44,051 nucleotides of DNA, from NCBI RefSeq assembly GCF_019599295.1, contig NZ_JAIEWN010000001.1, forward strand, positions 417,535 through 461,585, written 5' to 3'. This document shows positions 1 to 44,051 of this stretch, piece after piece. Position numbers and translations under genes: made by a program. Numbering within the stretch: position 1 is the stretch's first letter; every line of letters starts with the position of its first letter. The notes below the pieces were generated by a model. The model did not search any database, was not told where the DNA came from, and saw nothing but the letters and a program-made list of their open reading frames with translations. The DNA is from Oscillochloris sp. ZM17-4. Its GTDB lineage: Bacteria > Chloroflexota > Chloroflexia > Chloroflexales > Chloroflexaceae.

Positions 1-16
1 AGTATTGCCGCTTTTG

Positions 17-658
17 CTACTGTAGCGAGATCAGACCCTGGCGGGCGGCGATGCTGACGGCCTCGGTGCGGTTGGCGGCGCCGAGCTTGCCGAGGATGTT
101 CTGGACGTGGACCTTGACGGTGCGCGGGGCGATGCCGAGGGCGGCGGCGATCGCGTCGTTGCTCTGGCCGCGGCCGAGCAGGGCGAGCACCTCAAGCTCG
201 CGGGCGGTGAGCGGCTCCGGGCCGCCGCCGCCCACGCCGGCCACCAGGCGCGCGGCCACCTCGGGCGAGAGCTGGGTCTGCCCGCGGCGCACGGCCTGGA
301 TGGCGGCCACCAGCTCGTCCGCCGAGGCATCCTTGAGCAGGTAGCCCTGGGCACCGGCGCGCAGGGCGGTGAAGATGAACTCGTCGGTGGCGTAGGTGGT
401 GAGCACCAGGATGCGCGCGGCCGGGTCGAGGGTGCGGATGCGCCGGGTGGCCTCGGCGCCGTCCACGCCGGGCATCTGCAGGTCCATGAGCACCACGTCG
501 GGGCGCAGGCGCGCGTACAGCTCCAGGGCGGCCGCGCCGCCGGCGGCCTCGCCGACGATGGCGATGCCCGGCTCGTCCTCAAACAGGGCCACCAGGCCCT
601 CGCGCACGATGCGCTGGTCCTCGACGATCAGGATGCGGGTTGGCGCGCTGTCGCTCAT
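17..658 (-). CDS. NarL/FixJ (LuxR-type) response regulator
   Basis: A 213-residue DNA-binding response regulator. The receiver domain fills residues 1-125 with the acidic pair E13/D14, phospho-acceptor D59 in the motif LMDLQMP, T87/T88 and K109. A LuxR-type helix-turn-helix runs from about residue 149 (LTARELEVLALL) to the end, with the recognition-helix signature PRTVKVHVQNILGKL. This architecture is that of NarL/LiaR/DesR regulators, which dimerise and bind promoters on phosphorylation. It lies directly downstream of a HisKA_3-type sensor kinase on the same strand (728-2014), so the two form a cognate pair. A 23-bp perfect palindrome separates them, which is unusual inside a two-component operon. 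The targets cannot be told from the sequence. Confidence 0.93.
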   Translation of the reverse strand: MSDSAPTRILIVEDQRIVREGLVALFEDEPGIAIVGEAAGGAAALELYARLRPDVVLMDLQMPGVDGAEATRRIRTLDPAARILVLTTYATDEFIFTALRAGAQGYLLKDASADELVAAIQAVRRGQTQLSPEVAARLVAGVGGGGPEPLTARELEVLALLGRGQSNDAIAAALGIAPRTVKVHVQNILGKLGAANRTEAVSIAARQGLISLQ

Positions 659-679
659 TGGCGCTCCTAAAAACGCTAT

Positions 680-728
680 GTACGATGGTCCGTATGGACA
701 GCTTTGCTGTCCATACGGACCATCGTAC
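680..728. repeat. 23-bp perfect palindrome, loop TTT
   Basis: The arms 680-702 and 706-728 are perfect reverse complements with loop TTT (703-705) closed by AGC/GCT. The right edge overlaps the last base of the kinase stop codon (728-730, read on the minus strand). No T-tract follows on the minus strand, so it is not a classical terminator. It belongs to the class of fold-back elements found throughout the window, but its arm sequence is not shared with the GTAGGGCCGAAGCAT family. Confidence 0.9.
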
Positions 729-2014
729 TAAACTTCTCGGGGCGCAGCCCCGGGGATGTGTAACGCCACGCGGGCGCCCGCGCCGGGCGCGCTGTCCACC
801 TCCAGGGCGCCGCCGGCCAGCCTGGCCCGCTCGCGCAGGCTGACCAGGCCGAATCCGCCGCCGCCCGCCGGCGGCGCGGCCGGGTCGAATCCGCGCCCGT
901 CGTCGCTGACCCAGACCTGGACTCCGCCGCCCTCGGAGCAGGAACCGACCTCGACGCTGGCGGCCCCGGCGTGCTTCTCGATATTTTGCAGCGCCTCCTG
1001 GACGATCCGCAGGGCCTGGATGGCCCGCTCGCCGGGAAGGTCGAGGGGCGGCCCGCTGTGACGGTAGCTGGCGGCCAGGCCGGTGCGCTCGGCGAAGCGG
1101 CGGGCCTGTTCAGCCAGGGCCGCCCCGAGGTCATCGCCGGGGATCTCGGGCGCGGCCAGCGCCCACACGCTGCGCCGCACGTCGGCGAGGGTCTCGCGGG
1201 CGAGGACGTGGGCGCGGCCGAGGCGGGCGCGCATGCGCTCGGGGTCGCGGTCGGCGGCGCGCTGGGCCGCCTCGATCTGCATGGTCACGGCGGTGAGACC
1301 CTGGGCGATCGTGTCGTGCAGCTCGCGGGCGATGCGGTTGCGCTCGGCGAGCGTGGCGGCGGCGGCGTTCTTGGCGGCCAGCCGCGCGTTCTCGGCGGCC
1401 AGGGCGGCCAGCGCGTCGCGCTCGTGGGCCAGGGCGGACGCCAGGGCGGTGGCCTCGCGCCGCGCGGCGGCGTGCTCGAAGGCGATTCGCACCGCCGCGT
1501 ACATGAAGAGCATCACCACTCCGTAGACCGCCGGGGAGACCAGCATGGCGCCGGGGTCCGGGCCGACGCCGACCCGCAGGCCGAGGGCCATCAGGCCGAG
1601 GTAGAGCGCGCCCACGGCGGCGGCGCGCAGGGGCGGGAGTGAGATCACAGCGATCACGAAGGGCACGGTGAAGGCGAGCGGCTGGATGTAGCGGTCGCCG
1701 CTGAGCGCCAGAAGCGCGCAGACGAGCAGGCCGGCGGCCAGCAGGTAGCCGCCGATGTAGCGGTAGGCGGCGCTCGCCGCGCCGCCCCAGGTGAGGTAGG
1801 CGATGACCATGCCGACGTAGATGATCCCGACGCCGCTGTAGGCCGCCGTCCGTGCGAAGCCCCAGCCGCCGGCGACGCCCTGGGCCAGGGGGAGGGCGGT
1901 GGCGAGCAGGGCGGCGATGATCCCCGAGAGGTTCAGGGGCACGCTGAACCCGCCTGGCCCGATCGCGTAGTCGATCAGGTCAATCTGGACCTCGGTATCA
2001 TTTGGCTCGCTCAT
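728..2014 (-). CDS. HisKA_3-type sensor histidine kinase
   Basis: A 428-residue membrane sensor kinase. Residues about 28-175 hold five or six hydrophobic segments with almost no extracellular loop. A coiled linker (about 180-220, rich in Ala, Glu and Arg) follows. The dimerisation/phospho-acceptor box RNRIARELHDTIAQGL places the phosphorylated His at 233. The HATPase_c domain shows an N-box (EALQNIEKHA), a G1 box (SDDGRGFD) and a Gly-rich lid (GGGGFGLVSLRER). This is the DesK/LiaS-like family that pairs with LuxR-type regulators such as the one downstream. The signal is not apparent; the membrane-embedded sensor suggests detection of an envelope or membrane state (inference). The stop codon abuts the palindrome at 680-728. 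Confidence 0.92.
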   Translation of the reverse strand: MSEPNDTEVQIDLIDYAIGPGGFSVPLNLSGIIAALLATALPLAQGVAGGWGFARTAAYSGVGIIYVGMVIAYLTWGGAASAAYRYIGGYLLAAGLLVCALLALSGDRYIQPLAFTVPFVIAVISLPPLRAAAVGALYLGLMALGLRVGVGPDPGAMLVSPAVYGVVMLFMYAAVRIAFEHAAARREATALASALAHERDALAALAAENARLAAKNAAAATLAERNRIARELHDTIAQGLTAVTMQIEAAQRAADRDPERMRARLGRAHVLARETLADVRRSVWALAAPEIPGDDLGAALAEQARRFAERTGLAASYRHSGPPLDLPGERAIQALRIVQEALQNIEKHAGAASVEVGSCSEGGGVQVWVSDDGRGFDPAAPPAGGGGFGLVSLRERARLAGGALEVDSAPGAGARVALHIPGAAPREV

Positions 2015-2050
2015 CGGCTCCCCAGGTATGTGTGCGGGTATTGTACACGG

Positions 2051-2111
2051 CGTAGGGCCGAAGCATTCGCCTGGCTCGCTTTGCGAGCCAGGCGAATGCT
2101 TCGGCCCTACG
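2051..2111. repeat. GTAGGGCCGAAGCAT-family palindrome (fold-back type)
   Basis: The arms 2051-2079 and 2083-2111 (29 bp) are perfectly complementary with loop TTT. The outer ends read CGTAGGGCCGAAGCATTCGC, shared with elements at 30979, 32561, 37738, 38613 and 40475. The inner core (CTGGCTCGC) is private to this copy, yet still perfectly paired. It lies between the membrane protein gene and the kinase gene, 37 bp upstream of the kinase start. Confidence 0.93.
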
Positions 2112-2191
2112 GGTGCGGGCGGGCGACGGGTGCGGGCGGGCGACGGGTGCGGGCGGGCGACGGGTGCGGGCGGGCGACGGGTGCGGGCGGG
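2111..2191. repeat. 17-bp tandem repeat, 4.8 copies
   Basis: The unit GGGTGCGGGCGGGCGAC occurs four times without change (2111-2127, 2128-2144, 2145-2161, 2162-2178), followed by 13 bp of a fifth copy. The array starts at the last base of the neighbouring palindrome and stops just before the end of the membrane protein gene at 2202. Identical copies point to recent expansion. Confidence 0.95.
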
Positions 2192-2201
2192 TGCCGCCGG
2201 G

Positions 2202-3179
2202 CTACGCCCGCCGCCCTCCCGCCATCGCCGCAGCGGCGCCCGCCGCCACCGCCACGACGAGGGCCGCGCCGACGCCGAGGGTGAGGGCGTCGGGGGCGAG
2301 CAGCGGCTGGGCGCGCAGGGCCTGCCAGGCCAGCAGCAGCACCAGCCCCAGGTAGCCCGCGCCGGCCACGCCCACCAGGGCGGTCTGTCGGCCCACCCCC
2401 AGGCGACGGCGGCGGCCGACCAGCCAGCCGATGAAGGGCAGCACCTGCATGGCGTGCAGGCCCACGAAGTGGCTCACGCGGATGTCGCCGCCCTGGGTGC
2501 TCCAGCCGACGATCGGCAGCCCGGGGGCGTCGTCGGGCGCGCCGACCGCGTGGGCGCCGGAGACCGTCATCGCGCCGCCGGCGGCCACGCTGGCCTGCTG
2601 CGCGGCGGTGGTCGTGGTCATCAGGAAGCCCAGCCCCGCGCCGACCAGGGTGATCACAATGCCAGAGCGCAGGGCCAGGGCCATGGGCCGGTCGGCCATG
2701 CGCTGGGCCACCAGGGCGACGGCGAGCAGCAGCCCCATGACCCAGAGCAGCATGATGAAGATGCCCATGGTGCTGAAGAGGGCCGCGTTGAGCGGCGTGG
2801 ACACGTTGAAGTGGCTGGTGGTGCCGCGGACAACCTGGAGCACGATCACGACCATCTCGACCATGAAGGCGACGGCAGTGAGGCTTGCGGCCACCCCGGC
2901 CATGCGGCGCAGGCGCGGCCCGCGCACAAAGCCGAGCATCCAGATGAAGGTGAAGGAGTAGATCGCGATCGAGATGGCGAACTTGGCCGGCTTCATCCAG
3001 GCCGGCGCCCCGGTGATCAGCCGTGGGTCGATCGCCAGGCCGATCAGGGCGATCAGCAGGGTCGGCACCATGGCCAGCCCGACGAGGGTGAGCGGCCAGT
3101 TTGCGGCCCAGGCGCGGGCGAGCGCGCCGCGCAGGTCGAGGCCGGTGGATAGGCGGGGGGCGGTGGATATCGAGCTCAT
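2202..3179 (-). CDS. multi-pass membrane protein, unknown function
   Basis: A 325-residue protein with about eight predicted transmembrane segments (roughly 33-55, 70-90, 97-118, 130-157, 168-186, 236-255, 265-286, 294-318). I do not recognise a named family. Conserved-looking features are the PAWMKPAKFAIS stretch at the start of TM2 and SHFVGLHAMQVLPFIGW at TM6, which carries two His in the membrane plane. The start has a strong AGGAGAACCCCC leader immediately before the ATG. It is followed on the same strand by the tandem repeat, the 2051 palindrome and the two-component operon, so cotranscription with that operon is possible but uncertain. Confidence 0.8.
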   Translation of the reverse strand: MSSISTAPRLSTGLDLRGALARAWAANWPLTLVGLAMVPTLLIALIGLAIDPRLITGAPAWMKPAKFAISIAIYSFTFIWMLGFVRGPRLRRMAGVAASLTAVAFMVEMVVIVLQVVRGTTSHFNVSTPLNAALFSTMGIFIMLLWVMGLLLAVALVAQRMADRPMALALRSGIVITLVGAGLGFLMTTTTAAQQASVAAGGAMTVSGAHAVGAPDDAPGLPIVGWSTQGGDIRVSHFVGLHAMQVLPFIGWLVGRRRRLGVGRQTALVGVAGAGYLGLVLLLAWQALRAQPLLAPDALTLGVGAALVVAVAAGAAAAMAGGRRA

Positions 3180-3195
3180 GGGGGTTCTCCTGGAT

Positions 3196-3215
3196 GGGCG
3201 CAGCGCGCTGCGCCC
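3196..3215. repeat. 20-bp palindrome upstream of the membrane protein gene
   Basis: GGGCGCAGC GC GCTGCGCCC is a perfect 9-bp dyad with a 2-nt centre, about 17 bp upstream of the ATG at 3179 and just 5' of its ribosome-binding site. It could be an operator or a hairpin between the small upstream gene (ends 3232) and this one. Confidence 0.5.
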
Positions 3216-3231
3216 GGACTTTCGCTATCGC

Positions 3232-3489
3232 TCAGCCCCTCCCGCGCGCGCGGTCGAGCAGCAGCAGGGCCACGCCGACGCCGATCAGCAGCAGGGGCAG
3301 CGGGCTGACGCTCAGCGCCAGCGGCGTCATCAGCGCGGCCAGCAGCGGCGCGGCCGCCGCGCCCACGCCCTTCGCCAGCCAGATCGCGGGCCAGATCAGC
3401 CAGAGCGACCAGAGTGGAAAGCCGCCCGCGCCGCGCCGCCCGCCCTCAGCGGTCATCACCCCGCCGCGCTGCCTCTCTTGTGTACACAT
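3232..3489 (-). CDS. small membrane protein
   Basis: An 85-residue protein with two hydrophobic segments: LWSLWLIWPAIWLA, then a longer one around PLLAALMTPLALSVSPLPLLLIG, ending in a basic tail. The start at 3489 is chosen because GGAGGG lies seven bases upstream; the longer reading frame back to 3555 has no such site. No family recognised. It sits 52 bp upstream of the eight-TM protein on the same strand and may be its partner. Confidence 0.6.
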   Translation of the reverse strand: MCTQERQRGGVMTAEGGRRGAGGFPLWSLWLIWPAIWLAKGVGAAAAPLLAALMTPLALSVSPLPLLLIGVGVALLLLDRARGRG

Positions 3490-3621
3490 TGCAATCCCTC
3501 CGTTTGTGCTTATATGTGATGGCCCCAGCATAGCGCGCCGCCCGCCCCGGCACATCGTCAGGGCGGGCGGCCTGTGAGGGCGGAAGGTACGAGGCTGGGA
3601 CTATGTCGAAAGGACTAGCGG

Positions 3622-3650
3622 TGTAGCACCGATCCGCGATAGGTGCTACA
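3622..3650. promoter_or_regulatory. 9-bp inverted repeat before the VWA gene
   Basis: TGTAGCACC (3622-3630) and GGTGCTACA (3642-3650) are perfect reverse complements separated by 11 nt, ending 8 bp before the ATG of the VWA gene. The spacing (centre to centre about 20 bp, two helical turns) suits a dimeric repressor site; a leader hairpin that hides the start is the alternative. Confidence 0.45.
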
Positions 3651-3658
3651 GTACGTGC

Positions 3659-5476
3659 ATGACGCTCTCGTTCATCTTCCCCCCCGCGCTCTGGGCGCTG
3701 CTGCTGCTTCCGCTGCTCTGGCTGCTGGCGTGGCTCACCCGCAGCGTGAACACTGCGCGGATCGGACGGGCGCGCGCCATCGCGCTGCTGACACTGCGCA
3801 GCCTGATGCTCGCCGCTCTCGTGCTCGCCCTGTCCGGCGCCCAGGTGGTGCGGGCCGTGAGCGACACCGCCGTGGTCTTCCTGATCGACGGCAGCGACTC
3901 GGTCGCCCCGGCCCTGCGCGAGCGCGCCCTGGCCTACGCCAACGAGGCGATCGCCGCCGCCGGCCCGCGCGACCAGTCCGCCGTGGTGGTCTTCGGCGGC
4001 TCGTCGGCCGTCGAGCGGGCGCCCGCGCCCGCCGCGCCCCTGCGCCGCCTCAGCTCGGCGGTCGTCGGCAGCCGCACCAATATCGCCGACGCCATCCAGC
4101 TCGGCCTGGCCCTGCTTCCCGCCGACGCGCAGAAGCGCCTGGTGCTGCTCTCGGACGGCGGCGAGAACGCGGGGCGCGCCGCCGACGCCGCCCGCCTCGC
4201 CGCCCTGCGCGGCATCCCGATCGAGGTGGTGCCGCTCTCCGGCCTCAGCGGCGACGATGTGCTGATATCGGCCCTGGCCGCCCCCGCCAGCGCCCGCGAG
4301 GGCCAGAACCTGACGGTGCGCGTCCGCGCCCAGAGCAGCGTCGCCGGCCCGGCCCGCATCGAGGTCTTCGCCGACGGACAGCTGATCGCCGCCCAGGACG
4401 TGAGCCTGCCCGTCGGGCTGAGCGAGTTCAGCCTGAGCGTGCCGGCCGGACAGGCCGGGTTTCGCCGCATCGAGGCCCGCATCGATGCCCCCGCCGACAC
4501 GCAGCCGCTCAATAACCGGGCCGCCGCCTTCACCCAGGTGACCGGCCCGCCGCGCATCCTGCTCGTCGCCTCGGCCGCCGACCGCGCCGCGCCCCTCCAG
4601 GGCGCCCTCGCCGCCGCCGGCATGCGCGTCGATCTTGTCCTGCCCGCCCAGATCCCCGCCGACCAGATCCGCCTGCGCGACTACGCTGCCGTCATCCTGG
4701 TGGATGTCCCGGCCTCGGCGGTGCCCAGCGTCGCCCAGGACGCCCTCGTCTCGTATGTGCGCAACCAGGGCGGCGGCCTGGCCATGATCGGCGGCTCCGA
4801 GGCCTTCGGCGCCGGCGGCTGGCGGCGCACGGCGCTCGCCGAGGCGCTGCCCATCGAGCTCGATCCGCCGGCGAAGCAGGATCGGCCCGGCCTCGGCCTG
4901 GCCCTGGTGATCGATCGCAGCGGCAGCATGGGCGAGCCGGTCGATGGCGCGCGCACCAAGCTCGACCTCGCCAAGGAGGCGGTCTACCAGGCCACCCTTG
5001 GCCTCGCCCGCAGCGACCAGATCGGGGTCTTCGTCTTCGACGATACCGCGCAGACGGCGCTGCCCATGCAGCCCCTGCCCGACCTGCTCGCCATCGAGGA
5101 CGCCCTGGCCGGGGTCAGCGAGGGCGGCGGCACCGACATCCGCGCGGGGATCGATCTCGCGACCGGCGCGATCAGCCAGACCGACGCCCGGATCAAGCAT
5201 GTGATCCTGCTGACCGACGGGCAGGCCAGCGATAACTACGCCGACCTGATCGACCAGATGCGCGCCGACGGCGTGACGATCACGATCGTCGCGATCGGCT
5301 CCGACGCCAACCCAAACCTGGCGGCGATCGCGAGCCGGGGCGGCGGCGCCTTCTACAACGTCGGCAGCGCCGCGGACGTGCCGCAGATCGCTTCAGCCGC
5401 CCGCCCCGGGATACGCTGCACGACGTTACGCCACACCCGACCAAAGGCCGCCCGCGCCCGCGCCGCCGCGTGCTAA
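3659..5476 (+). CDS. double-VWA membrane protein, C-terminally truncated
   Basis: A 605-residue protein of the BatA/VWA type. Two N-terminal membrane segments (about 5-25 and 38-60) precede a first von Willebrand A domain with the MIDAS motif DGSDS near residue 76. A central glutamine-amidotransferase-like region follows (PPRILLVASA ... GGGLAMIGGSEAFGAGGW, about 295-390), then a second VWA domain starting LALVIDRSGSMGE near 418. From family knowledge, related proteins run to roughly 850-950 residues, with a further domain after the second VWA. Here the homologous sequence stops at about AFYNVGSAADVPQI, and the last 28 residues are low-complexity Arg/Ala-rich. The next gene begins 46 bp later, so the 3' part of the gene appears to have been deleted. 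The truncated product may be inactive. Confidence 0.85.
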   Translation: MTLSFIFPPALWALLLLPLLWLLAWLTRSVNTARIGRARAIALLTLRSLMLAALVLALSGAQVVRAVSDTAVVFLIDGSDSVAPALRERALAYANEAIAAAGPRDQSAVVVFGGSSAVERAPAPAAPLRRLSSAVVGSRTNIADAIQLGLALLPADAQKRLVLLSDGGENAGRAADAARLAALRGIPIEVVPLSGLSGDDVLISALAAPASAREGQNLTVRVRAQSSVAGPARIEVFADGQLIAAQDVSLPVGLSEFSLSVPAGQAGFRRIEARIDAPADTQPLNNRAAAFTQVTGPPRILLVASAADRAAPLQGALAAAGMRVDLVLPAQIPADQIRLRDYAAVILVDVPASAVPSVAQDALVSYVRNQGGGLAMIGGSEAFGAGGWRRTALAEALPIELDPPAKQDRPGLGLALVIDRSGSMGEPVDGARTKLDLAKEAVYQATLGLARSDQIGVFVFDDTAQTALPMQPLPDLLAIEDALAGVSEGGGTDIRAGIDLATGAISQTDARIKHVILLTDGQASDNYADLIDQMRADGVTITIVAIGSDANPNLAAIASRGGGAFYNVGSAADVPQIASAARPGIRCTTLRHTRPKAARARAAAC

Positions 5477-5522
5477 AATAGCCCCATCTTCCCGCCCGTC
5501 TTCCACCACACCAGGAGGCTCC

Positions 5523-6938
5523 ATGGCCGACAGCGCCGTCAGCAGCGCCGCGCCCGCCGCACCCGCCGGTCGTCTCTCCTTCGCCAGCAAGCTCGCCTTT
5601 GGCGCCGGCGACCTCTCGCCCGGCATGGCCGCGATCATCGTCGGCTTCTTCCAGGCCCTCTTCCTCACCACCGTGGCCGGCATGAGCCCGAGCGCCGTGG
5701 GGGCCATCCTGCTGCTCGGCCGGGTCTGGGACGCGATCACCGACCCCTGGATGGGCCTGATCAGCGACCGCACCCGCTCGCGGCTGGGCCGCCGCCGGAT
5801 CTGGATGCTCGTCGGCGCGGCGCCCTTCGGCCTGCTCTACTTCCTGCTCTGGTTCTCGCCGCCCTTCGGCGACGTGGGCAAGTTCCTCTACTACCTGGTG
5901 GTCATCCTCTTCTTCAACACGGCCTACACCGTGGTGAACGTGCCCTACACCTCGCTCACCGCCGAGCTGACCAGCGACTACGATGAGCGCACCAGCCTGA
6001 ACTCCTTCCGCTTCGCCTTCAGCATCGGCGGCAGCCTGGTGGCCGGGATCATCCACGGCCTCCTGATCACCCGCTTCTGCGCCGACGCCAACGCCTGCCT
6101 GCCCGCCGAGTCGCGCGCGGGCTACATGCTCTCGGCCGCGATCTTCGGCGTGGTCATGGTGCTGCCCTTCCTCTGGTGCGTCGCCGGCACCCGCGAGCGC
6201 TACGCCCCGCCGGCGGCACCGTCCGCCTCGGCCTCGATCATCGGCCAGCTGAAGGTGGCCGTCGGCAACCGGCCCTTCCTCTTCGTGATCGGGATCTACC
6301 TCTGCTCCTGGATGGCCCTCCAGATCACGCAGAACGTGATCGGCTTCTACCTGACCTTCTACCTCAAGCGGGCCGACCTCTTCCCGCTGGTGCTGCTGGC
6401 CGTCCAGGGCTCGGCGATGGTCTTCCTCTTTGTCTGGAGCGCGGCGAGCCGCAAGATCGGCAAGCAGAACACCTACTACGCCGGGATGATCTTCTGGATC
6501 CTGGTGCAGTCCGGCCTGTTCTTCCTGCCCTCCGACCAGGCCATGACGGCGGTGTTCCTGGCGGCCCTGGCCGGCGTCGGCATCGCCACGGCCTACCTGG
6601 TGCCCTGGAGCATGCTGCCCGACGTGATCGACCTCGACGAGCTGAACACCGGCGAGCGCCGCGAGGGCGTCTTCTACGGGGTGATGACCTTCACCCAGAA
6701 GACCTGCGTGGGCCTGGGGATCGCCCTGACCCTGCAGTCCCTCCAGTGGTACGGGTTCGACGGCAGCCTGCTGCCTGGCCAGCAGCCCGAGAGCGCCCTC
6801 ACCGCCCTGCGCTGGATGGTCGGCCCGCTGCCCACGGTCATCCTGCTGATCGGGATCGTGCTGGTCTACCGCTACCCGCTCACCAAGCAGCGCCACGCCG
6901 AGATCCTGGCCGAGCTGGCCCGGCGCAAGGCCGCCTGA
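5523..6938 (+). CDS. GPH-family sugar:cation symporter (MFS)
   Basis: A 471-residue twelve-TM transporter. The N-terminal half carries hallmarks of the glycoside-pentoside-hexuronide (MelB-like) family: WDAITDPWMGLISDRTRSRLGRRRIWMLVGA between TM2 and TM3, and PYTSLTAELTSDYDERTSLN after TM4. The second half has the loop DVIDLDELNTGERREGVFYG. These motifs line the cation and sugar sites in the family. A strong AGGAGG site precedes the ATG. The substrate cannot be read from sequence; the mutarotase and the xylonate-type dehydratase elsewhere in the window make a plant-derived glycoside or pentoside plausible (inference). The gene is convergent with endonuclease III. Confidence 0.9.
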   Translation: MADSAVSSAAPAAPAGRLSFASKLAFGAGDLSPGMAAIIVGFFQALFLTTVAGMSPSAVGAILLLGRVWDAITDPWMGLISDRTRSRLGRRRIWMLVGAAPFGLLYFLLWFSPPFGDVGKFLYYLVVILFFNTAYTVVNVPYTSLTAELTSDYDERTSLNSFRFAFSIGGSLVAGIIHGLLITRFCADANACLPAESRAGYMLSAAIFGVVMVLPFLWCVAGTRERYAPPAAPSASASIIGQLKVAVGNRPFLFVIGIYLCSWMALQITQNVIGFYLTFYLKRADLFPLVLLAVQGSAMVFLFVWSAASRKIGKQNTYYAGMIFWILVQSGLFFLPSDQAMTAVFLAALAGVGIATAYLVPWSMLPDVIDLDELNTGERREGVFYGVMTFTQKTCVGLGIALTLQSLQWYGFDGSLLPGQQPESALTALRWMVGPLPTVILLIGIVLVYRYPLTKQRHAEILAELARRKAA

Positions 6939-6942
6939 CCCA

Positions 6943-6981
6943 GAGGGTCGCAGGGAGAGTTGCACTCTCCCTGCGACCCTC
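6943..6981. repeat. 18-bp palindrome between convergent genes, loop TGC
   Basis: The arms 6943-6960 and 6964-6981 are perfectly complementary. It fills the 41-bp space between the symporter stop (6938) and the nth stop; two of the three bases of the nth stop codon (6980-6982, minus strand) lie within the arm. It could act as a bidirectional terminator, though there is no T-tract on either strand. Confidence 0.85.
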
Positions 6982-7657
6982 ACCGGCTCCGCACCACCCC
7001 GACTCGCGCGCAGTGCTCCGCCAGCGGGCAGACGCTGCAGCGCGGCGAGGTCGGGTGGCAGATGTTCTGGCCGAGGGTGACGAGCAGGTTGTTGATCGGG
7101 ATCCAGTGCTGCCTGGGCAGGTAGGCGCGCAGGGCCAGCTCGGTGGCGTCGGGGCTTTTGGCCGCCACATAGCCCCAGCGGTTGGTGATCCGGTGGACGT
7201 GGATGTCCACGCAGATGCCGGGCAGCCCGTAGCCCGCCGTCACCACCAGGTTGGCCGTCTTGCGGCCGACGCCGGGCAGCTCCAGGAGCGCGTCGAGGCC
7301 CGAGGGCACCGCGCCGCCGTAGCGGTCGATCAGGATCGCGCAGATCTGCACGATGCTGCGGGCCTTGGTGCGGTAGAAGCCCACCGGGTAGATCAGCTCG
7401 GCCAGGCGATCCTCGCCGAGGGCCAGGGTGGCCTCGGGCGTGTCGGCCACGCCGAAGAGGCGCGGCGCCACCACGGCGGTGAGGGTGTCCTTGGTGCGCA
7501 GGCTGAGGATAGTGGCCACCAGGATGCGGAAGGGAGTCTGCCGCTCGTCGCCCATCTGGTCGATCAGGGGCTGTGTGAAGGCCGGCATCGCCTGCGACAA
7601 GATCTGCATGACCTCATCGATGGGAAAGTCGGGGCGCGGCGGCGCGGGTAGTGTCAT
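6980..7657 (-). CDS. nth: endonuclease III (base-excision DNA glycosylase/AP lyase)
   Basis: A 225-residue HhH-GPD glycosylase that removes oxidised pyrimidines and cleaves the resulting abasic site. The helix-hairpin-helix reads LPGVGRKTANLV with the Schiff-base lysine K133. The catalytic Asp is D151 in VDIHVHRITNR. The [4Fe-4S] cluster ligands C200, C207, C210 and C216 follow the C-x6-C-x2-C-x5-C rule. The start at 7657 has GAGGAGG 11 bases upstream and begins just before the conserved domain; an in-frame extension to 7720 lacks family similarity. A TTGTGC-17-TATGAT promoter lies 35 bp upstream. Confidence 0.95.
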   Translation of the reverse strand: MTLPAPPRPDFPIDEVMQILSQAMPAFTQPLIDQMGDERQTPFRILVATILSLRTKDTLTAVVAPRLFGVADTPEATLALGEDRLAELIYPVGFYRTKARSIVQICAILIDRYGGAVPSGLDALLELPGVGRKTANLVVTAGYGLPGICVDIHVHRITNRWGYVAAKSPDATELALRAYLPRQHWIPINNLLVTLGQNICHPTSPRCSVCPLAEHCARVGVVRSR

Positions 7658-7691
7658 GGGCGTGTAATCCTCCTCAGCGCGACGTTGTGTT

Positions 7692-7720
7692 ATCATAGCC
7701 GCATAGCGAGTGCTGCACAA
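7692..7720 (-). promoter_or_regulatory. candidate sigma-70 type promoter of nth
   Basis: On the minus strand TTGTGC (7715-7720) and TATGAT (7692-7697) are separated by 17 bp, about 28 bp before the nth ribosome-binding region. The CinA-like gene promoter has the same -35 hexamer and spacing. Confidence 0.45.
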
Positions 7721-7737
7721 ACATGTAGGAAAAGGCG

Positions 7738-8103
7738 ATGGCCAAGATATTGCTCGTTGAAGATAACGAGATGAACCGTGACATGCTCTCGCGGCGGCTT
7801 CAGCGCAAGGGCTACGATGTCGTGATCGCGATCGATGGCGAGCAGGGCGTGGCCATGGCGCGTTCCGAGCTGCCCGACCTGATCCTGATGGACATGAGCC
7901 TGCCTATCCTCGATGGGTGGGAGGCCACCCGCGCGATCAAGGCCACCCCCGAGATCACCGCCGTGCCGGTGATCGCCCTCACCGCCCACGCCATGGCCGG
8001 CGATCAGGAGAAGTGCTTCGAGGCCGGCTGCGACGACTACGACACCAAGCCGGTCGATCTGCCGCGCCTGCTGGCGAAGATCGAGTCGCTGCTCAAGGGC
8101 TAG
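7738..8103 (+). CDS. single-domain CheY-like response regulator
   Basis: A 121-residue stand-alone receiver domain with E8/D9, phospho-acceptor D52 (LILMDMSLPILDG), T82 and K104 (DTKPVD). There is no output domain. It resembles the DivK/CheY-like regulators that often accompany hybrid kinases. A paralogue with the same residue numbering lies at 8766, so a duplication with the CinA-like gene in between is likely. Its stop codon overlaps that of the convergent CinA-like gene (8100-8103), leaving no room for a terminator. Confidence 0.92.
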   Translation: MAKILLVEDNEMNRDMLSRRLQRKGYDVVIAIDGEQGVAMARSELPDLILMDMSLPILDGWEATRAIKATPEITAVPVIALTAHAMAGDQEKCFEAGCDDYDTKPVDLPRLLAKIESLLKG

Positions 8104-8633
8104 TCGAGGCGTAGCGCCTCGTCGTCGCGGAGGTCGAGCGTCACCGCCGCGCGCAGCCCGCAGGCCGCCGCCAGCGCCTCGATCACCAGCTGCGTGACGA
8201 GCCCCTCCTGACCCGCTCGCCCGCGCCCCTTGCTGAGCGTGAGGGCGTATGTTCGCAGGATGCCCGCCCCACAGATCGCGATCGCGCAGCGGTCGTCGCC
8301 GCGCCGCGCCCGGTCGGTGGCGATGGCCGCCGTGCAGCCCAGCCCCAGCAGCGGCCCGCCGCCCTCGGCGAGCTCCCCCGCCCGCGCGTAGGCCCGCGCG
8401 GCCAGCGCCCGCGCCGTCGCCGCGCCCACCGCCTGGGCGGGCGCCTCGCCCAGGAACCCCGCCAGCGAGCGCGGCGCGTAGCAGTCGATCGCCTCAAGCA
8501 GCGTGCGAGAAGATCCGGGCACCCGGTGCAGCTCCCAGAGCGCCTGGCTGCCGGCGCCCGCGAATGCGTAGACGATCCGTGGCGGCGCCGCGTGGATCTG
8601 GCCGATCAGCAGCTGGTTTGGCAAAACCGTCAC
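8100..8633 (-). CDS. CinA C-terminal-like protein
   Basis: A 177-residue protein resembling the amidohydrolase-like C-terminal domain of CinA. Supporting segments are VYAFAGAGSQALWELHRVPGSS near residue 22, LLEAIDCYAPRSLAGFLGEAP at 45-66, and LLGLGCTAAIATDRARRGDDR at about 94-115, which match the family pattern PGaSRTLLEA, FLG and GCTAxlATdRxkRGdhR. CinA-type domains deamidate NMN in pyridine-nucleotide salvage; whether this shorter, divergent member does so is unknown. It starts with GTG at 8633, with AGGAAGGG eight bases upstream. It lies between two CheY-like paralogues and may be unrelated to signalling. Confidence 0.7.
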   Translation of the reverse strand: MTVLPNQLLIGQIHAAPPRIVYAFAGAGSQALWELHRVPGSSRTLLEAIDCYAPRSLAGFLGEAPAQAVGAATARALAARAYARAGELAEGGGPLLGLGCTAAIATDRARRGDDRCAIAICGAGILRTYALTLSKGRGRAGQEGLVTQLVIEALAAACGLRAAVTLDLRDDEALRLD

Positions 8634-8673
8634 CTTCTATGCCCTTCCTGTGCACCGTTCTGTCGAAACGCTC

Positions 8674-8702
8674 ACTATACATTTCCAGAGAATCTGGCAC
8701 AA
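8674..8702 (-). promoter_or_regulatory. candidate promoter of the CinA-like gene
   Basis: On the minus strand TTGTGC (8697-8702) is followed after 17 bp by TATAGT (8674-8679), which gives a leader of about 35 nt to the GTG start at 8633. Confidence 0.5.
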
Positions 8703-8765
8703 TAAAGATCCCCGATCTGGGGGTAGATACGATTAGGAATGAAACGTCCGGGAGTAAACCCTACC

Positions 8766-9149
8766 ATGGCACATGTTCTAGTGGTTGAAGATGACTGGAT
8801 GCACCGGGATTTCCTTGTCCGGCTGCTGCAGATTAAGGGCTACGAGGTACAGGTCGCCACCAGCGGCGAAGCCGCGATGAGTGAGATAGGCCGCCACGTG
8901 CCCGACGCGGTGGTGCTCGACATGGGCCTGCCCGGCATCAGCGGCTACGAGGTTGCCCGCCTGATCCGCACTGGCGAGGCGACGAGCCACCTCCCAATTG
9001 TGGCCCTCACCGCCTTCGCCCTCGGCGAGGACTACGACCGGGCCATGCAGTCTGGCTGCGATGCGTTTGAGACGAAGCCCGTCGACCTGGATGCGCTCCA
9101 CGCAAAGCTCCAGACACTCATCGAACGCCATAACGTGCAGTCTCTCTGA
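8766..9149 (+). CDS. single-domain CheY-like response regulator, coupled to kinase
   Basis: A 127-residue receiver-only protein with E8, D9/D10, phospho-acceptor D52 (VVLDMGLPGISG), T82 and K104 (ETKPVD), aligning without gaps to the regulator at 7738. The start at 8766 is chosen because the family begins MAxVLVVEDD; an ATG at 8739 in frame, with AGGA two bases before it, would add nine residues. Its TGA overlaps the ATG of the sensor kinase (TGATG at 9147-9151), so the two are translationally coupled. It is therefore the likely phosphorylation partner of that kinase. Confidence 0.9.
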   Translation: MAHVLVVEDDWMHRDFLVRLLQIKGYEVQVATSGEAAMSEIGRHVPDAVVLDMGLPGISGYEVARLIRTGEATSHLPIVALTAFALGEDYDRAMQSGCDAFETKPVDLDALHAKLQTLIERHNVQSL

Positions 9150-11035
9150 TGCAGTACCACCTGACCGCCTACGCACTCCTGCCCCTCTGCACTGCGGTGG
9201 TGTCGGCGATGCTGGCCTTCGAGACATGGCGGCGGCGCAGCGACCCGGCCAGCATATCATTTATTGCCCTGACCGTCCTGGTGTCTATCTGGAGCTTCGG
9301 CAATGCGTTCGAGCTATCGAGCGCCAATGAGGCGACGGCCTTCTTCTGGGTGCGGATCGAGTATCTGGCCATTGTGAGCGTGCCCGTGGCCTGGCTCGTG
9401 ATGATGCTCGCCTTCGCCGAGCGGCGCAACACCCTCAACAGCACCTGGATCGCCTCGCTGCTGGTCGTCCCGCTGATCACCACGGCGATCATCTGGTCGA
9501 GCGCGGCCATGCCGCTGTTCTGGCGCGAGTTTGTGATCGAGACCCTCAGCCCGCTCACGGTCATCCGGGTCGAGCGCGGCCCCTGGTTCTGGGCGCACAC
9601 CGCCTACTCCTACCTGATGCTCGCTGGCGGCACCTTTATCCTGGTGCGCAGCCTGGTGAGCGCCACGGGATTCTACCGCGACCAGAGCCTCGCGCTGCTG
9701 CTGGGCGCCGCCGCCCCCTGGCTGGTGAACATCTTCTACGTCTTTGATCTGATCCCGAGGGCCTTCCCTGACCCTACCGCCCTCGCCTTTGTGATCACCG
9801 GGCTGGCCTTTAGCTGGGCCATGCGCGACGCCGGGCTCTTCGAGCTTGGCCCGGTAGCCCACCGCGAGGTGTTCCAGCAGATGAGCGACGGCGTTGTGGT
9901 GCTCGACCCGCTCAACCGGATCGTGGATCTGAACGCCACCGCCGCCGCCGCCTTCGAGCTCCCCTCCCGCCGGCTGATCGGCCAGCCCTTCCGCCAGATT
10001 ATGGCGAACTGGCCCGATCTGATAGATCGCTATAGCGATCTGCTCACCAGCGACGAGGGCACAACAACCGAGATCGGCATCCGTGTCGGCGAGGAGCTGC
10101 TGGTCTATGATCTTCAGGTGACCATGGTCAGGGGGCCGCGCGGCAAGCTCAACGGGCGCATGCTGGTCTGGCGCGACATCACGGCGCTTAAGCAGGCCAT
10201 GGCCCGCATCGAGCTCCAGAACGAGCGGCTGGAGAACCAGGCGCTCGCCCTTCAGGAGGCGAAGGCGGCGGCCGAGGCCGGCAGTCAGGCCAAGAGCGTC
10301 TTCCTCACCACCATGAGCCACGAGCTGCGCACGCCGCTCAGCGCGATGCTCGGCTACACCGACCTGATCCAGTACGATATTGCGGAGAACGACACCGACG
10401 CCCTCAACCGCGACCTGGCCAATATCAAGATCGCCGGCGAGCACCTGCTGCGCATGATCGGCGGCATCCTCGACTATGCCAAGATCGAGGCCGGCAAGAT
10501 GAAGCTCGACCTGCAGACATTTCTCGTCCAAGGGCTAGTCGTTGAGGCCTTGGCCTCGGTTCGCCCCCAGATCGAGCGGAACACGAATCGCCTGAACTTA
10601 GAGATCGCTGCGGATGTCGGCACGATGCACGCCGATCCGATCAAGGTGCGCCAGGTGCTGATCAATCTGCTCTCGAACGCCGCCAAATTCACCCAGTCCG
10701 GGGTGGTCACGCTGCGCGTCTGGTCCACGACCGATTGCACATCGATGGATGGATCGGAGATCAGCGCTGGACAAGCTGCCAGCGCCAGCCGGAAACCGGC
10801 CATGATCTTTGAGGTGAGCGACACAGGGACGGGGATGACGGAGGAGCAGCTCAGCCAGCTCTTTCAAGACTTCACGCAGGTGATCTCCAGCCCGCCCGGC
10901 CAGATTGGCACCGGGCTCGGGCTGGCGCTCAGCCAGAAGCTGTGCAACCTTATGGGCGGGAGGATCACGGTCGAGAGCCGGCCCGGCGAGGGCACGACCT
11001 TCACGGTGGTCCTCCCCACGCAGGTTGTCGCCTAA
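9149..11035 (+). CDS. 7TM sensor histidine kinase with PAS domain
   Basis: A 628-residue kinase. Residues 1 to about 225 form the histidine-kinase N-terminal 7TM region, with segments near 5-22, 35-52, 70-90, 102-122, 148-170, 180-200 and 208-225. A PAS domain (about 240-345) opens with FQQMSDGVVVLDPLNRI. A short coiled coil leads to HisKA, with phospho-acceptor H391 in TMSHELRTPLSAMLGY. HATPase_c shows the N-box (QVLINLLSNAAKFT), G1 (EVSDTGTGM) and G2 (GTGLGLALSQKL). There is no receiver or DNA-binding output of its own, so it likely signals through the CheY-like protein whose stop codon it overlaps. Ligand unknown. The gene is convergent with a lipoprotein gene 7 bp away. Confidence 0.92.
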   Translation: MQYHLTAYALLPLCTAVVSAMLAFETWRRRSDPASISFIALTVLVSIWSFGNAFELSSANEATAFFWVRIEYLAIVSVPVAWLVMMLAFAERRNTLNSTWIASLLVVPLITTAIIWSSAAMPLFWREFVIETLSPLTVIRVERGPWFWAHTAYSYLMLAGGTFILVRSLVSATGFYRDQSLALLLGAAAPWLVNIFYVFDLIPRAFPDPTALAFVITGLAFSWAMRDAGLFELGPVAHREVFQQMSDGVVVLDPLNRIVDLNATAAAAFELPSRRLIGQPFRQIMANWPDLIDRYSDLLTSDEGTTTEIGIRVGEELLVYDLQVTMVRGPRGKLNGRMLVWRDITALKQAMARIELQNERLENQALALQEAKAAAEAGSQAKSVFLTTMSHELRTPLSAMLGYTDLIQYDIAENDTDALNRDLANIKIAGEHLLRMIGGILDYAKIEAGKMKLDLQTFLVQGLVVEALASVRPQIERNTNRLNLEIAADVGTMHADPIKVRQVLINLLSNAAKFTQSGVVTLRVWSTTDCTSMDGSEISAGQAASASRKPAMIFEVSDTGTGMTEEQLSQLFQDFTQVISSPPGQIGTGLGLALSQKLCNLMGGRITVESRPGEGTTFTVVLPTQVVA

Positions 11036-11042
11036 TGCAATG

Positions 11043-12566
11043 CTATGGCCTGCCGAGCAGCGCCTGCCACGTCGCGCAGTCGAGCGCGTCGCCGGTCGGC
11101 AGGCTGCGGCTCGCCTGGAACGCGCGCAGGGCGGCGCGGGTCTGGTCGCCGAAGTAGCCATCGGGGGCGCCGGCGGCGAATCCCTGGGCTCCAAGGCGGG
11201 CCTGGAGGTCGGCCGCGCCGGCCGAGAACACGCGCGAATCGGGCGGCTGCCAGCCGACCTGGGGCAGCAGGGCACAGTCGCCCGCGTAGAGCGGCTGCGC
11301 GCTGTCGGCCCAGCGCAGCTGCGCGCCGAAGATGTTGGTCGGCACGGCCGGCCCGCCGCCGCTGTCGAGCCATATCAGGCGGCCCGCCGAGCCACCGCCG
11401 GCGCTGTCCGAGGATGTGATCATGGCACCGCTGGCGTCGTCGCGCCAGAGCACCTCGCCGACCTGGTAGCTGTCCTGGCGCAGCGGGGTGATTGCGCCGT
11501 CGGGCGATACGCGGACCATCTGCGGGGTGAAGGGGTAGTCCCAGCTGAAGATGTCGCCCGGGGCCAGCTCGTAGAGCGCGTAGACATCGCCGTCACGCAT
11601 CTGGCGGGCGCCAGTGACGAGCGGGACATCGCTCCCCGTCTGCGCTATCAGCGCGCGCTGGGCGCCGGTCTCCGCGTCGATTTGGTTGAGCCCGTAGGCG
11701 ATGTCGGGGCCGGGGCCTCCGCCGACGACGGTGACCGCCGAGCCGTCCACGCTCCAGGCCTCGCCCTCGCAGCAGGTGGGCTCGCTGCGCGTGGGCGCGT
11801 CACCCCCGGCGCTGATGATCACCAGCTCGCCGCCGGGGATGGCCGGGCCGGCCATGTTGTAGGCCCAGAGCAGCAGCCGCTGGCCGGCCCCATCATAGGC
11901 GACGGGCGTGTAGGCCCATGCGGTGCCGTCGGGCGGCTCCTGGCCCTCTATGTCATCATCGGCGATCAGCAGGCTGGCCTGTCCAGTCTCCAGGGAGACC
12001 GCCCAGACTCCGGCGGTCGCGCCCAGCTCCGGCGCGGCGTCGTCGATGCGCACGGCCACCGTCCGCCCGTCGGGGCTCACCCGGGGCGTGCTGAGCTGGC
12101 CGGAGATCAGCTCGCGGCGCCCGCCGCCGTCGAGGGCCACCAGGGTGCGCAGGCTATCGTCGCCGTAGATGTAGGCGATCTCCCCCCCGTTGGAGGCCAC
12201 ATCGTAGTCGACCACCGGCTGCTGCTCGAAGGTGATCTGGGCGACGGTGCCGCCGTCACGCTCCACGCGCATGATCTGGCCGCCGTCGGCGGCAGTGACG
12301 TAGACCGCGGCTGGCAGCGCGGGCAGCTGAGCGATCGGCGTTGGCGTAGGCGGCGCGGCGGGCGCCGGGGTGGCTGTCGGGAAGGGCGTGGGGGTGGCTG
12401 TCGGCTGATCCGTCGCGGGCGCCGCTGTGGCCGTCGCCTCTGTCGGCGGCGCGGTCGGGGCCTGTGCGGAGGGCGGGGCGACCCCGCCGCAGGCGGCGAG
12501 GGCGAGGGTGAGCAGGAGCAGCGCGGCGGGGGCCGCGCTGCGTCGGATGTGCTCGCTGAGGCTCAT
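11043..12566 (-). CDS. lipoprotein with beta-propeller and peptidoglycan-binding domain
   Basis: A 507-residue secreted lipoprotein. The signal peptide ends in the lipobox LAAC with Cys26. A Thr/Pro/Ala-rich linker (about 30-75) follows. Residues about 85-440 contain TolB/WD-like propeller blades (repeated VSPDGRTVAVRID, SVDGSAVTVVGG, RVSPDGAITPL patterns). The C-terminal 55 residues are a PG_binding_1 domain (LQARLGAQGF ... GYFGDQTRAALRAFQ). The protein is thus anchored in the membrane, probes something with a propeller and holds the wall, as envelope-integrity proteins do (inference). Start supported by AGGTGG six bases before the ATG. Confidence 0.85.
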   Translation of the reverse strand: MSLSEHIRRSAAPAALLLLTLALAACGGVAPPSAQAPTAPPTEATATAAPATDQPTATPTPFPTATPAPAAPPTPTPIAQLPALPAAVYVTAADGGQIMRVERDGGTVAQITFEQQPVVDYDVASNGGEIAYIYGDDSLRTLVALDGGGRRELISGQLSTPRVSPDGRTVAVRIDDAAPELGATAGVWAVSLETGQASLLIADDDIEGQEPPDGTAWAYTPVAYDGAGQRLLLWAYNMAGPAIPGGELVIISAGGDAPTRSEPTCCEGEAWSVDGSAVTVVGGGPGPDIAYGLNQIDAETGAQRALIAQTGSDVPLVTGARQMRDGDVYALYELAPGDIFSWDYPFTPQMVRVSPDGAITPLRQDSYQVGEVLWRDDASGAMITSSDSAGGGSAGRLIWLDSGGGPAVPTNIFGAQLRWADSAQPLYAGDCALLPQVGWQPPDSRVFSAGAADLQARLGAQGFAAGAPDGYFGDQTRAALRAFQASRSLPTGDALDCATWQALLGRP

Positions 12567-12657
12567 AGGGTGCCACCTGTACTATCGTGATCCTTCCATC
12601 GAAGTCGTTCTGGCACCCCGCGCCCCTCCCAAGCCAGGACACCAGCGCGGATGGAGA

Positions 12658-12936
12658 CTAGTCATCAGATCCAGAGGATGAATCCCCGCCGGAGCTATCG
12701 CCATCCCACGAGCCACCGCCGCCGTGCATATCTCCCCAGCCGCCGCTGTCGTGGCTGTGGCTGTGGCTATGGCTATGGCTATGGCCCGTGTCGGAATCAG
12801 TAGGGGTGAACGAGGGCGAGGTCGGGTCGTTCCACGCATCGTGCGTCGTCTGCCCCGGGGCCTGGTGGGGGCGCAGGCGGCTGATCACGAACACGACGCC
12901 GATGATCAGGGCGGCCACTACTACAAATGATAGCAT
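12658..12936 (-). CDS. small membrane protein with His-Ser repeat
   Basis: A 92-residue protein. Residues 2-20 form one membrane helix followed by RLRPHQ, which orients the tail to one side. Residues 52-62 are an alternating His-Ser run containing six His, and the last 28 residues are rich in Gly, Ser and Asp. Such tails bind divalent metals such as zinc, nickel or copper, so a metal-buffering or sensing role is reasonable but unproven. The His-Ser run comes from a short imperfect tandem repeat in the DNA (about 12750-12785). The start has AGAGG seven bases upstream. No family recognised. Confidence 0.65.
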   Translation of the reverse strand: MLSFVVVAALIIGVVFVISRLRPHQAPGQTTHDAWNDPTSPSFTPTDSDTGHSHSHSHSHSHDSGGWGDMHGGGGSWDGDSSGGDSSSGSDD

Positions 12937-13308
12937 CGCGACCTCTTGGATAATACACCTTGGCAGCCTACTGGAAGTATAGCATGGGGGTGCGCCTCGG
13001 GTATGTTATCCTGAGGAGAGCGTCAGGGCGGAGGCAAAGCCGCCGCCAGCGGAGGCTGGGGGTGAGGGATGTGCGAGACGGTAAAGTAAAACCGGCCCTT
13101 CTGAAACCTTGTCTTTAAAGCAAATACCTGGATGGACTCAAGAACTGCCAAAACAAAGCACCTGATCGGCTCCGCGAGCGTGTGCTGGACGCGGCGACAT
13201 CATCACGGAAGCTGCGCCGGAGCCGAATTCCGTGAGCCATTACACGGAAGACGGCGCCAGCAACGCTGGCGCCGAATTCCGTGAGCCGTGCTGTGCGGGC
13301 GAGGATCC
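12937..13308. other. 372-bp intergenic region of lower GC
   Basis: No convincing gene on either strand. A minus-strand TATACT near 12975 could serve the His-Ser gene. The stretch at about 13080-13170 has clearly lower GC than its surroundings and no recognisable reading frame. The paired hairpins at 13203-13283 occupy the right end, next to the 3' end of the 5'-nucleotidase gene. Confidence 0.6.
13203..13283. repeat. two tandem hairpins sharing CACGGAA...TTCCGTG arms
   Basis: Hairpin one has arms 13203-13210 and 13228-13235 (TCACGGAA/TTCCGTGA). Hairpin two has the same outer arms at 13243-13249 and 13277-13283, plus an inner perfect 10-bp stem 13252-13261/13265-13274 with loop AAC. The 3' flank GAATTCCGTGAGCC is repeated exactly after both. 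The outer arms are constant and the cores differ, as in the palindrome family. Lying 26 bp past the 5'-nucleotidase stop, the pair may also terminate that transcript. Confidence 0.75.
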
Positions 13309-15120
13309 CTACTCGGCCTCGACGGCCTCGGCCTCGACGGCCTCGGGCAGCTCGACGCGGGCGGCGCGTCGGCGCAGGGCCAGGCCGCCGGCGAGGGCGC
13401 TGGCGCCGAGGCTGGCCAGCATGCCGAGCGGCTCAAGCAGGCCGGCGCTGGTGTTCGGCAGGGTGGCGGGCACGGTGGGGGCGGGCGTGCTGGGCGCGGG
13501 GGCCGTGGCGCCTGAGCCGGCGCCGACGGCGATGCGGCCATCGACCGCCGGGCTGACCGGCGAGTTCGCGGCGATGTAGTCCTGCACCACATCGGCCAGG
13601 ATGAGGCCGGTGTCGAGCGGGTTGCTGCCCCTGGTGAAGGCGGTGTAGCCATCGCCGCCGGTGAGCATGAAGTTGTTCGTGACCACGCGGAAAGTGGCGG
13701 CCGGGTCCATCGGTGCGCCGTTGTAGCTCACGCTGGTGACGCGGCTGTTCGGCGGCAGGGCTGGGTCGTAGGTGAAGCTGAAGCCGGCGATCTGCGGGAA
13801 GCGTCCGGCGCCGCTCTCGACCTGGCTGACGCCGTTATCGACGGCCTCCTTCACCTGAGCGCCGGTGACGTCGATTGTGGCCAGCGTGTTGCCGAAGGGC
13901 AGCACCTCGAGCACCTGGCCGACGGTGACGGGGCCGGCGGGGATGGCGGCGCGGATGCCGCCGCCGTTGGTGATCACAAGCTGGCCGCCGCGCGAGCGGG
14001 TCTTCTCCAGCATCGCGTCGGCCACGAGGTTGCCCAGGTTCGTCTCCTTGGCGCGCACGTTGGTGCGGGTGCCGTCCAGCTCGACCGCGGCCGATCCGAT
14101 CACCGTGGAGCGCAGGGCGTTCAGCGGGGCGGCGAGGACGGCGATGCGGTTCTCGAAGCCGGGGTCGGCCGCGAGCGAGGGCAGCACCTCGGTCGGGTTG
14201 CCGATGATATCGGTGACGGTGCCCTCGCTGTTAAACGACAGCGTCATGTCGCCGAGCCAGCGGCCCCACTCCCAGTCGGTGGCGACCACGACGGGCTTGC
14301 CGTCGGGGGCGGCGATCAGCTCGGGGTAGGGCGGGGTGCCCACATTGTTCATCGGGCCCATAGGGGTGTGCGAGTGGCCGCCGATGATCAGGCTGATGCC
14401 GGAGACCTGGCGGGCGATCTCGCGGTCGACCGTGATGCCCACGTGGGTCAGGCCGATGATCGTGAAGGCGCCGGCCGCCTTGAGGGCGGCGACCTGGGCC
14501 TTGGCGGCCTCGATCGCCGAGCTGAAGCTGACATCAGGCCCGGAGTTGGAGAGCTCGGCGACGTCCTCGGGGGTCAGGCTGAAGATGCCGATCTTCTTGC
14601 CGCCCTTCTCGATGATCGTGTTCGGCTTGTAGAGGCCGTCCAGGGCCGAGCCGGGCGTCACGCTGACGTTGGCGCTGAGCACGGGGAAGCTGGCGCGCTT
14701 GATGAATTCGGCCAGCGCCGCCGGCCCCTTGTCGAACTCGTGGTTGCCGATGGCCATGGCCTCGTAGCCCATCGCGTTGTAGAACTCGAGGTCGGCCATG
14801 CCGTTGTACTCGTTGAAGAAGAGCGTGCCCTGAAAAATGTCGCCGGCGTCCACCAGCAGCACGGGCAGGGGCTCGGTCGCGCGGACGTTGTCGATCAGCG
14901 GCTTGCGCCGCGAGACGCCGCCGTGCAGGAGGGCGGTGCCGTTGAGCACTGGCTCGATGCGGGCGTGGTGGTCGTTCGTGTGCAGGACGCGCATGCGGAA
15001 CGCGGGCGACTCCTGGGCCATGGCCACGCGGTAGCTGCCGTCGCTGTAGACCATGAGCAGCGCGCCGGCGCCGATGGCCATGCTGCTCTTGAGGAACTTC
15101 CGCCGTGAGATCTTCTCCAT
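13309..15120 (-). CDS. Tat-exported 5'-nucleotidase/cyclic phosphodiesterase, LPxTG-like anchor
   Basis: A 603-residue secreted phosphoesterase that releases phosphate and nucleoside from extracellular nucleotides. A twin-arginine signal (SRRKFLKSSM, R6/R7) starts the protein. The calcineurin-like metallophosphatase domain (about 42-300) shows LHTNDHHARIEP, DAGDIFQGT, GNHEFDKGP, GLTHVGI and GGHSHTP, covering the two-metal ligands. The 5_nucleotid_C domain (about 335-520) includes ETNLGNLVADAML and TNGGGIRA. The tail has LPNTS at 554-558, a hydrophobic helix and RRRA, i.e. a sortase-like sorting signal, then an unusual repeated EAVEAE tail. Export by Tat suggests that metal is loaded before export. 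An AGGAGAG site lies eight bases before the start. Confidence 0.92.
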   Translation of the reverse strand: MEKISRRKFLKSSMAIGAGALLMVYSDGSYRVAMAQESPAFRMRVLHTNDHHARIEPVLNGTALLHGGVSRRKPLIDNVRATEPLPVLLVDAGDIFQGTLFFNEYNGMADLEFYNAMGYEAMAIGNHEFDKGPAALAEFIKRASFPVLSANVSVTPGSALDGLYKPNTIIEKGGKKIGIFSLTPEDVAELSNSGPDVSFSSAIEAAKAQVAALKAAGAFTIIGLTHVGITVDREIARQVSGISLIIGGHSHTPMGPMNNVGTPPYPELIAAPDGKPVVVATDWEWGRWLGDMTLSFNSEGTVTDIIGNPTEVLPSLAADPGFENRIAVLAAPLNALRSTVIGSAAVELDGTRTNVRAKETNLGNLVADAMLEKTRSRGGQLVITNGGGIRAAIPAGPVTVGQVLEVLPFGNTLATIDVTGAQVKEAVDNGVSQVESGAGRFPQIAGFSFTYDPALPPNSRVTSVSYNGAPMDPAATFRVVTNNFMLTGGDGYTAFTRGSNPLDTGLILADVVQDYIAANSPVSPAVDGRIAVGAGSGATAPAPSTPAPTVPATLPNTSAGLLEPLGMLASLGASALAGGLALRRRAARVELPEAVEAEAVEAE

Positions 15121-15243
15121 CTCTTGGTCTCTCCTCTGCTCTTCTCTTCTATAAGTTAGGACGGGAAGGGCGGGCGTATGGTAAACCAGGAAGAGGATCT
15201 TGTAAAGGGGGGGCGAGAGCGGATTCGTCGCCCCCGCAGTGTT

Positions 15244-15290
15244 TTTCTTGTTGGGGTTGGCTGGCTTCGCCGGCCAACCCCAACAAGAAA
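15244..15290. repeat. 22-bp palindrome, loop TTC
   Basis: The arms 15244-15265 and 15269-15290 pair throughout, with a single T-G wobble (15262/15272); the loop TTC is closed by GGC/GCC. It lies downstream of the FAD oxidoreductase stop (15310) and upstream of the 5'-nucleotidase gene on the minus strand. The rest of the 189-bp gap holds purine-rich sequence without a gene. Confidence 0.88.
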
Positions 15291-15309
15291 CCGGGTCTGG
15301 GGCTTCGCC

Positions 15310-16683
15310 CTAGAGCTGCCCCACGTCGCCCCACTGCTCCAGCAGCGCCTGGTAGGCCGGGTCGGTGTAGCGCTCCAGGCGGAAGGCCGCCGCGTAGGCG
15401 GGCAGGGCCTCGCCGCAGATGTGGGCGGCCACCAGCTCGCCGGCGGCGCAGGCGCCCATCACGCCGAAGCCGGAGAGCGCGCAGACCATATAGGCGCCCT
15501 CGACCTGCATGGGGCCGATCAGGGGCCGGTTCTCGCGGGTGCGCGTGTAGTAGCCGCCGTCGAGGTAGGCCCGTGGGATGCGGCCGAAGTAGCCGCGCAG
15601 GCCGGGGAGGATGGCGCTCAGGCCGCGTATGACAATCTCGGGGAACTCGGGGTCGAGCGGCGGCGGGAAGCGCGGCTCGGCCTCGGCCTCGTTATACTCC
15701 CAGAGCATGAGCAGCTGCCGGCTGCCGCCCTCGCCCTCGGGGCGGCAGTGGGCGCTTGTGCCGAGCACCCCGGCCATCCAGGCGGTCTCCGGGTTCTCCA
15801 GCAGCGCCGCGCGCTCCTCCTCGTCCCAGCCCAGGCCGGCCGGGTCGGCCGCGATGATCATCGGCGCGTCGCGGGCCACCGCGCCCATCCCGTCGTCGAT
15901 CGATGCCTTGAGGTGGAGCTGGTTGATGATCGGCAGCTCTACGCCGAGCAGCCCGGCGACCTGGCCGGCCAGCGGGCCGGCGGCGTTCACGAAGATGGGC
16001 GTGGACAGCTCGACGCTGCCCCCCGGCGTTGCCACCGTCACCCCGGCGACGCGCCCGCCGGCCAGGGCGACCCGCTCGACGCTGCCGCGCAGCACGCGGG
16101 CGCCGGCCGCGCGGGCGCGCTCCAGCAGCAGGCTGCCGAGCTGCTGGGCGCTCAGCCAGCCGCAGCGGCGGGCGTGCAGCACGGCCAGGGTGTCCGCGCC
16201 CAGGTAGGGGAAGTGCTCCCGGATGAGCCGCTGGTCGGTGATCAGGTCGGCTCCGTCGGGCTGGCCCCGCCATCCGTGGGCCGGCGGGGGGAGGTAGGAC
16301 GACTGGCCCGGCCGGTGCTCCCGCAGCTGGCCGGCGCCCAGGCCGGTTATCTCCTCGGCGGCGCGGCGCAGATCGGCCACGCCCTCGGGGCGCGCGGTGG
16401 CGTAGAGGTAGCCGCGCCGGTTCAGCCGGATGCGGTTGTCCGTCTCCTCGGCCAGGGCCTCGATCATGTCGATGCTGCGCGACATCAGGGCGACCATCGC
16501 GTCGCCGGGGCCGGGCCACCAGTTGCGGTAGCACTCGGTCGACTTGTCGCTCGTCAGGGCCAGCGGGTCGCCCCGCTCGACCAGGACGATCTCACGTATG
16601 CCGCGGCGGGCCAGCTCATAGGACACGGCGGCCCCGGCGATCCCCGCGCCGCAGATGACGGCCTCGGCGGTATGTTGAGTCAT
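15310..16683 (-). CDS. FAD-dependent oxidoreductase (DAO family)
   Basis: A 457-residue D-amino-acid-oxidase-like flavoprotein related to glycine, sarcosine and opine oxidases. The Rossmann motif VICGAGIAGAAVSYELARR is at residues 8-26. Later hallmarks are FVNAAGPLAGQVAGLLG (second FAD contact) and GPMQVEGAYMVCALSGFGVMGACAAG near the C-terminus. The conserved LTSDKSTECYRNWW segment follows the Rossmann fold. The start at 16683 is supported by AGGAGAG; the open frame continues 215 codons further back, but that part is antisense to the dehydrogenase gene. It follows the zinc dehydrogenase on the same strand, with only the 16704 palindrome between, so the two probably catabolise one amine or alcohol substrate (inference). 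Confidence 0.88.
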   Translation of the reverse strand: MTQHTAEAVICGAGIAGAAVSYELARRGIREIVLVERGDPLALTSDKSTECYRNWWPGPGDAMVALMSRSIDMIEALAEETDNRIRLNRRGYLYATARPEGVADLRRAAEEITGLGAGQLREHRPGQSSYLPPPAHGWRGQPDGADLITDQRLIREHFPYLGADTLAVLHARRCGWLSAQQLGSLLLERARAAGARVLRGSVERVALAGGRVAGVTVATPGGSVELSTPIFVNAAGPLAGQVAGLLGVELPIINQLHLKASIDDGMGAVARDAPMIIAADPAGLGWDEEERAALLENPETAWMAGVLGTSAHCRPEGEGGSRQLLMLWEYNEAEAEPRFPPPLDPEFPEIVIRGLSAILPGLRGYFGRIPRAYLDGGYYTRTRENRPLIGPMQVEGAYMVCALSGFGVMGACAAGELVAAHICGEALPAYAAAFRLERYTDPAYQALLEQWGDVGQL

Positions 16684-16703
16684 CACTCTTTCTCTCCTAG
16701 GGT

Positions 16704-16774
16704 GTTGGGGCGCAGCAGTGCGGATGTGCGCTGGCGCAGAGCGCCAGCGCACATCCGCACTGCTGCGCCCCAAC
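16704..16774. repeat. 34-bp perfect palindrome, loop AGA
   Basis: The arms 16704-16737 and 16741-16774 are perfectly complementary over 34 bp, the longest in the window, with loop AGA closed by GCGC. Its outer end GTTGGGGCGCAGCAG is shared with the right end of the element at 26014-26075 (CTGCTGCGCCCCAAC), which defines a second end-family. It separates two genes that otherwise look like an operon, and it ends 14 bp from the dehydrogenase stop. Confidence 0.95.
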
Positions 16775-16787
16775 TGCTGCGCCCTTC

Positions 16788-17828
16788 TTACAACCGGTCG
16801 ATCACCGCCACCCCGACGCCGGGTAAGCCGCCCATGGCCGGGAGCTCGACCGGCACATCGGCGAGGGCGACGGTGCGGCCAACCAGGCGCTGGGGGCGCA
16901 GCGTGCCGGCCTGGATCATGGCCAGCATCGCGTCGTAGCGGTGGGCCTGCATGCCGTGGCTGCCCAGGATCTCCAGCTCGTTCGCGATCACCCGGTCCAT
17001 CGGGATGGCCGGGCGGCTCTGCTCGGCCAGCAGCAGGCCGACCTGCACGTGCCGCCCGCGCTTGCGCAGGCCGGCGATCGAGCTGAAGCAGGTGGCCGGG
17101 CTGCCCAGCGCGTCCAGCGAGAGGTGCGCGCCGCCGCCGGTGATCGCGATGATCTCGGCGGCCACGTCCGCCACCTCGCCGGCGTGTACCGTCGCGAGGG
17201 CGCCGAGGTCGCGGGCCAGCGCCAGCTTCTCGTCGGCGATATCCACCGCCACCACCTGGGCTCCCAGGGCGGCGGCGATCATCACCGCCGAGAGGCCCAC
17301 CCCGCCGCAGCCGTGGACTGCCACCCACTGCCCGGCCGAGACGCGCCCCCGGTCGACCACGGCGCGGAAGGAGGTGGCGAAGCGACAGCCCAGGCTCGCC
17401 GCCGTCACGTCATCAATATCGTCGGGCAGGGCCACCAGGTTGGCGTCGGCGCGCTGGATGGCCACATACTCGGCGAAGGAGCCCCAGTGGGTGAACCCCG
17501 GCTGGAACTGGCTGTCGCAGACCTGCTGGTTTCCCGAGGCGCACTGCGGGCAGCTGCCGCAGCCGCAGACGAAGGGCATTGTCACCCGCTCGCCCACCCG
17601 CCAGCGCGTCACGCCCGCGCCGAGGGCAGCCACGGTGCCGGCCAGCTCGTGGCCCGGCACGTGGGGCAGGGTGATGTCGGGGTCGTGGCCCACCCAGCCG
17701 TGCCAGTCGCTGCGGCAGAGGCCGGTCGCCGCCACGCGGATGACCACCCCGCCGGGCGGGGGCGTCGGGTCGGGCACGGTCTGGATGGAGATCGGGCCGC
17801 CGAAGGTCTCGTAGATCGCCGCGCGCAT
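16788..17828 (-). CDS. zinc-dependent alcohol dehydrogenase
   Basis: A 346-residue medium-chain dehydrogenase. The catalytic-zinc ligands are in [10 protein letters not shown] (Cys near 37) and GHELAG (His-Glu near 59-60). The structural-zinc site is the four-Cys cluster [17 protein letters not shown] (about 88-104). The NAD(P)-binding fold shows [14 protein letters not shown], followed by [14 protein letters not shown] with an Asp that favours NAD over NADP. The start has GGAGGTGAT directly upstream. The substrate is unknown; family members act on secondary alcohols, polyols and butanediol. It is the first gene of a probable pair with the FAD oxidoreductase. Confidence 0.92.
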
Positions 17829-17860
17829 ATATCACCTCCAGTGCATCGGTTTCCCCCATG

Positions 17861-17880
17861 GTAGGGCCGAAACATCCGCG
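17861..17880 (+). repeat. solo arm of the GTAGGGCCGAAGCAT family
   Basis: GTAGGGCCGAAACATCCGCG matches the left arm of the family at 2051, 37738 and elsewhere, but no complementary right arm is found within 100 bp. It lies between the SPFH gene stop (17929) and the dehydrogenase start (17828). It looks like a half-deleted or never-completed element. Confidence 0.7.
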
Positions 17881-17928
17881 AGGCAAGTGCCCCGGCCACC
17901 CCCCACCCCCCGCCTGGAACCCCACCAC

Positions 17929-18885
17929 TTACGGCGCGACGGTGCCGCTGATGATGCCGGAGGCGTCGATCAGCGGCGTCGCCCCGCCGGTGAACACGGG
18001 AAGCTTGCCGTCCCAGCGCTGGAGCTGCTCGTACTGGATGAGCTCGGGCGTGAGGCTCTTGGCGAGCTTGAGGTTGGCCTCGGCCTGGGCGTCGGCCTTG
18101 ATGCGGGTGGCGGCGGCCTCGCCCTCGGCCTGGGCCTGGAGCGCCTGGGCCTGGCCCTGGGCCACGACCTTGTCCTGGTCGGCCTTGATCCGCGCCTGAT
18201 CCAGCTGGTACTTCTGCTGCTCGGCCTGCTGCTGGGCCTCGATCTTGTTGGTGAGCGCCTGCTGGAGCGTGTCGGGCAGGTGTACCTCGCGCACGCCGAA
18301 GGAGATCAGGGTCAGGTGGCGGCGGGCGAACTCGTCGTTGAGCGCCTTGGTGATCTTGTTGGTGATCTCGGCGCGCTGGCTGGAGACGATCTGCTCCCAG
18401 GTGTAGCCGGCGGCCACGGCCGGCACCTGGGTGCGGGTGTACTGGCGCACCACCCGGTCCTCGACCACGCTGATGTTGGCGCCGCCCCAGTCCTGGTAGA
18501 GCTGCCCGGCCTCGTCGCGGATGACCTGGTACTGGATCACCACATCCAGGTTGAGCTGCTGGCCCTCGCTGCTCTGGATCTTGATGCTGTCGTCGCCAGC
18601 TGCGGACCCCTCGCCGCTATGTAGCACCATGGCGTAGTTCTGGATGGTGACGGGGTACTCCTGGATGGCCTGGGTGAAGGGGTTGATGAAGGCCCAGCCC
18701 GGCTCCAGGGCGCCGGCGGTGACCTGATGGTTGGCCTTGTCGAAGACGATGCCGACGTAGCCGGGCTCGATGTTGCGCCAGGAGGCGAACATCAGGCCGA
18801 GCAGGAGGAGGGCGACGGCGGCGACGATCATGAGGGTAATGATCCGGCCGCCGGCGGCGCGGATGGGCGGGCTACTGCGGGTCAT
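17929..18885 (-). CDS. SPFH/band-7 (prohibitin-like) membrane protein
   Basis: A 318-residue protein. One N-terminal membrane helix (about 15-35) leads into the band-7 domain (about 40-220: EPGYVGIVFDKANHQV, then LNLDVVIQYQVI and VREVHLPDTLQQALTNKIEAQQQAE). A long Ala/Gln/Lys coiled coil (about 220-280) and a hydrophobic C-terminal segment follow. Such proteins assemble into ring or cage scaffolds that organise membrane microdomains and associate with membrane proteases. The start overlaps the upstream 70-residue gene by 14 bp; AAGGAT lies about ten bases before the ATG. NfeD, the usual partner, is not adjacent; the small protein may stand in for it. Confidence 0.88.
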   Translation of the reverse strand: MTRSSPPIRAAGGRIITLMIVAAVALLLLGLMFASWRNIEPGYVGIVFDKANHQVTAGALEPGWAFINPFTQAIQEYPVTIQNYAMVLHSGEGSAAGDDSIKIQSSEGQQLNLDVVIQYQVIRDEAGQLYQDWGGANISVVEDRVVRQYTRTQVPAVAAGYTWEQIVSSQRAEITNKITKALNDEFARRHLTLISFGVREVHLPDTLQQALTNKIEAQQQAEQQKYQLDQARIKADQDKVVAQGQAQALQAQAEGEAAATRIKADAQAEANLKLAKSLTPELIQYEQLQRWDGKLPVFTGGATPLIDASGIISGTVAP

Positions 18886-19084
18886 AGGGCAGATCCTTTC
18901 GGGTAGGCTCGGATTCCTCAGGCGGCGATTCAGTCTCAGCCAGGGAGTCTTCGCTCACGTCGTCGAGGGACTGCCGCAGGGCGCGCAGCTCGCGTAGGAC
19001 GATGGGGGCGATGGCTAGCCCTAGCTGCCACGCCACGACGATCAGCAGGATCGCCACGGCCGCCTCTAGCAGCGTAGGACTCAT
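18872..19084 (-). CDS. small membrane protein coupled to the SPFH gene
   Basis: A 70-residue protein with a single hydrophobic helix (residues 7-30) followed by an amphipathic segment (VLRELRALRQSLDDV) and an acidic, proline-containing tail. No family recognised. Its stop lies inside the SPFH gene start (14-bp overlap), which indicates translational coupling and a shared job. The ribosome-binding leader AGGAGAACCCCC before the ATG is the same as that of the membrane protein gene at 3179. Confidence 0.7.
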   Translation of the reverse strand: MSPTLLEAAVAILLIVVAWQLGLAIAPIVLRELRALRQSLDDVSEDSLAETESPPEESEPTRKDLPYDPQ

Positions 19085-19436
19085 GGGGGTTCTCCTGTCG
19101 GCCGCTCGGGTTGGCTGACTCTCTCATGATACGCTGATCGCCGCCCGCTGGGATCAGGAAAGGCTTTGGGTTGTGGTGTGCGGGCGAGCTCCGCACCGCC
19201 GCGCCGCAGCCCGCCCGGCGGCAGGGCTGATACAACGTCCTGAGTGCCCCAAGGCGGGCGGCTGAAGCCGCGCCGACGGGGCGCGTTGCGCCAGGCGTCG
19301 GCCTGCGCCGACGCCGGAACCGCCCGCACAGGCGGGCGGCTGGCCGCAGGCCCCGCGGCGCGGCTTCAGTCGCCAGCGACGGTGCAACAGCCCTAGCCCC
19401 GGCGGCGCAGAGCCGTCGAACGTCGGATATGTGCGC
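19085..19436. other. 352-bp divergent intergenic region
   Basis: No gene seen. The left part (19085-19250) is featureless apart from high GC. The right part holds the multi-hairpin element at 19257-19374. The galM promoter -10 begins at 19437. Confidence 0.6.
19257..19374. repeat. 118-bp multi-branched inverted-repeat element
   Basis: The outer arms 19257-19275 and 19356-19374 (GGCGGCTGAAGCCGCGCCG against its complement) pair over 19 bp with one mismatch. Inside are three tight hairpins: 19280-19292 (5 bp, loop GTT), 19294-19315 (9 bp, loop CTGC) and 19320-19339 (8 bp, loop ACAG). A long closing stem with several internal hairpins is how a structured RNA or a folded mobile DNA element looks. 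It ends 63 bp upstream of the galM -10 box. Confidence 0.7.
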
Positions 19437-19486
19437 TATAATGCCGGGGCTTGAGCACGATACAGAGCAATGGAATCTCATTGCTC
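19437..19486 (+). promoter_or_regulatory. galM promoter -10 and leader hairpin
   Basis: TATAAT at 19437-19442 is a perfect -10; no good -35 is seen, the nearest candidates being GTCGAA or TCGAAC. Transcription would start near 19449, so the TTG at 19451 would be almost leaderless and the ATG at 19514 is preferred. The leader holds an 8-bp hairpin, 19465-19472/19479-19486 (GAGCAATG/CATTGCTC, 6-nt loop). Confidence 0.55.
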
Positions 19487-19513
19487 ACTGGCGATCAGAT
19501 CGCGAGAGCTTGC

Positions 19514-20566
19514 ATGCCAATCCTCCAGCGCCCTATCGGAACCACCCGCGACGGCATCGCGGTCGAGCGCTTCACCCTGCGCGGCGACGGCGGGGTCGAG
19601 GCGGACATCCTGAGCTACGGCGGCACTCTGGCCGCCCTGCGCGCGCCCGACCAGGCCGGCGCGGTCGGCGACGTGGTGCTCGGATTCGACAGCCTGGACC
19701 CCTACCTGGGCTTCCACCCCTACCTCGGGTCGCTGGTGGGCCGCTACGCCAACCGCATCGCCGAGGGGCGCTTCCGACTGGGCGGCCGCGCGTACGCCCT
19801 GGCGTGCAACAACGGGCCGAACCACCTGCACGGCGGCCCCGGCGGCTTCCACCGCCAGGTCTGGGGCGCGCAGGCGCTGGATGATGGCCCGCACCCGGCC
19901 CTGCGGCTCCACTACCTGAGCCGCGACGGCGAGGAGGGCTACCCTGGCAACCTGGATGTGACCGTGACCTACACGCTGGCCGGCGGCGAGCTGTGGATCG
20001 ACTACCTGGCGACGACCGACCAGGAGACGGTGGTCAACCTGACGAACCACGCCTACTTTAACCTGTCCGGCGGCGGGGACATCCTCGGCCACGTGCTGGA
20101 GATCCCGGCCGCGCGCTTCGTGCCGGTCGGCCCGACGCTGATCCCGACCGGCGAGCTGCGGCCGGTGGCGGGCACGCCGCTGGACTTCCGGGCTCCTGCG
20201 GCGGTGGGGGCGCGGATCGGCGCGGACGATGAGCAGCTGCGCAGCGCCGGCGGCTACGACCACACCTGGGTGATCGACAAGCCCCCCGGCGAGCTGGGCC
20301 TAGCCGCGCGGGCGACCGACCCGGCCAGCGGGCGGGCGCTGGAGGTGCTGACGACGGAGCCGGGGGTGCAGTTCTACGCGGGGAATATGATCGAGGGCGG
20401 GCTGGTGGGCCGCGGCGGGCAGACCTACATCCGCCACAGCGGGCTCTGTCTGGAGGCCCAGCACTTCCCCGACTCACCCAACCAGCCGGCCTTCCCCAGC
20501 ACCGCCCTGCGCCCCGGCGACACCTACCGCCAGACGACGATCTACCGGCTGGGGCTGGTGCGGTGA
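19514..20566 (+). CDS. galM: galactose mutarotase (aldose 1-epimerase)
   Basis: A 350-residue cytosolic enzyme that interconverts the alpha and beta anomers of free hexoses. Family motifs are GRYANRIAEGRF, NNGPNHLHGGPGGFH (substrate His), VNLTNHAYFNLSG (catalytic acid His) and GLCLEAQHFPDSPN (catalytic base Glu). The start at 19514 (GAGAG upstream) fits the family's N-terminus and the promoter; a TTG at 19451 in frame would add 21 residues without family similarity. It stands alone, without galK or galT nearby. It may support the sugar uptake suggested by the GPH symporter. Confidence 0.93.
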   Translation: MPILQRPIGTTRDGIAVERFTLRGDGGVEADILSYGGTLAALRAPDQAGAVGDVVLGFDSLDPYLGFHPYLGSLVGRYANRIAEGRFRLGGRAYALACNNGPNHLHGGPGGFHRQVWGAQALDDGPHPALRLHYLSRDGEEGYPGNLDVTVTYTLAGGELWIDYLATTDQETVVNLTNHAYFNLSGGGDILGHVLEIPAARFVPVGPTLIPTGELRPVAGTPLDFRAPAAVGARIGADDEQLRSAGGYDHTWVIDKPPGELGLAARATDPASGRALEVLTTEPGVQFYAGNMIEGGLVGRGGQTYIRHSGLCLEAQHFPDSPNQPAFPSTALRPGDTYRQTTIYRLGLVR

Positions 20567-21086
20567 CGGGGCTGCGCGCCTCACGCTCCCAGAGTCCCCG
20601 CTGGGGCTGCGCGCCCCAGACCCGCGCCAGGGGGCGCTTGCCCCATGTGCATCAACGTTAGGGCTGCCGCCCTAGAAACCGACGTTGTTTTGGCCAACAT
20701 GGCCAGCAAAGCTGGCCATGTTGGCCAAAACAACAAGAAATTCCGGGGGGGCCAGGGCTTACGTTGATGCGCATGGGGCTCCGCCCCTTCGAACCCCGAA
20801 TCTGATGTGGTCGGCAACTTCAATGCACGTTGTCATGGCAGGCGGGCCGCTTCGCGGCGTAGGGAACTAATAGGGGTAGCACCCACGCGTGCGCCCGGCA
20901 CACGAAATGCGGCGAGCACCGCACCTCGGCACCGGGCGAGCCACAACAACGGGCGGTCGGCACGCTACAGCATCACATTCGGGGGGGCTGGGGGGCGACG
21001 CGCCCCCAGCGGGGGTCCCGGGGGCTGGCCCCCGGGGCGGGGCGCAGCGCCCGCATCCGGGGAATACCAATCTGAGTGAATACCGT
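20567..21086. other. 520-bp intergenic region packed with fold-backs
   Basis: No protein-coding gene is credible; the frames here are short and compositionally odd. Apart from the nested element at 20640-20779, small hairpins occur at 20601-20619 (CTGGGGC/GCCCCAG) and 20775-20787 (GGGGC/GCCCC). A G-rich block at 20980-21050 contains CCCGGGGGC-TG-GCCCCCGGG. The direct repeat GGGGCTGCGCGCC occurs at 20569 and 20603. Confidence 0.6.
20640..20779. repeat. nested palindromic element (24-bp core, 19-bp outer arms)
   Basis: The core arms 20684-20707 and 20711-20734 are perfectly complementary over 24 bp with loop AAA closed by AGC/GCT. Around it, the outer arms 20640-20658 and 20761-20779 (GCCCCATGTGCATCAACGT against its complement) pair with one G-T wobble. 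Between the left arms is a small hairpin GGGC-TGCC-GCCC. The arrangement suggests that one palindrome was inserted into another. Confidence 0.88.
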
Positions 21087-22142
21087 ATGACAAAAGTACT
21101 CCCGGCGGACGCCGCCGGCATCCGCGAGGCCGCCGCCACACTCGCTGCCGGCGGCCTCGTCGCCTTCCCCACCGAGACGGTCTACGGCCTCGGCGGCGAC
21201 GCCCTCAGCACGGCCGCCGTGGCCCGCATCTTCGCCGCCAAGGGCCGCCCCGCCGAGGACCCGCTGATCGTCCACCTGGCCGACCTGGCTGACCTGCCGA
21301 GGGTGACGGGCGCGCTCTCGCCGCAGGCCGCCCTGCTGGCCGGGCGGCTCTGGCCCGGCCCGCTGACCCTGGTGCTGCCGCGCGGGCCGGCGGTGCCCCA
21401 CAGCGTCACCGCCGGCCGCGAGACGGTGGCGGTGCGCCTGCCGGCCCACCCGGTGGCCCGCGCCCTGATCGCCGCCGCCGGCACGCCGGTGGCCGCGCCC
21501 AGCGCCAACCGCTTCGGCCACACTAGCCCCACCAGCGCCGCCCACGTGCTGGCCGACCTGGGCGGGCGGATCGACCTCGTGCTCGACGGCGGCCCGGCCA
21601 CCATCGGCGTCGAGTCGACGGTGCTCGATCTGAGCGGGCCCGTGCCCACCCTGCTGCGGCCGGGCGGCGTGAGCCTGGAGACGCTGCGCGAGCTGCTCGG
21701 CGAGGTGGCCCTGGGCGGGCGGGCAGCCGAGGCGGGCGGGCAGATCGCCCCCGGCCTGCTCGACCGCCACTACGCCCCGGAGAGCGCCCTGCACCTCTGC
21801 GTGGGCGCGCCAGCCGCCTGCCGGGGCTGGATCCGCGCCCAGGCCGCCAGGCAGATCGCCGCAGGCCGACGCGTCGGCCTGCTGGTGCCTGACGAGGACG
21901 CCGCCCTGCTGGCCGGCCTCGCCGCCGACATCGAGCCCCTCGGGCCTGCCGGCGACCCCGCCGCCATCGCAGGGCGGCTCTACGCCGCGCTGCGCGCCCT
22001 CGACGCGCGCCGGCCCGATGTCATCCTCGCCCGCGACATCGGCGATGTCGGGATCGCCCGCGCCATCCTCGACCGGCTGACCCGCGCCGCCGCCGGGAGA
22101 GTCTCCATCCTCACCCCATCAGAGCGCAGAGCGACACAATGA
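21087..22142 (+). CDS. L-threonylcarbamoyladenylate synthase (Sua5 type)
   Basis: A 351-residue enzyme that makes threonylcarbamoyl-AMP from threonine, bicarbonate and ATP, the first step of the t6A37 modification of ANN-decoding tRNAs. The YrdC domain (about 5-190) shows GGLVAFPTETVYGLGGDAL, AAKGRPAEDPLIVH, and SANRFGHTSPTSAAHV with TVLDLSGPVPTLLRPGGVS. The C-terminal Sua5 domain follows the linker PGLLDRHYAPESAL. The frame extends back to 20889, but the conserved domain begins right after the ATG at 21087. No strong ribosome-binding site. Its stop overlaps the next ATG (ATGA), coupling it to a chromate-transporter gene. Confidence 0.93.
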   Translation: MTKVLPADAAGIREAAATLAAGGLVAFPTETVYGLGGDALSTAAVARIFAAKGRPAEDPLIVHLADLADLPRVTGALSPQAALLAGRLWPGPLTLVLPRGPAVPHSVTAGRETVAVRLPAHPVARALIAAAGTPVAAPSANRFGHTSPTSAAHVLADLGGRIDLVLDGGPATIGVESTVLDLSGPVPTLLRPGGVSLETLRELLGEVALGGRAAEAGGQIAPGLLDRHYAPESALHLCVGAPAACRGWIRAQAARQIAAGRRVGLLVPDEDAALLAGLAADIEPLGPAGDPAAIAGRLYAALRALDARRPDVILARDIGDVGIARAILDRLTRAAAGRVSILTPSERRATQ

Positions 22143-22648
22143 ACCCCTTCCTCTTCTTCTGGCTCGTGCTCAAGTCGTCGTTCTTCTCGACCAGCGGCCT
22201 GGGCAACCTGCCGCAGCTCTACGCGGACCTGATCGGCAGCGGGATGGCCACGGACCGCCAGTTCGCCGAGGCGCTGGCGGTGGGCCAGGTGAGCCCGGGG
22301 CCAAGCGGCCTGTGGGTGATCAGCCTGGGCTACCTGCTCGACGGCCCGCGCGGCGCGGCGCTGGCCGCCGTGGCGATCGCCATCCCCCCGGCGGGCGTGC
22401 TGCTGATCGCCCAGCTCTACCAGCGCAGCGGCGACCACCCGGCCGTCCAGGGGTTTGTGCGCGGCCTGAGCCTGGCCGTCATCGGCATCTTTGTGGTGGT
22501 GATGGCCGGCCTGCTGCGCGACAACGGCCTGAACCTGCCGGCCATCCTGATCGTCGGCGGCGCGGCGGCCCTGGCCTTCACCCGGCGCATCCCGGTGATT
22601 ATCATCCTCGGCCTGGCGGCCCTGGTGGGAATCCTGGTCTACCGCTAG
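22139..22648 (+). CDS. half-size chromate transporter (CHR family)
   Basis: A 169-residue, five- to six-TM protein equal to one CHR domain. The N-terminal region (FFSTSGLGNLPQLYADLIG) corresponds to the family's GG motif, and FAEALAVGQVSPGPSGLWV to its AE...Q..PGP motif. Short CHR proteins are usually encoded as two adjacent halves of opposite topology; only one half is present here. It is translationally coupled to sua5 (ATGA overlap) and followed directly by a heptamer array, which could mark the loss of a second half. Whether it moves chromate, sulfate or another anion is unknown. Confidence 0.85.
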   Translation: MNPFLFFWLVLKSSFFSTSGLGNLPQLYADLIGSGMATDRQFAEALAVGQVSPGPSGLWVISLGYLLDGPRGAALAAVAIAIPPAGVLLIAQLYQRSGDHPAVQGFVRGLSLAVIGIFVVVMAGLLRDNGLNLPAILIVGGAAALAFTRRIPVIIILGLAALVGILVYR

Positions 22649-22653
22649 AGCAG

Positions 22654-22702
22654 GCGACAGGGGACAGCGGACAGGGGACAGCGGACAGGGGACAGCGGAC
22701 AG
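22654..22702. repeat. 7-bp tandem repeat (GGGACAG/CGGACAG), 7 units
   Basis: Seven 7-bp units from 22654: GCGACAG, then GGGACAG and CGGACAG alternating three times. The regular alternation shows a 14-bp higher-order unit. The last units pair with CCTGTCCGCT at 22768-22777, i.e. inside the first codons of the dehydratase frame, so the array and the downstream hairpin form one nested fold-back. Confidence 0.92.
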
Positions 22703-22730
22703 GACCGTGTGTTCCTGAGCGATGAGAAAG

Positions 22731-22761
22731 GGGTCGGAGCGGGCTTTGCCCGCTCCGACCC
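22731..22761. repeat. 14-bp palindrome, loop TTT, abutting a start codon
   Basis: The arms 22731-22744 and 22748-22761 are perfectly complementary with loop TTT closed by GGGC/GCCC. The right arm ends at the base before the TTG start of the dehydratase frame. Confidence 0.9.
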
Positions 22762-24708
22762 TTGTACCCTGTCCGCTATACCCTGGCCCTAGCCTACGGC
22801 GCGAAGGGCACGGCCGCCGGCTCCCTCCCGCTCACCGAGGCCCAGCTGCGCGAGGCGCCGAGCGGCGACCTCTTCGCCCTCAGCCAGAACGTGGGTATGG
22901 GCTGGGACCCCGCAGAGCTGAATCACTCCCAGGTGCTGATCCTCAGCACCCAGGGCGGCATCCGCGCCCCCGACGGACAGCCGGTTGCTCTCGGCTACCA
23001 CACCGGCCACTGGGAGGTCGGCCTGCTCATGCAGGCCGCCGCCGAGGAGCTGCGCGCCCAGAGCGCGATCCCCTTCGCCGGCTATGTGACCGACCCCTGC
23101 GACGGGCGCAGCCAGGGCACGACGGCCATGTTCGACAGCCTGCCCTACCGCAATGACGCCGCGCTCGTCTTCCGCCGCCTCATCCGCTCGCTGCCCACGC
23201 GCCGCGCCGTGATCGGCGTCGCCACCTGCGACAAGGGTCTGCCCGCGATGCTCATGGCCCTGGCCGGCTCCCCCGACCTCCCCTGCGTCCTCGTGCCGGG
23301 CGGCGTGACGCTCCCCCCCGAGCACGGCGAGGACGCCGGCAAGGTGCAGACGATCGGCGCACGCTTTGCGCAGGGCGAGCTCACGCTCAAGGAGGCGGCG
23401 GAGCTGGGGTGCCGGGCCTGCGCCTCGCCGGGCGGCGGCTGCCAGTTCCTCGGCACCGCGGCGACCGCGCAGGTGGTGGCCGAGGCCCTCGGCCTGGCCC
23501 TTCCCCACAGCGCCCTGGCCCCCTCGGGCCAGCCGGTGTGGCTTGAGCTGGCCCGCGCCTCGGCCCGCGCCGCCCTCGACCTTGACCGCCGGGGCATCAA
23601 GACCCGCGACATCCTCACCGCCGACGCCATCCACAACGCCATGGTCGTACACGCGGCCTTCGGCGGCTCCACCAACCTGCTGCTGCACATCCCGGCCATC
23701 GCCTATAGCGCCGGCCTGCCCCGCCCCTCGGTCGAGGACTGGCTCGCGATCAACCGGTGCGTGCCGCGCCTGGTGGACGTGCTGCCCAACGGGCCGAGCA
23801 ACCACCCCACCGTGCGAGTCTTTCTGGCCGGCGGGGTGCCCGAGGTGATGCTGCACCTGCGGGCGGGCGGCCTGCTGCGCGAGGGCGCGCTGACGGTCTC
23901 CGGGCGCACCCTGGGCGAGGTGCTCGACTGGTGGGCCGGCTCCGCGCGCCGCGCGCAGCTGCGCGCCCGGCTCCAGCGCGCCGACGGCGTGGACCCGGAC
24001 GATGTGATTATGGCGCCGGAGCTGGCGCGGGCGCGCGGCCTCACCAGCACGCTCGCCTTCCCGCAGGGCAATCTCGCGCCGGAGGGTGCGGTGATCAAGG
24101 CGACCTCTATCGACCCCGAGGTGGTGGACGCCGACGGCGTCTACCGCAAGACCGGGCGGGCCCGCGTCTTCACCCGCGAGCGCGACGCCGTGGCGGCGAT
24201 CAAGAGCCAGGGGCCCGAGCGCGTGCAGCCCGGCGAGGTCGTGGTGCTGATCTGCGGCGGGCCGCTTGGCACCGGCATGGAGGAGATCTATCAGGTGACC
24301 TCGGCGCTCAAGCATCTGCGCTGGGGGAAGCAGGTGGCGGTCCTGACCGATGCGCGCTTCTCGGGGGTGAGCACGGGCGCGTGCATCGGACATATTGGGC
24401 CTGAGGCGCTGGCCGGCGGGCCGATCGGCAAGCTGCGCGACGGCGATCTGATTGCGATCAGCATCGACCGCGCGCGCCTCAGCGGCAGCGTGGATCTGGT
24501 GGGCGATGACTCGCGCGTCTTCGGCGCCGAGGAGGGCGCGCGCGTGCTGGCCGCCCGCGCGTCGCGGCTCGACCTGGCGCCGCACCCGGCCCTGCCCGCA
24601 GACACCCGCCTCTGGGCCGCGCTCCAGCAGGCGAGCGGCGGCGTATGGGCTGGCTGCGTCTACGATGTCGATGCGGTCGTCCGCATGCTCTCGCCAACGG
24701 CGACCTGA
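22762..24708 (+). CDS. YjhG/YagF-type dehydratase (D-xylonate-like)
   Basis: A 648-residue member of the IlvD/Edd iron-sulfur dehydratases, closest in my recollection to E. coli YjhG and YagF, which convert D-xylonate to 2-keto-3-deoxy-pentonate. Matching segments are [80 protein letters not shown], and [27 protein letters not shown]. The cluster cysteines are in DPC, TCDKG and GGGCQ. The N-terminus is abnormal. The only start is TTG at 22762, flush with a hairpin; the first dozen codons read through repeat-like DNA, and the family's usual N-terminal residues are missing. No ribosome-binding site is present. The body of the gene is intact. Confidence 0.88.
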
Positions 24709-24718
24709 CCGGGCGCGC

Positions 24719-25999
24719 CTAGATCGGCGCCGGCTCGCCCGCCGGGTCGGGCCGCCCCCGCCAGAGCGCGAGCGTGACGATCAGGCCGGCGAGCGCGAAG
24801 ACCCCGGCGAGGATGAGGGCGAGCGTCCTCGGCGCGGCCCCGGCGTCGCTGGCGCGGCCGGTGAGGTAGCTGGAGAGCGCGGTGGCCAGGGTCATGCCGG
24901 CGTACTCGACAGCGAAGACCCGGCCGCGCAGCCGCTCGGGCAGGCGCATCTGGAGCAGGGCCGTGCTGAAGACCCACTGGATGCTGCCGCCCACATGGGC
25001 CAGCACCACGCAGAGCATGGCCACGGCCAGCGTGGGCGAGTAGCTGAAGCCAATGTAGCCCAGGGCTGAGAAGAAGAAGGACAGGCCAATGGCGCGGCGC
25101 ATAAAGCTCTGCCCGTCGCCGAAGAGCCGCTGGGCCAGGATCGGCCCGATCCCCGCGCCCGCCCCGCGCGCCGCGTAGAGCAGCCCGATGCTCAGCGCGC
25201 CGCCCTCCCCCAGGGGGAACAGCTCGCGGCCGAACAGGGCCAGCAGCAGCAGCACCCCGCCGGCCATGCTCCACATCATCTTCGAGAAGGTGATCCAGGC
25301 CACCTCGCGGTGCGTGAAGATGTAGCGCAGCCCCTCGGCCAGTTCGCTTAGCGCCCGCGAGGCCGGCGCGGCCCCTGCCTCCTGTCTCCTGCCTCCTGCC
25401 TCCTGGCCCTCGCCCACCCGCACGGTGAAGATCAGCGCGGCCGACAGGAGGTACGACCCCGAGTCGAGCAGAAACGAGGCCTGCACGCCGAGGGTGCCGA
25501 CCACCAGGCCGCCGAGGGCCGCGCCCAGGGCCAGCATCGCCGACCAGGTGGCCCCGCTGATCGCGTTGGCCGCCACCAGCTCCTCGCGGGCGCACACATC
25601 GGGGGTGATCGCCGAGCGGGCCGGCTCGAAGAACGAGGTCAGCACCACCTTCAGGGCGACCACCGTGTAGACCAGCCAGAGGTCGCCCACGGTGTGGACG
25701 AGCAGCAGCAGCAGCACCAGCAGCGCCCGGCCGATGTCGCTTGCGATCAGCACCGTGCGGCGGGGCAGCCGGTCGACCACCACCCCGGCGAAGGGGCCGA
25801 CCAGGGCGCCGGGCAGGAACTGGGCCACCATCAGCAGGCCCACCGCCTCGCCCGAGCCGGTCAGGTTGAGCAGGAGCGTGAACAGGGCGATGCTGTCGAG
25901 CCAGTCGCCGAGCTGGCTGACGAGCTGGCCGTACCAGAGCCGGCGGAATGGCTTGTTGCGTCGCAGCAGGGCGACATAGCCCACAGACGTCGTGGTCAT
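24719..25999 (-). CDS. MFS exporter (EntS/MFS_3-like)
   Basis: A 426-residue twelve-TM transporter of the drug- or siderophore-exporter branch. Features are NKPFRRLWYGQLVSQLGDWLDSIAL at the first TM, GALVGPFAGVVVDRLPRRTVLIASD (motif A) between TM2 and TM3, and LTSFFEPARSAITPDVCAREELVAANAISGATWS after TM4. The start at 25999 is supported by GAAGG five bases upstream; the open frame goes on to 26077 through palindrome DNA. The central cytoplasmic loop (about residues 197-209) is encoded by a 7-bp tandem repeat (25374-25408) that has kept the frame. Substrate unknown. The gene is convergent with the dehydratase. Confidence 0.87.
   Translation of the reverse strand: MTTTSVGYVALLRRNKPFRRLWYGQLVSQLGDWLDSIALFTLLLNLTGSGEAVGLLMVAQFLPGALVGPFAGVVVDRLPRRTVLIASDIGRALLVLLLLLVHTVGDLWLVYTVVALKVVLTSFFEPARSAITPDVCAREELVAANAISGATWSAMLALGAALGGLVVGTLGVQASFLLDSGSYLLSAALIFTVRVGEGQEAGGRRQEAGAAPASRALSELAEGLRYIFTHREVAWITFSKMMWSMAGGVLLLLALFGRELFPLGEGGALSIGLLYAARGAGAGIGPILAQRLFGDGQSFMRRAIGLSFFFSALGYIGFSYSPTLAVAMLCVVLAHVGGSIQWVFSTALLQMRLPERLRGRVFAVEYAGMTLATALSSYLTGRASDAGAAPRTLALILAGVFALAGLIVTLALWRGRPDPAGEPAPI
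25374..25408. repeat. 7-bp tandem repeat inside the MFS coding sequence, 5 units
   Basis: On the plus strand the units are CCTGCCT, CCTGTCT, CCTGCCT, CCTGCCT and CCTGGCC. Read on the minus strand they encode QEAGGRRQEAG in the hydrophilic loop between the two halves of the transporter. The insertion is tolerated because it lies outside the membrane helices and the net frame is kept. Confidence 0.9.
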
Positions 26000-26013
26000 T
26001 GTTACCTTCGGGA

Positions 26014-26075
26014 GGGGCGCAGCAGCACGATGTGGCCCCGCCCTCGGGCGGGGCCATATCGTGCTGCTGCGCCCC
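26014..26075. repeat. 30-bp palindrome, loop TC
   Basis: The arms 26014-26043 and 26046-26075 pair over 30 bp with one G-T wobble (26032/26057). The right end extends to CTGCTGCGCCCCAAC, the same end as the 16704 element. It lies between smpB and the MFS gene on the minus strand and starts 15 bp past the smpB stop; on its other side it reaches to within 15 bp of the MFS start. Confidence 0.93.
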
Positions 26076-26089
26076 AACAGGGCGGCGTC

Positions 26090-26566
26090 CTAATCGCGGT
26101 TGCGCGACTTCATCACCCGCTCGATGTCGCGCTGGGCGTCGCGCTTGGCGATATCCTCGCGCTTGTCGTAGTTCTTCTTGCCGCGGGCCACGCCAAGCTC
26201 CAGCTTGGCCCGCCGGCCCTTGAAGTAGATCTTCAGGGGCACGATCGTCAGGCCCTTCTGGCGGACGAGCCCGTCGAGGCGGCTGATCTCGCGGCGGTGC
26301 ATCAGCAGCTTGCGCGGGCGGGTCGGCTCATGGTTGAAGTAGGTGCCCGACTGCTCGTAGGGCGAGATGTGGCTGTCGTAGAGGTACAGCTCGTCCTTGA
26401 AGATGCGGGCGTAGCTGCCGCGCAGGTTCACCCGTCCGGCCCGCACCGACTTGATCTCGCTGCCCGTCAGCACGATCCCAGCCTCGTAGGTCTCCTCGAT
26501 CGCGTAGTCGTGGTGGGCCTTGCGGTTGTCGGCCACGACGCCGGGGTTCTGGTCTTTTCCGCTCAT
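26090..26566 (-). CDS. smpB: SsrA-binding protein
   Basis: A 158-residue protein that binds tmRNA and delivers it to stalled ribosomes for trans-translation. The beta-barrel motifs are [64 protein letters not shown] and [32 protein letters not shown]. The basic C-terminal tail ([13 protein letters not shown]) is the part that enters the mRNA channel. The start at 26566 gives the family's usual length (about 150-160); the frame goes on through a heptamer array to 26779 without similarity. No ssrA gene was found nearby. Confidence 0.95.
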
Positions 26567-26590
26567 GGCTGGCTCATGCGCTATCGCGCA

Positions 26591-26630
26591 GGGGACAGGG
26601 GACAGGGGACAGGGGACAGATCGCTGTCCC
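26591..26630. repeat. 7-bp tandem repeat GGGGACA x4 with hairpin
   Basis: Four exact GGGGACA units (26591-26618). The last overlaps a hairpin GGGACAG/CTGTCCC (26613-26619 and 26624-26630, loop ATCG). The array lies 25 bp upstream of the smpB start, in its 5' leader. Confidence 0.92.
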
Positions 26631-26695
26631 TTCCCCTCCCCTGTGCCCTTGTAAAAGAGGAAATGGAGGGCGGCGCCCCCCATCATGCTGCCTTT

Positions 26696-26701
26696 ATTAT
26701 A
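26696..26701 (-). promoter_or_regulatory. candidate -10 box of smpB
   Basis: A perfect TATAAT on the minus strand, about 130 bp upstream of the smpB ATG; no clear -35. The resulting leader would include the GGGGACA array. Confidence 0.4.
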
Positions 26702-26781
26702 GCACGCTACCCCTGGGCGGCATCGGCCCGATGGATGATGCGGCGGGGCTGAGATGCCCGAATCTTTCCTGAATGTCACGC

Positions 26782-26810
26782 TTGTAAAATCGTCGCCTCA
26801 ATGGCATAAT
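26782..26810 (+). promoter_or_regulatory. candidate promoter of the subtilisin gene
   Basis: TTGTAA (26782-26787) and CATAAT (26805-26810) are separated by 17 bp, giving a leader of about 150 nt to the GTG at 26967. Confidence 0.5.
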
Positions 26811-26966
26811 GTTCGCCATCCTCTTGGTCGTTGGTCATAAGGGAGCTCAAAGTCCGCCCCCAGCACGGGCGGAGTCTGGCATATCCACGGTCTCCATCGC
26901 GGGTATGCCGGCGTGTGCCGTTGCGCTCATGTGGTCGCACAGCATTTGTGTGAAAGGAACCCGCAG

Positions 26967-29900
26967 GTGTCTCGAATCAACCGGACGGTCACCCTCGCCC
27001 TGATCGCCATGCTCCTGGCCGCCATGTCCAGCACCGCCCTGGCCCAGACGCCGGCGCAGGCCCGCAGCAGGGGCGGGCCCATCCGCCTGCGCGCCGGCAC
27101 CTTCACCCCCAGCGCGGGCGAGCGGGCCAATGTCCCCGCCCGCCTCACCCGCGGCCCCGACGCCAGCGGCGCGCCCGGCTACTACATCGTCCAGTTCAAC
27201 GGCCCCGTGCGCCAGCAGTGGAAGGACGCCCTTGCTACGATGGGCGCGACTGTGCTCGACTACATCCCCGACAACGCCTTTAAGGTGCGTATGACGGCCG
27301 CCCAGGCGGCCTCGCTGGGCGCTGCGGCCACGGTGGCTTGGGTCGGCCCCTTCGAGCCGGCCTACGCCCTCAGCCCCACGCTCGCCGCCAGCGGCCAGCA
27401 GATCGCCCGCGTCTCCGTCGAGCGCGGCGGCGACCGCCAGGCGGTGATCGCCCTGGCCGCCCAGCTCGGCGCGGCGGTGGCCGACACCGCCGACGGCAGC
27501 CTGATCGTGGCCGCCGACCGCGCCCAGCTCGACCAGCTGGCCACTCAGGGCCGCGATGTGGCATGGATCGAGCCATACGTGCTGTTCGAGAAGCATAACG
27601 AGTACGGCGGCGGCGGGATCATGGGCGGCACAATCGCCAACAACTCTGGCTACGACGGCTCGACCCAGATCGCTGCCGTGGCCGACACCGGCATCGGCGG
27701 CGGGACAGACAGCACCGCCCACCGCGACATCCCGGCCAGCCGGATCACCGCGATCTACAACTGGCCCGGCGTCACTGACAGCTGCTTCAAGACGATCACC
27801 AACGATGGCTCGATCGATGTGGACAGCGGCCACGGCACTCACGTGGCAGGCTCGGTGCTCAGCGGCGGCACGCCCGGCACCGGCGTCGGCAAGGGCGTGG
27901 CCCCCGCCGCCCACCTGGTCTTTCAGTCCACCGAGAACTATGTCACTGTCTCCTCCCTCTGCAAGTCGCTCTATGGCTACACCAACGGCTACTACCTGAC
28001 CGGCCTGAACGACCTGAACGGCCTGTTCCTCCAGGCCTACAACGCCGGCGCGCGTGTCCACGCCAACTCCTGGGGCTCCAGCCAGGCCGGCGTCTACACC
28101 GCCAACAGCGTGACCACAGACAACTTCATCTGGGGCCACCGCGACTTCACGATCACCTTCTCGGCCGGCAACTCCGGGGCCGACGCCAACGCCGACGGCG
28201 TGGTGGACAACGACTCGATCGGCTCGCCGGCCACCGCCAAGAATGTGATCACCATCGGCGCCAGCGAGGGCGACCGCCAGGGCAACTACCAGTGCGACAC
28301 CGGCCTAACTTATGTCTCGGCCGACACCGCATACCAGAGCGGGCAGACCTGCTCCAGCATGGGCGGGGTCAACTTCCTCGGCACGCCGCGCCAGCGCTGG
28401 GGCTTCACCGCCAACCCGATCGCCGACGACCCGACCGGTGGCAACGCCCAGCAGATGGCGGCCTTCTCCTCGCGCGGGCCGACCGACGACGGCCGGATCA
28501 AGCCCGACGTGGTCGCCCCCGGCACCTGGATCCTCTCGACCTACTCGGATAACTACCAGCAGGGCTACGACCCCTCCGCCAACCCGCGCAACGGCGCCTT
28601 CCAGTCCGACGGCTGGGGCATCCCGCTGAACGCCTACTACAAGTACTTCGGCGGCACCTCGATGGCTAACCCGCTGGCCGCCGGCGCGGCGACGGTGGTG
28701 CGCGACTTCTACCAGAAGGCCTACAGCGCCAACGCCAGCGCGGCCCTGGTCAAGGCGACCCTGATCAACTCGGCGGTGGACCTGCTCGATGAGAATAACG
28801 ACGGGGTCAACGACAACGACTTCCCCATCCCCAATGTCCACGAGGGCTGGGGCCTGATCAACCTGGCCGCCGCCACCGACGGCACGGCCGAGTTTGTCGA
28901 TAACACGGCCGGCCTCTCAACCGGCGGGACAGCCAGCTCCAGCTACGCCGTGCCCGGCGGCGCGCCCTTCAAGGTCAGCCTGGTCTGGAGCGACTACCCC
29001 TCCACCACCACGGCCTCGGTCAACCTGGTGAACAACCTGAACCTGACGGTGACCAGCCCGACCGGCACGGTCTACCGGGGCAACGTCTTCAGCGGCGGCT
29101 GGTCGCAGACGGGCGGCAGCGCCGACGCGGTGAACAACGTCGAGAACGTGTACGTCCAGTCGGCGGCGGCCGGCACCTGGACGGTGACGGTGACGGGGGC
29201 GAATGTGCCGCAGGGGCCGCAGCCCTTCGCCCTGGTGGTGCGCGGCGCCACGGTGGCCCCGCCGCCCCCGCCCCCCGGCACGCCCGGCACCCTGAGCGCC
29301 ACGGCCGCCTCCAGCAGCCAGATCGGCCTGAGCTGGGGGGCGAGCAGCGGCACGGTGGATAGCTATAAGGTCGAGCGCTGCCAGGGCGCCGGCTGCTCCA
29401 GCTTCGCCCAGGTCGGCACCGCGACGACGACCAGCTTCAGCGACAGCGGCCTGACCGCCGGCACCAGCTACAGCTACCGCGTGCGCGCATCGAACGCCAG
29501 CGGCGACTCGGGCTACTCGAACACGGCCAGCGCCACCACCGGCTCCGGGCCGACCAACACCGGCTTCCTGAGCCCCTCGGCCAACGCTGCGGTGACGAGC
29601 GGCTCGGGCGACAACAACGGCTACCAGACGACTCCGACCAACGCCTATGACAACGATGGGCTCTACGCCGTGGACACCAACAGCGGCAGCGGCACCAGCA
29701 CCTCGTGTACGAACAACCGCAAGGACCGACACATCTTCTACAACTACAACGTGGCGGTGCCGGGCGGGGCGACGGTCAGCGGCATCGAGGTTCGCCTCGA
29801 CGCCAAGGCCGACTCGACGACCGGCGCGCCCAAGATCTGTGTCGAGCTCTCGTCTGACGGCGGGGCCACCTGGACGGCGGCCAAGACCACGACAACCCTG

Positions 29901-30074
29901 AGCACCGCCGAGGCGACTTACATCGTCGGCGGGGCCGCCGACACCTGGGGCCGCAGCTGGACGGGCGCGAACCTCGGCAACTCCAGCTTCCGCGTCCGCC
30001 TGACCAACGTGGCCTCGAACACCTCGCGCGACTTCTCGCTCGACTGGGTGAGCGTGCAGGTCACCTATCAGTAG
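26967..30074 (+). CDS. secreted subtilisin-like (S8) peptidase with Fn3 and C-terminal sandwich domain
   Basis: A 1035-residue extracellular protease. A signal peptide (about 1-27, ending STALA) is followed by a propeptide-like region (about 50-205) with two alpha-beta inhibitor-like halves. The S8 domain has the triad D240 (AAVADTGIGGG), H289 (SGHGTHVAGS) and S565 (GGTSMANPLAAG), with the oxyanion Asn likely in TFSAGNSGAD. A jelly-roll domain (about 650-755), a Pro-rich linker, one Fn3 domain (about 765-850, LSATAASSSQIGLSW) and a further beta-rich domain with paired Cys follow. The GTG at 26967 is chosen: AAAGGAA lies upstream and the signal peptide starts cleanly there; the frame extends 18 codons back. 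The stop TAG runs straight into a heptamer array. Confidence 0.92.
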   Translation: MSRINRTVTLALIAMLLAAMSSTALAQTPAQARSRGGPIRLRAGTFTPSAGERANVPARLTRGPDASGAPGYYIVQFNGPVRQQWKDALATMGATVLDYIPDNAFKVRMTAAQAASLGAAATVAWVGPFEPAYALSPTLAASGQQIARVSVERGGDRQAVIALAAQLGAAVADTADGSLIVAADRAQLDQLATQGRDVAWIEPYVLFEKHNEYGGGGIMGGTIANNSGYDGSTQIAAVADTGIGGGTDSTAHRDIPASRITAIYNWPGVTDSCFKTITNDGSIDVDSGHGTHVAGSVLSGGTPGTGVGKGVAPAAHLVFQSTENYVTVSSLCKSLYGYTNGYYLTGLNDLNGLFLQAYNAGARVHANSWGSSQAGVYTANSVTTDNFIWGHRDFTITFSAGNSGADANADGVVDNDSIGSPATAKNVITIGASEGDRQGNYQCDTGLTYVSADTAYQSGQTCSSMGGVNFLGTPRQRWGFTANPIADDPTGGNAQQMAAFSSRGPTDDGRIKPDVVAPGTWILSTYSDNYQQGYDPSANPRNGAFQSDGWGIPLNAYYKYFGGTSMANPLAAGAATVVRDFYQKAYSANASAALVKATLINSAVDLLDENNDGVNDNDFPIPNVHEGWGLINLAAATDGTAEFVDNTAGLSTGGTASSSYAVPGGAPFKVSLVWSDYPSTTTASVNLVNNLNLTVTSPTGTVYRGNVFSGGWSQTGGSADAVNNVENVYVQSAAAGTWTVTVTGANVPQGPQPFALVVRGATVAPPPPPPGTPGTLSATAASSSQIGLSWGASSGTVDSYKVERCQGAGCSSFAQVGTATTTSFSDSGLTAGTSYSYRVRASNASGDSGYSNTASATTGSGPTNTGFLSPSANAAVTSGSGDNNGYQTTPTNAYDNDGLYAVDTNSGSGTSTSCTNNRKDRHIFYNYNVAVPGGATVSGIEVRLDAKADSTTGAPKICVELSSDGGATWTAAKTTTTLSTAEATYIVGGAADTWGRSWTGANLGNSSFRVRLTNVASNTSRDFSLDWVSVQVTYQ

Positions 30075-30121
30075 GGGACGGGGGACAGGGGACAGGGGAC
30101 AGGGCTCGCCCTGTCCCCTGT
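30074..30121. repeat. 7-bp tandem repeat GGGGACA x4 plus hairpin
   Basis: GGGGACG then GGGGACA three times in 7-bp steps (from 30074, the last base of the peptidase stop codon). The last units form the left arm of a 14-bp perfect hairpin, 30092-30105/30108-30121, loop TC closed by GGGC/GCCC. No T-run beyond three bases follows, so termination is possible but not certain. Confidence 0.9.
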
Positions 30122-30260
30122 TTGCGTGTCAGGCGCGGCTATGCTAAGCTCAACCTGTGTCCTAACTCCAACACGTTTCAGATACGACAGGGTTCGTAGC
30201 AGCTTTATCGTAACCGTGCCCTCTGCCCCCTGTGGCCTGCCCCCTTGAAAAGAGGTTCCT

Positions 30261-30977
30261 GTGCGCCACCGTGCCTCCCTCCTTCTGATCATCCTGGCCG
30301 GGCTGCTGACCGCATGCGGCGGCGCGGCCCAGCCCACGCCCACCCCCACGCCCACCCCGCTCGAGATCAGCGCCCAGGTTGGCCGGGCCACCCAGGCCGC
30401 CGAGAGCGTCCACTTCGCGATCAGCCTGGCCGGAAAGCCGGTCTACGCCGACAGCGGCAACATCTTTGTGCTCAACAGCATGGAGGGCGACCTGAAGCGC
30501 CCCGACAGCGTGCTGGCCGTGCTCAGCGTCAGCGCCGGCGCGGGTGTGGCCGAGATCCGCACCGTTGCCCTGGATGGCAAGCAGTACATCACCAACCCGA
30601 TCACCCGCGAGTGGTCATGCCTGGCACCGGGCAGCGCCTTCAACCCGGCGGTGCTCTTCGACCCGCAGCAGGGCGTCGAGCACCTGCTCCAGACGGGCTT
30701 CGACGATGTGACCCTGGTGGGCGTCGAGGATCTGGCCGGCAGGCCGAGCTACCACCTGCGCGGCACGATCGCCGGCGACAAGCTTCAGCCGATCAGCATG
30801 GGCCTGCTCGGCGCCGGGCCGGCCGCCGTCGACCTCTGGGCCGACCAGGAGACGCTGCGGGCCAGCAAGCTGGTGCTGGTGGACAGCTCCAGCGACGCGA
30901 CCGCGCCGAGCACCTGGACGATCACCTTCAGCGGCTACGGCAAGACGATCGACGTGCGCGCGCCGGCGGCATGTTAA
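30261..30977 (+). CDS. LppX/LprAFG-type (LprG-like) lipoprotein
   Basis: A 238-residue lipoprotein. The signal peptide ends in LLTAC with Cys19, then a Pro-Thr repeat linker. The rest matches the LppX_LprAFG layout: VHFAISLAGKPVYAD, DGKQYITNPITREWSCL, GVEDLAGRPSYHLRG and VDLWADQETL. Members have a half-barrel with a hydrophobic pocket that carries triacylated lipids or lipoglycans. The GTG start has AAAGAGG six bases before it. It is followed by an Rv1410/P55-like MFS gene, the same order as the mycobacterial lprG-Rv1410c operon, in which the pair moves triacylglycerides out of the membrane. A lipid export role is inferred from that match. Confidence 0.85.
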   Translation: MRHRASLLLIILAGLLTACGGAAQPTPTPTPTPLEISAQVGRATQAAESVHFAISLAGKPVYADSGNIFVLNSMEGDLKRPDSVLAVLSVSAGAGVAEIRTVALDGKQYITNPITREWSCLAPGSAFNPAVLFDPQQGVEHLLQTGFDDVTLVGVEDLAGRPSYHLRGTIAGDKLQPISMGLLGAGPAAVDLWADQETLRASKLVLVDSSSDATAPSTWTITFSGYGKTIDVRAPAAC

Positions 30978-30978
30978 T

Positions 30979-31049
30979 GTAGGGCCGAAGCATTTGCGCG
31001 CCGATTCTCCCGCGCCGGCAAGCATCCACAGCAAATGCTTCGGCCCTAC
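30979..31049. repeat. GTAGGGCCGAAGCAT family, 33-nt spacer type
   Basis: The arms 30979-30997 and 31031-31049 (19 bp, GTAGGGCCGAAGCATTTGC and complement) are perfect; the spacer 30998-31030 is 33 nt and not palindromic. The element begins one base after the LprG stop. Its right arm contains an ATG (31035) in frame with the MFS gene. Confidence 0.93.
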
Positions 31050-31058
31050 GCAGTATGT

Positions 31059-32564
31059 ATGCAAAAACGCCCAAACCTCACCCTGGCCCTGATCAGCCTT
31101 GCCATCTTCATCGGCGCGGTCGACCTGACGGTGGTGAGCGCGGCTCTGCCGCGGGTGATGGTGGACATGCGGGTGGAGATTGGCAGCGACCTGGGCCGGG
31201 CGGCCTGGGTGGTGAGCGGCTACCTGCTGGCCTACACCGTGAGCATGACTTTTATGGGCCGGCTGTCGGACATCCTCGGGCGGCGCGATGTCTACCTGAT
31301 CTGCCTGGGCATCTTTATCGCCGGCTCGGCCCTGGCGGCGGCGGCGGGCAGTCTGGAGTGGCTGATTGTCGGGCGGGTGGTGCAGGCTTTCGGGGCCGGG
31401 GCGATGGTGCCGATCAGCATGGCCCTGGCGGGCGACATCTTCCCGCCCGAGCGGCGCGCGGCGGCCCTGGGCGTGATCGGCGCGGTGGACACGGCCGGCT
31501 GGATGGTCGGTCACCTCTACGGCGGCGTGCTGATGCGGGCCTTCGATAGCTGGCGCCTGCTGTTCTGGCTGAACCTGCCGATCGGCCTGCTGGCCCTCGC
31601 GCTCACCTGGTGGGCGCTGCGCGGGGTGCCGCAGCGGCGCGCGGCGGGCGGCTTCGACTGGCTGGGCGCGGCGCTGATCAGCGCGAGCCTGATCGCCTTC
31701 AACGTGGGGCTGTCCGCCGGCGGCGAGCTGCGCGAAGACTTCTACGGCGAGCGGGCTGGGCCGCCGGCCTACGCCCTGCCCCTGGTGCTGGCCGCCCTGG
31801 CCCTGCTCGCCGGCTTCGTCTGGGCCGAGCGGCGCAGCGCCCACCCGCTGATCGACCTGACGATCTTCTATGACCGGGGCGCCGCCGCCGCCTGCGCGAT
31901 CAACGTGATGGTCGGATTCGCCCTGGCCCTGGCGATCACGAACGTGCCGCTGTTCATCAACACCCGCCTGGCCCTCCAAAACCCCGCCGACGCCGACATC
32001 CTGCGCCGCGCGGCCTGGGAGTCGGGCTGGATGCTCTCGGCGCTGACCCTGACCATGGCCGCCGCCGCCGTGCCCGGCGGCTGGCTGGCCGGCCGCATCG
32101 GCCCGCGCGCCCCCGCCCTGGCCGGGCTGGCCCTGGCCCTGGCCGGCGTGCTGATGATGAGTCGCTGGGGCGCCGAGAGCGCCTACCTGACCATGGGGCT
32201 AGAGCTGGCCCTGGCCGGCCTCGGGCTCGGCCTGGTGATCTCGCCGGTGGCCGAGGAGGTGATCGCCGCCGCCGCCGAGGGCCGCCGCGGCAGCGCCTCG
32301 GCCCTGGTGATCGCCCTGCGCCTGGTGGGCATGACCGCTGGCGTGGCCGCGCTGACCCTCTACGGCGTGCCGCGTCAGGACGCCCTGCGCCGCGCCGGGG
32401 CGAGCAACCCGCTGGCCTCCTCCGACCCGGCCCGCTTCCTGATGGACGTGGCCTCCCAGGTGATCGGCGAGACCTTCCTGCTCGGCGCGGCCGCCCTGGC
32501 CCTGGCCCTGCTGGCGGCGCTGTGGATGCGGGGTGGCAACGATCATCCTCGCGGGCCTATGTAA
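31059..32564 (+). CDS. Rv1410/P55-like MFS transporter
   Basis: A 501-residue MFS protein resembling mycobacterial Rv1410c (P55). Matches include FIGAVDLTVVSAALPRVM (TM1), YLLAYTVSMTFMGRLSDILGRRDVYL (motif A), GRVVQAFGAGAMVPISMALAGDIFPPERRA, GLGLGLVISPVAEEVI and SALVIALRLVGMTAGVAALTLYG. Rv1410 works with LprG to extract triacylglycerides and confers apparent drug tolerance. Start choice: ATG at 31059 lies right before the conserved region; an in-frame ATG at 31035 inside the repeat arm would add MLRPYAVC. Neither has a good ribosome-binding site. The stop codon TAA is formed by the next repeat element. Confidence is high for MFS and fair for the P55 link. Confidence 0.85.
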   Translation: MQKRPNLTLALISLAIFIGAVDLTVVSAALPRVMVDMRVEIGSDLGRAAWVVSGYLLAYTVSMTFMGRLSDILGRRDVYLICLGIFIAGSALAAAAGSLEWLIVGRVVQAFGAGAMVPISMALAGDIFPPERRAAALGVIGAVDTAGWMVGHLYGGVLMRAFDSWRLLFWLNLPIGLLALALTWWALRGVPQRRAAGGFDWLGAALISASLIAFNVGLSAGGELREDFYGERAGPPAYALPLVLAALALLAGFVWAERRSAHPLIDLTIFYDRGAAAACAINVMVGFALALAITNVPLFINTRLALQNPADADILRRAAWESGWMLSALTLTMAAAAVPGGWLAGRIGPRAPALAGLALALAGVLMMSRWGAESAYLTMGLELALAGLGLGLVISPVAEEVIAAAAEGRRGSASALVIALRLVGMTAGVAALTLYGVPRQDALRRAGASNPLASSDPARFLMDVASQVIGETFLLGAAALALALLAALWMRGGNDHPRGPM

Positions 32565-32631
32565 GGCCGAAGCATTCGCCCCTGATCCCCCGCTCTGCGC
32601 CATGCACGCGGTGCGAATGCTTCGGCCCTAC
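32561..32631. repeat. GTAGGGCCGAAGCAT family, 33-nt spacer type, supplies a stop
   Basis: The arms 32561-32579 and 32613-32631 pair over 19 bp, with one mismatch at the fourth base from the end; the spacer 32580-32612 is again 33 nt. The left arm reads GTAAGG instead of GTAGGG, and its TAA (32562-32564) is the stop of the MFS gene. An ATG in the right arm (32617) is in frame with the PuhE-like gene. Confidence 0.92.
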
Positions 32632-32691
32632 AGCGTTGACACTGCTCCGCCCGCGTGTTACCATCCATGCAACCACGTTGTATCTAATGTC

Positions 32692-33477
32692 ATGGACACC
32701 CCTATGCCCCCTGAGCCGCCTGTCTGGGCGCAGACCTACCTGTACCCGCCGCTGATCGTGGTGGCGATCTGGGTGACTCTCACCGCCGGGGTGCTGGTGC
32801 TAAACCGGAAGGGCGAGCGGGCGACCCGCCTGGCGCTGCTGCTGAGCCTGCCCCTGCTCGGGCTGGCCCACTGGCAGATCGGGCTGACGCGGCACGACCT
32901 GAGCGCCCTCGGGGCCTACCGCGCCTTCGTGGCCGGCCTGATCATCTGGGCCTGGCACGAGATGGCCTTCTACAGCGGGCTGATCAGCGGCCCCTGGCGT
33001 CGCCCCTGCCCGCCCCACGCCCGCGGCGTCGTGCGCTTCGGCTACGCCCTCGGCACGCACCTCTACCACGAGCTGGCCTGCATCATCGAGCTCGCCCTGA
33101 TGCTGCACGTCCTCGGCGACGCGACCAACTGGGTGGGGCTGCTGGTCTTCTGCCTGAGCTGGGCGCTCCAGCACAGCGCCAAGCTCAACGTGCTGCTCGG
33201 CGTGCCCATCCTCCAGGTCGAGCTCTTCCCGCCCCACCTGCGCTACCTGGGCAGCTTCTGGGCGCGCCGCCCCGCCAGCGGCTTCTTCCTGCCGTCGGTC
33301 TCGGTCTCCACGCTCCTCGCCGGCCTGCTCTGGCTGACGGCCGGCTCCCTCGCCCCCGCGCCCGTCGCGGTGCGCCTGGCCCTGGTGGCCAGCGTCGTCA
33401 CCCTCGGGGCGCTTGAGCACTGGCTGCTCATCCTCCCCGCCCGCGCCACCTCTGCGGTCGGCCAGGTCGCCGAGTAG
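32692..33477 (+). CDS. PuhE-like photosynthetic complex assembly protein (DUF3623)
   Basis: A 261-residue protein with about seven membrane segments. It fits the family named putative photosynthetic complex assembly protein 2. Matching blocks are VAGLIIWAWHEMAFYSGLISGP, RRPCPPHARGVVRF, THLYHELACI, HSAKLNVLLGVPILQVELFPPHLRYL and GALEHWLLILP. In proteobacterial phototrophs the gene lies in the photosynthesis cluster and affects reaction-centre or light-harvesting assembly. Here the neighbours are a lipid exporter and transglutaminases, with no pigment genes within the window. The start (32692, or 32704) is uncertain because no ribosome-binding site is visible; the open frame runs back through the 32561 repeat. 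Confidence 0.82.
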   Translation: MDTPMPPEPPVWAQTYLYPPLIVVAIWVTLTAGVLVLNRKGERATRLALLLSLPLLGLAHWQIGLTRHDLSALGAYRAFVAGLIIWAWHEMAFYSGLISGPWRRPCPPHARGVVRFGYALGTHLYHELACIIELALMLHVLGDATNWVGLLVFCLSWALQHSAKLNVLLGVPILQVELFPPHLRYLGSFWARRPASGFFLPSVSVSTLLAGLLWLTAGSLAPAPVAVRLALVASVVTLGALEHWLLILPARATSAVGQVAE

Positions 33478-33484
33478 GCGCTGA

Positions 33485-34384
33485 TCACCTGCGGTAGGCG
33501 AGGTGGGTCAGCCCCGCGCGCTTGCTTGCGCTGAACTGGCCCTGGTAGGGCGCGCGGTAGCTGCCCGAGGTCGGCGACACGTCGCCGTAGTCGCGGCCGA
33601 TCGCCACGGTGATATAGGCCGGCGTGATCCGCCGGTGGTTCGTCGGGTCGAAGGCGACCGCGCGATAGCCGCCGGGGCCGGATATCAGGGCCTCGACCCA
33701 GGCGTGCGATCCGCCCTCGCCCAGCATATGCCCCGAGACATAGCGCGCCGGGATGCCCGCCGACCGGCAGATCGCCAGCATAATGTGCGCGTAGTCCTGG
33801 CAGAGCCCCTTGCCGATGGCCAGGGCCTCGGCGGCGGGTGTGCTCACCGTCGTCGCGCCGTAGCCGTAGCGCATCGCGCCGTAGACCCAGGTGCTGATCG
33901 CGTCGGCCAGTTCCTCCTCGCCGGCGTGGCGGCGCACCAGGTGGCGGGCTGTGTCGATGATCCGGGCGTCCGCCGTCGTCAGCGGCGTCGGCGTCAGGTA
34001 GCGCGCCACCTCCCCCGCCGCCACCGTCGGCCACGCCACCGCCGACACGTCGCGCTCGACCACCAGCCGCATCTCGAAGGCCAGATCTCCCGCCACCTCG
34101 GGGATGGCGACGGTGAAGACCCGGTTGCCGAAGGCGTCCGTGATCGCGCTCGTCACCGCGTCGGGCGCAGAGACCCGCAGATCATACGCGCGGACGTGCT
34201 GGTCGCCGTAGCGCTCGGGCGGGAAGACCACGAGCCGCTGGCGCAGGTCGCGGATCGCGCCGGGGTAGCGGTACTCGAAGCGCTGGTGCATCCAGTAGCG
34301 CGTCTCGCGCACCTCGCTCCACTCCACCTCGTGGTGGTTGATCAGGGCGATCTGGCTGGCCGCGCCGGTCATCAGCTCGTGCAT
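33485..34384 (-). CDS. transglutaminase-like cysteine protease family protein (first copy)
   Basis: A 299-residue cytosolic-looking protein. The bacterial transglutaminase N-terminal beta domain fills residues about 15-125 (YWMHQRFEYRYPGAIRDLRQRL). The catalytic core has Cys in GKGLCQDYAHIMLAICRSAGIPARYVSG, His in GGSHAWVEAL and Asp in AFDPTNHRRI, a full Cys-His-Asp triad. GGAGG lies ten bases before ATG 34384. It starts 5 bp after the stop of a second transglutaminase on the same strand, so the two are cotranscribed. Related gene pairs accompany MoxR and alpha-E proteins in other bacteria; MoxR and DUF58 are adjacent here. Substrate unknown. Confidence 0.88.
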   Translation of the reverse strand: MHELMTGAASQIALINHHEVEWSEVRETRYWMHQRFEYRYPGAIRDLRQRLVVFPPERYGDQHVRAYDLRVSAPDAVTSAITDAFGNRVFTVAIPEVAGDLAFEMRLVVERDVSAVAWPTVAAGEVARYLTPTPLTTADARIIDTARHLVRRHAGEEELADAISTWVYGAMRYGYGATTVSTPAAEALAIGKGLCQDYAHIMLAICRSAGIPARYVSGHMLGEGGSHAWVEALISGPGGYRAVAFDPTNHRRITPAYITVAIGRDYGDVSPTSGSYRAPYQGQFSASKRAGLTHLAYRR

Positions 34385-34389
34385 CGAGG

Positions 34390-35259
34390 TCACCCCTCCG
34401 CCTCGCGCGCCCAGAGCGGCACATCGAAGCGATCTCTGTCGTGAAGCTCGTCGGCCCAGACGGCCATCCCCGTGAGCTGGCTATCGCCGTAGCTGGTCAG
34501 GATGGCCGTGTCCACGGCGTCGCGGCCACGGGCGATCACCACCCGGCCGATCCGCGGCCGGTTATGGCGGGCGTCGAAGGTGCGCCAGGCCCCGCCGACA
34601 TAGGCCTCGAACCAGGCGTGAAAGTCCATCGGGTTGGGGTCGATCGGCACCCCGATGTCGGGCAGGTAGCCGCTGACATAGCGGGCCGGGATATTCATCG
34701 CCCGGCAGAACATCACCCCGACGTGGGCGAAGTCGCGGCAGACGCCCCGGCGGCTCATGTAGGCGTCGTAGCCCGTCGTATTCGGGGTGCTGTTGCCATA
34801 GCCGTAGGCGATAGTGGCGTGCGCCCAGTCGCAGATCGCCTGCACGCGCGCCCAGCCGTCCGGCGCGCCGCCAAACATGGCCCAGGCGTCGTTCAGCACC
34901 AGGTCCGACGGGCAGTAGCGGCTGGGCAGCGTGAAGGGCATCACGTCGTCGGGCAGCTGGTCGACAAACGCGCCGGGCAGGTAGGGGAAGGCCGGGTCGG
35001 GCGTCGCGGGAACCTCGACGATCGCGTCGTAGGAGAGCTGCATGGTGCCGGCCGGCGTCGTCCAGCGCCAGACCGTGTTGTTGAAGCTGTCGTGGAAGGT
35101 GTGGATCGGCACCTGCGGCGTGGTGATGTGGCGCTCATCGATCAGACGGTGGATGTCGAGCTGGCGCGGGCGCACCACGGACATCACCGGGGTCGGCGAT
35201 CCGGACTCGATCACAAAGGTGAAGCCGACACGGAGGAGCATGGCGCGCTGTGCTCTCAT
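34390..35259 (-). CDS. transglutaminase-like family protein (second copy)
   Basis: A 289-residue protein. The N-terminal part (LLRVGFTFVIES, QLSYDAIVEVP) is the beta domain. The catalytic Cys is in SRRGVCRDFAHVGVMFCRAMNIPARYVSG, the His in MDFHAWFEAYVGG and the Asp in TFDARHNRPRIGRV. It shares the fold and triad of the downstream copy but little overall sequence. Two in-frame starts are possible: 35259 (MRAQRAM) and 35241 (MLLRVGF), the second being closer to the family's usual start. A degenerate 7-bp repeat array lies right upstream where a ribosome-binding site would be expected, and none is seen. Confidence 0.86.
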   Translation of the reverse strand: MRAQRAMLLRVGFTFVIESGSPTPVMSVVRPRQLDIHRLIDERHITTPQVPIHTFHDSFNNTVWRWTTPAGTMQLSYDAIVEVPATPDPAFPYLPGAFVDQLPDDVMPFTLPSRYCPSDLVLNDAWAMFGGAPDGWARVQAICDWAHATIAYGYGNSTPNTTGYDAYMSRRGVCRDFAHVGVMFCRAMNIPARYVSGYLPDIGVPIDPNPMDFHAWFEAYVGGAWRTFDARHNRPRIGRVVIARGRDAVDTAILTSYGDSQLTGMAVWADELHDRDRFDVPLWAREAEG

Positions 35260-35265
35260 AGGTAG

Positions 35266-35293
35266 GGGGACAGGAGATAGGATACAGGGGACA
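35266..35293. repeat. degenerate 7-bp tandem repeat, 4 units
   Basis: GGGGACA, GGAGATA, GGATACA and GGGGACA in exact 7-bp steps. It begins six bases upstream of the second transglutaminase start, read on the minus strand. An older or mutated member of the GGGGACA arrays. Confidence 0.75.
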
Positions 35294-35299
35294 GGTTCA

Positions 35300-35340
35300 G
35301 ATAATAGAAAACGCTGGGCGCACACAGGCGCGCTCAGCGT
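35300..35340 (-). terminator. terminator-like hairpin after moxR
   Basis: The stem 35330-35340/35311-35321 is 11 bp with one G-U pair and an 8-nt loop, followed on the minus strand by TTTTCTATTAT. It lies about 45 bp past the MoxR stop. A minus-strand TATAAT at 35366-35371 lies upstream of it, so the hairpin could instead be in the leader of the transglutaminase mRNA and act as an attenuator. Confidence 0.55.
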
Positions 35341-35383
35341 CATTGCTTCCATGGGGTTATCGTCTATTATACACCATGCGAGC

Positions 35384-36331
<948 letters not shown>

Positions 36332-36345
36332 GCGCGCCTCGCTGT

Positions 36346-36429
36346 GATTGCAGATTGCAGATTGCAGATTTTAGATTGCCGCTCTATGATAGGTTAAAAT
36401 CTGCAATCTGCAATCTGCAATCTGCAATC
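36346..36429. repeat. inverted pair of 7-bp arrays (GATTGCA)n / (TGCAATC)n
   Basis: The left array is GATTGCA x3, GATTTTA, GATTGCC (36346-36380). The right array is TAAAATC followed by TGCAATC x4 (36395-36429). The segments 36346-36373 and 36395-36422 are perfectly complementary over 28 bp, including the variant GATTTTA unit. The array fills the whole spacer between the divergent MoxR and DUF58 starts and ends two bases before the DUF58 ATG. Confidence 0.95.
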
Positions 36430-36431
36430 CT

Positions 36432-37742
36432 ATGCTGCCCACCCCCCGCCTCTTCCTACTCCTCCTGCTCGCCGCGCCGCTCGTCGCCGGGGCGGCCATC
36501 GCGCGCCCGCTGCTCTGGCTGGCCCTGGCCTACCTGATCGTGGTGGCCGGCGTGCTGATCAGCGACCTGCTGCTCACGCCGGTGCCGGGGCAGATCGAGG
36601 TCGAGCGGATCAACGACGCCCGGCTCTCGCTGGGCGCCGAGAACCTGGTCACGGTGCTGATCTCCAACGCCAGCCCGCGCGCCCTGCGCTTCACCATGCG
36701 CGATGAGTCCCCCGATGAGATGCCCAGCGACGCGGCCTTCATCAGCGGCGATCTGCCGGCCTACGATGTGTTCTCCGCCCAGTACCGCCTGCGCCCGCTG
36801 CGGCGGGGCGACTACCAGTTCGGCGATGTGGTGCTGCGCTACCGGGGCCTGCTCGGCACCTTCGTGCGCCAGGCCCGCTACCCGACCGCCGCGCCGGTGC
36901 AGGTCTACCCGAATGTGCTGGAGCTGCGCAAGTACGACCTGCTGGCCCACAAGGGGCTGCTCTACGAGCAGGGGCTGCGGCCGGCGCGGGTCTATGGCCA
37001 GGGCGGTGAGTTCGCCCGCCTGCGCGAGTACGGCCCCGACGACGAGTACCGCCGGGTCAGCTGGAAGGCCACCGCCCGCCGGGGCCGGCCGATCGTGGCC
37101 GAGGTTGAGACCGAGCGCAGCCAGCACGTGATCTGCATGATCGACACCGGCCGCCTGATGGCCCCGCCGCTCGGCGAGATCGCCAAGCTCGACTATGTGA
37201 TCAACACGGCCCTGCTGCTCAGCTACGTGGCCGCGCTCAAGGGCGACCATGTCGGCCTGCTCACCTTCGCCGATCAGGTCGGGGCATTCCTGGCCCCGCA
37301 GCGCGGCAAGGCCCAGTTCCAGCGCATGATCGAGGCGCTCTACAATGTGCATGCCGAGGCGGTCGAGGCCGACCACGCCGTGGCCCTGGGCTACCTCCAG
37401 CGCAGGGTGCGCCGCCGCTCGCTGGTGGTGCTCTTCACCGACCTGGCCACCCCCGACGCGGCCCGGCCCCTGATCGCCTACCTGGCCCGGCTCAGCCGCC
37501 AGCACCTGATCGTCTGCGTGACGATCAGCGACCCGAATGTGAGCGCGGCGGTCGGCGCGCCCGCCCGCGACCTCACCGCCGCCTACACCCGCGCCGTCGC
37601 CGAGCAGCTGCGCGACGAGCGCCAGGCCATCCTCGACACCCTCAGCCGCAGCGGCGTGATCCCCGTCGATGTCCCCGCCGACAAGCTCACCATCTCCGTC
37701 GTCAACACCTACCTGCGCTTGAAGGCCCAGGGGCGGCTGTAG
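36432..37742 (+). CDS. DUF58 domain protein
   Basis: A 436-residue protein. Two N-terminal membrane helices (about 5-22 and 28-48) are followed by a beta-rich region (about 60-170) and the DUF58/VWA-like core: EFARLREYGPDDEYRRVSWKATARRGRPIVAEVETERSQHVICMIDTGRLM at about 197-247. DUF58 proteins work with MoxR ATPases in envelope functions. The start codon lies two bases after the heptamer array, with no visible ribosome-binding site. The stop codon TAG is the first TAG of a GTAGGGCC element, so the natural 3' end may have been replaced. Confidence 0.9.
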   Translation: MLPTPRLFLLLLLAAPLVAGAAIARPLLWLALAYLIVVAGVLISDLLLTPVPGQIEVERINDARLSLGAENLVTVLISNASPRALRFTMRDESPDEMPSDAAFISGDLPAYDVFSAQYRLRPLRRGDYQFGDVVLRYRGLLGTFVRQARYPTAAPVQVYPNVLELRKYDLLAHKGLLYEQGLRPARVYGQGGEFARLREYGPDDEYRRVSWKATARRGRPIVAEVETERSQHVICMIDTGRLMAPPLGEIAKLDYVINTALLLSYVAALKGDHVGLLTFADQVGAFLAPQRGKAQFQRMIEALYNVHAEAVEADHAVALGYLQRRVRRRSLVVLFTDLATPDAARPLIAYLARLSRQHLIVCVTISDPNVSAAVGAPARDLTAAYTRAVAEQLRDERQAILDTLSRSGVIPVDVPADKLTISVVNTYLRLKAQGRL

Positions 37743-37798
37743 GGCCGAAGCATCTGGGGTTGTCGCTCTGCGACAACCCCAGATGCTTCGGCCCTACA
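37738..37798. repeat. GTAGGGCCGAAGCAT-family palindrome, supplies a stop
   Basis: The arms 37738-37766 and 37770-37798 are perfectly complementary over 29 bp, loop TCT. The outer part TGTAGGGCCGAAGCAT is the family end; the core CTGGGGTTGTCGC is private. Its TAG (37740-37742) is the DUF58 stop codon. Confidence 0.95.
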
Positions 37799-37814
37799 AA
37801 ACGTGTGCAGGCTA

Positions 37815-37862
37815 TTGACAAAACCTTTTCATGTCCGTATACTCTATATTACCGGTCGGTAA
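37815..37862 (+). promoter_or_regulatory. promoter/operator module 1 of the TetR-efflux operon
   Basis: TTGACA (37815-37820), 17 bp, TATACT (37838-37843), then the operator TTACCGGTCGGTAA (37849-37862), a dyad of TTACC and GGTAA. The operator covers the expected transcription start, so a bound repressor would block initiation. Confidence 0.85.
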
Positions 37863-37869
37863 GAAACCC

Positions 37870-37917
37870 TTGACAAACCTTTTGCACAGATATATAATCT
37901 TCCTGACCGGTCGGTAA
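37870..37917 (+). promoter_or_regulatory. promoter/operator module 2 of the TetR-efflux operon
   Basis: TTGACA (37870-37875), 17 bp, TATAAT (37893-37898), a perfect consensus promoter, then the operator TGACCGGTCGGTAA (37904-37917). Each part lies exactly 55 bp downstream of its counterpart in module 1, so the two arose by tandem duplication. The TetR start is 24 bp beyond. Confidence 0.9.
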
Positions 37918-37941
37918 AGTTCCCCGGCCGACACGAGAGCT

Positions 37942-38613
37942 ATGCAAGACCAGAGCCACCAGCCAATCAACGCCCCAACGGCGGTCAAGATCATCGAGGC
38001 CGCGACGCACCTGTTCATGCAGCGGGGCTACAAGGCCGTCTCGATCACCGACATCATCAAGGCGGCCGAGGTGACGAAGCCCACCCTCTACTACTACTTC
38101 TCCGACAAAGAGGAGCTGTTCGTGCAGATGGGGCTGAGCGTCGTGGCGATGATGAGCGCGCAGCTGCGGGACGCCGCAGCCAGCGCCGCCACCACCGCCC
38201 AGCGCCTCACCGCCCTGGCCCAGGTGCTGCTCGCCGACCGCGACGGCGACATGCGTATGATGCGCCACGAGATGTTCGAGCACGTCGGCCCCGCCCAGCG
38301 CGAGCGCCTTGCGGGGGCCTTCTACAGCGGCCTGTTCGCGCCCATCCAGCAGGCGATGGCCCGGGGCCTCGCCGACGGCGAGCTGACGCGCTACCCGGCC
38401 GAGATCCTGGCCGCGATGTTTCTCGGCATGAGCGAGTCGTTTCACGAGTTCGCCAGCGGCGCGCACGCCGGCCCCTGGGCCAGCGCGCCGGGCGGCCCCT
38501 TCAGCAGCCCGCAGCTCAGCGCCGAGACCCTAGTCGATCTGTTCTTGCACGGCGTCGCGCCGAACCCCCGCGACCCGGCGGCCGGGGATGGCCCGGCCCC
38601 CCGCGACCCGTAG
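37942..38613 (+). CDS. TetR/AcrR-family transcriptional repressor
   Basis: A 223-residue regulator. The N-terminal helix-turn-helix (about 14-60: IIEAATHLFMQRGYKAVSITDIIKAAEVTKPTLYYYFSDKEELF) is typical of TetR. The ligand-binding C-terminal domain is helical and unassigned. It is the first gene of an operon with an efflux adaptor and MacB-type ABC proteins, and two ACCGGTCGGT operators lie directly upstream; autorepression with release by an exported compound is the probable logic. The stop codon TAG is the TAG of a GTAGGGCC-family element, and the last 15 residues are rich in Pro and Arg, so the native end may have been altered. Confidence 0.92.
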   Translation: MQDQSHQPINAPTAVKIIEAATHLFMQRGYKAVSITDIIKAAEVTKPTLYYYFSDKEELFVQMGLSVVAMMSAQLRDAAASAATTAQRLTALAQVLLADRDGDMRMMRHEMFEHVGPAQRERLAGAFYSGLFAPIQQAMARGLADGELTRYPAEILAAMFLGMSESFHEFASGAHAGPWASAPGGPFSSPQLSAETLVDLFLHGVAPNPRDPAAGDGPAPRDP

Positions 38614-38665
38614 GGCCGAAGTATTCGCGATTGTCGCCCCGCGACAATCGCGAATACTTCGGCCC
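38613..38665. repeat. GTAGGGCCGAAGCAT-family palindrome, supplies a stop
   Basis: The arms 38613-38637 and 38641-38665 (25 bp) are perfect, loop CCC. On the left the family end CGTAGGGCCGAAG is complete from 38609, but the right end has lost its last bases (GGCCCGCC). The fourteenth base of the family end is T in place of C (GTATT for GCATT), and the opposite arm carries the compensating A. TAG at 38611-38613 ends the TetR gene. Confidence 0.93.
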
Positions 38666-38705
38666 GCCACCGGCCAATCATATTGATACCCTGAAGGATT
38701 ATCCT

Positions 38706-40472
38706 ATGACCTCCGTCCCCCAGCCTCGATCCGGCGGCCGATCCCGCCGCCTGCCCATAGCCGCCATCGTCGCCGCCGTCCTGGTAGTCGCGGTGATCGC
38801 CAGCCTCGCCATCCGTAATCTGGCCACCCGGCCCGCCGACCCGCTGGCCGGCGCGAGCACCGCCGCCGTCTCGCGGGGCGACATGTCCCTGGGCGTCTCC
38901 GCCACGGGCAATGTCGAGCCGCGCACCGAGGCCGACCTGGCCTTCATCAGCGCCGGCGGCCGGGTGAGCCAGGTGCTTGTCGCCGAGGGCGACGCCGTGG
39001 CCGCCCAGACGCCCCTGGTGGAGCTCGACACCCGCCAGCTGGCCGCAGAGGTCGCCGCCGCCAGCGCGAACCTGAATATTGCGAAGGCCGATCTGCAGTC
39101 CCTGCGCGACGGGGCCACGCCCCAGCAGATCGCCGAGGCGCAGGCCCAGGTTCAGGCCGCCCAGAGCAACCTGACCCAGACCGAGGGCAGCGTCACCGCC
39201 GCCGACCTGCGCGCCGCCCGCGCCCAGGTCGAGCAGGCCCGCGCCAGCCTGGCCATCCTTGAGGCCGGCCCGAAGAGCGACGCGCGCACCCGCGCCCAGA
39301 CCACGCTCACCGACGCCCGCGCCGAGCTCGACCGCCAGCGCAGCGCCCTGTCCGCCGCCAAGGAGGACGCCCGCGCCGCCATCGAGCAGCGGGCCAACGC
39401 CCTGCGCGACGCCCAGGCCGTCTACAGCGCCGCATACTGGGATAACAAGCACGTTCAGGACAACGGCACCGACCCGCGCACCGGCCGGCCGCTGAGCGAC
39501 GCCGCTGAGCGCGACTTCTCCGACGCACTGGCCCAGGCCCAGATCGCCGTGACCGACGCCGAGGCCGCTGTGCGTCAGTCCCAGGTTGACTATGAGACCG
39601 CAAAGCAGAATGAGATCAGCGGGCTCGCCAGCGCCCAGGCCCGCGTCGAGACAGCCCAGGCCGACCTGGACACGCTTCTGTCTGGCGCCGAGGCCGATGA
39701 GCTGGCCGCCGCCCGCGCCAATCTGGCCCGCGCCGAGGCCGATCTGGCCCGCCTGACCGGCACCCAGCGCGCCGGCGCCGTGGGCGCCCAGCAGGCCAAC
39801 GTCGAGGCCGCCCAGGCCCGCCTCAGCCAGCTCACCGGCGACCCGACCTCCAGCGACCTCGCCCGCGCCGAGGCCCGCGTGGCCCAGGCCCAGGCCCAGC
39901 TCGACCAGGCCCAGATCCGGCTCGATGACGCCACCCTGCGCGCCCCCTTCGCCGGCACGGTCGCCGCCGTCAACGTGGCCCCCGGCGAGATCGTTGGCGG
40001 CCAGACGCCGCCCGTCACCCTGATCGACACCACCCGCTACCTGGTCAAGGTCACGGTCGACGAGGTCGATATCGGCAAGGTCAGCATCGGCCAGCCGGTC
40101 AGCGTCCTGATCGACGCACTCGGCGGGGACAGCCTGAGCGGCACGGTGCTGCGGGTCGAGCCGCTCCCCAAGAGCGACAGCGCCGTGACGGCCTACCGCG
40201 TCACCCTTGAGGTTGACCCATCCGGCCGCGACATCAAGCCGGGGATGACCGCCAGCGCCACGATTGTGGCCGACAGCCGCACCGATGTCCTGAGCGTGCC
40301 CGCCGCCGCCGTGCGCGGCGAGGGTGCGGGCGCCACGGTCAGCGTGGCCATCACCGCCGCCGACGGCAGCGTCACGGTCGAGGATCGCCCGGTGACCGTC
40401 GGCCTGCGCACCAGCGAGCGCGCCGAGATCCTCAGCGGCCTCGCCGAGGGCGAGCAGGTCGTCATCCGTTAA
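38706..40472 (+). CDS. MacA/HlyD-like efflux periplasmic adaptor
   Basis: A 588-residue membrane-fusion protein. A membrane helix at about 17-37 follows a basic N-terminus. The barrel/lipoyl half starts with VSRGDMSLGVSATGNVEPRTEADLAF. A very long Ala/Gln/Arg coiled coil (about 115-400) is much longer than in E. coli MacA. The second lipoyl half is DATLRAPFAGTVAAVNVAPGEIVGG, followed by beta-barrel and membrane-proximal domains. GAAGGA lies seven bases before ATG 38706. With no TolC gene nearby and a probably single-membrane cell, the long hairpin may reach across the cell wall (inference). It is followed by the ATPase and permease. Confidence 0.9.
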   Translation: MTSVPQPRSGGRSRRLPIAAIVAAVLVVAVIASLAIRNLATRPADPLAGASTAAVSRGDMSLGVSATGNVEPRTEADLAFISAGGRVSQVLVAEGDAVAAQTPLVELDTRQLAAEVAAASANLNIAKADLQSLRDGATPQQIAEAQAQVQAAQSNLTQTEGSVTAADLRAARAQVEQARASLAILEAGPKSDARTRAQTTLTDARAELDRQRSALSAAKEDARAAIEQRANALRDAQAVYSAAYWDNKHVQDNGTDPRTGRPLSDAAERDFSDALAQAQIAVTDAEAAVRQSQVDYETAKQNEISGLASAQARVETAQADLDTLLSGAEADELAAARANLARAEADLARLTGTQRAGAVGAQQANVEAAQARLSQLTGDPTSSDLARAEARVAQAQAQLDQAQIRLDDATLRAPFAGTVAAVNVAPGEIVGGQTPPVTLIDTTRYLVKVTVDEVDIGKVSIGQPVSVLIDALGGDSLSGTVLRVEPLPKSDSAVTAYRVTLEVDPSGRDIKPGMTASATIVADSRTDVLSVPAAAVRGEGAGATVSVAITAADGSVTVEDRPVTVGLRTSERAEILSGLAEGEQVVIR

Positions 40473-40474
40473 TT

Positions 40475-40549
40475 GTAGGGCTGAAGCATTGCGCCCGCAT
40501 GGAACACCTCACCCACCAGAGAGACGCCGGCGCAATGCTTCGGCCACCT
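40475..40549. repeat. GTAGGGCCGAAGCAT family, 33-nt spacer type, degenerate end
   Basis: The arms 40475-40495 and 40529-40549 pair over 21 bp except for the outer three to four bases and one T-G wobble; the spacer 40496-40528 is 33 nt. It starts two bases after the adaptor stop. The right-arm ATG (40535) is in frame with the ATPase start at 40565. Confidence 0.88.
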
Positions 40550-40564
40550 AAAAGGACATACACC

Positions 40565-41314
40565 ATGACTGACTACATAACCCACCCGATCGTCCAGATC
40601 GCCAGCCTGAGCAAGGAGTTCGCCACCGGCGACAGCAGCTTCCTGGCCCTCGACAACATCTCGGTGGAGATCCACCCCGGCGAGATGGTCGCGATCATGG
40701 GCCCGTCGGGCAGCGGCAAGAGCACCCTGATGACGATGATCGGCCTGCTCGACCAGCCGACGCGCGGCGTCTACCTGCTGGACGGCAAGGATGTCGGCCG
40801 GCTCGGGCGCAACGAGCAGGCCCACGTGCGCAACGAGAAGCTCGGCTTCGTGTTTCAGAACTTCAACCTGCTGCCGCGCCTGAGCGCCCAGAAGAACGTC
40901 GAGCTGCCCCTGGTCTACGGCCGGGTGGACGGACGCGAGCGCGCCCGGCGCGCCCAGGAGGCTCTGGAGGCCGTCGGCCTGAGCAGCAAGCTGAACAGCC
41001 TGCCCAACACCCTCTCGGGCGGCCAGAAGCAGCGCGTCGCCATCGCCCGCTCGCTCGTCCACAACCCGACCCTGCTGCTGGCTGATGAGCCGACCGGCGC
41101 CCTGGACACGCGCACCGGCGCCGAGATCATGGCCCTCTTCCGCCAGCTCAACCGCGAGCAGGGCCGCACGATCATCGTCGTCACCCACGACCCCGAGATC
41201 GGCCGGCAGATGGATCGCGTGATCGGCCTGCGCGACGGCCGCCTCGCCGATAATATCCTCCAGGACTACTACGGCGTCGAGGCCTATGGTGAGAAGATGA
41301 AGGTCGCCGCCTGA
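40565..41314 (+). CDS. MacB-type ABC transporter ATPase subunit
   Basis: A 249-residue nucleotide-binding subunit. Walker A is GPSGSGKST at 46-54; the Q-loop is FVFQNFNLLPRLSAQKNVELPL; the signature is LSGGQKQRVAIARSL; Walker B is LLLADEPTGALD and the H-loop His is in VVTHDPEIG. These are the hallmarks of the MacB/LolD/FtsE group (type VII ABC), which drives mechanotransmission rather than membrane-crossing transport. The AAAAGGA site ten bases before 40565 decides the start, although a repeat-derived ATG at 40535 is in frame. It is encoded between its adaptor and its permease. Confidence 0.95.
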   Translation: MTDYITHPIVQIASLSKEFATGDSSFLALDNISVEIHPGEMVAIMGPSGSGKSTLMTMIGLLDQPTRGVYLLDGKDVGRLGRNEQAHVRNEKLGFVFQNFNLLPRLSAQKNVELPLVYGRVDGRERARRAQEALEAVGLSSKLNSLPNTLSGGQKQRVAIARSLVHNPTLLLADEPTGALDTRTGAEIMALFRQLNREQGRTIIVVTHDPEIGRQMDRVIGLRDGRLADNILQDYYGVEAYGEKMKVAA

Positions 41315-41323
41315 GGTGAGCGT

Positions 41324-41344
41324 AGCCGATAGCCGATAGCTGAT
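41324..41344. repeat. 7-bp tandem repeat AGCCGAT x3
   Basis: AGCCGAT, AGCCGAT, AGCTGAT in 7-bp steps, nine bases after the ATPase stop and 49 bases before the permease start. Short, but it shares the 7-bp period of the other arrays. Confidence 0.75.
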
Positions 41345-41392
41345 CAAACTATATGTGTCATCGCGGCGCTGTGTGCCGCGTGTGAGGGGCTA

Positions 41393-42643
<1,251 letters not shown>

Positions 42644-42649
42644 ACCACT

Positions 42650-42683
42650 GAGGCGCTAAGGCATTGAGGTGCCTTAGCGCCTC
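42650..42683. repeat. 14-bp hairpin after the permease gene
   Basis: GAGGCGCTAAGGCA (42650-42663) and its complement (42670-42683) pair perfectly, with loop TTGAGG. It starts six bases after the permease stop. Confidence 0.8.
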
Positions 42684-42722
42684 TACATGTATAGAAACGT
42701 GTGCCTAGCAGGCACATGCTGC

Positions 42723-42774
42723 ACTGATGGTGCTGCGGCGCGGCGTAGCCGCGCCGCAGCACCATCAGTTTTTT
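42723..42774 (+). terminator. rho-independent terminator of the efflux operon
   Basis: The arms 42723-42744 and 42748-42769 are perfect over 22 bp with loop GTA, GC-rich at the top and followed by six T (42769-42774). It is the only palindrome in the window with a proper T-tract. Like the others, its loop is closed by GGC/GCC. Confidence 0.88.
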
Positions 42775-42775
42775 C

Positions 42776-42800
42776 TGTGGGAGAGCGAAGCTCTCCCACA
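42776..42800. repeat. 11-bp palindrome, loop GAA
   Basis: TGTGGGAGAGC (42776-42786) and its complement (42790-42800) around GAA, closed by AGC/GCT. It starts two bases after the terminator T-tract. Confidence 0.82.
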
Positions 42801-42984
42801 CCCTCACCGTACGCGGGCGCGCCAGGGCTCACCCGCGTTTTCTGTGCCCAGAGACACAATCAGAGGTCGCTTCTTAACGCTCCGTTGCGAATGAGCTTCA
42901 CCATAATAGGTGCCTCCCTGCTATGCTGAATACATCTATCCTTCGCTCTGTTGATAGATGTGGCACGCAGAGAAAGGGGCACCC

Positions 42985-43290
42985 ATGGCCCGACCCAAAC
43001 GTCCGCCCCACCCGATGCTGCGGGTTGCGCGCGCACATCTGAGCAAGTTGGCGCCCGAGCTTCGCAACGCTCGGCTACGCATGCGCCAGCTCGATGGCCC
43101 GCCGGGATCGCCGCGCTATGCAGTATCTGTGGATATGTGTGGAGATGTTGCGTCCTGTCCGCACGGTGTCACCGACACCGAGAAATGCCCGATCTTCGCG
43201 TGCTCCCAGCGACGCGCGATCCGGCTTCTCCTCAGCCGCGAGGGCGAACTGCTCCAGGTGATCAATGATGATCTCCGCTGGGAACAATGA
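42985..43290 (+). CDS. small Cys-rich protein, possible metal site
   Basis: A 101-residue protein, not recognised. A basic, Pro-rich start (MARPKRPPHP) is followed by a helical region with many Arg and Leu (12-36), then four cysteines: C52, C58, C68 and C73 (C-x5-C-x9-C-x4-C), with a His at 60. This could form a zinc or iron-sulfur site. The start at 42985 has AAAGGGG eight bases upstream; an ATG at 42958 lies in frame without such a site. The CBS-pair gene follows after 12 bp and the UspA gene after that, so an energy- or stress-related role is suggested by context only. Confidence 0.7.
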   Translation: MARPKRPPHPMLRVARAHLSKLAPELRNARLRMRQLDGPPGSPRYAVSVDMCGDVASCPHGVTDTEKCPIFACSQRRAIRLLLSREGELLQVINDDLRWEQ

Positions 43291-43302
43291 GAGGAGCGCT
43301 CT

Positions 43303-43761
43303 ATGGACACCGTCAAGGTGTGGATGAGCTCGCCGGCAATCATCGCGCGTGATACGGAGACCCTGCCCCATGCCCGCGACATGCTCGCCGCCGAAGGAAT
43401 CCGCCGCCTGCCGGTGGTCAATACCGCCGGCGAGCTTGTCGGCATCGTCACCGAGGGTGATATCAATCGGATCTCAGACTCGCCGGATAGCGATGTCCAA
43501 GAGTACAACCTTTACTACCGCATCCACGACCTGCCGCTGCGCGAGATTATGCGCCGGCCGGTCATCACGGTCACGCCGGATACGCCACTGCACGAGGCCG
43601 CCCATCTCATGATCGCCTGGCGGATCAGCGGCCTCCCTGTGCTCGAACATGGCCATGTCACTGGGGTGATCACCGTCTCAGATATGCTGCGGCGTATCAT
43701 CTGGGACACGAGCGACACCGCATCCAACATGCTCAATGAGCGCACAACCGGCTTTAACTGA
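43303..43761 (+). CDS. CBS domain pair protein
   Basis: A 152-residue stand-alone Bateman module. The first CBS domain covers about 5-58 (MSSPAIIARDTETLPHARDMLAAEGIRRLPVVNTAGELVGIVTEGDI) and the second about 78-135 (MRRPVITVTPDTPLHEAAHLMIAWRISGLPVLEHGHVTGVITVSDML). Such modules bind adenosyl ligands (AMP, ATP, SAM) and report energy state. AGAGGAG lies seven bases before the ATG. It is closely linked to the Cys-rich gene and precedes a UspA gene, a pairing common in stress-response loci. Confidence 0.92.
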   Translation: MDTVKVWMSSPAIIARDTETLPHARDMLAAEGIRRLPVVNTAGELVGIVTEGDINRISDSPDSDVQEYNLYYRIHDLPLREIMRRPVITVTPDTPLHEAAHLMIAWRISGLPVLEHGHVTGVITVSDMLRRIIWDTSDTASNMLNERTTGFN

Positions 43762-43780
43762 CGATTATCTCCCCTTCCTT

Positions 43781-43827
43781 CTGGGGAGGCTGCACGCGCC
43801 CCCGTCTGTCGCGGCCAGCCTCCCCAG
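43781..43827. terminator. 11-bp hairpin between the CBS and UspA genes
   Basis: CTGGGGAGGCT (43781-43791) and AGCCTCCCCAG (43817-43827) are perfect complements around a 25-nt loop. No T-tract. A weak terminator or processing site. Confidence 0.4.
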
Positions 43828-43886
43828 GAGATAGATCCCGTTCGCCCTCCCGAGTCACAACGGAGTTGCTCTGCAAGGAGGTCCCT

Positions 43887-44051
43887 ATGTACCGGCACAT
43901 TCTTGTCCCGCTCGATGGCTCGGCCCTGGCCGAGCAGGTGCTGCCCCACGTCCACGCCCTGGCCGCCAATGAGGGAACAACCAAGATCACGCTGCTGCGG
44001 GCCGTGCCGCCCGTGTTCACCACCAGCGTCGACTACAGCGGCCTGATGGCC
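43887..44051 (+). CDS. universal stress protein UspA family (5' part only)
   Basis: The first 55 residues of a UspA-type protein that continues beyond the window. MYRHILVPLDGSALAEQVLPHV is the typical first strand and helix with the nucleotide-contacting Asp in LVPLDGS. The segment ITLLRAVPP is the second strand. AAGGAGGT four bases before the ATG is the strongest ribosome-binding site in the window. Whether the protein has one or two Usp domains cannot be told from here. Confidence 0.88.
   Translation, partial: MYRHILVPLDGSALAEQVLPHVHALAANEGTTKITLLRAVPPVFTTSVDYSGLMA

Follow-up and report, generated by a model that had tools for sequence, protein, structure and literature searches.

The window analyzed here, a 44,051-nucleotide stretch of the genome of Oscillochloris sp. 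ZM17-4 (source assembly of 6.69 Mb in 182 contigs, 98.6% complete), contains a lipoprotein gene followed by a gene for an MFS transporter. This is the gene order of LprG-Rv1410 in M. tuberculosis and of MHAS2167/2168 in M. hassiacum. LprG-Rv1410 moves fats to the outer envelope in tuberculosis bacteria; interest in it has centred on its role in mycobacterial virulence and drug tolerance, where it seals the mycomembrane. Chloroflexota are not known to have a mycolic-acid envelope, and the locus raises the question of whether its two genes are truly of the LprG-Rv1410 kind and, if so, what they would carry and to where. We consider it likely that they form a genuine lipid-export pair of the LprG-Rv1410 (P55) type, in a clade shared with the mycobacterial one, and that the cargo is probably something other than TAG made by WS/DGAT. 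By descent and fold the pair truly belongs to that kind; it is a variant of it by the register of its ion lock, and probably by its cargo as well.

The first gene (30261..30977, plus strand) begins with GTG, has AGAGG upstream of this start, and encodes an LprG/LppX-type lipoprotein of 238 amino acids with a signal peptide and a lipobox, LTAC, whose cysteine is C19. A sequence-only reading of this DNA had assigned the protein to the LppX_LprAFG family, and the Pfam match to PF07161 (131.5 bits, cut-off 24) bears this out. Of the checks which that reading had proposed, the MFS phylogeny and the lipoprotein model, both described below, came out in its favor. The AF2 model (pLDDT 92.6) has a LolA-like half-barrel fold, and the top solved folds are LprF and M. 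tuberculosis LprG, which are tied at Z 23.0 and 23.1. TAG-bound LprG (4zra) gave Z 22.5, so at the level of fold the predicted structure points to LprG, including its lipid-bound form. LppX, which acts with MmpL7 in PDIM transport, is of the same LppX_LprAFG family and also has a LolA-like fold. However, it is a more distant match than LprG (Z 17.2), and its partner is an RND-type MmpL rather than an MFS. LolA itself matches the model at a Z of about 10.

The second gene encodes a 14-TM DHA2 MFS of the Rv1410/P55 type. Its open reading frame was listed as 31035-32564 (plus strand, 509 amino acids), yet the true start is probably ATG 31059 rather than ATG 31035, because the latter falls within a palindrome, in its 3' arm, and homology starts further in; the gene would then span 31059..32564. 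Residue numbers given below count from ATG 31035. The protein matches MFS_1 of Pfam at 2e-42, and its best PDB relative by phmmer is 8pnl, the structure of MHAS2168, which is the Rv1410 homologue of M. hassiacum (E 7.8e-50); the next PDB family is EmrB (E 2.9e-22). Searches with the AF2 model (pLDDT 92.8) agree, as Foldseek gave 8pnl at 2e-20 and VIA-align 2 placed 8pnl on top at Z 45.4, versus 38.8 for EfpA. The DHA2 fold itself is shared with EfpA, QacA and EmrB; EfpA and QacA were compared with the window MFS by fold and pairwise sequence only, and EmrB also by tree. TM11 (415-457, 43 residues) and TM12 (465-495, 31 residues) have in the model the lengths expected for long periplasmic extensions, like those of the mycobacterial transporters. 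The TM11-12 stretch is shorter than in most actinobacterial members, with 59 residues between R429 and the TM12 marker versus 54-74 in actinobacterial pairs. The length of TM11-TM12 was rejected as a mark of the clade, as the lengths overlap with those of other DHA2 proteins. A plasmid search with the MFS returned distant DHA2 proteins only; among the matches listed, identity was below 35% and the alignments covered just part of its length.

Trees were built from LprG-linked MFS of Chloroflexota and Actinomycetota, to which E. coli EmrB and other DHA2 proteins encoded in a subset of those genomes were added. A quick tree of 106 rows placed all 67 LprG-linked or orthologous MFS in one clade (SH-aLRT 100, stem 0.85). 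In a careful tree of 72 rows the LprG-linked MFS, both the mycobacterial ones and that of the window, were split from 26 other DHA2 exporters at 100/100, and this split was found in all 200 bootstrap trees examined. The window MFS, about 30% identical to its mycobacterial counterpart, clusters with the homologues of Rv1410 and away from DHA2 drug exporters. A placement among unrelated DHA2 drug exporters was what the sequence-only reading had named as its own refutation, and the tree decides this in favor of its claim. The proposal of a lipoprotein-then-MFS pair like lprG-Rv1410c stands: both genes are in place and the MFS belongs to the mycobacterial P55 clade. Unlinked MFS of the window's genus and family, and of a second family (f3), also fall within the LprG-linked clade. 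EmrB and the tested genomic DHA2 paralogues lie outside it and are without the TM5 acid discussed below. In four actinobacterial genomes with several DHA2 proteins each, it is always the LprG-linked copy that matches the window MFS best.

The residues of the transporter carry the same signal, with one displacement. In MHAS2168 a salt bridge joins E157 of TM5 to R426 of TM11, and the TM5 acid is required for full activity of both Rv1410 and MHAS2168; this ion lock is kept in 17 mycobacteria and missing from 46 other MFS transporters (PMC10576003). In our alignment of 106 MFS an acid at the E157 position or one residue before it is present in 67/67 clade members and 0/39 other DHA2 proteins. Glutamate in the mycobacterial register is found in 42 of the 67; in the other 25, including the window MFS, D or E stands one position earlier and T comes next. 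The acid in the window is D152, one residue N-terminal of the E157 position, which is itself occupied by T153 (codons 31488..31493, plus strand). The TM11 arginine is R429 (codon 32319..32321, plus strand), which corresponds to R426 of MHAS2168 and R417 of Rv1410 and is invariant in a 60-member alignment of the clade. From the alignment we propose D152-R429 as a putative shifted ion-lock pair. One change on the tree is needed between the shifted and the mycobacterial register. D30, R114 and Q117 match the TM1 aspartate and the TM4 arginine and glutamine of Rv1410/P55 transporters (D35, R118, Q121), and the TM1 D-R pair is thereby shared with the mycobacterial system; D30 and R114 are kept in 67/67 clade members, and these residues are common in other DHA2 proteins too. 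The TM5 acid offers a simple sequence mark separating members of the family from drug exporters, and its two registers across the clade amount to a natural experiment on how a lipid-transporting MFS is coupled to protons.

Occurrence outside Actinobacteria, which the sequence-only reading had presented as an oddity, is nothing unusual, as many Chloroflexota have the pair. PF07161 was found in 153 of 400 sampled Chloroflexota genomes (about 38%); of 41 near relatives, 25 have it. The MFS gene directly follows the lipoprotein gene on the same strand in 33 of the 40 Chloroflexota neighbourhoods fetched, which were mostly picked from top-scoring lipoprotein matches. Where tree loci have both genes, these lie on one strand in 57/57 and within 200 bases in 55/57. 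Among the 41 relatives a close MFS ortholog (at least 60% identity) is always accompanied by the lipoprotein, and this holds even for five genomes that have the genes on different contigs; elsewhere in the window's genus the two are likewise unlinked yet both present. Pairwise distances of the lipoproteins and of the MFS correlate at r 0.90 (permutation maximum 0.15), a value for which shared ancestry accounts in part. That this clade extends across Chloroflexota suggests that two genes can make up a lipid-export unit which functions without mycolic acids. A literature search without subscription papers found none naming LprG or LppX together with Chloroflexi.

Two further observations concern the history of the pair. 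Genomes G001, G003, G004, G006 and G012 have kept both lipoprotein and MFS but on separate contigs, and the pair has therefore come apart within this family. Two actinomycetotal loci, L145 (G533) and L148 (G451), have an MFS with the shifted lock and a lipoprotein whose closest match, leaving aside the one at the other locus, is the Chloroflexales type, which suggests a likely transfer of the whole pair between phyla as a unit.

For transport, its direction, its cargo and its destination we infer the following course. The MFS would move an apolar lipid from the cytoplasmic membrane into its hydrophobic cavity, driven by proton exchange via D30/R114 of TM1 and the TM5-TM11 ion lock (D152-R429). 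The long periplasmic extensions of TM11 and TM12 would then hand the lipid to the lipid-anchored lipoprotein, which would take it up in its LolA-fold pocket and bring it to the outer envelope.

As to the cargo, the TAG of the mycobacterial pair, brought up in the sequence-only reading, does not carry over readily. Unlike in the LprG-Rv1410 system, WS/DGAT (PF03007) was absent by profile search from the window's genome, as well as from its genus and from the Chloroflexus-like genome tested. DAGAT (PF03982, DGAT2-type) had no match in the window's genome, and the matches in a few relatives were only weak and partial. The mycobacterial cargo is hence not evidently made, canonical TAG export is unsupported, and canonical TAG synthesis was rejected as support for a TAG cargo. 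The distribution of WS/DGAT does not track the pair either, as three relatives (G007, G009 and G024) have WS/DGAT without the lipoprotein. The pair could still export TAG as in mycobacteria if a TAG synthase existed outside the WS/DGAT and DGAT2 families, an alternative favored by the clade and fold held in common with the mycobacterial system and by the match of the lipoprotein model to 4zra; given the missing synthases and the WS/DGAT distribution, we regard it as improbable. Because the key residue is shifted and the gene for the usual fat-making enzyme is absent, a different lipid is probably exported. The cargo would then be not WS/DGAT-made TAG but another long-chain lipid of Chloroflexales, e.g. 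wax esters or glycolipids; wax esters are made by Chloroflexus and Roseiflexus (PMC4400912).

The destination depends on the envelope. The host had been described as probably monoderm, which is at odds with cryo-ET of Chloroflexales: a diderm-like envelope is seen in two of the three imaged (C. aggregans and Ca. Viridilinea), while R. castenholzii has no outer-membrane-like layer, and no Lol or LPS genes are reported (PMC7332563). In our searches Omp85/BamA was absent from 41/41 relatives, with control genomes that have outer membranes being positive. Genomes of family f4, which we take to be Roseiflexus-like, retain the pair. A strict tie of the pair to an outer-membrane-like layer was accordingly rejected, since an outer membrane cannot be the sole reason for the pair if f4 genomes keep it; that R. 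castenholzii is without such a layer, yet f4 keeps the pair, also counts against the lipid-export reading as a whole. The pair could nonetheless feed the diderm-like outer layer where there is one. Taken further, it might be the missing lipid supply for an outer layer built without Bam, Lol or LPS, with an apolar non-TAG cargo for which the proton lock has been shifted by one residue, a proposal that we put forward tentatively and think rather unlikely in its full form. The pair supplies testable genes for the long debate on the Chloroflexales envelope, which is diderm-like in cryo-ET and without Bam, Lol and LPS genes.

After the MFS gene lies a PuhE-type photosynthetic assembly gene (32533-33477; TIGR03055, 193.8 bits, cut-off 164), and a PuhE-like gene is beside the MFS in several relatives too. 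This neighbour, together with the resemblance of the lipoprotein to LolA (Z about 10), could be taken to mean that the lipoprotein is a LolA-like lipoprotein carrier or a chaperone for pigments or photosystem lipids, with the MFS as its loader. We find this very improbable, as LprG is much nearer than LolA (Z 23 versus 10), PuhE-type genes are found in many genomes without the pair, and PuhE is missing from f3 genomes, which have both genes of the pair family. PuhE-type genes (PF12291) occur in 30/41 relatives, whether or not these have the pair, and are often not adjacent to it, so PuhE was counted as neighbourhood only and a photosynthesis link via PuhE was rejected. Further downstream (33485-37742) two transglutaminase-like genes, a MoxR ATPase and a DUF58/VWA gene lie side by side, a common MoxR-type neighbourhood.

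A reading of the MFS as an ordinary drug exporter of the DHA2 family with an LprG-like neighbour by chance is scarcely credible and largely refuted by the tree, for although profiles of EmrB/OtrB-type exporters match it and the DHA2 fold is common to both, its TIGR00711 (EmrB) score of 190.6 bits is below the cut-off of 230.2, and such a chance pairing was rejected on the tree (100/100), the ion-lock residues (TM5 acid 67/67 versus 0/39) and adjacency in two phyla.

The lipid-export reading preferred here has one further point against it, as a palindrome forming a strong hairpin sits between the two genes, unlike in LprG-Rv1410. This dispersed palindrome of 71 bp (30979..31049) has 19-nt arms (GTAGGGCCGAAGCATTYGC) and an RNA hairpin of -43 kcal/mol; Rfam gave no match over the region. 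A second copy (32561..32631) is located directly behind the MFS gene and one of its arms supplies the MFS stop codon, so that the gene is flanked on both sides by copies of the repeat. Further copies in the window are at 2052-2110 and 37739-37797, and single arms are at 17861 and 38610. The window's genome contains 117 and 116 arms on its two strands versus 0-27 in sister species, which indicates that the palindrome was amplified in this genome. In the sister species G005 (L048) the gap between the lipoprotein and MFS genes is occupied by another inverted repeat, GCTGTCACCCTGAGCGAAGCGAAG..., and unrelated palindromes have therefore entered the same gap in two species.
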